Assembly: GCA_001513145.1 (NCBI GenBank)
Contig: LFSP01000029.1
Coordinates: 1 to 40,173, forward strand
Reading direction: 5' to 3'
Length of the DNA stretch: 40,173 nucleotides
Origin: Clostridia bacterium DTU025
Lineage (GTDB): Bacteria; Bacillota; DTU025
In this document: in pieces, positions 1 to 40,173 of the stretch
Numbering within the stretch: position 1 is the first letter of the stretch
Layout: every line of letters begins with the position of its first letter
Program-made: the position numbers and the translations under genes
Notes under the pieces: model-generated
Database searches by the model: none
The model's input: only the letters and a program-made list of their open reading frames with translations
What the model was told of the DNA's origin: nothing

Positions 1-344
1 TCGGGCGTGTCGCCGCGGTGGATGCCCGTGGCCACCACCAGGGTGATCCGGTCGCGGGGTATGCCAGCCGCCTCCACCTGCTGGAGGATGGGCGGAAGCA
101 TCAGGTGGTTCGGGGTGGGCCTGGTCACGTCGTTCACTACGATAACGGCCTCAGTGGCGTTCCGCCTCGCGATCTCCTCAGCTATGGTGCCTGACCCGAT
201 GGGGTTCGCCATGGCCTCGAGCACCCGGGCCATCGGGTCATCCAGCTTCGGAGGGCTCTTTCCTGCCAGCACCGTAGGGGCGGTGCCAAGAGCTGAAAGG
301 TCAAGGCTCAGCGTTGTCTTTCCGAACTTCAGCTCAAGCTCCAT
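1..344 (-). CDS. larA: LarA-family nickel-dependent racemase, N-terminal part (runs off left edge)
   Basis: I read this gene by translating the minus strand from the ATG at 344-342, which follows a GGAGG-type ribosome site. The visible 114 residues carry VNDVTRPTP (residues 70-78) and VVATGIHRG (103-111). These are the two N-terminal signatures of the LarA/DUF2088 family, whose founder racemizes lactate with a nickel-pincer cofactor. D72, R75 and H109 fall almost exactly where LarA has its substrate-binding Asp/Arg and first catalytic His. The rest of the protein lies outside the window, so the substrate cannot be judged; many family members act on other 2-hydroxy acids. No cofactor genes (larB, larC, larE) are visible here. 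Confidence 0.85.
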   Translation of the reverse strand, partial: MELELKFGKTTLSLDLSALGTAPTVLAGKSPPKLDDPMARVLEAMANPIGSGTIAEEIARRNATEAVIVVNDVTRPTPNHLMLPPILQQVEAAGIPRDRITLVVATGIHRGDTP

Positions 345-691
345 TCGGAGGCCTCCCCTCCTTGACTTAGTGGTTCTATGGAAGACTTCAAGTTTCCACT
401 CCATAAGGGTGTAGCAACAATCGTGCCAGTCGTCTTCATCAGCCCGGAGAACGGACCATCCCCAAACGCGGGAGTTGGCCGATAGTTCGCCAGCTGAAGT
501 CGTGCTACACTGGGGGCGAGGTGGTACGCCGCGGCGGCTTGCTCGCGGAGCCGCTGGATGACGAGTTGCACCGAATCGGTGATTCACAGGTGAAACATCA
601 GCCCCGCGGCCCGCCTCCGGTCCGCCCGCGAGGAGCGTACGAAGGGGATCCGGCGTGGCAGGCGAATTAATGTAAGAGGAGGTGGTTTCCT
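345..691. other. Divergent intergenic region, no gene seen
   Basis: This region separates the leftward larA-type gene from the rightward secreted-protein gene and should hold both promoters. I found no convincing -35/-10 pair. Short open frames here have no ribosome site and no recognisable content. A small palindrome, GAATC-N3-GATTC, lies near 574-586. Confidence 0.5.
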
Positions 692-1795
692 GTGAAGACG
701 CTTGCGTTGACGCGGAGTTGTTGGTTTCGGCGAAGGCAGGGGCGATGGGGTCGACTGAGCCTGTGTAGGGAAGCGGCCCTGACGCTCGTAGCCGCGCTGG
801 TGGTTGCGGTAGCGCTGACTGCTGCGAGCGCGGCGGCCTACGGACCGGTTACTCTGCACTACTACGGCAAGCTAGGCCCGCATCGGGTGCAGATGGAGAT
901 CACCATTGACGAGGAGAAGGTGACCGGGACCTACTGGCACGATTCAGTCGGCAGGAAGCTGCTGCTGGAGGGCACCTTCAAGGCGCGCACCGTTGACATG
1001 GCTGAGATCAATGAGAGCGGCGAGGTGACCGGCAGGTGGCGCGGGGGGCTTAACCCCATCGCCGGCTGGTGGGAAGGCACCTGGACCAGTGCCGACGGCC
1101 AGCAGACGCTGGAATTCGACCTGCAGCTGGTGGCGGAGATCGTCAGAACCTCCGAGAAGCGCCTTGGCTGCGTGGACGTGGAGGTCATCAGGCCGGTGCT
1201 GATGCCTGCGCTGCTCACCGGAAAGGTGGACCCCGCTCAGAGGTGGATCGACAGCGTGGCTTTCCTCCCGGTTGATGCCATCGTGATAGAACGCCTGGCT
1301 GAGCCCACCTTCGAGCCTGAGATGCCATGGTCCAACTATTACCTGAGCGTGGAGTACCGCATAGCCCACTTCTCGCCGAGGCTGCTGAGCGTGGAGGGCA
1401 CGATCTACTCGTACACTGGCGGGGCGCACGGAAGCTACGTGGCCGTGCCGTATACGATCGTGCCGGGGCCGTCAGGGCCCGTCGAGGTGCAGCTTGAGGA
1501 CGTGTTCCTCCCTGGTTCCGGCTGGGAAGAGAAGCTGGCGGATTACGTCATCGGTGATCTCAGGGAGCAGGGGGCCGCCTGGGTCGTCACCGGCGAGGTC
1601 ACGGAGGTGGCGGTTGAGTCGCTGCACCGGTTCACCCTGAGCCCGGCGGGGATAAGGTTCTACTTCGATCCGTACGAGATGGGCCCGTGGGTGGAGGGGA
1701 TGTATACGGTGGATGTGCCCTGGACTGAGCTGGCCGGCATGGTCAACCTTGACGGGCCCGCAGGCACTGTGGTACCGCAGGCCTCGGGCGAATGA
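692..1795 (+). CDS. Secreted or membrane-anchored protein with DUF3298/RsiV-like C-terminal domain
   Basis: The GTG start at 692 is set by an AGAGGAGGTGG ribosome site just upstream. Residues 1-27 are basic and 28-49 hydrophobic, ending in a run of small residues, so the protein is probably exported or anchored. Residues 50-150 form a beta-rich segment with several Trp and Gly. Residues 155-360 resemble the DUF4163 plus DUF3298 module of RsiV-type anti-sigma factors and PdaC-like cell-wall proteins, including the characteristic YTGGAHGS (241-248). There is no polysaccharide deacetylase domain and no cytoplasmic anti-sigma segment. A role at the cell surface, perhaps binding lysozyme or peptidoglycan, is only inferred from the family. 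A weak 6-bp hairpin (1796-1801 with 1812-1817) follows the stop. Confidence 0.7.
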   Translation: MKTLALTRSCWFRRRQGRWGRLSLCREAALTLVAALVVAVALTAASAAAYGPVTLHYYGKLGPHRVQMEITIDEEKVTGTYWHDSVGRKLLLEGTFKARTVDMAEINESGEVTGRWRGGLNPIAGWWEGTWTSADGQQTLEFDLQLVAEIVRTSEKRLGCVDVEVIRPVLMPALLTGKVDPAQRWIDSVAFLPVDAIVIERLAEPTFEPEMPWSNYYLSVEYRIAHFSPRLLSVEGTIYSYTGGAHGSYVAVPYTIVPGPSGPVEVQLEDVFLPGSGWEEKLADYVIGDLREQGAAWVVTGEVTEVAVESLHRFTLSPAGIRFYFDPYEMGPWVEGMYTVDVPWTELAGMVNLDGPAGTVVPQASGE

Positions 1796-2215
1796 CGGCC
1801 TAGACGAGCTAAGGCCGGACGCAGAGGTGCAGCAATCGACGGGTTGTCGTTAGGGCGGTTGGGGCTACATAGTGCTGGCCTGGGCGGCGCCAGTGATGGG
1901 GCCGCCCACGGCCATATTCTTTTCCCTGCCAACACTGCCGGACGAGACGGGGGGTCTGGCGCGAGTCGAGGCCATAGTGTCCGGTCTGCGAGGAGGTAGG
2001 GGTGGCGCTGCTGGAGGTGGCCGCGACGTCTGCAGTGCGATGGCTGATGCGCAAGGCTGTGCGGAGAGGTAGTCCGTCTTCAAGCGGCAACAGAAATGGC
2101 CTCATGCCAGCGCGATGGGGCGGGCGTGGTCAGACGGATGCGAGGCGGCGTTTCGATGAGGGCCGGCAGGTAACGAAGGTGCGGCGGCGAACGAATCTCG
2201 ACGAGGTGACCACGT
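1796..2215. other. Intergenic region, no gene seen
   Basis: About 420 bases lie between the secreted-protein gene and the methyltransferase gene. Several short frames overlap on both strands. One, starting with GTG at 2002 after GAGGAGGTAGG, has a plausible ribosome site but an Arg/Ala-rich product of no recognisable type that runs into the next gene. I do not call it. No strong terminator or promoter was seen. Confidence 0.4.
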
Positions 2216-2818
2216 TTGATCGACTATGAGGAAGCGTACTCGGGGCCGGAGCTGTACTGGGGCAGCGAGCCAAACGCCCTGGCCAGACTGGCGGTGGAGG
2301 CTCGCGGCGTGGGGCCGTTCAGGGCGGTGGACCTGGGCTGCGGCGAGGGCAGGGACCTGGTCTACTTCGCCAAGCACGGGTATCGCGCTGTGGGGGTTGA
2401 CCTTTCGACGGCCGGCCTGGCCAAGGCCACGGCGTGGGCGAAGGAGGAGGGGCTTGAGGTGGAGTTGGTCAGGGCTGACCTTGTCACCTTCAGGGTCACG
2501 GCCCCGTACGACCTGCTCTACTCCAGCGGCAGCCTCACGTACATACCGCCTGAGGCGCGCGAGCAGGCCTTTGCGAACTACAGGGAGATGGCGGCGCCAG
2601 GCGCCATCGTGGCGATGAACGCCTTCGTGCACAAGCCGTTCATCCCGGTGGCCCCCGACTGGGGCGATGATGAGCACTTCTATCACAGCGGCGAGCTGTT
2701 GATGCACTTCGCCAGCTGGGAAGTGCTGCATTTCGAGGAGACCGTGTTCGACTGCTGCTCCGGGGGCGTGCCGCACCGTCATGCCATGAACACGCTGATC
2801 GCAAGGAGGATCGTGTGA
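2216..2818 (+). CDS. Class I SAM-dependent methyltransferase (TehB-like)
   Basis: The protein is 200 residues long, the usual size of small TehB/UbiE-like methyltransferases. Motif I, VDLGCGEGRD (38-47), binds S-adenosylmethionine. It is followed by an acidic residue ending beta-2 (VGVDLS) and an acidic motif II region (VRADLVTF). The start is a TTG at 2216 with GAGGTG nine bases upstream. The stop precedes the next ATG by one base, and the ribosome site of the MFS gene (AAGGAGGA, ending at 2809) lies inside this gene, so the two are translationally coupled. The substrate is unknown. Pairing with an exporter suggests modification and export of a small toxic compound, which is inference. Confidence 0.85.
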   Translation: MIDYEEAYSGPELYWGSEPNALARLAVEARGVGPFRAVDLGCGEGRDLVYFAKHGYRAVGVDLSTAGLAKATAWAKEEGLEVELVRADLVTFRVTAPYDLLYSSGSLTYIPPEAREQAFANYREMAAPGAIVAMNAFVHKPFIPVAPDWGDDEHFYHSGELLMHFASWEVLHFEETVFDCCSGGVPHRHAMNTLIARRIV

Positions 2819-2819
2819 G

Positions 2820-4157
2820 ATGAGGCGCTTCGCCTTCAGCCTCTTTGCGTCGGTGTACTTCCTGTCGTTTCTGCAGCGTGTTGCGATATCGGTGGTAGCG
2901 GGAGCGCTGGAGGCGGAGTTCGGCCTCGACAGCGTAGCGCTGGGCATGATGTCGTCGGGGTTTTTCATCGCATACGCGCTGGCCCAGCCGGTCATCGGGT
3001 TGCTGGCGGACAGAGCCGGACCGGAACGTGTGGCGGCGGGCGCCCTGGCGGTGGGGGCGGTGGGTTCCTTCATGTTCGCCGCGGCGCGCAGTTTCGGCGT
3101 AGCGTTCTCCGGCAGAGTGTTGATGGGACTGGGCCTGGCAGCGGGTTTCATACCTGGTATGAAGGCCATAGCCGAGCTGTTCCCGCCTGAGATGTTCTCG
3201 ACGTTCAACGCCCTGTTCGTGACCATCGGGCACGCGGGCTCGCTGGTGGGAGCCGCGCCGCTAGCATGGATGACTACGGCGGCGGGGTGGCGGGCCGTGT
3301 TCACTGGTCTGGCGTTCGTGGCTGTGGCGCTGGCTGTGTTGTGTGCTTGGTACGCTGTTCGGAAAGGGCGCGAGATGGCGGCCGGAGGCGCGGCACGGCA
3401 GGGGGCCGGGGACGGAGCCAGGCAGGGGTCGGGGCAGGGGCCTGGGCAGGGACTGGAGCAGGGGCTGGGGCAGGCGCTGGAGCAGGTGCGAGGCACCAAC
3501 CGGGAGGTCGTAGCCAGCGTCAGGATGTGGCTGGTGGCGTTCTTCCTTTTCGCCAAGTACGGTTCGCAGGTGGCCTTCCAGGGCCTCTGGGGTGCACCGT
3601 ACATCGTTTCGGTTTACGGCGTCAGCCCGACGCAGGCTGCGGGCGCGGTGACCATGGTCGCGGTGGGCTACGTTGTCGCTGCTCCTTTCATGGGGAGACT
3701 GGCCGATAGGCTGGCGACAGCCGGGATGGACCTGTTTGCGGCCCAGCGCCTGCTCCTCGTGGGCAGCACTGCGCTGTGTGTGGCCGTGTGGATCCCTATG
3801 GCTCTGGCCCCAGGACTGGTGCCCTGGGGTGCGCTGCACGTGGTGATTTTCCTGCTGGGCGTGTCGTACAGCACCGCCAGCCTCGCCTTCGGCATCACGA
3901 AGGACCTGTTTCCGGCGAACGTATCGGGCATCGCCACGGGGTTGGTGAACATCACGTCGATCCTGGGCGGAGCGGCCATGCCTCCCCTGGTGGGCTGGAT
4001 CGTGGAGAGGCGCCTGGACGCGGGAGTGTCGGCGCACGCGGTCCATGCAGGGGCGCTGTGGCCGTGCCTTGTGGCTGCAGCTGTGAGCCTGGCGCTGGTG
4101 GCGATGGTGACGAGGCCTCCCCGGGCTAGGGCGGTGGGTGGAGCAGGACGAGGTTAG
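2820..4157 (+). CDS. Major facilitator superfamily transporter
   Basis: This is a 445-residue integral membrane protein with about twelve hydrophobic segments. It carries the MFS loop 2-3 motif, here GLLADRAGP (60-68), and its copy after helix 8, GRLADRLA. The long central cytoplasmic loop (188-225) is a low-complexity Gly/Gln-rich stretch built from short repeats such as GQGLEQGLGQ; most MFS loops here are shorter and charged. It is co-translated with the preceding methyltransferase gene. The sequence is closest in feel to organic-anion or drug exporters, but the substrate cannot be assigned. Confidence 0.88.
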   Translation: MRRFAFSLFASVYFLSFLQRVAISVVAGALEAEFGLDSVALGMMSSGFFIAYALAQPVIGLLADRAGPERVAAGALAVGAVGSFMFAAARSFGVAFSGRVLMGLGLAAGFIPGMKAIAELFPPEMFSTFNALFVTIGHAGSLVGAAPLAWMTTAAGWRAVFTGLAFVAVALAVLCAWYAVRKGREMAAGGAARQGAGDGARQGSGQGPGQGLEQGLGQALEQVRGTNREVVASVRMWLVAFFLFAKYGSQVAFQGLWGAPYIVSVYGVSPTQAAGAVTMVAVGYVVAAPFMGRLADRLATAGMDLFAAQRLLLVGSTALCVAVWIPMALAPGLVPWGALHVVIFLLGVSYSTASLAFGITKDLFPANVSGIATGLVNITSILGGAAMPPLVGWIVERRLDAGVSAHAVHAGALWPCLVAAAVSLALVAMVTRPPRARAVGGAGRG

Positions 4158-4366
4158 GCGTCGCGGGCGGTGGCTCTGAGGAGTTGAGCTGGAGAGAGGC
4201 GGGCGTCCGGCGTGGGGCGCGTGCAGGAAAGCCGCGGCAGGTGGTGTCGGCGCAACGGATGCGCACCGCGCGCCGTGGGAGAGCTAGAGCTTCGGCTGCG
4301 TGTGGCCAGGGCTGCTTGGTTGCGTGTCAACTGTGGAAAGCAGAAATAGGCGGAGTATGAGGCGGA

Positions 4367-4390
4367 AGGGATGCCCATAGGGGCATCCCT
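4367..4390. terminator. Perfect hairpin, possible terminator of the MFS gene
   Basis: AGGGATGCCC pairs with GGGCATCCCT (10 bp, no mismatch) around the four-base loop ATAG. It lies about 210 bases after the MFS stop. No run of T follows on either strand, so it may be a protective 3' structure rather than an intrinsic terminator. Confidence 0.45.
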
Positions 4391-4395
4391 GCAAC

Positions 4396-4431
4396 TTGTA
4401 CTGGACTTGTTGTACTGGACTTGTACTGGAC
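4396..4431 (+). repeat. Three direct copies of TTGTACTGGAC
   Basis: Exact copies lie at 4396-4406, 4410-4420 and 4421-4431. The first two are separated by three bases (TTG) and the last two abut. The array starts five bases after the hairpin at 4367-4390. Confidence 0.8.
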
Positions 4432-4569
4432 TGCGTCGACTGTTGGTGTCAGGGGCTCTGTCATGTGGGCATTAGCAAACCTGCGCATCGGGGGGTGCCG
4501 GCGCCAGGAGGCGGGAACACTGTTGGTGAGGGCGGGGTTCTCCATCTTTTCGAGGCGAGGCTGTGGGTG

Positions 4570-4609
4570 TGCTCCTCCGGAAAGAGGAGCAGAAGGCCAT
4601 CTGCTCCTC
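4570..4609 (+). other. Mutually exclusive hairpin arms (attenuator-like)
   Basis: TGCTCCTC (4570-4577), GAGGAGCA (4584-4591) and TGCTCCTC (4602-4609) occur in order. The middle arm can pair perfectly with either flanking arm over 8 bp. The middle arm contains a GAGGAG Shine-Dalgarno-like core, but no start codon follows at a useful distance. Confidence 0.45.
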
Positions 4610-4890
4610 GAAAACGCCGAGCCCACCCCGGCGACAGGTCTCGCCGATCTCTCGTGGACGGGTTGCGGCGACTGACCCCGGCGCCGGCTGGGCACCGCTG
4701 CAGTGCCCGGTTTCTGCTCACACGAGCCTCGCCCGCCATCGTCTCACAACTTCTGCTGCTGCAGCCTGCCCACACCATACAGCACCCTGCAGCTCACCAT
4801 GGCGTAGCTTGAACCTTTCCGCCAGGTGGTGTAATGTAAACGGTGTCCCGGAAGCGTGCGAGCCCCGACTCGATGCGCTCTCTTGCGACT

Positions 4891-4964
4891 CGACCCGACC
4901 CGACCCGGGCCGCGCCGCGCCGGGCGCGCCGACCCGACCCGACCCGGGCCGGGCCGCGCCGGGC
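4891..4964 (+). repeat. GC-rich direct repeat, two 35-bp copies
   Basis: Copies at 4891-4925 and 4930-4964 are nearly identical (one visible difference) and are themselves built from CGACC and GGGCC-type units. They sit in the leader of the PHP phosphatase gene, 47 bases before its start codon. The same frame stays open through the repeat, but the translation is a monotonous Arg/Pro/Thr/Ala string. Confidence 0.8.
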
Positions 4965-5010
4965 CACTCCCGCGCAACGCAACCACTTTGTTCGGAGGCA
5001 GAGGTGCGAA

Positions 5011-5811
5011 TTGTCCAAGTTCAGCAAGGCCGACTTTCACGTCCATTCTTCTTTCTCGCTTGACTCAATGACGCACATGTTTGAGATGTGCGAAGCCGCC
5101 ATCGCCCGCGGCCTCACCAGCGTGTGCTTCACGGAACACGTCGAGTTCGACCCCGCGGATTTCGGATACGGCTTCTTCGATTATGACCGCTACCGCGCAG
5201 GCATCCAGGAGGCCAGGGCCCGCTACGGCCACATCCTCCGGATAGGCATGGGTGCGGAGGTCAGCTTCACCAGCAAGAAAGTCGACGAGATCCGCGACTT
5301 CTTGGCCAACCACGAATTCGACTTCGTTCTCGGGTCACTTCACATGATCGACGAGTTGTTCATTGGGGGAGACGAGTATTTCGAGGGAAGGACGGAAGAA
5401 GAGGTGTACGCCCCGTACTGGGCCGAGTTGGCTGCCATGGCCAGCAGCGGGCTGTTCAAACGGATAGGCCACTTGGACTACCTCAAACAGGCTCATCCCC
5501 CCACCTGGGGGCCGTTCTCCTTCGAGCACTGGCAGGACCACATCGCCCGCGCCCTGGAGGCTATCCTTGCCTCAGGCGCCACCATCGAGGTCAATACCTC
5601 AGGCATAAGGAAGGGCTTAGGCGAGCCGTTTCCGTCGTGGGAGATAATCGAGCTCTACAAGGCCTTAGGGGGCGTCAGCGTCACCATGGGCTCCGACGCC
5701 CACCGCCCATGGCACGTGGCAGGCTACTTCGACATCGTTGGGGCCCGGCTCGAGCAGATGGGCCTTGCAGTACTGGGCCCCGAAACACTCAGCCCCGGGT
5801 TCGATCAGTAG
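5011..5811 (+). CDS. PHP-domain phosphatase, histidinol-phosphatase (HisJ) family
   Basis: I place the start at TTG 5011, just after GGAGGCAGAGGTG; the open frame upstream is only the GC-rich repeat. The 266-residue product begins with the first PHP metal motif, ADFHVHSSFSLDS, with H10 and H12 as ligands. It continues with FTEHVEF, GSLHMIDE, GHLDYLK and MGSDAHRPWHV, which supply the remaining His, Glu and Asp ligands of the trinuclear metal site. The family removes phosphate from L-histidinol phosphate in histidine biosynthesis. No other his gene is nearby, so another phosphoester substrate is possible. Its stop overlaps the convergent aldolase stop region by 7 bases. Confidence 0.82.
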   Translation: MSKFSKADFHVHSSFSLDSMTHMFEMCEAAIARGLTSVCFTEHVEFDPADFGYGFFDYDRYRAGIQEARARYGHILRIGMGAEVSFTSKKVDEIRDFLANHEFDFVLGSLHMIDELFIGGDEYFEGRTEEEVYAPYWAELAAMASSGLFKRIGHLDYLKQAHPPTWGPFSFEHWQDHIARALEAILASGATIEVNTSGIRKGLGEPFPSWEIIELYKALGGVSVTMGSDAHRPWHVAGYFDIVGARLEQMGLAVLGPETLSPGFDQ

Positions 5812-6653
5812 CAGAACATCCGTATCTTCGACACGGCCACCGCGCGCACCGCGTCCACCGCGGCCTGGCTGGCCTTCCGCATATCCCGAGCGTTCGCCGA
5901 CCATACCCCCGCCAGCGCCCGCTTCAGCGCATCCGCGTGGGCAGCGTACAGCTCAGTCGTGATGTTCACCTTCCGGATGCCCATGGTCACCGACTTCTTG
6001 AGCATGTCATATGGAACACCCGAAGCCCCGTGCAACACCAACGGCACGCCCGCGTTCTCCGCGATGGCGCTGAGCAGGTCGAACCTGATTATCGGATAGC
6101 CGCGGTAGTGCCCGTGCACCGTTCCCACAGCCGGCGCCAGCGCATCGACCCCCGTCAGCTCCACGAACAGCTTCGCCTCATCGGGATCGGTGAGGCACTC
6201 ATCGCCCACGCAGGGCCTGCTCTGGCCGTTGTCGTTGCGCACTATGCGCCCGAGCTCTGCCTCAACCGACACCCCTGCCTCATGGGCCAGCCTCGCCACT
6301 TCCTGAGTGAGCCTCACGTTCTCGTCGAAAGGCAATTCTGAACCGTCAATCATAACCGACGTGAACCCCAGCTCGATAGCCTGTGCAACCATCCCCACGT
6401 CATGCCCGTGGTCAAGCTGCAGGCAAACGGGCACTTTCGCCGCCATCCCCGCAGCCCTCCCCAGGGCCGCGACATAGTGGATCCCCGAGTGCTGGATCGT
6501 CGTCGACGTGGCCTGGATCACCACAGGGGTTCTCTCGCTCTCCGCCGCCTCGACTATGCCCCTCAAGTCCTCGAGACAGCTATAGTTGAACGCCATCACC
6601 GGCATTCCCGGTGGAGTCATCTCCAACAACTCCACCAATGTGTGCAGGGCCAT
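5805..6653 (-). CDS. Class II fructose-bisphosphate aldolase family protein
   Basis: The 282-residue protein has the layout of the zinc-dependent Fba/GatY/KbaY aldolases, which cleave or form ketose 1,6-bisphosphates or tagatose bisphosphate by a retro-aldol reaction. Visible signatures are the catalytic and zinc-binding QLDHGHD, EAELGRI, the zinc His of GTVHGHY, LHGASGVP, and the phosphate-binding stretch IRKVNITTEL. The ATG at 6653 follows a GGGGGGCG stretch. The gene overlaps the end of the convergent PHP phosphatase gene by 7 bases. It is separated from the upstream rapZ by a degenerate repeat and may have its own promoter. Whether it acts in glycolysis or on another sugar phosphate cannot be told. 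Confidence 0.85.
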   Translation of the reverse strand: MALHTLVELLEMTPPGMPVMAFNYSCLEDLRGIVEAAESERTPVVIQATSTTIQHSGIHYVAALGRAAGMAAKVPVCLQLDHGHDVGMVAQAIELGFTSVMIDGSELPFDENVRLTQEVARLAHEAGVSVEAELGRIVRNDNGQSRPCVGDECLTDPDEAKLFVELTGVDALAPAVGTVHGHYRGYPIIRFDLLSAIAENAGVPLVLHGASGVPYDMLKKSVTMGIRKVNITTELYAAHADALKRALAGVWSANARDMRKASQAAVDAVRAVAVSKIRMFCY

Positions 6654-6688
6654 CCGCGAATACGCCCCCCGTTGTCTGAATTGCGTGC

Positions 6689-6800
6689 ACCTATCCTGTA
6701 GCGTCTGGACCTGTCCTACATCGCCTGCACCTGTCCCACGTTGCCTGCGCGCATCCTACGTTGCCCACCCGTCCGGCATCGCCCGCACCCGCCCACCAGC
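6689..6800. repeat. Degenerate tandem repeat between rapZ and the aldolase gene
   Basis: About six diverged units of 18-22 bases follow one another, with a loose consensus CACCTGTCCTACRTTGCCTG. The best units are at roughly 6689-6709, 6710-6729, 6730-6751 and 6752-6769. A further weak match overlaps the rapZ stop near 6810-6836. Confidence 0.5.
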
Positions 6801-6810
6801 GACGCCCCGC

Positions 6811-7710
6811 CTAATCCTGTGTTGCCACGTTGCCTGACTGGAGCTCCCTGTGCCTCACCTGAGTTCGAACCCCCGCCGCCCGCAACCTCTCCGCCAGCGC
6901 ATCCGCAATCGCCACCGAGCGATGTTGCCCGCCGGTGCACCCAATGGCCAACGTCAGATGGTTCTTGCCCTCCACGCTGTAGTAAGGGATGAGCTTCATG
7001 ACCAGGCTGGCCATGGTATCTAGGAATTCCTCCGCCATCGGATGCGATAGCACATACGTGCGACAGTCTCCACTGAGACCAGTTGTATTCCTCAACTCAG
7101 GAACATAAAACGGGTTTGGAAGGAACCTGACGTCAAAGATCATGTCGGCGTCGGCCGGCGCCCCGTACTTGAACCCGAAGGAGAACACGTCCACCGACAT
7201 GAGCTCGTGGATGGGCCTGTCCGAGACCGCCGTATACAGGTGCGCCTTGAGATCCTGTGGCTTCAGATCCGAAGTGTCGATTACAATGTGCGCCCTCTGC
7301 CTGATCGGTGCCAGCATGTTGCGTTCCGCAGCGATACTGTCGTAGATGCTGCCGACCCCTGCCAGAGGGTGCGTGCGCCTGGTCTCGCTGAACCTTCGCA
7401 CCAGCACTGCGTCGCGGCACTCCAGGAAGATTATGCGATACTCATAGCTCGAGTGATCCAGCCAATCGATGGCCTTCTCCAGCTCGCGGAAGTGCTCTCT
7501 GCCCCTAACGTCCATGGCCACTGCATAGTTCCTGCTCTCGCCCGTCGACGACGAGTGTATCTCCACAAGGCGGGGCAGCAGCGCCGGCGGCAGGTTGTCG
7601 ATGCAGAAGAAATCCAGATCCTCAAGGGCCTTCATGCACTGGGTCTTTCCAGCCCCCGACAGGCCCGTGACTATGGTAAAAGTAACCCTCGCGGCATCAG
7701 CAGTCGCCAC
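6811..7710 (-). CDS. rapZ: RNase adapter / nucleotide-binding protein RapZ
   Basis: The 299-residue protein starts with the P-loop GLSGAGKT (16-23), followed by FFCIDNLPP. It ends with the conserved C-terminal domain signature GCTGGQHRSV and a final HRE segment, all typical of RapZ/YvcJ. In Enterobacteria RapZ senses glucosamine-6-phosphate and directs RNase E to the sRNA GlmZ; Bacillus YvcJ is a GTP- and ATP-binding protein tied to competence. The GTG at 7710 is preceded by GGAGGTGG. In most Bacillota the gene sits with yvcK/glmR and whiA. Here it stands alone between an aldolase gene and a VWA gene. Confidence 0.93.
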   Translation of the reverse strand: MATADAARVTFTIVTGLSGAGKTQCMKALEDLDFFCIDNLPPALLPRLVEIHSSSTGESRNYAVAMDVRGREHFRELEKAIDWLDHSSYEYRIIFLECRDAVLVRRFSETRRTHPLAGVGSIYDSIAAERNMLAPIRQRAHIVIDTSDLKPQDLKAHLYTAVSDRPIHELMSVDVFSFGFKYGAPADADMIFDVRFLPNPFYVPELRNTTGLSGDCRTYVLSHPMAEEFLDTMASLVMKLIPYYSVEGKNHLTLAIGCTGGQHRSVAIADALAERLRAAGVRTQVRHRELQSGNVATQD

Positions 7711-7733
7711 CGTCCGCCACCTCCATGGCCTCT

Positions 7734-7799
7734 ATCATATCACGTGGAGACCGAAGACGAGAGGTACAATTATAACTGTATTCACGCGCCGGCAGACAA
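7734..7799 (-). promoter_or_regulatory. Probable rapZ promoter region
   Basis: Two candidates are seen on the minus strand. One is an extended -10, TGATATGAT (7742-7734), about 24 bases before the GTG. The other is TTGTCT (7799-7794) with TATAAT (7774-7769) at a long 19-base spacing. The segment is AT-rich compared with its surroundings. I cannot choose between them. Confidence 0.4.
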
Positions 7800-7855
7800 A
7801 TCCTGCTGATTGCGAGGACACAACGTCACTCATATGAGTTGATCAATGGAATGCC

Positions 7856-9266
7856 CTAACGCTTGCGACACCTCAGCCAGCTGGGCATATCGTTGTCCTC
7901 CATGGGCCGGACGCTCCGGTAGTAATAGGCCTCATAACGCAAGTCCTTTCTGAGCTCCGCACGGAACTGCGAATCACAACGCGCCCTATCGACGTGCAAC
8001 AGACTCTCCTTCAGCTTGGAGATCTCCCGAAGCAGCATCGGCTGATCGTCAGGGCATTTAGCCGCCAACACGTCGAGCGCCGATACTCGTTCGCCGATGA
8101 TGCGGCAATAGGCGACGTAGTCTCCATCGTCGATGGCTTTGGCGCTTTCGTCCTTCGCGACCGCCGTCCGGATCAGTTTGACGTTGGTGATCACTTCGAA
8201 GTTGGGCTCGCACGGCTCCATCACATCCGACGCCGCAGTCAGGTGCGCCGTCAGCTCAACGCTGGTCTGCGCCAGGCAATGGCACGCGTCAGCGTACGAC
8301 AGCTTCAGCCGCAACAAAGGATGCTCACCGGCAGGCAATGCAGGGAAGCTCAGCTCGACGGCGATATGCTTCTCCTCGTCGGCGAACATGTCGGGCAGAG
8401 CCAGCGTAGCCCCGCTGCCGCTGAAAACGGGCTCATGACCGAAAACCGTCGTCACCTTCGCGCTCGAAAGGCCCTCAAACGTCAGCGTGATGCCCTGCGC
8501 CACCACCGCCAGCAGCCCCTTGAGCTCGCTCTTGAACACGTCCCGGATGTCCTCGGAGTCCTTCACATAGTAGTATGTCCCGCCGCCCGACTCCGCGAGG
8601 GCTATCAGCAGGTCCTCATTGAAACTTGTGCCCACCCCAATGGCGGAAAGCGACACACCCTTGTCCAGCATCGACCGCGCCTTGGCAGCCAGCACCTTCG
8701 GATCGGTGATGCCGCGGTTAGCCATGCCGTCAGTGAGCAACAGCACCCGGTTGACCTGCCCCTCACGGCACTCCTTCAGCGCCTCCTCATGCCCCTTGAG
8801 CAGGCCGCCCGACAGGTTCGTGGATCCGCCGGAGTAAACGTGCGCGATGGCGTCCTTGAGGACGTCCTTATTGGTCACATGCTGGCACGGGAACACCGTT
8901 TTCACATCATTGTCGAACACCGTAACCGACGAAAAAACCCCTGGCCCCCAGCTGGCCAATGAGAAACTGCGCGGAATCTTTCACCTGCTCCAGAGGACGC
9001 CCCGCCATCGATCCGCTTCGGTCAAGCACCATGTGGACGTTGAGCGGCAGCCGTTCGCTCTGCCTTTCAGCTGTGTTCTTGCCCACCAGCCGCACCAGGG
9101 CACATATCGTCCCTTGCCTGTTGGCAGGCAGCATGTGATGCGACAGCTCAACCTCGGCCGTTATCGGACTGACATGGACACTAGCAGCACCGTTGCTCAA
9201 GGCAAGTCCTCCATCCTGTGATAGACTGGGCCTTACCTCACCTATTAGCAACTTGTCGTAGCCCAC
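7856..9266 (-). pseudogene. VWA-domain protein gene, interrupted by a +1 frameshift
   Basis: Two overlapping frames encode one von Willebrand factor A protein of about 469 residues. The first (from GTG 9266) carries the MIDAS motif DRSGS (82-86) and stops at 8907. The second continues the fold with VTVFDND, GGSTNLSGG and LLTDGMANRGI, which supplies the MIDAS Thr and Asp, followed by a beta-rich C-terminal half. The break lies at the homopolymer pair GGGG-TTTTTT (minus strand, 8941-8932). Removing one base there restores a single open frame of exactly 470 codons including the stop. A recent mutation and a homopolymer sequencing error are equally possible. The family is mostly uncharacterised and binds protein partners through a divalent metal. 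Confidence 0.8.
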
Positions 9267-9384
9267 CTTCTTATCTTCTCAACTTGGAGGCTTGACCCGC
9301 ACCCCGAGAATACCCAGGCACTTCCGAACGAGATCCGTGCTGAGACATCGCCCCCTCACCGCCTCCCACGCCATCGCGGTCGCG

Positions 9385-9563
9385 CCCATCACTGTAGGGT
9401 AGAGATGGGCATATCTCCGCATGCACTTGCGCACGACGGAAGGTAACCGCCACGTGATGCCGTGCTCTTTACGGTCCAAACATCGGTCGATGCCACCACC
9501 CTCGACGACGCTGCCTGGACCGTGCTCCGGCTTTACGCGGAGGTGGGCAACGTGTTTCAGTGA
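9385..9563 (+). pseudogene. Remnant of a PIG-L-family C-terminal domain
   Basis: In the frame ending at the TGA 9561-9563, the translation DAVLFTVQTS, then LDDAAWTVLRL, then GNVFQ-stop mirrors the very end of the intact PIG-L protein at 14.3-15.8 kb (DAVFFMIQSS, LDRTAWTVLRL, PNVFR-stop). Upstream, VEMGISPHALAHDG parallels its IEIGIPLRVFARSG. DNA identity is obvious, for example TGGACCGTGCTCCGGCTTT in both. An in-frame TAA and at least one indel break the frame, and I could not trace homology left of about 9385. It is the 3' end of a lost paralogue. Confidence 0.7.
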
Positions 9564-9730
9564 CGCCGGCGCAGTGCGCAGCCACACGCCAGCAGCTTGC
9601 AGCGGCCCTGCCGAAAGAGCCGAGGGCCATCGCGTTTCTCTGCACAAAGCAGACGGTTTCAGTGCAGAGAGTCGAAGGTCAGACACAATTGTATGAACCG
9701 CACTACGCAGGCGATGAAGGAGGGCTCCAC

Positions 9731-10729
9731 ATACGTGTTCGTGCAGCGGCACGTGTCGCACTGATTCTGGCAGTGATTCTGGCACTGGGCTGGACCACCC
9801 CCGGCGCCGCATCGACACCATTATCCGGGATCTAGAGATCTCGGTAGCTGCGTTGCGACAACCGGGCACTGCCCCTGCCCATGTCATCGATGCCCTCCAG
9901 TCGTTGCTTGGCAGGCTCAAAGCCCACAGGGAACTGGTTGCTCGACAGCTCGGAGTGGTTGCCGACTATCATCCCTACGATGACCGATCCCGGTCACCTG
10001 CGATCCTACCGGGCGCAAACCGGAGAGACGCTCCACTTCGTTGTGCGAGGTGAGACCAACAACTCGTTGTGCGGAACTGGCACCTATACTGATGACTCCG
10101 ATCTGACCGCGGCCGCTGTGCATTCGCGAGCCTTGAGAGATGGGGAGTGCGGAGTGGTAGAGGTCACGATCCTCCCGGGGCAGAGCACGTATTAGGTGAG
10201 CACGGCGAACTCGGTAACGAGCTCTTCGCACGGCGAATACTCCGGAAGCTCTCGGGTGTCCAGGGCACCGTCGCAGGCCGCTTACGTGCTGCCCGACCTG
10301 GGGAGTCCGTGGGCCTTTGGAGGCGTCACAGGACAGGTGTTCTACTCCAGGATCACCGGATCGACATCGGGCAGAGTGTGGGGAACACAGGTCTACACCA
10401 GCGACTCCGTCTTGGCCGTAGCTGCGGTCCATGCAGGCTTCCTCTCGGCCTGAGGGCTCGATGCCGTCGAGCTCCTCCTGTGCCCGGATGGGTTAGGTCA
10501 AGTGGGTGGGGGCGTTACGAAACGGGGTGCCTTTCATCGCGATCATGAGGCTAGACGTCGGTCTTTCGTAACGAAATCGACACAATGGTCCGTGAGGAAG
10601 GGCTCGAGGGGATTGCGGCGCGATCCGCCGTGTTTCGGATCGTCGGCGATAGCGCGTGTAACTGGGCGTCCTCAATGGAAAGAAAAGGGCCGGCTCCCCA
10701 CGGGCGGCGAGGTGTCGGCATTGTGTTGA
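9731..10729 (+). pseudogene. Decayed secreted protein with two LCCL domains
   Basis: A hydrophobic signal-peptide-like segment (9743-9814, ALILAVILALGW then GAAS) follows GAAGGAGGG, though no standard start codon fits. A helical stretch (IDTIIRDLEISVAALR, about 9812-9990) is in another frame. Two LCCL domains then share one frame. The first has TGETLHFVVRG, TYTDDSDLTAAAVHS, VVEVTILPGQS and NSVTSSSHGEYSGS. The second has TGQVFYSRITGSTSG, VYTSDSVLAVAAVHAG, AVELLLCPDG and GGGVTKRG. The first domain is cut by TAG 10193-10195 and the second by TGA 10451-10453. At least two frameshifts and two stops show the gene is dead. LCCL domains are extracellular modules of uncertain ligand. Confidence 0.75.
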
Positions 10730-11020
10730 TTATGCAACTATGTATGGGCTAGAAGGCACGACTTCATCACAAATGCCCCCGCGAATTGTAACGGACTCAC
10801 CCCGCAGGCTAGTCCATTGGAATGAGGCTTCGCGCGGAGTCGGTCGCCGCGGAGCGGCTGCAGGCCGGCCGGCGCCATCTCACCACAACTAAGCCTGGGC
10901 TCGCGGCGTTTCGGGCAGGCCTGCCAGCGACTAGTATGCGTGACTACTGGTCCAGCACCGTTACGCAGGGGGCCGAATACCCATGTAGCACGCAGACCAC
11001 TGCGTGAGGAGGTGGTCCAT

Positions 11021-12085
11021 ATGGAGAGGGAGCCAGGGAAGGAGCTGGAGCGCGCGCGGAAGATCCAGCAGGAACCGGAGCTGGAGCGCAAGCGGGCGCC
11101 GGGGGTGCCGGACGACGCTCCAGGCGATACGGCTGAAGACGCGGCGGGGGATATCGACCTGGAGCACATGGCGCTGTTCGGCTGCGGTCCGGCGTACGTG
11201 ACCAACAGGAATGACGGCAGCGTGTCAGTTGTCGATCTGAGACTGATTCGGGAGATAGCCAGGATACAGGTGGGCGAGGCTCCGACAACACCGGCGGTCG
11301 GCCCTGACAAGCGGTTCGTCTACGTCTCGAACAGCGATGACAACACGCTTTCTGTCATAAGCACGCTGACGAACACGGTGGTGGAGACCGTAGACCTGAA
11401 CGCCGGAGGCTTCGCGGCCGACTTCCCGTGGGGAGTTGCCGTATCGCCGGACTCGCGGTTCGTGTACGTCGCCAATAGGGGCTCATCCAACGTGTCGGTG
11501 GTGGACGCCAGACGGCTCGCGGTGGTGGCTCAGGTGCCTCTCTCGGCCGGCGGTTTCGACATCGATGTCACGCCCGACGGGGACTTCGCGTACGTGTGCC
11601 TGAGCGGTGTCGGCAGCATGGCCGTGGTGGACCTCAGCACCAACCTACAGGTGAAGACGATCAACGTGTGCGACGCCCCGCCGGACATCGCCATCGCTAG
11701 GCGGAAGCCGCTGGCTTACGTGTCGTGCCCCATCATGCAGGGCTCGGTGCGGGCGATCAACACGAACCTGGCCGAGGCGTCCATGACGTCCATCACGACG
11801 GGCGGATCCCCGGGGTCGATAGCCTTCAACCCCGACGCCACGCTGGCGTACGTGACCAACCTGACCGGGCAGGGGCTTTTCGTCATCGACGTGTTCAGGC
11901 ACGCGCGGGTAGCAACGGTGCCTGTGGGCAACGAGCCGCGTGGCGTCGCCGTGAGCGACAACGGCCTCTTGGCGGTGGTGACCAACACGGATGACTCCAC
12001 CGTGTCGGTGGTGGACATCCGGACCAACACGGTGGTCGGCACAGTGCAGGTGGGCAGCAGGCCGTGGTTCGTAGACATAGCATGA
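11021..12085 (+). CDS. Seven-bladed YVTN-type beta-propeller protein (first of three)
   Basis: The ATG at 11021 follows TGAGGAGGTGG and fixes the start; the longer open frame upstream lacks a ribosome site. Residues 1-50 are highly charged (Glu/Arg/Lys, then Asp) with no signal peptide. Residues 54-354 form seven blades of about 42 residues. Each starts with a strand such as AYVTN, FVYVSN or FAYVC and contains a VSVVD-type strand. The last blade ends almost at the C-terminus, giving one closed seven-bladed propeller. YVTN propellers are usually secreted or S-layer-associated, so the missing signal peptide is notable. Function is unknown. It heads a tandem set of three paralogues. Confidence 0.85.
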   Translation: MEREPGKELERARKIQQEPELERKRAPGVPDDAPGDTAEDAAGDIDLEHMALFGCGPAYVTNRNDGSVSVVDLRLIREIARIQVGEAPTTPAVGPDKRFVYVSNSDDNTLSVISTLTNTVVETVDLNAGGFAADFPWGVAVSPDSRFVYVANRGSSNVSVVDARRLAVVAQVPLSAGGFDIDVTPDGDFAYVCLSGVGSMAVVDLSTNLQVKTINVCDAPPDIAIARRKPLAYVSCPIMQGSVRAINTNLAEASMTSITTGGSPGSIAFNPDATLAYVTNLTGQGLFVIDVFRHARVATVPVGNEPRGVAVSDNGLLAVVTNTDDSTVSVVDIRTNTVVGTVQVGSRPWFVDIA

Positions 12086-12183
12086 GAGCATGAGCCCATG
12101 AGCGAATCGAAGCCAGGAGTCTCTGACAGCGCACGCGCTGCCGGCGCCAACACTCAACCAAAGGCAGGAAAGGAGGGATAGGC

Positions 12184-13143
12184 ATGGACGAGGTCCTTGA
12201 CGATGTGGAAGTGCAGCAGCTGGGCTCACTCGGCTGCGGGACCGCGTACGTGACCAACAGGGAAGATGCCAGTGTGTCTGTGATCGACCTTAACCGGGCC
12301 CAGGAGGTGACCAGAATTCCCGTGGGCACCAGGCCGCAAGCGATCGCCGCCAGTCCCGACAAGAGGTTCGTGTACGTCACCAATTTCAACGATGCCACGC
12401 TGTCGGTGATCAACACGCTAACGAACACAGTTGTGGACACGGTGGGCTTGAACGTCGGGGCGTTCGCGGCGGAGGGTCCAACAGGGGTGGCGGTGACTCC
12501 TGATGGGCGGTTCGTGTACGTGGCCAACATCCAGTCCGACAACCTGTCGGTGGTGGACGCGCGCCGCCTGGCTGTGGTGACAACGGTGCCCATGAGCGCG
12601 CCGCCCGCTGACCTTCGCATCACCGCCGACGGAAACCTGGCCTACGTGACCATGGGAGTGGGAGCCATTGGCTTCATCGGCGTGGTTGACCTCAACACGA
12701 ACCTGCAGGTGAAGGCCATCAGCATCTGTTCCAACCGTACCGGCATCGACATAGCGCCGCGCATGCCCCTGGCCTATCAGGCATGTACCTTCCCCGTGGG
12801 CAGGCTGCATGCCGTCAACACGGACCTCGCCGAACCATCGGCGGAGTCCATCATCACGAATCTGCCGCCAGACCAGATAGCTTTCAACCCCGAAGGCACG
12901 CTGGCATATGTGACCCAGCTCGACGGCAGCAGGCTGTGGGTGGTGGACGTGTTCAGGCACGCGGTGCGGCTGACGATTCCCGTCGGAGGCGGCTCCAGCG
13001 GCGTGAAGGTGAGCGACAACGGCCTGCTGGTTGTCGTAGCCAACTTGGACGACAACACGGTGTCAATAGTGGACGCCCGGACCAACACCGTGGCAGCGAC
13101 AGTCCCAGTGGGCAGCTCGCCGTTTAGGGTCGCCATAGTGTAA
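12184..13143 (+). CDS. Seven-bladed YVTN-type beta-propeller protein (second of three)
   Basis: The ATG at 12184 follows AAAGGAGGGATAGGC. The 319-residue protein is essentially only the propeller: a 14-residue acidic lead, then SLGCGTAYVTN and seven blades with strand pairs such as FVYVTN/LSVIN and FVYVAN/LSVVD. Blade 6 has the same VVDVFRHA phrase as its neighbours (VIDVFRHA), and blade 7 reads NTVSIVDARTNTV, showing recent tandem duplication. No signal peptide or membrane segment is visible. A 98-base gap separates it from the first paralogue, and only 6 to 18 bases lie before the next, so the last two are surely co-transcribed. Function is unknown. Confidence 0.85.
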   Translation: MDEVLDDVEVQQLGSLGCGTAYVTNREDASVSVIDLNRAQEVTRIPVGTRPQAIAASPDKRFVYVTNFNDATLSVINTLTNTVVDTVGLNVGAFAAEGPTGVAVTPDGRFVYVANIQSDNLSVVDARRLAVVTTVPMSAPPADLRITADGNLAYVTMGVGAIGFIGVVDLNTNLQVKAISICSNRTGIDIAPRMPLAYQACTFPVGRLHAVNTDLAEPSAESIITNLPPDQIAFNPEGTLAYVTQLDGSRLWVVDVFRHAVRLTIPVGGGSSGVKVSDNGLLVVVANLDDNTVSIVDARTNTVAATVPVGSSPFRVAIV

Positions 13144-13161
13144 CAGGAGGTGACGAACCCA

Positions 13162-14145
13162 GTGGTGGAGACTACAAAGAACGATTCCGGCGCCCGCGGG
13201 TTCGAGGGCGTCGAGCTGGAAAGCATCGCGGCGGAGGGCCTGGGCGACTGCGGTATCGCGTACGTGCCTTGTTTCCGCGATGACACAGTTTCCGTAGTAG
13301 ACCTCAGGAGGGCTCAGGTCATCACCACCGTCACAGTGGGCCGGGCTCCGGTCAGCGCGACCGCCAGTCCTGACAAGAGGTTCGTGTACGTCACGAATTT
13401 CCTCGGCAACACGCTCTCGGTGGTCAACACCTTCAACAACACGGTGGCTGCAACCATCGACCTCAACGCCGGACCCTTCGCGGCCCAGGGCGCCTCCGGC
13501 GCAGCGGTGTCGCCTGACTCGCGGTTCGTCTACGTCGCCAATTTCCGTACTCCGCGCGTGTCCGTGGTGGACGCCCGCCGGATGGCGGTGACGACCTCGA
13601 TACCCTTGTCCGGTGTATCAACTAAGATCGCGCTTACGCCCGATGGTGCTCTGGCGTATGTGACTCTGCCCAACGACAATGCCGTGGCAGTACTGGATCT
13701 CAACGCTAACCTCCAGGTGAAGACCATAATGGTAGGCGACGATCCGGAGGACATCGCCATAGCACGAAACCGACCTCTGGCATACGTCGCCCTCCAAGGA
13801 GAGGGAGTGCAGGCAGTGAACACCCGCCTGGCGACGTCGGCGGCGACTGTGCTGACGTCCGCCTCCCGTCCAACGGGCGTTGCGTTCAGCCCCGATGGCA
13901 CGTTGGTGTACGTCACCAACCAGCTTACCGCCAACGTGTCCGTGATCGACGTGTTCAGGCATGCCCAGGTGGCGACCATTCCTGTGGGCGAACTCCCTAT
14001 AGGCGTGGAGACCACCGACGACGGCAGGCTGGTGGTGGTCTCGAATTTCTCCGGCGATTCGCTGTCCGTCATCGATACGCGCACAAACACCGTGATAGCC
14101 ACGATCCCAGTGGGCGCAGGGCCGGAGTACCTCGATATCGTTTAG
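13162..14145 (+). CDS. Seven-bladed YVTN-type beta-propeller protein (third of three)
   Basis: The AGGAGGTGA at 13145-13153 serves as ribosome site, so I place the start at GTG 13162 rather than the GTG at 13150 that lies inside it. The 327-residue product has a short acidic lead, then GDCGIAYVPC and seven blades. Signature strands are FVYVTN, FVYVAN, LAYVT, LAYVA and LVYVTN, and blade 6 again has VIDVFRHA. No signal peptide is present. The cysteine near the first blade (GCG or DCG just before AYV) is kept in all three paralogues. Partners may be peptides or proteins, as for other propellers; this is inference. Confidence 0.83.
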   Translation: MVETTKNDSGARGFEGVELESIAAEGLGDCGIAYVPCFRDDTVSVVDLRRAQVITTVTVGRAPVSATASPDKRFVYVTNFLGNTLSVVNTFNNTVAATIDLNAGPFAAQGASGAAVSPDSRFVYVANFRTPRVSVVDARRMAVTTSIPLSGVSTKIALTPDGALAYVTLPNDNAVAVLDLNANLQVKTIMVGDDPEDIAIARNRPLAYVALQGEGVQAVNTRLATSAATVLTSASRPTGVAFSPDGTLVYVTNQLTANVSVIDVFRHAQVATIPVGELPIGVETTDDGRLVVVSNFSGDSLSVIDTRTNTVIATIPVGAGPEYLDIV

Positions 14146-14206
14146 CGGTTACGGTCTCTCTCCTCCGGTCTCTCTTCTCTGATCTGTCTTCTCCGGTTCT
14201 CTGGCA

Positions 14207-14229
14207 CAGGGCGGGCCAGCTCCGCCCTG
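14207..14229 (+). terminator. GC-rich hairpin after the propeller cluster
   Basis: CAGGGCGG pairs with CCGCCCTG (8 bp, perfect) around a seven-base loop. It lies about 60 bases after the third propeller gene, behind a pyrimidine-rich stretch made of repeated TCTCCGGT-like units. No T run follows, so termination strength is uncertain. Confidence 0.5.
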
Positions 14230-14289
14230 GGTCACCCCGCGCTGTCTGATAGCCACACGTTTACCGGTGCATTGATGCCAGCGATTGCG

Positions 14290-14295
14290 TATAAT
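14290..14295 (+). promoter_or_regulatory. -10 element TATAAT before the PIG-L gene
   Basis: A perfect TATAAT lies 15 bases before the first ATG of the PIG-L gene. No good -35 sits at 17 bases; TTGATG is only 12 bases upstream. If used, the transcript would have a very short leader before ATG 14311, or about 33 bases before ATG 14335. Confidence 0.45.
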
Positions 14296-14310
14296 TCACA
14301 TTAAGACACA

Positions 14311-15849
14311 ATGCAGGGGGTAACCACTAAGGATATGACTATCATTAGTCGAACTCGCAACATAGGCACCACAAGCGCCCTCCGCACTGTGAAGCTTCTG
14401 TTCTTTTCACTGTTCCTGATTGCAGCGGTGCCACTCACTACCTACCAGTTCACCGGGTATCCAAACATACATCCCTATCGTCCCGAACGCCTGGTGCCTC
14501 CCTGGGACATCGCATCTGGCGAGGAGTCTGTGCTGGTGATAGCCCCGCACTGCGACGATGAGACGCTGGGGTGCGGCGGGCTACTGTGGTACGCCACTCA
14601 GTATGGAAACAGGGTACGAGTTGTAGTCCTTACCAATGGAGACGGCTACCCTGCCGCGGCGACTCTCAACTCAGAGGGAGAGCGACCCTTCTACGAGCGA
14701 CACCTACAGCTAGGGCAGACGAGACAGCAAGAGACGTTGGCCGCCCTGCGCGTGCTGGGCGTTGAAGCCGAGAACGTGAGCTTCCTGGGCTACCCTGATG
14801 GCGGTCTGTCACACCTGTGGCTGAATCACTGGGAGTACGACAACCCATACACGTCACCGTACACCATGGTCAATAGGAGCCCGTACTCCTCAAGCTTCAC
14901 CCCGAACGCGCCGTACTGCGGCCGCGCTGTGGTGGACGACCTGTGTGCCATCATCAGAGAATTCCGACCCTCGCTGGTGTTTGTGCCTCATCCTAACGAC
15001 ACTCATGCAGATCACTGGGCCACCTTCGCCTTCACAACGGCCGCGCTGCAGACGTTGGTCCGACAGGAACAGCTCGAGACGGATATGAGAGTGCTCACAT
15101 ACATTGTACACCGCGGGAACTGGCCGATCCCAAGGGCGTACGCGCCCAGCTGGTCACTGGATCCTCCGAAGACCCTCCAGCGGGTGCCGTATGAGTGGAT
15201 CTACCAACCGCTGTTCGACGACGCCGTGACCGCCAAGCGCCGTGCACTGGCGGAGTACCGCAGTCAGATGCAGGTCATGCGGCTGTACTTGCTGAGTTTC
15301 GTGCGCCAGAACGAGCTCTTCGCCGTGCCGCATTCGCCGGTTGCTGAGGCCTTGGGCCACGCGGGATCGTCCGAATCCATCAGGGACGCGTTCTGGGAGG
15401 AAGCCGAGCCTGTGGTGTTCGACCCGCTGGACGATACCCTGGTGCGACGGATCCGAGGCGCGGCGGATCTGAGCTCCGTGTCAGCGGCGCTGAACGGCGA
15501 CACCCTATACCTGATGATACGGTCCAGAACGAGGACATCCACGAATATGCGCTACACGTTGCACTTGTGCGACTTTTCAGACAAGCGCACCATGATCACG
15601 CTCAGCGTCGGGCCGGGCTATGCCGTGAACGCTGACTCCAGCCTGACCAAAGCCGGACTACGGGTTCGGCGCACTGTGGGCGGGATAGAGATCGGGATAC
15701 CTCTGCGCGTGTTCGCTCGCAGCGGAACACAGCAGCGGCCCGACGCCGTGTTCTTCATGATCCAGTCATCGATCGCTCGCACCAGCCTCGACAGGACCGC
15801 GTGGACCGTGCTCCGGCTTTCCCCGGATGCGCCTAACGTGTTCAGGTAA
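14311..15849 (+). CDS. Membrane-anchored PIG-L (LmbE-like) deacetylase
   Basis: The 512-residue product has a basic N-terminus and one hydrophobic segment (28-43), so it is an exported or anchored protein. The catalytic domain begins near residue 73 with VLVIAPHCDDETLGCGG; the PHxDDE motif (79-84) binds zinc and supplies the base. HPNDTHADHW (about 231-240) gives the third metal ligand region. The family hydrolyses N-acetyl groups from amino sugars such as GlcNAc-inositol or glycopeptides. Residues 350-512 form a beta-rich C-terminal domain resembling carbohydrate-binding modules, and the remnant at 9385-9563 matches its end. ATG 14311 lacks a ribosome site. ATG 14335, downstream of AGGGGGT, is a real alternative start. 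Confidence 0.85.
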   Translation: MQGVTTKDMTIISRTRNIGTTSALRTVKLLFFSLFLIAAVPLTTYQFTGYPNIHPYRPERLVPPWDIASGEESVLVIAPHCDDETLGCGGLLWYATQYGNRVRVVVLTNGDGYPAAATLNSEGERPFYERHLQLGQTRQQETLAALRVLGVEAENVSFLGYPDGGLSHLWLNHWEYDNPYTSPYTMVNRSPYSSSFTPNAPYCGRAVVDDLCAIIREFRPSLVFVPHPNDTHADHWATFAFTTAALQTLVRQEQLETDMRVLTYIVHRGNWPIPRAYAPSWSLDPPKTLQRVPYEWIYQPLFDDAVTAKRRALAEYRSQMQVMRLYLLSFVRQNELFAVPHSPVAEALGHAGSSESIRDAFWEEAEPVVFDPLDDTLVRRIRGAADLSSVSAALNGDTLYLMIRSRTRTSTNMRYTLHLCDFSDKRTMITLSVGPGYAVNADSSLTKAGLRVRRTVGGIEIGIPLRVFARSGTQQRPDAVFFMIQSSIARTSLDRTAWTVLRLSPDAPNVFR

Positions 15850-15927
15850 TGGGTATGGTGAGCTATGGTGAGCGCAGCGTCGTCGCTGCGCTTCCCGATC
15901 TTGTATTCAGCAAGGAGGGGGCGGCCC

Positions 15928-16428
15928 ATGGATATCGTGCTGAAGTCTGAAGGCGATTACCCTGAGGACAAGCCTGAGCTGTACTTGCGCCTGCAGGATG
16001 AACTGCGTGTCCTAGTAGAGGCGGTGAGCCATCCCATACCGAACCTCGCCAACGCCTCGGCGCTGCTGTGGCAGGCCATGAAGGACATCAACTGGGTGGG
16101 CTTCTACCTGATGCACGAAGGACGATTGGTCCTTGGGCCTTTTCAGGGCAAGCCGGCGTGTGTTTACATCCCTGTCGGCAAAGGCGTATGCGGGACCGCC
16201 GTCAAGGAGAACCGCACCGTGCGTGTGGATAACGTGCACGAGTTCTCCGGACATATCGCTTGCGATGCGGCGTCAAACTCGGAGATCGTCATTCCCATGC
16301 GTGATGGTGACAGGATAGTGGGGGTGCTTGATATCGATAGCCCGGTCTTCAGCCGATTCGATGATGAAGACCAGGTCGGGCTGGAGGCCATCGTTCGGAT
16401 CCTTGAGCGGGCCTGCGCGTGGCGGTAA
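15928..16428 (+). CDS. msrC: Free methionine-(R)-sulfoxide reductase (GAF domain)
   Basis: The ATG at 15928 follows AAGGAGGGGGCGG; an earlier in-frame ATG lacks a ribosome site. The 166-residue protein is a single GAF domain with WVGFYL, LGPFQGKPAC, GKGVCGTA and FSGHIACDAASNSEI. Cysteines 78, 88 and 112 have the same spacing (10 and 24) as the catalytic and resolving cysteines 84, 94 and 118 of E. coli fRMsr. The enzyme reduces free L-methionine-R-sulfoxide using thioredoxin, protecting against oxidation. It stands alone, with a terminator hairpin about 90 bases beyond its stop. Confidence 0.92.
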   Translation: MDIVLKSEGDYPEDKPELYLRLQDELRVLVEAVSHPIPNLANASALLWQAMKDINWVGFYLMHEGRLVLGPFQGKPACVYIPVGKGVCGTAVKENRTVRVDNVHEFSGHIACDAASNSEIVIPMRDGDRIVGVLDIDSPVFSRFDDEDQVGLEAIVRILERACAWR

Positions 16429-16516
16429 CAAGAGGTGTGCTTTCGTAGCGGATTGGGAGTTAGGGGTCCGTTGGGCTCCGGATTGTAACGGAATGGACAT
16501 GATGCTCTCAGACACC

Positions 16517-16552
16517 GGGCCATCGGGGTCGCAGATGTGCGGCCGATGGCCC
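16517..16552 (+). terminator. Terminator between convergent msrC-type and ABC permease genes
   Basis: GGGCCATCGG (16517-16526) pairs perfectly with CCGATGGCCC (16543-16552) across a 16-base loop. On the plus strand ACTTTTC follows, giving a short T run. The hairpin ends 10 bases before the stop of the leftward ABC permease gene, so it may serve both genes. Confidence 0.65.
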
Positions 16553-16562
16553 AGGCACTTTT

Positions 16563-17368
16563 CTAGACCGGGATATCCTTACTGGCAAACACTGCAATCG
16601 CCGCGGCGAACAGCACGACGGCGCCTACTGCCAGGGCTGCCATTCCCCAGACTGCTCCAGGCTGGCCTGCGATGATGCCGTCCGGGTTGAACAGGGTGAA
16701 GAACGTAAAGTACCTTGCCTTTGTCAGCTTGTCGCTGGTATTGGCGAGCATCTGGATGACGAACGCCAGGATCGGAATGCCGGCGCCTAGGCCGGAGCTG
16801 GTCCGGCTGTCGTTCAAGGCGCACGAGCTCAAGAAGCTGATGCCTGCTATGAAGAGGTGCAGCGTCAGGGCGCCGAGGTTAAGCAGGAGGAATCTGTCGA
16901 TGTCCAGTTCGCCCGGGAAGAAGCCTTGCGCTGCGGCGATCCCCACTAGGGTCGCGAAGGCGACGACAGAGGAGGTTCCGGTGATCAGCACCGCCGCCTG
17001 TGTGGTGGCAACTGTGCGTCGCGAGACGGGAGCTGCCAGCAGGTAGGCCATGAACCCGCGATCCACATTGCGGGCCACCAAACGGTTTGCCGTGATGAAC
17101 GTGAAGATCATTGGGAACATCAGCATGATCATGCCGTAAAGGTAGCTGGAGATGAAGTCGATCAAGGTGGTTACCGGCTTGTCCATGCCGAACATCGCCA
17201 TGAGCTGTGGCATGGCCGGCATCGTGGCTGTCAACTGCTCCAGCGCGGCGCTGAACTTCGGATCGAACATGCCCGTGACCACGACGAAGTACATCGCTAT
17301 GACCGCAGAGATCACGATAAACAGTGTGACGTTGGCTTTGATGCCGTTCCTGTAGAGCGGGCCGCTTA

Positions 17369-17372
<4 letters not shown>
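16563..17372 (-). CDS. ABC-2 type exporter permease
   Basis: This 269-residue membrane protein has about six hydrophobic segments. It starts with a short cytoplasmic tail and a long extracytoplasmic loop (residues 34-60), the usual shape of ABC-2 permeases of the NatB/YhaP kind. Its start overlaps the stop of the ATPase gene by four bases (ATGA, 17372-17369), so the two are translationally coupled. With the ATPase it would form a homodimeric-permease exporter for a peptide, antibiotic, lipid or ion; the cargo cannot be read from sequence. Confidence 0.85.
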
Positions 17373-18268
<896 letters not shown>

Positions 18269-18784
18269 GGTGAACACTCCTCGTCTGCCCGGGGCGGGGC
18301 TGGTTTGTCAACAGTCGCGGCCCCGGTGTCGGCCGGGGTTGATGGGTGCGGTTGGTGTCAGAGTCATTCAATAGGATGACCAATAGCATTGTAACACTGT
18401 CAAGAGACCCAGAGATAGCAGGACATGCAGGTGGATACCGCGTCAACCACGATCCCTGTCGCGGCATCCTTGCCCCTTTCGGCTCTCTCACACGGCTCAG
18501 ATTTCAGGTGATCGGCGGTATGAGGCTGGAGAGCTTGGTTCAGCACCGAATAAGGAAACTCGGGTAGGCTGCTGGGCAGCAATCACCCCGCAAGATACTG
18601 TGAAATCGCTCGTCTGACATGTTAGCATAAAGGTAAGCCATTGGCTCCCTTCGCCTGTATATTATCGATCGTTCGCACCTGCCAATCCATGAGAGGATCC
18701 ATGGCTTTTCCGTGTCCGCTCAGTAGGTCAAAGCCCTTCTTACAGCATCATACCGAACGCCGCTTTGTGATGGACAATTGAGAA
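18269..18784. other. Divergent intergenic region, no gene seen
   Basis: These 516 bases separate the leftward ABC operon from the decayed S9 peptidase gene. Two minus-strand TTGACA boxes (18311-18306 and 18403-18398) occur without convincing -10 boxes. A TATATTAT lies near 18656-18663 on the plus strand. The GC content is lower than in the flanking genes. No open frame with a ribosome site was found. Confidence 0.5.
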
Positions 18785-18795
18785 AACGTAAGGGG

Positions 18796-20072
18796 ATCCT
18801 GTCCATACGCCGCAAGCTGTTCGTTTCGCTCATCGTATCGCTGGTCCTATCCCCGTGGATCGCAGGTGCGCCTGCGCAGACGGCCGCCGATCAAGCCGTC
18901 GTGGCCGATGCCAACGCGTAGGGCGCCGACGCCTTTCTTGACCTCTACTTCTACGACTCCATCCACGTATCGCCTGACGGCCGGTCGGTGGTCTTCGAGG
19001 TGTACAAGCCCAACATCTCCGGCGAGGCCAACGAATGGCAGCAGCAGATATTCCTTGTAGACTTGAACGGGGAGACGAAGGCGCTCACTGAAATGGAGAA
19101 CACCGGCGTTGGCCACACCCAGCCTCAGTGGTCTCCGGACGGCGCGCTCATCTCCTACATCGCGCTTGCCGATGATGCGCCAAATCTCTTCGTCATGAAC
19201 CGAACACGGCAGCAGAAGACGCAGATCACGCACTCCGTCACCGGTGTGGTGAGCTACCATTGGTCGCCGGACGGAAGGTACATAGCATACATTGCCCCGG
19301 ACTACCCGAGCGAAGAGAAGCTCGCGGCACTCCAGAAGAGCGACGCTCAGGTCGTTGGAGAGCACATGTGTCAGCTCCACGTCTGGGTAGTCGATATGGA
19401 GAACCCGGGGGAAACCCGGGAGCGACGTCTGACATCCGGAGATTTCAGCGTCCTCTCGCTGCGGATGTTATCTATCCGATCGCGGGGTTCTCCGCACACG
19501 GATATGCCGTGTTCAGGCCGAACATCAGAGGCTTCGACGGTAGAGGCGGGGATTTCCGCAAGGCGAACATACGCGACTGAGGAGGCATAGACCACCAGGA
19601 CATGATGACTGGCATCGACCACATCATCGGTCTGGGTGTGGCCGACCCGGAGCGGCTTGGCATCATGGGATGGAGCTACGGCGGATATATGACGTCCTGG
19701 GCCATCACGCATACCGACCGCTTCAAGGCTGCGTCGGTGGGCGCGGGCCCGGTGGACCTGGTGGGCATGACCATCCTCCAGTACTTCGGCTTGTACTGGG
19801 AGGATTACGACATATACGTGCAGCATTCGCCGATACGCTATGTCCAGAACGTGAAGACTCCGACGCTGATCCAACACGGCTTGGAGGATTTCAGGGTGCC
19901 TGTCGCGCAGCGGCTGCTGCTATACAACGCATTGAAGGCCCGGGGCGTGCCTGTGGAGATGGTCCTGTATCCGCGATCCGGGCACGTGGTGGTGGAGCCA
20001 AGGCTAGCCGTGGACGTGCTCTCACGGAACCTCACATGGTTTACGGAGCATATCCCCGCGGGCGGCCGGTAG
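18796..20072 (+). pseudogene. Decayed S9-family oligopeptidase
   Basis: A signal peptide (KLFVSLIVSLVL... ending GAPAQ) and the N-terminal propeller (HVSPDGRSVVF, PQWSPDGALISYIA, HWSPDGRYIAYIA) are followed, after a jump in frame near 19450, by the end of an alpha/beta-hydrolase domain (GYAVFRPNIRG, the nucleophile elbow GWSYGGYM, the Asp in GLEDFRVP and the His in RSGHVV). Between the halves, the rest of the propeller and the HGGP region are missing. TAG at 18919-18921 cuts the N-terminus. TGA at 19578-19580 replaces the conserved Trp of the DWGG motif. No normal start codon follows AAGGGG (18790-18795). The gene is dead. Confidence 0.85.
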
Positions 20073-20097
20073 CGGTCGACCAAGATCCAACGCGTAG

Positions 20098-20127
20098 CGG
20101 GTGTGTCCATGTAGTTGGACACACCCG
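20098..20127 (+). terminator. Perfect 11-bp hairpin after the S9 pseudogene
   Basis: CGGGTGTGTCC pairs without mismatch with GGACACACCCG around an eight-base loop. It lies 25 bases after the pseudogene stop and faces the convergent nuclease-like gene. No T run follows. Confidence 0.55.
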
Positions 20128-20281
20128 TGCTCAGTAATCAGGCGTGCCCCTAACCGGCTGGGCGTCTACAAAGTGAAATGCAGAATCGGGGATACAGGAT
20201 TTCATGTCGTGGGCTGGGGACTGTCGGCGTCAGATGTGCGGCGTTCACATGCCGTGAAGGGTGCAGTCGAGACGAGTGGGG

Positions 20282-21010
20282 TCACGAGTTGATGTAAGCC
20301 ATGCTCATCTCCGTCAACGCCCGCTCGATGGGGCTGTCAACGTGATAGTTGGCTATCGGCAGGTAGCCTTTCGTTTTCGCCAGCATGATCTCGCGAGTTA
20401 GGTCTTCCTTGACTACTTCGATGAGGCGATATCGATTTCTCACGCAAATGCCCGCCTTGATGTTGTCAAGCATCACACGCTCTTCGAACTTCTTTCTGTC
20501 CGGGGCGAAGGGGCCTCCTTCCGTGAAGTGCTGTTGCCCCTGAAACTCGTACCCCACGCGCTGCCTTGGGTAGTCCCTGTCCAGTTCGAGTCGGCCCAGG
20601 CCAGGGGACTTGAGCCAGGCCGGACGAGAGTTGTCGATATAGTGGGCCTCTGCCACCAAGAAGTCGAGCCAGCAGCGCATCAACCACTGACCGAGCCAGT
20701 CCACGCTGTTTCTCACCACCTGCAGCCGGTCGGCTACCAACTCCTCAACCGGCAAGGGTAGGCAGGCGGCGACAAGCAGGGCTCCCCTGGGGGCCTTTCC
20801 AACGTCCTCCACCCAGCCACACTCTCTCAAGCGGATAAGGCTACGCCGAACGGTTTCAACGCCCGCGCCGGTGGTGTCAGCGAGAGCTCTCATGGTCGCA
20901 GGTGGACTGCTGTGTAGCAGCAGACGCACCCGGATGTCGAAATCGAGCAGCCGATGGTCGATGGGAAGCTCGGCTATCAACACTCGACGGATGATCTGGG
21001 CAAGAGTCAT
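20282..21010 (-). CDS. Winged-helix protein with PD-(D/E)XK nuclease-like C-terminal domain
   Basis: The 242-residue protein has two parts. Residues 20-75 resemble a winged helix (MRALADTTGAGVETVRRSL then LRECGWVEDV). Residues 137-203 resemble the DUF559/Vsr-like nuclease core: LELD (141-144), YEFQGQQHF (154-162), LDNIKAG (181-187) and RLIEV (195-199). D144, E155, Q157 and K185 could form the metal site. I favour ATG 21010; a GTG at 21055 would add 15 residues, and neither has a strong ribosome site. No methyltransferase or transposase partner is adjacent. I recognise the fold pattern but no named family. It could instead be a regulator with a degenerate nuclease domain. Confidence 0.6.
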   Translation of the reverse strand: MTLAQIIRRVLIAELPIDHRLLDFDIRVRLLLHSSPPATMRALADTTGAGVETVRRSLIRLRECGWVEDVGKAPRGALLVAACLPLPVEELVADRLQVVRNSVDWLGQWLMRCWLDFLVAEAHYIDNSRPAWLKSPGLGRLELDRDYPRQRVGYEFQGQQHFTEGGPFAPDRKKFEERVMLDNIKAGICVRNRYRLIEVVKEDLTREIMLAKTKGYLPIANYHVDSPIERALTEMSMAYINS

Positions 21011-21617
21011 AGGCGCATCCACTCGCAACCACTTGGTGGCGAGATGGTAACACACTTGCGGATAGGCGGAAATCGCCCGCGCGGGTGATTTTTCGAGGCT
21101 GAAGGGTGTTTTCTCAGCTGGGGAGAGCCCGAACCATTCTGTAACCCAGAGGTTTGCGTTGCTGTCGGTGCCTGAGCCATTCCCTGGGTTGGTCGGAATC
21201 CCATTCCTGAGGCGCTTATCCGCGAGAAACCGACACCGCTGTAGTCAGATCGCGAAACTGGACGACACGAATGAGTATTGTTGGCGGCGGGCGTCGGTGG
21301 AGGAATTAGGGAATCATCGGGCGCCGAGATGCCGATGTCATTACAGCAGCTACAGGCGTCGAGAATCGCTGACATGGAAGGAGTGGACGGTGGCGTTGTT
21401 GTCGTCTGGCGTGGTCTTGGGAGAAGAGAGCCGTCAACGTCGGCAAGAATCTCATCCGTGTAGTGCTGATCACGCGAAGTTGCCCAGACGTGTCGAATCT
21501 GAGAAAACTGATGCTCAATAATGAGGACCTCACGAGACGGCGGCGAGATTCCTCTGCACGAGCCCGATGAAAGGCCTCAGCGAGTCAGACCACCACCGCA
21601 CGCCTGTCCCAATGCTC
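21011..21617. other. Intergenic region, no gene called
   Basis: About 600 bases lie between the end of the cofactor operon and the nuclease-like gene, both leftward. Overlapping short frames on both strands have no ribosome site and no recognisable domain. The promoter of the nuclease-like gene should be in its first half, but I see no clear boxes. Confidence 0.4.
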
Positions 21618-22541
21618 CTAGCCGCGCGCACACTCCCCGCCACGCCCACTCAGTATCTCGATGGCATGGGGCAGGGCAGGAAGGATTACCTCGAGGCACT
21701 CCTCGCAGGCCCGCGGGCTGCCAGGCAGGTTGATGATGAGCGTCCGCCCGCGGATGCCGGCCACGGCCCTGCTGAGTATGGCGTGGGGCGTAACGGCCAG
21801 GCTCCGGGCCCTCATGGCCTCAGCTATTCCCGGTGCGAGCCGCTCGACAACGGCCATCGTAGCCTCGGGCGTTACATCCCGCGGAGCGAACCCTGTACCG
21901 CCCGTGGTGAACACCAGGTCAACGTGGAGCTCGTCTACATACCGACACAGCTCGGCAGAGATCGCGTCCTTCTCATCTGGCACGATGCTCCGCTCTACAA
22001 CGGTTCCGATGCTGGCTATAGCATTGTCTATGGCAGGCCCGCTCATGTCAACTCTCTCGCCTTGCGAGCCCTTGTCGCTCACCGTGAGCACCGCGACGGT
22101 GATGGTGTTCGCCACCTGGATGCGGTCGCCAACGCTTGCCACGCCCCCGCGTAGCACCTTGGCGAATATGCCTTCACGGGGCATGACGCAGTCGCCCACC
22201 TGATGGAAGATGGCGCACCTGGCATGGCACTCCTTGCCGACTTGCGTCACCTCGAGGAGCGCTTCGGCCCCGACCTTCAGGCGCGTCCCCACTGGCAGGC
22301 AGGCAAGATCCAAGCCCCTTACGGTGAGGTTCTCGGCGAACGCCCCAGGGCCCACGTCAAGCCCCTTGGCTCGCATCTTGTCGATGCTTTCCTCGGCGAG
22401 CAGGCTCACTTGCCGATGCCACGGCCCCGCGTGGGCGTCGCCTTCCACGCCATGGCCTGCTACCAACCGCGCGCTTCCCACGTTTCGCTTGGGAACGCCC
22501 TTGACCTCGCTAACGCATACTGCCGTGATCACGCTTTCCAT
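21618..22541 (-). CDS. MOSC domain fused to MogA/MoaB molybdopterin adenylyltransferase
   Basis: The ATG at 22541 follows GAGGAGGAGC, so the longer frame upstream is not used. Residues 1-143 are a MOSC domain (KGVPKRNVGSA, HGVEGDAHAG, GKECHARCAIF with two Cys). The domain is found in Moco sulfurases and in proteins that bind or carry Mo/W cofactor. Residues 147-300 are a MogA/MoaB domain (VLTVSDKGSQGER, FTTGGTGFAPRDVTPEA, NLPGSPRACEE), which adenylates molybdopterin before metal insertion. The 307-residue fusion is known from Bacillota. It is the last gene of the tungstate/cofactor operon and overlaps moaC by 13 bases. Confidence 0.9.
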   Translation of the reverse strand: MESVITAVCVSEVKGVPKRNVGSARLVAGHGVEGDAHAGPWHRQVSLLAEESIDKMRAKGLDVGPGAFAENLTVRGLDLACLPVGTRLKVGAEALLEVTQVGKECHARCAIFHQVGDCVMPREGIFAKVLRGGVASVGDRIQVANTITVAVLTVSDKGSQGERVDMSGPAIDNAIASIGTVVERSIVPDEKDAISAELCRYVDELHVDLVFTTGGTGFAPRDVTPEATMAVVERLAPGIAEAMRARSLAVTPHAILSRAVAGIRGRTLIINLPGSPRACEECLEVILPALPHAIEILSGRGGECARG

Positions 22542-23044
22542 GCCTGCTCCTCCTCGCGCCGGAACTCTCCGCTCTTGCCGCCGGTCTTCGAAACCAGCCT
22601 CAGCTGGCCTATGACCATGCCCTTGTCCACGGCCTTGCACATATCGTATATGGTGAGGGCCGCCGCCGCCGCGCCACATAGCGCCTCCATCTCGGCTCCC
22701 GTCCGTCCCACGGTGCGCACGGCCACCTGAACTTCAACGGTGCCGGCCTCTGCGTCTGCCGCGAAGTCCACATCCACGCCGGCAAGAGAGATAGGATGGC
22801 ACATCGGTATCATGGAAGACGTGTTCTTCGCCGCCATGATGGCCGCCACCCGCGCCACGCCGAACACTTCGCCCTTGGGCCCCTTGGCCTCCGCTACCAG
22901 CTTCAGCGTAGACGGCAGCATGTGAACGCGGCATCGCGCCACAGCAGTCCGCGCCGTGACGGGCTTGTCGGAGATGTCTACCATGCGGGCCTTGCCCGAT
23001 CCGTCGAGGTGGGTGAGTCCGCCGGTCCCGTCTTCAGGATTCAT
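22529..23044 (-). CDS. moaC: Cyclic pyranopterin monophosphate synthase MoaC
   Basis: This 171-residue protein has the MoaC signatures LTHLDGSGKARMVDI, MIPMCHPISL and GAEMEALCGAAAAALTIYDM, and the active-site lysines in CKAVDKGM and KTGGKSG. MoaC converts the MoaA product (3',8-cyclo-dihydro-GTP) to cyclic pyranopterin monophosphate. The ATG at 23044 follows GAGGAGGTTT. It lies 27 bases after moaA and overlaps the following MOSC/mogA gene by 13 bases. Confidence 0.95.
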   Translation of the reverse strand: MNPEDGTGGLTHLDGSGKARMVDISDKPVTARTAVARCRVHMLPSTLKLVAEAKGPKGEVFGVARVAAIMAAKNTSSMIPMCHPISLAGVDVDFAADAEAGTVEVQVAVRTVGRTGAEMEALCGAAAAALTIYDMCKAVDKGMVIGQLRLVSKTGGKSGEFRREEEQAWKA

Positions 23045-23071
23045 GATGGTTGAAACCTCCTCATGCCCGGT

Positions 23072-24142
23072 TCAGCCGCCTATCCTCACCAGCGGCTGTG
23101 CCTTCCAGTTACCGTCTGCGCCCCTGATTGCGCCGCTTTCGGGCTTCGCCGCCACCGCCTGGCGGATGATGTCGGCGATCGCCGCGTCGTCCGCCCCACC
23201 ACGCAAGGCGCACTTGACATCGATGGTGGCATCCGAAAGCAGGCAGGGCCTGAACATTCCATCAGCTGTGAGACGAATCCTGTTGCACCGCACGCAGAAC
23301 TCGTCTCCTTCGCGGGAGATGAAGCCCACCCGACCCTTCGCGCCACGAAGCCGCACATACGCTGCTGGGCCGGCATCCATCGCGGGCCCAGCGCCGGCCT
23401 TCACTGGTTCGGGCGTGGCCCCGGGCTGAGCCTCTGCTCCCATGGCCATCACGCGCCGCCGCACTTCGTCGATGGGTACCACGTGCTCCTCGCCGTATAC
23501 CCCGCCGTTTCCCCAGAAGGGCATGAACTCGATGAACCGCACGTCCCACGGATGCTCCAGGGTGAGAGCGGCCATGCTCTCGATCTCGTCGGAGTTGATG
23601 CCCTTCAGTACCACGGTGTTGATCTTCACCGGACACAGCCCAGCGCGTTCCGCGGCGGCGATGCCGCGAAGCACGGCCCCGAGGTCGCCGCCCCGCGTGA
23701 GCTCTGCAAACGTTTCAGGGCGTAGCGTATCGAGACTGACATTCACACGCTTAAGCCCGGCAGCCGCGAGCTCCTGCGCATAGCCTTCCAGCACCGTGCC
23801 GTTGGTCGTTAGGGCGATGTCGCGTATCCCTTCGATCGCCGCCACCTGCCGCACCAGGCTCACCACGCCCTTGCGCGCCAGGGGCTCGCCTCCGGTGATG
23901 CGCACCTTGGTGATGCCCATCCCCGCCGCCACCCGCACCACCCTGGCGATCTCCTCCATGGTGAGCATGTCGGAGTGCCGCTTGAGCTCTATGCCCTCTG
24001 CCGGCATGCAGTACACACATCTGAAGTTGCATCGGTCCGTCACCGACACGCGCATGTAGGTTATCGGCCGGCCGCAGGCGTCGACAAGCTGCGTAGACTG
24101 CTGCGTAGACTGCTGCGTAGACTGCTGCGTCAACCTCGCCAC
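23072..24142 (-). CDS. moaA: GTP 3',8-cyclase MoaA (radical SAM)
   Basis: MoaA rearranges GTP in the first step of molybdopterin synthesis. C38, C42 and C45 of DRCNFRCVYCMP hold the radical-SAM 4Fe-4S cluster. A second cluster is supplied by CVRCNRIRL and the Cys of FRPCLLSD. The protein ends in Gly-Gly, the C-terminal tail needed for catalysis in MoaA. The GTG start at 24142 overlaps the preceding moeA/PBP gene by 13 bases and follows GGAAAGG. Residues 5-18 are an odd QQST repeat made by a 12-bp tandem repeat; the enzyme core begins at about residue 19. Length is 356, slightly long for the family because of this tail. Confidence 0.96.
   Translation of the reverse strand: MARLTQQSTQQSTQQSTQLVDACGRPITYMRVSVTDRCNFRCVYCMPAEGIELKRHSDMLTMEEIARVVRVAAGMGITKVRITGGEPLARKGVVSLVRQVAAIEGIRDIALTTNGTVLEGYAQELAAAGLKRVNVSLDTLRPETFAELTRGGDLGAVLRGIAAAERAGLCPVKINTVVLKGINSDEIESMAALTLEHPWDVRFIEFMPFWGNGGVYGEEHVVPIDEVRRRVMAMGAEAQPGATPEPVKAGAGPAMDAGPAAYVRLRGAKGRVGFISREGDEFCVRCNRIRLTADGMFRPCLLSDATIDVKCALRGGADDAAIADIIRQAVAAKPESGAIRGADGNWKAQPLVRIGG
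24091..24130 (-). repeat. 12-bp tandem repeat inside the moaA start
   Basis: Three exact copies of a 12-base unit (GCGTAGACTGCT on the plus strand) at 24091-24102, 24103-24114 and 24115-24126 are followed by a partial fourth. The unit length keeps the moaA frame and encodes QQST repeats. The array abuts the stop of the upstream gene. Confidence 0.9.
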
Positions 24143-26145
24143 ACAACCTTTCCGGTGTCGGCCACGTTGTAGCCGCCCATGGCCAGCACCGCCTGCTTGA
24201 ACTCGTCCGATCGGATGACTGTGAGCAGCTTCTGCATCATCTCCGACTCCAGGAACTCCACGGTGGTGAGCAGGTCGTACTGCTCCGTGCCCACCGGGAT
24301 GAAGTCGAGCCCCAGAGCCTTCGCCGCGCCCGCGATCCCCAGCCCCACGTCGGCTGCCCCATTTGCCACCGACGCCGCCACGCCCATGTGGGTGTACTCC
24401 TCGTGGGTGTAGCCCTTCACCTGCTCAGGATCGATTCCGGCCTTGGCCAGCTCCATGTCAAGCAGCACGCGGGTGCCGGCGCCGCGCTGCCTGTTGACAA
24501 ACACCACGTCTTCGCGGGCAAGGTCAGCGAAGTCCTTGATGCCCTTGGGGTTGTCAGGACGGACTATGAATCCCTGCTCGCGATGAACCAGGTTCACCAA
24601 GGCGTAGTCCTCCGCCTTCAGCAGCCGCTTCACGTAAGGCACGTTGTATTCGCCGGTCTCCTCGTCGATGAGGTGAGTGCCGGCTATGTGCGCCTCACCG
24701 CGGCGCATGGCCATGATGCCGCCCATGCTGCCCACATGCGCCGACGACAGCGCCAGGCCGGGATAGGCCCGGGCAAGGAACGTCGACAGGATGTCCAGCG
24801 CCAAGTCGTGGCTGCCGATGGCAACTATCGTCCTTCTTATCTCGTGTAGACTCCGCAACAGGTGCACCCGCACCCATGCGCCCTCGTCTACACCCTGGGC
24901 GTCAGGTGGAACGCGCACGTAGCCGTCGGCCTTAACCAAAGACATTATCGCCCCAGCGCCGCGGGCCAGCGGGGTTACCACCAGCCTGCCGCCTACATCG
25001 CCCACCTTGACGCGCACGAACTCCTCGACTCCAGGAGTCGACACGATGCGCCGCGTCGCGCTGGCCTCCACGGTGGGGAGGGGCTCCAGTGGCTGCGCCA
25101 AGAGCCTCGCCATCAGCGGCCTCAGGAACAGCTCGCACGCCAGCGATGCAGAAACGGGATACCCGGGCACGCCGATGAACGGGCGTGCCGCCGGACGCCC
25201 TTCGCCGGCCGGCCCCTCCACGATCCCCAGAATCGTGGGTTTGCCGGGTTTGATGGCCACGCCGTGCACGATCACGCGGCCAAGCTTCTCCACGACGGCG
25301 CTGGTGTAGTCCTCGCTGCCTGCAGACGAGCCTGCGTTGACGATGACGATATCAGCGCTGGCTGCCGCGGCCCTGACCGCCTCAGCGATATCACCGAAGT
25401 CGTCCGGCACGATTGGGCTGAAGGACGGCTCGCCGCCGCATTCCACCACGAACCCGCCGATGATCTGTGAGTTGAACTCAACGATATCGCCCGGCCGGAG
25501 CTGCGAGCCCGGGGCCACCAGCTCGTTACCGGTGGGGATGATGACAACCCGAGGGCGACGGCGCACTTCCACCTCGGTCACCCCAGCGGCCAGCAGGGCG
25601 CCGAGATCCGCCGGGCGGATCCCGTGGTTCTCAGGCAAGATGAGCTCCGTGGCGACTATGTCCTCGCCCACGGTGCGCACGTGCTGCCAGGGTTTAGCCG
25701 GGGCTATGATAGTGACAGACTCGTCATCCGCATGCACCAGGTCTTCCACCATGATCACGGCATCGCATCCGAACGGAAGCGGGTCGCCGGTGTCCACCAT
25801 CACCGCGTATGACCCCTCGCATAGCCCTTCGTACGGCCCTTTCGCCGCGTCAGAGCCCTTCTTCATCAGCGGCAGAGTCACCGGATTGCGCTCGCTGGCC
25901 GCGAAGGTGAAGGACGACTTGACGGCCACGCCGTCCATGGCACACGCGTGGTAGTGGGGAGATGAGATCTTGGCGAACACCGGGGCTGCAGTGATGCGGC
26001 CCAAGGCGTTTACGTCCACGCGGATGGTCTCTGCCGACAGCGGGCTCAGGACTCCCTGTTCATCCAGGGCTTCGAAGAATCGGCTTACCGCTTCGCTCAG
26101 AGGGGTCTCGGTCAGATACACGTTGCGCTTGATGCTATCCTTCAC
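24130..26145 (-). CDS. MoeA-type molybdopterin molybdenumtransferase fused to a periplasmic-binding-protein-like domain
   Basis: Residues 1-400 are a full MoeA (PHYHACAMDGVAV, VNAGSSAGSEDYTSAVV, GVPGYPVSASLACELFL), which inserts metal into adenylated molybdopterin. Residues 430-671 are a PBP-like domain (HDLALDILSTFLA, GSMGGIMAMRRGEAHIAG, LVNRQRGAGTR-like VFVNRQRGAGTRVLL). This domain is related to the ModE/TupA oxyanion-binding fold and is known as the C-terminal part of such fusions. I place the start at GTG 26145, seven bases after GGAGGTGA; the GTG at 26160 lies before that site. A domain binding molybdate or tungstate next to the insertase suggests metal channelling or selection, which is inference. 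It follows a stand-alone moeA by 5 bases. Confidence 0.9.
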   Translation of the reverse strand: MKDSIKRNVYLTETPLSEAVSRFFEALDEQGVLSPLSAETIRVDVNALGRITAAPVFAKISSPHYHACAMDGVAVKSSFTFAASERNPVTLPLMKKGSDAAKGPYEGLCEGSYAVMVDTGDPLPFGCDAVIMVEDLVHADDESVTIIAPAKPWQHVRTVGEDIVATELILPENHGIRPADLGALLAAGVTEVEVRRRPRVVIIPTGNELVAPGSQLRPGDIVEFNSQIIGGFVVECGGEPSFSPIVPDDFGDIAEAVRAAAASADIVIVNAGSSAGSEDYTSAVVEKLGRVIVHGVAIKPGKPTILGIVEGPAGEGRPAARPFIGVPGYPVSASLACELFLRPLMARLLAQPLEPLPTVEASATRRIVSTPGVEEFVRVKVGDVGGRLVVTPLARGAGAIMSLVKADGYVRVPPDAQGVDEGAWVRVHLLRSLHEIRRTIVAIGSHDLALDILSTFLARAYPGLALSSAHVGSMGGIMAMRRGEAHIAGTHLIDEETGEYNVPYVKRLLKAEDYALVNLVHREQGFIVRPDNPKGIKDFADLAREDVVFVNRQRGAGTRVLLDMELAKAGIDPEQVKGYTHEEYTHMGVAASVANGAADVGLGIAGAAKALGLDFIPVGTEQYDLLTTVEFLESEMMQKLLTVIRSDEFKQAVLAMGGYNVADTGKVVWRG

Positions 26146-26150
26146 GTCCT

Positions 26151-27386
26151 TCACCTCCACAAGTGAACGGTGACGGTGTCACCTTTCAGCACGCCCTCAG
26201 ACTCAGATGGGATCCTGGCCACTCCATCCGCGCTGACCAGGCCGGATATCAGGGCCGACTTGGAAAACAGCGGCTCAGCCCAAAGCTGGCCATCGCGTTC
26301 CACGATCTTCACCGCCACGAAATCCTCTCTTCCTGCGGCACTCGCCACGTTCGCTGCAATTCGAGCGTTCACCCGGCGCCCCACCGGCCCGCTCCATCCC
26401 ATCCACCTGGCGATGGCCGGCTCCACCAGGAGCCGGAATATGTTAAGGCATGAGGCCGGGTGGCCTGGCAGGCCGAACACGGGCTTACCGCCGGCCACGG
26501 CGATTATCGTGGGCTTGCCGGGCTTCACGGCGATGCCGTGCACCAACACCCCGGGCTCGCCCAGCGCCTCGATGGCCTCCCGCGTGTAGTCGCGCGAGCC
26601 GATGGAGCTGCCGCCTGACACGATCAGCATGTCGCTTTCCGCCAGCGCTCCGCGGAGGGCCGCAAGGAGAATCTCGAAGTTGTCGCGGACTATCCCATAC
26701 AGCTTCGGCCTGGCTCCCGCCGCCTTGGCTGCCGCGTAAAGTGAATATGAGTTCATGTCTCGCACCTGGCCCGGCGCCGGCTGTTCGCCCACGTCCACCA
26801 GCTCGTCTCCAGTGGAGATGATGCCCACCCGCGGGCGCGCCGACACCTCCACCTCGCACATGCCCACAGCGCCCAGTGCTGCTATGTCGTGTTCGCGCAG
26901 CAGCCGCCCCTTAGGCAGGAGCAGCCCGCCGCTGGCGACATCCTCGTCCGGGGCCACCACGTTCTCGCCTGGCGCCACAGGCCGCAACACCGCCACGGTG
27001 GCGTCGTCGACCATCTCGGTGTGCTCCATCATCACCACAGCGTCTGCCCCTTCAGGGAGCATGGCGCCGGTGGCCACGCGCATGCACGAGTGCCTGGGTA
27101 GCGTGCCTTCCGCCGCGCGCCCCATGGGCACCTCACCCGCCAACGAAAGCAGCGCCGGCAGAGCATCGGAGGCGCCGAAGGTGTCGGCGGCGCGCACAGC
27201 GAACCCGTCCATGGTCGACCTGATGAACCCTGGCAGGTCGACGGGACTGTGAACGTCGTGCGCCAGCCGCCTGCCAATTGCCTCCGTCAGTCTGACGGTT
27301 TCCGAGCCGTGCGGGCCTTCCTCAAGATAGCTACACAGCCGTGCCCATGCCTCGTCACTTGGAACCAGCGACAGAAAAAGCGACAT
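26151..27386 (-). CDS. moeA: Molybdopterin molybdenumtransferase MoeA
   Basis: The 411-residue protein has the three usual MoeA regions: an N-terminal domain with STMDGFAVRA, the MogA-like domain with ISTGDEL and SGGSSIGSRDYTREAI, and a C-terminal beta-barrel domain. GLPGHPASCLNIF is the conserved C-terminal Pro-Gly loop. It inserts molybdate or tungstate into adenylated molybdopterin. The ATG at 27386 lies inside the end of tupC (32-base overlap), so translation is coupled. Having two MoeA homologues in a row is a known arrangement in organisms that use both tungsten and molybdenum, and may let each handle one metal. Confidence 0.94.
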   Translation of the reverse strand: MSLFLSLVPSDEAWARLCSYLEEGPHGSETVRLTEAIGRRLAHDVHSPVDLPGFIRSTMDGFAVRAADTFGASDALPALLSLAGEVPMGRAAEGTLPRHSCMRVATGAMLPEGADAVVMMEHTEMVDDATVAVLRPVAPGENVVAPDEDVASGGLLLPKGRLLREHDIAALGAVGMCEVEVSARPRVGIISTGDELVDVGEQPAPGQVRDMNSYSLYAAAKAAGARPKLYGIVRDNFEILLAALRGALAESDMLIVSGGSSIGSRDYTREAIEALGEPGVLVHGIAVKPGKPTIIAVAGGKPVFGLPGHPASCLNIFRLLVEPAIARWMGWSGPVGRRVNARIAANVASAAGREDFVAVKIVERDGQLWAEPLFSKSALISGLVSADGVARIPSESEGVLKGDTVTVHLWR

Positions 27387-28152
27387 TACTTACATCACCT
27401 GCACCGTCTCCGTTGAATACCTGATTGGCACGGTGGAGCAAACGCATCATGGCGTTTCGAGTTTCGGGAGCGAGCACGTTCGCGATACTGCCGTCCGCCA
27501 CTATCCTTCCCTGGTTCACCACCAGAGTTCTGGTGCAGATGAACGGGATCTCGGTGACGTCGTGGGTCACAAATACCGTGGTAGTGCCGGCCGCCCTGAC
27601 CATGCGGCCCACCTCATCCAGGAGCGCCGTTCTCGTGGTCAGGTCCAGGGCGTTGAAGGGCTCGTCCAGAAAGAGTATCTCGGGCTTCAGGGCAAACGCC
27701 CTGGCAAGGCTGACTCTCTGGCTCTCCCCACCGGAGAGCGCCCGCGCCGGCCTGTTGCCTAGGTGTTCGATGCCAAACGCCCGCAGCGCCTCAGTCACTC
27801 GCTTCTCGACCTCTTCCTTGGGCACTTTTCGGATCTTCAGCCCTAAGGCCACGTTGTCGCGGACCGACATGTTCAGCAGGCACGCCTTCTGCAGCACCAT
27901 GGCGGTGCGCTGCCTGATGTGGATCGAGCTGGCGCCTGGCGCCACCTTTTCGCCCAGCACCGTCAACGCCCCCGATTCGAACGGCAGCAAGCAGGCCATG
28001 ACCTGCAACAATGTGCTCTTGCCGGCGCCGTTCGGCCCGATGACCGCCACTGACTCGCCGCTCCTGATGCTGAGGCTGTCGATGTCGAGCACTGTCCGGC
28101 CACCACGCCTGAGCTTCAGGTTGTTCAAACAGATCGCGTTGCCGTCCATCAT
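27355..28152 (-). CDS. tupC: Tungstate ABC transporter ATP-binding protein
   Basis: The 265-residue ATPase has Walker A GPNGAGKST, signature LSGGESQRVSLARA, Walker B ILFLDEPFNALD and the switch in VTHDVTEI. It lacks the C-terminal molybdate-binding domain of ModC, as expected for TupC. The ATG at 28152 overlaps the permease stop as ATGA; the frame upstream of it lacks a ribosome site. It energises import by TupB. Confidence 0.92.
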   Translation of the reverse strand: MMDGNAICLNNLKLRRGGRTVLDIDSLSIRSGESVAVIGPNGAGKSTLLQVMACLLPFESGALTVLGEKVAPGASSIHIRQRTAMVLQKACLLNMSVRDNVALGLKIRKVPKEEVEKRVTEALRAFGIEHLGNRPARALSGGESQRVSLARAFALKPEILFLDEPFNALDLTTRTALLDEVGRMVRAAGTTTVFVTHDVTEIPFICTRTLVVNQGRIVADGSIANVLAPETRNAMMRLLHRANQVFNGDGAGDVSNVAFSVAGSK

Positions 28153-28850
28153 GTTGAAGACCGGCCTTTCTGTTGCAAATGTGTGAGGAACGCGGTGATG
28201 CACAGCGATATGCCCATCAGCACCAGCGACAGCGCTATGGCGGTGCCGAAGTTACCCCTCGATACCTCCATGGACGTCGCCGTGGTTAGCACTCGCGTCT
28301 GACCCACCACGTTGCCGCCTACCATCATTGACGCGCCTATCTCCGATACCGCGCGGCCGAATCCGGCTATCACCGCCGCTAGGATGGCGAGCCTGGCCTC
28401 GCGCACCAGAAGCCATACCAGCTGCAATCGGGTGGCGCCCAACGAGAGGACCTGAACGCGGATGCCCTCGTCAAGTTGGCCTATGCCTGACATGGTGAGG
28501 CCGGTAACGATTGGTAGCGCTATCAGCGTCTGGGCGATTACCATGGCGGTGGGCGTGTAGAGCAGGCGCAGGTGGCCCAGGGGGCCGTATCTCCACAGCA
28601 TGATGCTGACCCACAGGCCCACCACCACAGGCGGCAGTCCCATGCCGGTGTTGATCAGACTGGCCACCGCAGTGCGGCCGCGGAAGCGGGCGAGGGCCAG
28701 AACCGTGCCCAGCGGAACCCCGATCGCCAGGCTGATGAGGGTGGCCGTGCCCGACACTTTCAGGGTGAGAAGGGCGATGCGAAACACCTCGCGATCGCCC
28801 TTCACCAGCAGCCAGAAGGCTCTTGTGATTCCTTCGACGATTAGGTCCAA
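28149..28850 (-). CDS. tupB: Tungstate ABC transporter permease
   Basis: This 233-residue membrane protein has about five to six hydrophobic segments. The ABC-importer EAA loop region appears as SLGATRLQLVWLLVREARL, followed by GFGRAVSEIGASMMVGGNV, which is highly conserved in TupB/ModB permeases. It begins at TTG 28850 with GGAG five bases upstream and 7 bases after the tupA stop. It is coupled to tupC by a four-base overlap. Confidence 0.92.
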   Translation of the reverse strand: MDLIVEGITRAFWLLVKGDREVFRIALLTLKVSGTATLISLAIGVPLGTVLALARFRGRTAVASLINTGMGLPPVVVGLWVSIMLWRYGPLGHLRLLYTPTAMVIAQTLIALPIVTGLTMSGIGQLDEGIRVQVLSLGATRLQLVWLLVREARLAILAAVIAGFGRAVSEIGASMMVGGNVVGQTRVLTTATSMEVSRGNFGTAIALSLVLMGISLCITAFLTHLQQKGRSST

Positions 28851-28857
28851 GGTTCTC

Positions 28858-29727
28858 CTACTTTCCGAGGTCCTCCACGTTCTTGCCTGCGTCAGGGAAG
28901 AACAGTGGAGATCCGTACTTGTCTACGCCGAAGGTGCTGATGATCTCCTGGACCTTAGGCGACACCATGAACTCCACGAAAGCCTGTGCGCCAGGAGCGT
29001 TCACCTTGTCGAACTTCTCGGGGTTCACCTGCATGACGTGATATATGTTGAGAAGGATGGCGTCGCCCTCCACAAGTATTTCAAGGTCCAGAGTGTTCCT
29101 GAGAGAGAGGTAGGTGCCGCGGTCAGTGAGCGTGTAAGCTTCCTTCTCAGAAGCGATGCTCAGGGTGCGGCCCATGCCCGCGCCGGCCTCGATATACCAA
29201 TCTCCATCAGGGGAGACGCCCAGCTTGCCCCAAACCTCCTTCTCCTTCTTATGGGTTCCGGAGTCGTCGCCGCGCGACACGAAGGAAGACTGCGAGCTGG
29301 CTATCTTGCCGAAGGCGTCAGCGGCTGACTTGAGGCCGCGCACTCCGGCGGGATCACCTGGGGGCCCCACGATGATGAAGTCGTTGTGCATCACCAGCTG
29401 GCGGTTGACCACGTCGCCCGCCTCCACCAGCTCCAGCTCCGAGGAGGGAGCGTGGCACAGGAGGACGTCGGCCTCACCGCGGCTGCCCAGGGCGAGGGCC
29501 TGCCCGGTTCCGACGGCGATGGTCTTCACCAGGTAGCCGGTTTGCTGTTCGAAGATGGGGATCAGAACGTCAAGCAGACCGGTGTCGGCTGTGCTGGTGG
29601 TGGTTGCGAGGATAACCTCGCGGACGGCTGGCGCCTGTGCGCCGACGGAGAAGGATGTGAGCAACAGGATGGACACGAGGGAGACAAACAGGGTGTTCAG
29701 GACCGAACTCGTACGCGCTGCGTGCAA
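28858..29727 (-). CDS. tupA: Tungstate-binding protein of the TupABC importer
   Basis: The mature part begins near VREVILATTTSTADTGLLD, and the TTST-DTGLLD motif is diagnostic of TupA. GTGQALALGSRGEADVLLCHAP and FVSRGDDSGTHKKE follow; both shape the oxyanion pocket. The family binds tungstate with very high affinity and strong preference over molybdate. I place the start at TTG 29727, ten bases after AAAGGAG, giving a 289-residue precursor with a signal peptide (VLNTLFVSLVSILLLTSF then GAQA). An ATG at 29732, better spaced to the ribosome site, is out of frame. The longer in-frame extension upstream lies within the riboswitch and is not coding. Confidence 0.88.
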   Translation of the reverse strand: MHAARTSSVLNTLFVSLVSILLLTSFSVGAQAPAVREVILATTTSTADTGLLDVLIPIFEQQTGYLVKTIAVGTGQALALGSRGEADVLLCHAPSSELELVEAGDVVNRQLVMHNDFIIVGPPGDPAGVRGLKSAADAFGKIASSQSSFVSRGDDSGTHKKEKEVWGKLGVSPDGDWYIEAGAGMGRTLSIASEKEAYTLTDRGTYLSLRNTLDLEILVEGDAILLNIYHVMQVNPEKFDKVNAPGAQAFVEFMVSPKVQEIISTFGVDKYGSPLFFPDAGKNVEDLGK

Positions 29728-29732
29728 AGCAT
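29697..29732 (-). other. Out-of-frame 11-codon frame overlapping the tupA start
   Basis: The ATG at 29732 lies five bases after the AAAGGAG of the riboswitch box, the ideal spacing. Its frame codes only MLCTQRVRVRS and stops at 29697, inside the tupA signal-peptide region. It may be a leader peptide, a decoy start, or the true tupA start displaced by an indel or a sequencing error. Confidence 0.4.
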
Positions 29733-29896
29733 GTACACTCCTTTCCAAACATGGGAGGCCTGTCGATTTCCCGGCAGACCCTTGAGGTGCCACAGCCGCC
29801 ACGCCGTTGCAGCAGCGCGCCGCAGCAGCGCCGCGCAGCCCAGCACCTCGCGGCCAGACGCCATCCCGTACGGGTGCAGGCGTTCAGGCTCGGAGG
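29733..29896 (-). ncRNA. Molybdenum/tungsten cofactor riboswitch (Moco RNA motif)
   Basis: The tupA leader starts with CTCCGAGCC (29895-29887) and ends with GGCCTCCC (29760-29753), then TGGAAAGGAGTGTAC, in the same order and spacing as the Moco RNA ahead of E. coli moaA, which from memory ends GCCUCCC, six bases, GGAAAGGUGUAC, AUG. The middle holds GC-rich helices, including GAGGTGC (about 29841-29835) facing GGCACCTC near 29787-29780, and a GGGAAAT apical element. The 3' box contains the ribosome site, so ligand binding probably hides it and turns translation off. Placement before tungstate uptake and moa/moe genes fits feedback by Moco or Wco. Call is by sequence pattern; no covariance search was run. 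Confidence 0.82.
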
Positions 29897-29951
29897 ATTC
29901 CCCCATATTTCGTTGATAAGAGATAATAAGCGTAAGCTTCCCTCAAGCACC

Positions 29952-29980
29952 AGTCTAGACAAAAGGGCCTGGTAAGTCAA
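29952..29980 (-). promoter_or_regulatory. Promoter of the tup-moa operon
   Basis: On the minus strand, TTGACT (29980-29975) and TAGACT (29957-29952) are 17 bases apart, a good sigma-70-type pair. Transcription would start near 29945, about 50 bases before the riboswitch. Confidence 0.7.
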
Positions 29981-30051
29981 CCGCCGCGATGGGCTCGATT
30001 CCCATCGATACTGTAGGGCCCTTACTGGCAACCAGCGAGTCTTCAGGATGA

Positions 30052-30080
30052 TTGTTGGACTTTGCGATAGGGTCTATAAT
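30052..30080 (+). promoter_or_regulatory. Promoter of the divergent membrane-protein gene
   Basis: TTGTTG (30052-30057) and a perfect TATAAT (30075-30080) are 17 bases apart. Transcription would start near 30087, giving a 36-base leader before ATG 30123. Confidence 0.7.
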
Positions 30081-30122
30081 GTCGGAGGTAAGCCTCATTC
30101 TCTAATGACGGGAGACGAGAGT

Positions 30123-31001
30123 ATGGCCAACAGGAAGACGGCGATCAGCCTGATCGTGCTGTTCGTGGCGGTGGCGGCGGCGATAGCCTGCAGCGCCGGC
30201 ATCATGTCTGGTTCCAACCCCAGCACCTTCATCTTCACCACTGCCCGCGGCGACGTCCTGGAGTTTCAGAAGGAAGGCGTGCACGCCTTCAACCCCAGGT
30301 GGTTTGCGGGAGAGGGGATAGGCTGGGACATCGCTTCCATGGTGGTGGGTATACCTGCGCTGCTGATATCGTGGCTGTCGTTCATGCGGGGATCCGTCCG
30401 CGGAGGGATCGTGCTCGAGGGGATGCTGGCCTACTTCGCATACCAGTATCTCATGTACGTTACAGGCTGGGCCTACAACAACCTTTTCCTGCTGTATGTG
30501 GCCGTCTATTCGCTCTCCGCACTAGCCCTGGTGCTGGTGGTCCAGGAGATCGGCGCTGACAACCTGGCCAGCCACGTGAGTCAACGCGCGCCGAGGCGGG
30601 GCCTGGCCGGCATGATGTTCTTCTCCGGCGGACTGCTGCTCCTGATGTGGCTTGGCAAGATCGTTCCGGCCCTGACGCACGGCGAGGCGCCTGAGATGCT
30701 GAACGGGGCTCACACCCTGATCGCGCAGGCCCTCGACCTTGGGATCATAGTCCCGTTTGCCCTCGCCGCCGGAGTGCTGCTCCTCAGGCGCAGCCCATGG
30801 GGGTACACCCTCGCATCCATCGGCATAGTGAAGCTCCTGATGATGGCCATCGCTATCGTCGCCATGGTGGTGGTCAGGTCAGTAGTTGAAGGAGCGTGGA
30901 GTTGGGGCGAGATCGGAATGTTCGCAGTCATCGCCATGGTATCGCTAGGATTCTTGGTGTCGCTCCTAAGATCTCTGAAGGCACCTGCCGAAGCGCACTG
31001 A
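30123..31001 (+). CDS. Polytopic membrane protein of unknown function
   Basis: The ATG at 30123 follows GGGAGACGAG and lies downstream of a clear promoter, so earlier in-frame starts are excluded. The 292-residue product has about eight hydrophobic segments with short loops; the first (7-30) is followed by a polar extracytoplasmic segment rich in aromatic residues (33-70). I recognise no family. Motifs are few: MLAYFAYQYLMYVTGWAYNN in the middle and a late charged turn LLLRRSPWGYTLA. It is transcribed divergently from the tungstate/cofactor operon but shares no obvious link with it. Confidence 0.7.
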   Translation: MANRKTAISLIVLFVAVAAAIACSAGIMSGSNPSTFIFTTARGDVLEFQKEGVHAFNPRWFAGEGIGWDIASMVVGIPALLISWLSFMRGSVRGGIVLEGMLAYFAYQYLMYVTGWAYNNLFLLYVAVYSLSALALVLVVQEIGADNLASHVSQRAPRRGLAGMMFFSGGLLLLMWLGKIVPALTHGEAPEMLNGAHTLIAQALDLGIIVPFALAAGVLLLRRSPWGYTLASIGIVKLLMMAIAIVAMVVVRSVVEGAWSWGEIGMFAVIAMVSLGFLVSLLRSLKAPAEAH

Positions 31002-31021
31002 AGCGCAAGACCGACACACTA

Positions 31022-31041
31022 CGCGGCGCTACGTAGCCGCG
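31022..31041 (+). terminator. Weak hairpin after the membrane-protein gene
   Basis: CGCGGC pairs with GCCGCG around an eight-base loop, 21 bases after the stop. There is no T run. Four GGCAC copies follow between 31047 and 31080. Confidence 0.35.
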
Positions 31042-31191
31042 GCACATAGGCACACGGGCACTCCCAGGCACTTTCGGGCACCCTCAGGGCCTTTGCATGG
31101 GGTGATCACGTGCATCCGGCGCGGCCACACCGTCGCGTTGCGGCGCCAGACGCCGGGGTATGCCCTCTAGTCATCGGATAAGAGGCGGTTT

Positions 31192-32622
31192 ATGCAGATG
31201 TTTAAGCGACTCAACGAGCTTTTCGGCGCGCAGGACATGACGGTCGGCAGGCCCATGTCCGCTCTGCTGAGGTTTTCCGTACCATTGCTCATCGGCAACT
31301 TCGTGCAGCAGATGTACAGCACCGTAGACTCCGTGGTCGTCGGCCGCTACGTCGGCGACCAGGCCCTTTCGGCCATTGGAACCACGTTGCCCATCATCAA
31401 CCTGCTGCTCGTTCTCTTCATAGCCGTCGCCACAGGCGCCGGCATCATGGTAGCCCAGTACTACGGCGCCAAGGACAAAGAGTCACTCTCCCGGGCCGTC
31501 GGCACCGCACTGACCCTAGGCCTCCTATCCTCTCTCATAGTGATGGCCATCGGCCTACCCCTGGCCAGCGAACTCCTGACGCTGACCAACACGCCCGTAG
31601 AGACCTTCGACATGGCCCGCTCATACCTGGTCATCATCCTCACGGGCCTTGTGGGGCTGGCCTTCTATAACATGGCTTCCGGCATCCTGCGGGGATTGGG
31701 CAACTCCGTCTTCCCGCTCCTGACGCTCTTGCTCACGTCGGGCCTCAACATAGTACTGGACATCTGGTTCGTGGCCGGGCTGAACATGGGCGTGGCCGGC
31801 GCCGCCTGGGCCACCGTCATCTCGGTCGCAGTATCGGCACTGGTCTGCCTCGTCAAGCTAGCCCGAATGACCGACGTCGTGCACCTCAACTACGCCAACC
31901 TGATCCCCAGCCGACGCCTGGCCGGCCAGTTGTTGCGCCTGGGCCTTCCAGCCGGCATCACTCAAGCGGTTTTCTCCATGTCCATGGTGTTCGTGCAGGC
32001 CCTGGCCAACAGCATGGGCTACCAGGTCGTCACCTGCACCACCGCAGTCATGCGCATAGATGGCTTCGCCATGATGCCCAACTTCACGTTCGGCATGGCC
32101 ATCGCCACCTTCGTCGGACAGAACATCGGCGCCAACAGGCTTGACCGCGTACACCAGGGCTCCCGCGACATGCTCAAGATGAGCCTGATCACGTCCTTCG
32201 TTCTCGTCGGCCTGCTTCTCGTGTTCGGCGAGAACCTCATGCGCGCTTTCACCACCACCGAGGAGATCATCCGGCTGGGTGTGCGCCAGATCCGCATACT
32301 CGCCCTGGGCTACGTGGCCATGGCCATCACCCAGGTCTTCGGCGGCATCATGCGCGGCGCCGGCGATACCATGCCCGCCATGTGGATCTCGATGTTCTCC
32401 ACCGTCGTGATCCGCGTGCCCCTGGCCTACATCTGGGCGTGGCTCACCAGGACCGAGCAGTATCCGGCTGGCTCTCCCGATGCGCTGTTCTTCGCGCTCC
32501 TCATAAGCTGGGTCACCAGCGGCGTCTTCACGTATCTCTGGTACCGCCGCGGCACCTGGAAAGACAAGTCCCTCGTCAAGTCCTCACCGGACGTCACAGC
32601 TGCAGCGGAGAGCGCCACGTAG
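31192..32622 (+). CDS. MATE-family multidrug/Na+ antiporter
   Basis: The 476-residue protein has about twelve hydrophobic segments in two homologous halves. Typical MATE features are the N-terminal PLLIGNFVQQMYSTVDSVVVGRYVG, GTTLPIINLL, MASGILRGLGN at the end of the first half, and FGGIMRGAGDTMPAM in the second half. The family exports drugs or other cations in exchange for Na+ or H+. AGAGGCGG precedes ATG 31192; the second ATG at 31198 is equally possible. It precedes the ChrB-type regulator gene by 125 bases, with a separate promoter between them. Confidence 0.92.
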   Translation: MQMFKRLNELFGAQDMTVGRPMSALLRFSVPLLIGNFVQQMYSTVDSVVVGRYVGDQALSAIGTTLPIINLLLVLFIAVATGAGIMVAQYYGAKDKESLSRAVGTALTLGLLSSLIVMAIGLPLASELLTLTNTPVETFDMARSYLVIILTGLVGLAFYNMASGILRGLGNSVFPLLTLLLTSGLNIVLDIWFVAGLNMGVAGAAWATVISVAVSALVCLVKLARMTDVVHLNYANLIPSRRLAGQLLRLGLPAGITQAVFSMSMVFVQALANSMGYQVVTCTTAVMRIDGFAMMPNFTFGMAIATFVGQNIGANRLDRVHQGSRDMLKMSLITSFVLVGLLLVFGENLMRAFTTTEEIIRLGVRQIRILALGYVAMAITQVFGGIMRGAGDTMPAMWISMFSTVVIRVPLAYIWAWLTRTEQYPAGSPDALFFALLISWVTSGVFTYLWYRRGTWKDKSLVKSSPDVTAAAESAT

Positions 32623-32682
32623 GGCGCCACAAACGAGCGCGGCCCCGTCTGTCTCTGGGCGTCTCAGATTCCAGGAAGTCAC

Positions 32683-32711
32683 TTGTAACCACAGTTACAT
32701 CATGCTATCCT
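32683..32711 (+). promoter_or_regulatory. Promoter with palindromic operator before the chrB-type gene
   Basis: TTGTAA (32683-32688) and TATCCT (32706-32711) are exactly 17 bases apart. A perfect palindrome TGTAAC-CACA-GTTACA (32684-32699) covers the -35 and spacer, an ideal position for a repressor. The start would be near 32718, 30 bases before ATG 32748. Confidence 0.65.
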
Positions 32712-32747
32712 GATACTGAGCGACACGACGTCAGGAGCAGGGAAGCC

Positions 32748-33302
32748 ATGGACAAGGTCAAGTGGTTGGTCTTCGGGTACAACCTGCCTGCCGAGCCCAC
32801 GCGGGCCAGGGTGTCGATATGGCGGAGGCTCAAGAAGCTCGGGGCTGTGAACGTGAAGCAGTCCATATGGTTCATGCCTTATTCGGTTGAAAACTGCGAA
32901 CATCTCAGGGCAGCTTCCGCCTACATCGAGGAAAACGGCGGCACCAGCTTGCTGTTGGAAAGCACCGTTGTTGACGAGAAGGGGCAGGACGCCATCATCG
33001 CCGTTTTCAACGAGACCAGGAAGGCTGAGTATGCTGAACTGACGGCGGAGTGTGCCAAGTTCTTGCAGGAGATAGAGGACGATGTCGCGAAGGGAAAATT
33101 CATCTTCGCAGAGCTTGAGGAGGAAGAGGCCGAGCTGGAGAAGCTCAAGAGGTGGTACAACACGATAGTATCGAGGGACATCTTCTCATGCCCTGCGAAG
33201 CTCGAGGCCGACGAGATGATAGCCAAGGCGACCCAAGCGTTCGAGCGCTTCGCCGAGCTCGTGTTCACGCACGAGAGTCGAGATCAGAGTGAGGGAACAT
33301 GA
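32748..33302 (+). CDS. ChrB N-terminal-domain (PaaX-like) regulatory protein
   Basis: The 184-residue protein begins VKWLVFGYNLPAEPTRARV, then WRRLKKLGAVNVKQSIWFMP. This is the pattern of the ChrB N-terminal domain, which resembles PaaX regulators and is found in chromate-resistance regulators. Residues 90-140 are an acidic coiled-coil-like segment (AELEEEEAELEKLKRWY). The catalytic C-terminal half of full ChrB is absent, and no chrA chromate exporter is present, so a chromate role is not supported. AGGAG precedes ATG 32748. The stop overlaps the next ATG (ATGA), so it is coupled to the acyltransferase gene. It may regulate its own promoter through the palindrome there (inference). Confidence 0.8.
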   Translation: MDKVKWLVFGYNLPAEPTRARVSIWRRLKKLGAVNVKQSIWFMPYSVENCEHLRAASAYIEENGGTSLLLESTVVDEKGQDAIIAVFNETRKAEYAELTAECAKFLQEIEDDVAKGKFIFAELEEEEAELEKLKRWYNTIVSRDIFSCPAKLEADEMIAKATQAFERFAELVFTHESRDQSEGT

Positions 33303-34618
33303 AGTCTCTTATCGGCACGATAACCACATATCTGCTCAAACTCGTCTGTCCGATCCTCTTCTGGGCGTCTGGCCGGCTGAGGCTGGGCGAGGTTCAGCTG
33401 GCCGGCGTGCGCCCGCCATTCTTGCTCGTGGCAAACCACCAAACCGAGATGGACCCGTTCTACATTGGCGTCCATGTGCCTGGCCGGATCTCGTTCGTGG
33501 CCACCGACTCTCTCTTCCGAAACCCGTTCATGGACTACATCATGTCCGCGCTGGGATCAATCCCCAAGAGCAAGTTTGACGTCGACCCTTCATGCATCAG
33601 AAGGATGCGCGAGAGCGTCAAACGCGGCTGGTCGGTGGCTCTCTTTCCGGAGGGCCAGCGGAGCATGGCCGGGTACACCGACGCCATCGTGCCGGGCATA
33701 GGCCGCCTGGCCAAGTGGCTGGACGTGCCGCTTGTCGTGGCCAAGCTGCAGGGAGGGTTCCTGGCCCGCCCCTGCTGGGCCTACTGGGCCAGGCGCGGCC
33801 GTTGCGTCCTCAACATGAAGCTGCTGTTCTCGCGCGAGCAGATCAGGCAGCTCAGGCCGGAGCAGATCCAGAAGGCCGTGGTGGACGCCATACGCAACAG
33901 CGACTTCGAGTGGATCCGCACCCAGCCCCGCCTCAGGTTCAAGGGCACGAACAGGGCCCACGGGCTGCACAACATCATGTTCGCGTGCCCCGAATGTGGC
34001 GCGTTCGACTGCTTCCTTACCAAGGGAGACCTCAGCACGTGTAAGGTATGCGGCTACTCTGTGAAGTGGGGCGATCGGGGAGAGTTCGTCTTGGTGAGAG
34101 GGAGCCGTCTGCACCACGAGAACCTGGAGCTCCAGGACAAGTGGCAGAGGCGCCTCATTGAGAGCACGGTCGACAGGGCTATGCGAGCCGCGAAGGACAC
34201 TCCCATCTGCGGGCCGTGCCGGGTCACGGTCAAACGAAAACGCAGGTCGGGTCCACTCGAAACTCTGGGCGAGGGCGAGGCGGTGCTGTGCGCAGACGCC
34301 ATACGTATCGAGCCCATCGGCGACCGCACCGTCCCGACCGAGTTCGCCATCGAAAGGGTCAAGGGGTTCTCCGTGGAAGCCATCCGCGGTCGCCGGAACA
34401 GGGTTGTGGAGTTCCTGTACGAGGGTGCTGTGTATAACTTGGTCTTCCACGACGATCTGGAAAGCACCTACAAGTGGCACCTGATGGTTCGCAGGCTCAA
34501 GGAAGCGGCCAGGCTGGAGTCCAGGGAGCGGGCCAGGTGGGCGGAGAGGCAGCGGCAGCGCGACGCGGTCGCCGCGGGTGACTTGGTGATGGGCGATGCG
34601 CCGGCGGTTCCGGTGTAG
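33299..34618 (+). CDS. PlsC-type acyltransferase with C-terminal zinc ribbon
   Basis: A hydrophobic N-terminus is followed by the acyltransferase motifs: NHQTEMD (46-52, the HX4D catalytic pair), FPEGQRS (116-122, phosphate binding) and VPLVV (143-147). PlsC-like enzymes put the second acyl chain on lysophosphatidic acid. Beyond residue 215 there is a zinc-ribbon with C230, C233, C248 and C251 and then about 180 residues that may form a PH-like beta-domain (VLCADAIRIEP, EGAVYNLVFHDD). The 439-residue length is nearly twice that of plain PlsC. It is translationally coupled to the ChrB-type gene. Its acyl acceptor is uncertain. Confidence 0.85.
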   Translation: MKSLIGTITTYLLKLVCPILFWASGRLRLGEVQLAGVRPPFLLVANHQTEMDPFYIGVHVPGRISFVATDSLFRNPFMDYIMSALGSIPKSKFDVDPSCIRRMRESVKRGWSVALFPEGQRSMAGYTDAIVPGIGRLAKWLDVPLVVAKLQGGFLARPCWAYWARRGRCVLNMKLLFSREQIRQLRPEQIQKAVVDAIRNSDFEWIRTQPRLRFKGTNRAHGLHNIMFACPECGAFDCFLTKGDLSTCKVCGYSVKWGDRGEFVLVRGSRLHHENLELQDKWQRRLIESTVDRAMRAAKDTPICGPCRVTVKRKRRSGPLETLGEGEAVLCADAIRIEPIGDRTVPTEFAIERVKGFSVEAIRGRRNRVVEFLYEGAVYNLVFHDDLESTYKWHLMVRRLKEAARLESRERARWAERQRQRDAVAAGDLVMGDAPAVPV

Positions 34619-34968
34619 TGCATCTTTCGGGGCCAGAATCCTCATTCGTGAGGATCAAAATTGGCAGACACGACTCAGGCGGGCCGCTTCAGTGTTTCGG
34701 ACCTTCACGAATGGGGATTCTTCGTGATACCAAGAGATGTCGACGATCGGTGTCTCGATGGCCGCATCATCGGTGCAGGCAGAAGCCGCGTGGTGCAGCG
34801 GGCCGGGGCCGCCGTACCGCGGCGCCCACGGCCTTCACGTGTCGGACCGCCCCAGATCCCCAATGGTGACTGGCCGAACCGCTGCTCTCTCTCAATCCTG
34901 TAGGACCTGCAGAAATCCGTCCTCACCAATGGGGAACTTCCGCGCCGCTGCCCCCTCCGGTCGTCCCG
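34619..34968. other. Intergenic region with one doubtful small frame
   Basis: The region lies between converging genes. After a hairpin there is an open frame from TTG 34661 to 34903 (80 residues). Its first half, SVSDLHEWGFFVIPRDVDD, looks protein-like but its end is Arg/Pro-rich. It has only a weak AGGAT ribosome site inside the hairpin arm, so I do not call it a gene. Confidence 0.4.
34638..34655 (+). terminator. UUCG-loop hairpin after the acyltransferase gene
   Basis: ATCCTCA pairs with TGAGGAT (7 bp) around the stable tetraloop TTCG, 20 bases after the stop. CAAAATTGG follows instead of a T run. Confidence 0.5.
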
Positions 34969-37212
34969 TCACCCCGTCACCACACCACCCCTCAACCTGC
35001 CCAGCACCTTCGCCACGCCGGCATCCCGCGCCGCCAGCGCGAATACCACAGCCCACACCACCATGTTTCGCATGTAGTGGTCCCCGAAGCCATAGGCGCC
35101 GGTGGCGGAGTCAATCACGTCAGGCTGGTCCCACGGGTTTCGGCTGCGATGCGCGATGCTTTCCCACACCCTCCGCGCCAGCTCAAGCCCCTCGCCCACA
35201 AGCCCCTCGTAGATGGCCAGCGCGGCCAGGGTGTAGGTGATCCCCGGCCACACGTTGCCCGAATGGGGATTGTTCCGGTCAATGCTGCCGTTCGGTAGCA
35301 CGGCGTTCACCGCTCCATGGGCAGACGCCGAGCCTGTGATGCGAACGGCCTCCCTCACCGCCGATGCCACATGCTCCCGGGGGAGGATGTAGCCCAGACC
35401 CAAGAGGTGCGCATACCACTGTCCCGTCAGCTGGCTGGCGGTGCAGGCCTCGCTGCTCGGGCTGCCTGCGCCGCCCACCTGCACGCCGCCGCCCGTCGAC
35501 GCCACGGCCCTGTAGTAGCGGCCATTCCACAGCTGCCTCTCGAACGACTCCTGCGCCAGCTGGAATTCGCGTCGGCACGTGCGGGCGAAGTCTGAATCTT
35601 CCGCCATCTCCGCGAGCCTCTGGGACGCCGCCAGCGCCGCCAGGTAGACGCCGGACGTATACGCGTTCGCCCCGCGAAAGTGCCAGTTGTCGAAAGTCTG
35701 GTCCGCGCCCTCGTTGTCGGGCAGGTGGTCGCCGTTGAGGTCCGACGCCATCGCCCACAACATGGCCCTCTTCGCCGGATCGTACACCTCGCTCAGCAGC
35801 CGCCGCCCCCCCCACCACAGCACGTCGCGGTATGCCATGAGCACGAACTTGGGGCAAAGGTCCTTCCACGGAGGCGGGGCCGTGGTGCCGTCGCTGGGGT
35901 AGTCCACCCGACCGCGGCCCAGGTCGTGGGGGATGTACCCGTCGGGCCGCTGCGCCTGGGCCAGCTGCAGCAGGCACGATTCTTCCAATGCAGGATAGAA
36001 CCACGCCAGCGGCACCGAGGAGTAGAAGAGCACGTCGACGGTGTTCATCAGCTGGCACGTGCGCGACGCCTCGAACAACGCGAACCGGCCGCTGCGGTCA
36101 AACCACGACCCGGACGACAGCACGTACAAGTTGTTCAGAAGCGCATCCGCCAGCCAGTCCGGCAACGCGTCGCCGACCCGACCGCGCTCCGCCGCCTCGC
36201 CTTTCGCAACCTCCAGCGCCTCGCTCCACTTCAGCGCCCTTGTCCGCAGCTCCTCCCAGCTGCGCAGCACATCCGCCGCCACCTCGGCGGCGTCTGCGTA
36301 TCTGGCCTCATACACGTGGCCGAAGTGAGTCTGCGGCATGTGCCACGCGAGCACCACCGGCACATGCTTAGTTTCGCCCGGCGCCAGCTCGAACCGAACT
36401 GCCAGCGCGCCGGCAAGCTCGACGCCTTCGCCCTGCACCGTGCCGCAATCTCGCGGGGTGATCCTGCCGTCGCGCGCGAACTCCTGCCACGGCTCTATGT
36501 TCTGGTTGGCGAGGGTCAGGTTGAACGGATCGGCGGTCTTCAGGTTCCATGACGTGCACACCGTAACCTCGCCGGCGCCGGCGCAAGTGGCCAGGCAAAC
36601 CGTGCCGGCCGCCGGATCGGTGGGGAGGGGGGAATCTGAACTGAACAGAACCCCCCTCGCTTCGCCGGAGGATACAGCCTCATTGAACCGGCCGACGTTC
36701 CAGGCGCTCACCGTGTTGCGGGCCATGGCCATGATGGCGGCGTCGACCCATCCCGCCTGGCACGTGTTCTTCACTTTGAACAGGAAGACCGCCACGGGAA
36801 CCGACGACGACTCTGCATCGCCGGGGATGATGGGGGAGAACGCGTCCAGCTGCACCTCCACAGGCAGACCAGGTTCCACATAGACGAGATGGGCGAAGGG
36901 GTACCGCCCGGTGTACTCGATGCGTTGAACTCCGGGAAGGCCGCCGACGTCGACGGTGTGGAGCATGCGGGCGAACGCGGTGTCGCGGTCGCCACCGTCG
37001 GCGCACCGCCGCCTTGCCCACACCGCGAAGTGGTTGCCCACCCGCGCGTCGACGGCGTTGAGGCCGCTGGGATCGCCCAGCGGCCTGTCCCAGTTGTTCT
37101 GGTGCGTGAAGTTGGTCAAGCACCCATCGGGCATGATCTCGACCTTTCCTGCGCCGAGGCCTCCCAGAGGCACCCCTGAACCTGTCCTGTGGTGGGAGGT
37201 GTAGTGGGGCAT
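34969..37212 (-). CDS. GH116-family glucosylceramidase-like glycoside hydrolase
   Basis: The 747-residue protein begins with SGVPLGGLGAGKVEIMPDG, the hallmark of the GH116/GBA2 N-terminal domain. The (alpha/alpha)6 catalytic domain carries MNTVDVLFYSS, NEGADQTFDNW, GANAYTSGVYLAALAAS, NPHSGNVWPG and NPWDQPDVIDS. By family comparison the acid/base is the Asp of the DQTFD region and the nucleophile the Glu just before MNTVDV (residue choice is inference). GH116 enzymes are retaining beta-glucosidases, beta-xylosidases or N-acetylglucosaminidases. No signal peptide is present, so it acts in the cytoplasm. ATG 37212 follows GGAGGAGAAC. It is the last gene of the sugar-import cluster, 36 bases after the binding-protein gene. 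Confidence 0.88.
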   Translation of the reverse strand: MPHYTSHHRTGSGVPLGGLGAGKVEIMPDGCLTNFTHQNNWDRPLGDPSGLNAVDARVGNHFAVWARRRCADGGDRDTAFARMLHTVDVGGLPGVQRIEYTGRYPFAHLVYVEPGLPVEVQLDAFSPIIPGDAESSSVPVAVFLFKVKNTCQAGWVDAAIMAMARNTVSAWNVGRFNEAVSSGEARGVLFSSDSPLPTDPAAGTVCLATCAGAGEVTVCTSWNLKTADPFNLTLANQNIEPWQEFARDGRITPRDCGTVQGEGVELAGALAVRFELAPGETKHVPVVLAWHMPQTHFGHVYEARYADAAEVAADVLRSWEELRTRALKWSEALEVAKGEAAERGRVGDALPDWLADALLNNLYVLSSGSWFDRSGRFALFEASRTCQLMNTVDVLFYSSVPLAWFYPALEESCLLQLAQAQRPDGYIPHDLGRGRVDYPSDGTTAPPPWKDLCPKFVLMAYRDVLWWGGRRLLSEVYDPAKRAMLWAMASDLNGDHLPDNEGADQTFDNWHFRGANAYTSGVYLAALAASQRLAEMAEDSDFARTCRREFQLAQESFERQLWNGRYYRAVASTGGGVQVGGAGSPSSEACTASQLTGQWYAHLLGLGYILPREHVASAVREAVRITGSASAHGAVNAVLPNGSIDRNNPHSGNVWPGITYTLAALAIYEGLVGEGLELARRVWESIAHRSRNPWDQPDVIDSATGAYGFGDHYMRNMVVWAVVFALAARDAGVAKVLGRLRGGVVTG

Positions 37213-37248
37213 ACGCGTTCTCCTCCAGTCAGTCGGTGGTGGTTCCGC

Positions 37249-38517
37249 TTACCTTTCCATGGCCAGTGCTGCGTTGACGCGCTCGGCGGCGGTGTCAAGG
37301 TGCTTCTTGATGCCGTCGGGGCCGAGCTGGCCGGTGACGTAGTCTGTGAAGATGGCCTTGAACTCGACGGTGATGTCGTTCTCGATGGTGCCCCACACGC
37401 CCAGAGGCGGGTAGGCGGTGGCGTACTCCAGAGCGGCCTTGAACGGCGCGAACTGCGGCGTGGCGAAGGCCGGGTCCTCAAATGCCTCCACCAGGGACGG
37501 GAGCATATTGGTGAGGCCGCTGGTGTACGACACCAGGTTCTCCTTGTCGATCAGGAACTTGATCCACTGCTTGGCCTCGTCCTTCGCGCGGCTGGCGGCG
37601 AGGATGGCCAGGTTGCTCCCGCCGGAGAAGGCTGCCCTTCGCCCGGTCGGACCCATCGGCGGCTCCACCACGGCGTAGTTCAGGCTGGGGTTGTCGTGCA
37701 GGATGTCTGCGATGTTCCACGGGCCCATGAACGCCATGGACACGTTGCCGTTGATGAACGCCGCGTCGCAGTCGGGCTGGGTGTACTCGGCGCACGCCTT
37801 CGACGCCAGGCCGTTGCGGACCAGGTCGACGTACCAGGTCATGGCCTCGATGCCCTCAGGCCCGTTGAACGTGGCCTTCTTGAAGTCGGAGCTCACCAGG
37901 TCGCCGCCCCAGGCCCAGAGCAGGATCGCCCAGTTGTGCAAGAGGTCCCACGCCTGGTTGCCTGCTATGGCGATGGCAGTTCCGGCGCCGCGGGCCTTCA
38001 CCAGCTGCTGGCCCACTTCCACCAGCTCGTCGTAGGTGTTCGGGGGCCTGACCCCGGCCTCGGCGAAGTGGTCCACGTTGTAGAAGAGGCAGCGGGTTTC
38101 AGCGAACCACGGCACGCCGTAGCTGGCACCCTTGTACGTCGTGGACTCGAAGTTCGCCGGCATGAACGCGTCAGCGCCGCCAAACTCGGCAGGGTCGATC
38201 TTCACCAGGCCCTGCATCGCCGCAAGCTGCGGGTTCCAGGTGGTGCCCACCTGCACCACGTCGGCGCCTTCGCCGCTGGTGATGGCGGTTACCAGCCTGG
38301 TCCAGGCATCGCCCCATCCGATGATCTCGTAGTCCACCGTGATGCCGGTCTCTGCCTTGAAGCGCGCAGCCGCCTCGTCCAGCCAGGCGACGTGCACGTC
38401 GTCAGGGGCGTTGGGCATCAGCCAGAACGTGATCTGTCGGGCTTGCCCGAATGTCATCGATGTCATCAAACCCAACAACAAAGCAGCCGTCGCTACCACA
38501 CTGATCAACCGTTTCAC
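37249..38517 (-). CDS. Extracellular sugar-binding protein of an ABC importer (family 1)
   Basis: The GTG at 38517, ten bases after AAGGGAGG, fixes the start; frames upstream have no ribosome site. The 422-residue precursor has a Sec signal peptide (KRLISVVATAALLLGL then TFGQA) and no lipobox Cys. The mature protein has the family-1 solute-binding layout (ITFWLMPNAPDD, AARFKAETGITVDYE, NYAVVEPPMGP, AAFSGGSNLAI). It delivers an oligosaccharide or glycoside to the two permeases encoded just upstream. The GH116 enzyme that follows suggests a beta-linked glucoside or xyloside as cargo (inference). Confidence 0.9.
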   Translation of the reverse strand: MKRLISVVATAALLLGLMTSMTFGQARQITFWLMPNAPDDVHVAWLDEAAARFKAETGITVDYEIIGWGDAWTRLVTAITSGEGADVVQVGTTWNPQLAAMQGLVKIDPAEFGGADAFMPANFESTTYKGASYGVPWFAETRCLFYNVDHFAEAGVRPPNTYDELVEVGQQLVKARGAGTAIAIAGNQAWDLLHNWAILLWAWGGDLVSSDFKKATFNGPEGIEAMTWYVDLVRNGLASKACAEYTQPDCDAAFINGNVSMAFMGPWNIADILHDNPSLNYAVVEPPMGPTGRRAAFSGGSNLAILAASRAKDEAKQWIKFLIDKENLVSYTSGLTNMLPSLVEAFEDPAFATPQFAPFKAALEYATAYPPLGVWGTIENDITVEFKAIFTDYVTGQLGPDGIKKHLDTAAERVNAALAMER

Positions 38518-38706
38518 TTTTCGGATACCTCCCTTTTTCATGTGGTGTATTCGAAAGACCGCTGACCTCGACCTACGACACTTCAGCTTCACGCTTCACG
38601 TTCCAAACTTCGCGCCCGAACTTGGCTTTCGGGATGGAGACCACACTTCCGGCTCATCACCTCCACACGCGCTTAGTCCGTTTCGAATTCATCCTGCATA
38701 ACACGC

Positions 38707-39582
38707 TTAACCCTTTGTCGCTCCAGCTATGAGGCCTTCCACTATGTAACGCTGCATGGCGGTGAACAGAACCAGCACTGGGATGCTCACCACGATGCAT
38801 GCGGCCATCATGCCGCCCCAGTTGGAGATGGTCATGGTGACGTAGTCCATGATGCCCACGGCCACGGTGCGCGTGGCCCGTCCTGTCAGCACCGATGCGA
38901 ACAGCACCTCGTTCCAGGCCATTATGAAGGAGTAGATCCCCACCGCCGCTATCCCCGGCGTGGCCAGCGGCACTATCACCCTCCACAGGGCCTGGCTGCG
39001 GGTGCAGCCGTCTATCATGGCCTGCTCGTCGATCTCCAGAGGGATGCCGTTGAGGTAACTCCTGAGCATGATGATGGAAAAGGGCAGCGCAAAGCTGGTG
39101 TAGGTGAAGATCATCCCCCAGTAGGTGTCGCGCAGGGGCAGGCCGGTGGCTCTGGTGATCAACGTGAAGATGAGGTAGTAGGGGATGAGGAAGAGGATCC
39201 CGGGCAGCATCTGCGTGGCGAGCACCGACACGGTGTACACCTCGCGACCGCGGAACCTGAACCGCGACAGGGCGTACCCCGCCAGCAGAGCCACCACCGT
39301 GCAGACCACCATGGTGCCCAGGCTGATTATGATGGAATGCTTGAAGTAGCGGAATATAGGCACGACACGGTTGACGTCTCTGTAGTTGCGCAGCGTGGGA
39401 CTGCGCGGTATCCACGTGGGTAGAAGCTCCGGGTTGGTCACGTCCGACGCTTGCAGCTCGAGCGTCTCCTTGAAGGAGCCTGAGATCATCCAGCCGTAAG
39501 GCGCCAGCACCACCAGCACCACCAGCGCCACGGCGAGATACAGCAGCACCTGCTGGACCGCCCTCCTTCTGCGCCTCTTCAC
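38707..39582 (-). CDS. Sugar ABC transporter permease (MalG-like)
   Basis: This 291-residue membrane protein has about six hydrophobic segments. It carries the carbohydrate-importer EAA loop EIDEQAMIDGCTRSQALWRVIVPLA and the C-terminal FTAMQRYIVEGLIAGATKG typical of MalG-type permeases. The GTG at 39582 is three bases after the stop of the other permease gene, and its ribosome site GGAGGAGG lies inside that gene. A 189-base gap with no gene separates it from the binding-protein gene. Confidence 0.92.
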   Translation of the reverse strand: MKRRRRRAVQQVLLYLAVALVVLVVLAPYGWMISGSFKETLELQASDVTNPELLPTWIPRSPTLRNYRDVNRVVPIFRYFKHSIIISLGTMVVCTVVALLAGYALSRFRFRGREVYTVSVLATQMLPGILFLIPYYLIFTLITRATGLPLRDTYWGMIFTYTSFALPFSIIMLRSYLNGIPLEIDEQAMIDGCTRSQALWRVIVPLATPGIAAVGIYSFIMAWNEVLFASVLTGRATRTVAVGIMDYVTMTISNWGGMMAACIVVSIPVLVLFTAMQRYIVEGLIAGATKG

Positions 39583-39585
39583 CGC

Positions 39586-40173
39586 CTACACCTCCTCCGC
39601 GCCTGCGGTGCCCTTGGTCACCCACAGGTAGATCACGGTGAGCACCAGCAGCACCAGCATGAGCACTATGGAGAGCGCCGATCCCAGTCCGTACTTGAGG
39701 TTGGTGAAGGCCTCGCGCAGTATCAGCGTGGACGGGGCCTCCGCCGCCACTCCCGGGTCGCGGCCGAGCATGATGAAGAAGGGGTTGAACGCGTTGAAGC
39801 ACCATAGGCTGGACATGAGCACCAGGCTGAGGCTGACGGTGCGAAGTTGGGGCATGGTGATGTGGCGGAACTGCTGCCAGGTGGAGGCGCCGTCAACGCG
39901 GGCAGCCTCGTATAGCTCATGTGGGATCTTCTGCAGCGCCGCCAGCAGGATCAGCGCCGTGAAGGGCCAGCCCTTCCAGGTGGCGGCGATTATCACCGAC
40001 CACAGCGCCGACGGCCCCACCAGCCAGATGGGGGGCTCCGATACCAGCCCCCACTGCACGAGATATCGGTTGAGGATACCTATCCGCGACTGGAAGATGA
40101 ACCGCCACACGTTGTAGGCCACGGAGTCAGGGGTGATGTAGGGGAGGAGGATCAGTCCGCGCACGAAGGTCCG
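39586..40173 (-). CDS. Sugar ABC transporter permease (MalF-like), partial at right edge
   Basis: The visible 195 residues are the C-terminal two thirds of a MalF/UgpA-type permease, with about four to five hydrophobic segments and the EAA loop ELYEAARVDGASTWQQFRHITMP. The frame is open through the window edge (the last codons read RTFVRGL), so the start lies outside. It pairs with the MalG-like permease that follows. Confidence 0.9.
   Translation of the reverse strand, partial: RTFVRGLILLPYITPDSVAYNVWRFIFQSRIGILNRYLVQWGLVSEPPIWLVGPSALWSVIIAATWKGWPFTALILLAALQKIPHELYEAARVDGASTWQQFRHITMPQLRTVSLSLVLMSSLWCFNAFNPFFIMLGRDPGVAAEAPSTLILREAFTNLKYGLGSALSIVLMLVLLVLTVIYLWVTKGTAGAEEV

Follow-up and report, generated by a model that had tools for sequence, protein, structure and literature searches.

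LCCL domains in cochlin and in bacterial proteins

One known counterpart of the domains described here is the LCCL domain of cochlin (1jbi). The classical LCCL module has four conserved cysteines, one of them within the motif YxxxSxxCxAAVHxGVI, as given in PMC10892792. Cochlin joins one LCCL domain to two VWA domains in one chain, whereas the intact bacterial homologues considered below carry two LCCL domains on a helical stalk.

In bacteria, 66 LCCL loci were collected, spread over many phyla. The motif cysteine was absent in 35 of them and present in 27, and the remaining 4 had no motif by the pattern used. Many of the cysteine-less loci belong to Opitutaceae and Bacillota. Thirty bacterial LCCL proteins were scanned for domains. 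LCCL was found in all 30, accompanied by Ig-like domains in 4, Laminin_G_3 in 3, and PKD and S-layer homology domains in one each. A TIR domain and a protein kinase domain were also seen, each in 1/30. No functional study of a bacterial LCCL protein was found in the literature searched, which consisted of open-licence papers, including passages of PMC10892792 and PMC13271388.

The locus described here lies in a window of 40,173 nucleotides (the whole stretch of DNA analysed), contig LFSP01000029.1 of Clostridia bacterium DTU025. It is very probably the pseudogene of an exported-type tandem-LCCL protein, of which related bacteria keep intact copies. The LCCL proteins of Opitutaceae, Myxococcales, Nostoc, Planctomycetota and others resemble those of the window lineage in looking exported and in having one to three LCCL motifs, and the Opitutaceae-type copies likewise lack the motif cysteine. 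They differ in that many proteins of the other phyla are larger, with Ig-like or Laminin_G_3 domains.

Intact tandem-LCCL genes in related genomes

The genome that contains the window comprises 2.0 Mb in 52 contigs and is 96.7% complete, with 1.4% contamination. A profile search of this genome returned no intact LCCL copy; only two broken matches, both at the window locus, exceeded the cut-off. A third match (E 0.19) fell below it. At E values up to 1, LCCL matches also appeared in 4 of 14 control genomes, none of them over the cut-off. LCCL was matched in 5 of the 61 genomes searched as relatives, the window genome counted, and the same 5 account for all matches in the class, which has 12 genomes. 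The preliminary description of the locus had called the domain patchy in bacteria. This agrees with the distribution among relatives, but the domain is not rare, as the 66 loci from many phyla indicate.

That description also suggested looking for an intact homologue in related genomes, and such homologues exist in four of the seven other genomes of the family (G001, G002, G004 and G005), where the tandem LCCL domains are read in one frame with no stops. G004 was matched to DBQN01000026.1 (Firmicutes bacterium UBA1393), G001 to DHON01000078.1 (UBA5389) and G005 to JAGVTS010000063.1 (THP_Bin_8). The sister genus g4 gave no LCCL match in its three genomes. The intact proteins have about 290-300 residues (typically about 294): a hydrophobic N-terminus is followed by a helical hairpin of ~55 residues and then by the two LCCL domains. 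NCBIfam returned no name for the LCCL protein.

Residues 2-294 of the G004 protein were modelled with a mean pLDDT of 88.4 and a pTM of 0.77. The predicted structure begins with an N-terminal helix, which is followed by a helical hairpin and a pair of beta-rich domains. The predicted N-terminal helix spans residues 2-24, and the N-terminus is hydrophobic. The best structural match of the model was 1jbi, the LCCL domain of cochlin, with Z 13.4 and an rmsd of 1.9 A across 95 residues. From rank 3 downwards, the helical part matched helical bundles with middling Z scores, and these hits were set aside.

The decayed copy in the window

The remains of the gene were located by profile search, by tblastn with the intact proteins and by alignment, and are listed below. 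All lie on the forward strand.

9716-9724, +, Shine-Dalgarno-like GAAGGAGGG, identical in the intact G004 gene (pairwise DNA alignment)
9731-9826, +, remnant of the start region and of a hydrophobic signal-peptide-like segment, frame +2 (tblastn from G004 residue 1)
9811-9960, +, remnant of the helical region, frame +1 (tblastn with the helical segment of G004, 50% identical, E 1.7e-11)
9965-10258, +, LCCL domain 1, frame +2 (tblastn; PF03815 profile match at 10052-10246, 43.6 bits)
10193-10195, +, TAG in frame, within LCCL domain 1 (sequence, translation and genome profile search)
10280-10486, +, front part of LCCL domain 2, frame +2 (tblastn to 10486; PF03815 profile match at 10364-10456, 28.7 bits)
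10451-10453, +, TGA in frame, within LCCL domain 2 (sequence, translation and genome profile search)
10491-10529, +, weakly matching tail of LCCL domain 2, frame +3, containing another stop (local alignment)

The frame that runs from 9881 onwards, translated with X at the stops, matches PF03815 (LCCL) twice, with 68.5 bits in all and E 5.6e-19. Its two open pieces scored 29.6 and 28.3 bits separately; the curated cut-off of the family is 22.6 bits. The profile check proposed in the preliminary description thus returned a match. Its reading was also borne out in that the two LCCL copies share a frame interrupted by TAG and TGA, and both copies lie over the cut-off. The intact G004 protein aligned by tblastn to the window in frame +2 from its residue 1 at 9731 through 10486, with 208 bits and E 1.3e-63. 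The best of 200 shuffles of the same protein reached 31.2 bits, so the match is far above chance level.

Both window domains and the intact copies contain the conserved histidine motif AAVHxG. In place of the motif cysteine, the two window domains have T and A, and the intact copies have A or S. The LCCL fold, a central helix between two sheets, is that of the model of the intact G004 homologue and not of the window copy itself. By profile, histidine motif and this predicted fold, the window domains are members of PF03815. They share with cochlin a profile score over the cut-off, the fold and the AAVH motif, and differ from it in having no cysteine in YxxxSxxCxAAVHxG and in belonging to a dead copy. 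Because the motif cysteine is replaced, they are LCCL homologues and not the classical disulfide-bonded module.

The 5' part of the gene can be followed to its beginning. The sequence GAAGGAGGG is probably the ribosome-binding site. The remnant at 9731-9826 is identical to G004 in 16 of 31 residues, and in the DNA alignment the position that corresponds to the G004 start is no longer a start codon, a lesion overlooked in the preliminary description. The helical parts of G002 and G005 match the window in frame +1, as that of G004 does, and the frame consequently shifts from +2 to +1 and back to +2 around the helical region. The signal peptide and the helical region had both been placed outside the LCCL frame; this holds for the helical region, while the signal-peptide-like remnant lies in frame +2 with the LCCL domains.

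At the 3' end, the remnant of the second LCCL domain comprises 13 residues and carries its own stop. In local alignment its score was reached by 4, 0 and 0 of 1000 shuffles for G001, G005 and G002, and by 152/1000 for the G004 tail. Homology to the intact proteins was looked for in the segment from about 10530 to 10729 and none was seen. The gene had been drawn as extending to 10729; its homology stops near 10529, and the rest is the run-out of an open frame.

Altogether the window copy has at least six lesions within about 800 bases. The intact genes of the family resemble it in the hydrophobic N-terminus, the helical region and the two LCCL domains without motif cysteines, and differ in having one open frame without stops and other neighbours. 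The reading of a dead gene in the preliminary description is supported: multiple lesions end the frame, intact homologues exist elsewhere and the window genome has no other copy.

Divergence and age of the decay

Over the LCCL span, the window copy is 59.8% identical to G004 (104/174) and 51-52% identical to the other intact copies. Among these, G004 shares 57-63% with the others (62-63% with G001/G005). The intact pairs G001-G005, G001-G002 and G005-G002 gave dN/dS values of 0.24-0.25 by the Nei-Gojobori method, which indicates that the intact copies are under purifying selection. Pairs of G004 with the other intact copies were excluded from this comparison, their dS being near saturation. 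For the window-G004 pair, dN/dS was 0.36 (95% interval 0.23-0.54), compared with 0.25 (0.16-0.37) in the intact pairs, and the intervals overlap. The window pair lay above G001-G002 in 1805 of 2000 bootstraps. The raised dN/dS of the window copy is only suggestive.

Changes found in the window copy alone affect 21 of the 90 residues common to the other four; the corresponding counts are 9/78 for G004 and 10/79 for G002, and since the rows of G001 and G005 are near-identical, counts across the intact copies are not independent. Codon-position counts over the pieces did not separate the window copy from the intact ones. The divergence pattern is consistent with selection on the gene during most of its history, followed by release. 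On a rough reading, the release may have come late on the branch of the window copy. Of the "recent loss" proposed earlier, the loss stands, and its recency is only relative, given the 60% identity to G004 and the overlapping dN/dS intervals.

Genomic neighbourhood

Three further features of the window were noted.

7856-9278, -, VWA-domain gene, separate from the LCCL gene; N-terminal part in frame -2, the rest in frame -3
10940-14145, +, YVTN/YNCE-type beta-propeller genes, three in tandem, each with a closing repeat of its own
29722-29907, -, molybdenum/tungsten cofactor riboswitch RF01055 (63.7 bits)

The VWA gene adjoins the LCCL gene on the opposite strand, and a cochlin-like single chain of LCCL and VWA domains was not found. 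The longer piece of the VWA gene scored 58.1 bits against Pfam VWA. Its homologues align in two frames, which places a frame break near 8934-8965. They are read in one frame in G003, G005 and G008; LCCL is present in G005 as well, but in neither of the other two. The break in the VWA gene may mark a second gene in decay, or it may be one sequencing slip.

When the window DNA was compared with ten stretches from relatives, matches were confined to the genes for LCCL, VWA and RapZ and to one patch of ABC type. Around the LCCL gene, the neighbours vary among the genomes compared, and the context therefore gives no hint of function; synteny was rejected as a functional clue, as the gene occupies different places across the relatives. 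The segment 10940-14145 was also considered as one broken beta-propeller gene, which was rejected because each frame ends in its own closing repeat. The contig with the RF01055 riboswitch carries several molybdopterin genes; one of them, at 24130-26160, encodes a fusion of MoeA with a PBP-like domain.

Alternative explanations

An intact gene could have been broken by assembly or sequencing errors in a metagenome-derived genome such as this one, which consists of 52 contigs and whose relatives have named records that are mostly metagenome-assembled. The single frame shift in the adjoining VWA gene points the same way, and any lesion taken singly could be an error, one assembly being available. 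The lesions are, however, of different kinds and number at least six in about 800 bases; the lost start codon and the two in-frame stops are not frame shifts, and window-only changes at conserved residues are in excess (21/90). The other conserved genes of the contig, e.g., F_bP_aldolase, RapZ, MoeA (twice) and radical SAM, match their profiles over the whole length in a single frame, which argues against a generally faulty assembly. Errors as the whole cause are therefore improbable. It would be less probable still that the locus remains in use, either through a piece such as 9881-10195 or as a whole by stop read-through and frameshifting. In favour of such use, the LCCL frame is readable over long stretches, and both strands of this G+C-rich DNA contain open frames. 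Against it, the LCCL part is severed from the signal peptide and the start codon, and each of the two LCCL domains is itself interrupted; expression would require several separate recoding events, and the intact relatives are read in one plain frame. The several kinds of lesion, together with intact homologues elsewhere, are the reason why the locus is read as a pseudogene.

The identity of the domains was weighed as well. Rxt3-like domains (PF08642) also scored over the cut-off on the X-read sequence (49 vs 29.9 bits), and Rxt3 chains were the next structural matches of the G004 model (8i03, Z 10.7). LCCL was higher throughout (68.5 bits; 1jbi, Z 13.4), and all 30 scanned bacterial LCCL proteins match both PF03815 and PF08642, which means that the two families overlap. 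An Rxt3-like assignment in place of LCCL is hardly credible.

Putative function and significance

The intact protein would be exported by means of its hydrophobic N-terminus, acting as signal peptide or anchor, and the helical stalk would present it at the cell surface. Its paired LCCL domains may bind a wall or envelope polymer, or else a partner surface. This role in export, display and envelope binding is suggested by analogy, and the label of surface protein, used in the preliminary description, is likewise putative, being drawn from the signal peptide and from the domains that accompany LCCL in other bacteria. With its start codon lost and with frame shifts and stops gained, the window gene would give no such product. 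The loss may have been neutral or favoured. A bolder proposal is that the cysteine-free LCCL domain is a surface recognition module of anaerobic-type Bacillota, lost here together with the adjoining VWA surface gene, so that cochlin-like modules, encoded on separate genes, would have been discarded as one surface function; we consider this unlikely.

The gene decay seen here is ordinary in kind, and what was lost is a probable surface protein of putative function. The locus offers a clear case of how a putatively exported LCCL protein was lost step by step inside a single small bacterial class. It also adds intact, cysteine-free tandem-LCCL proteins, whose purification would allow the binding partners of bacterial LCCL domains to be sought.
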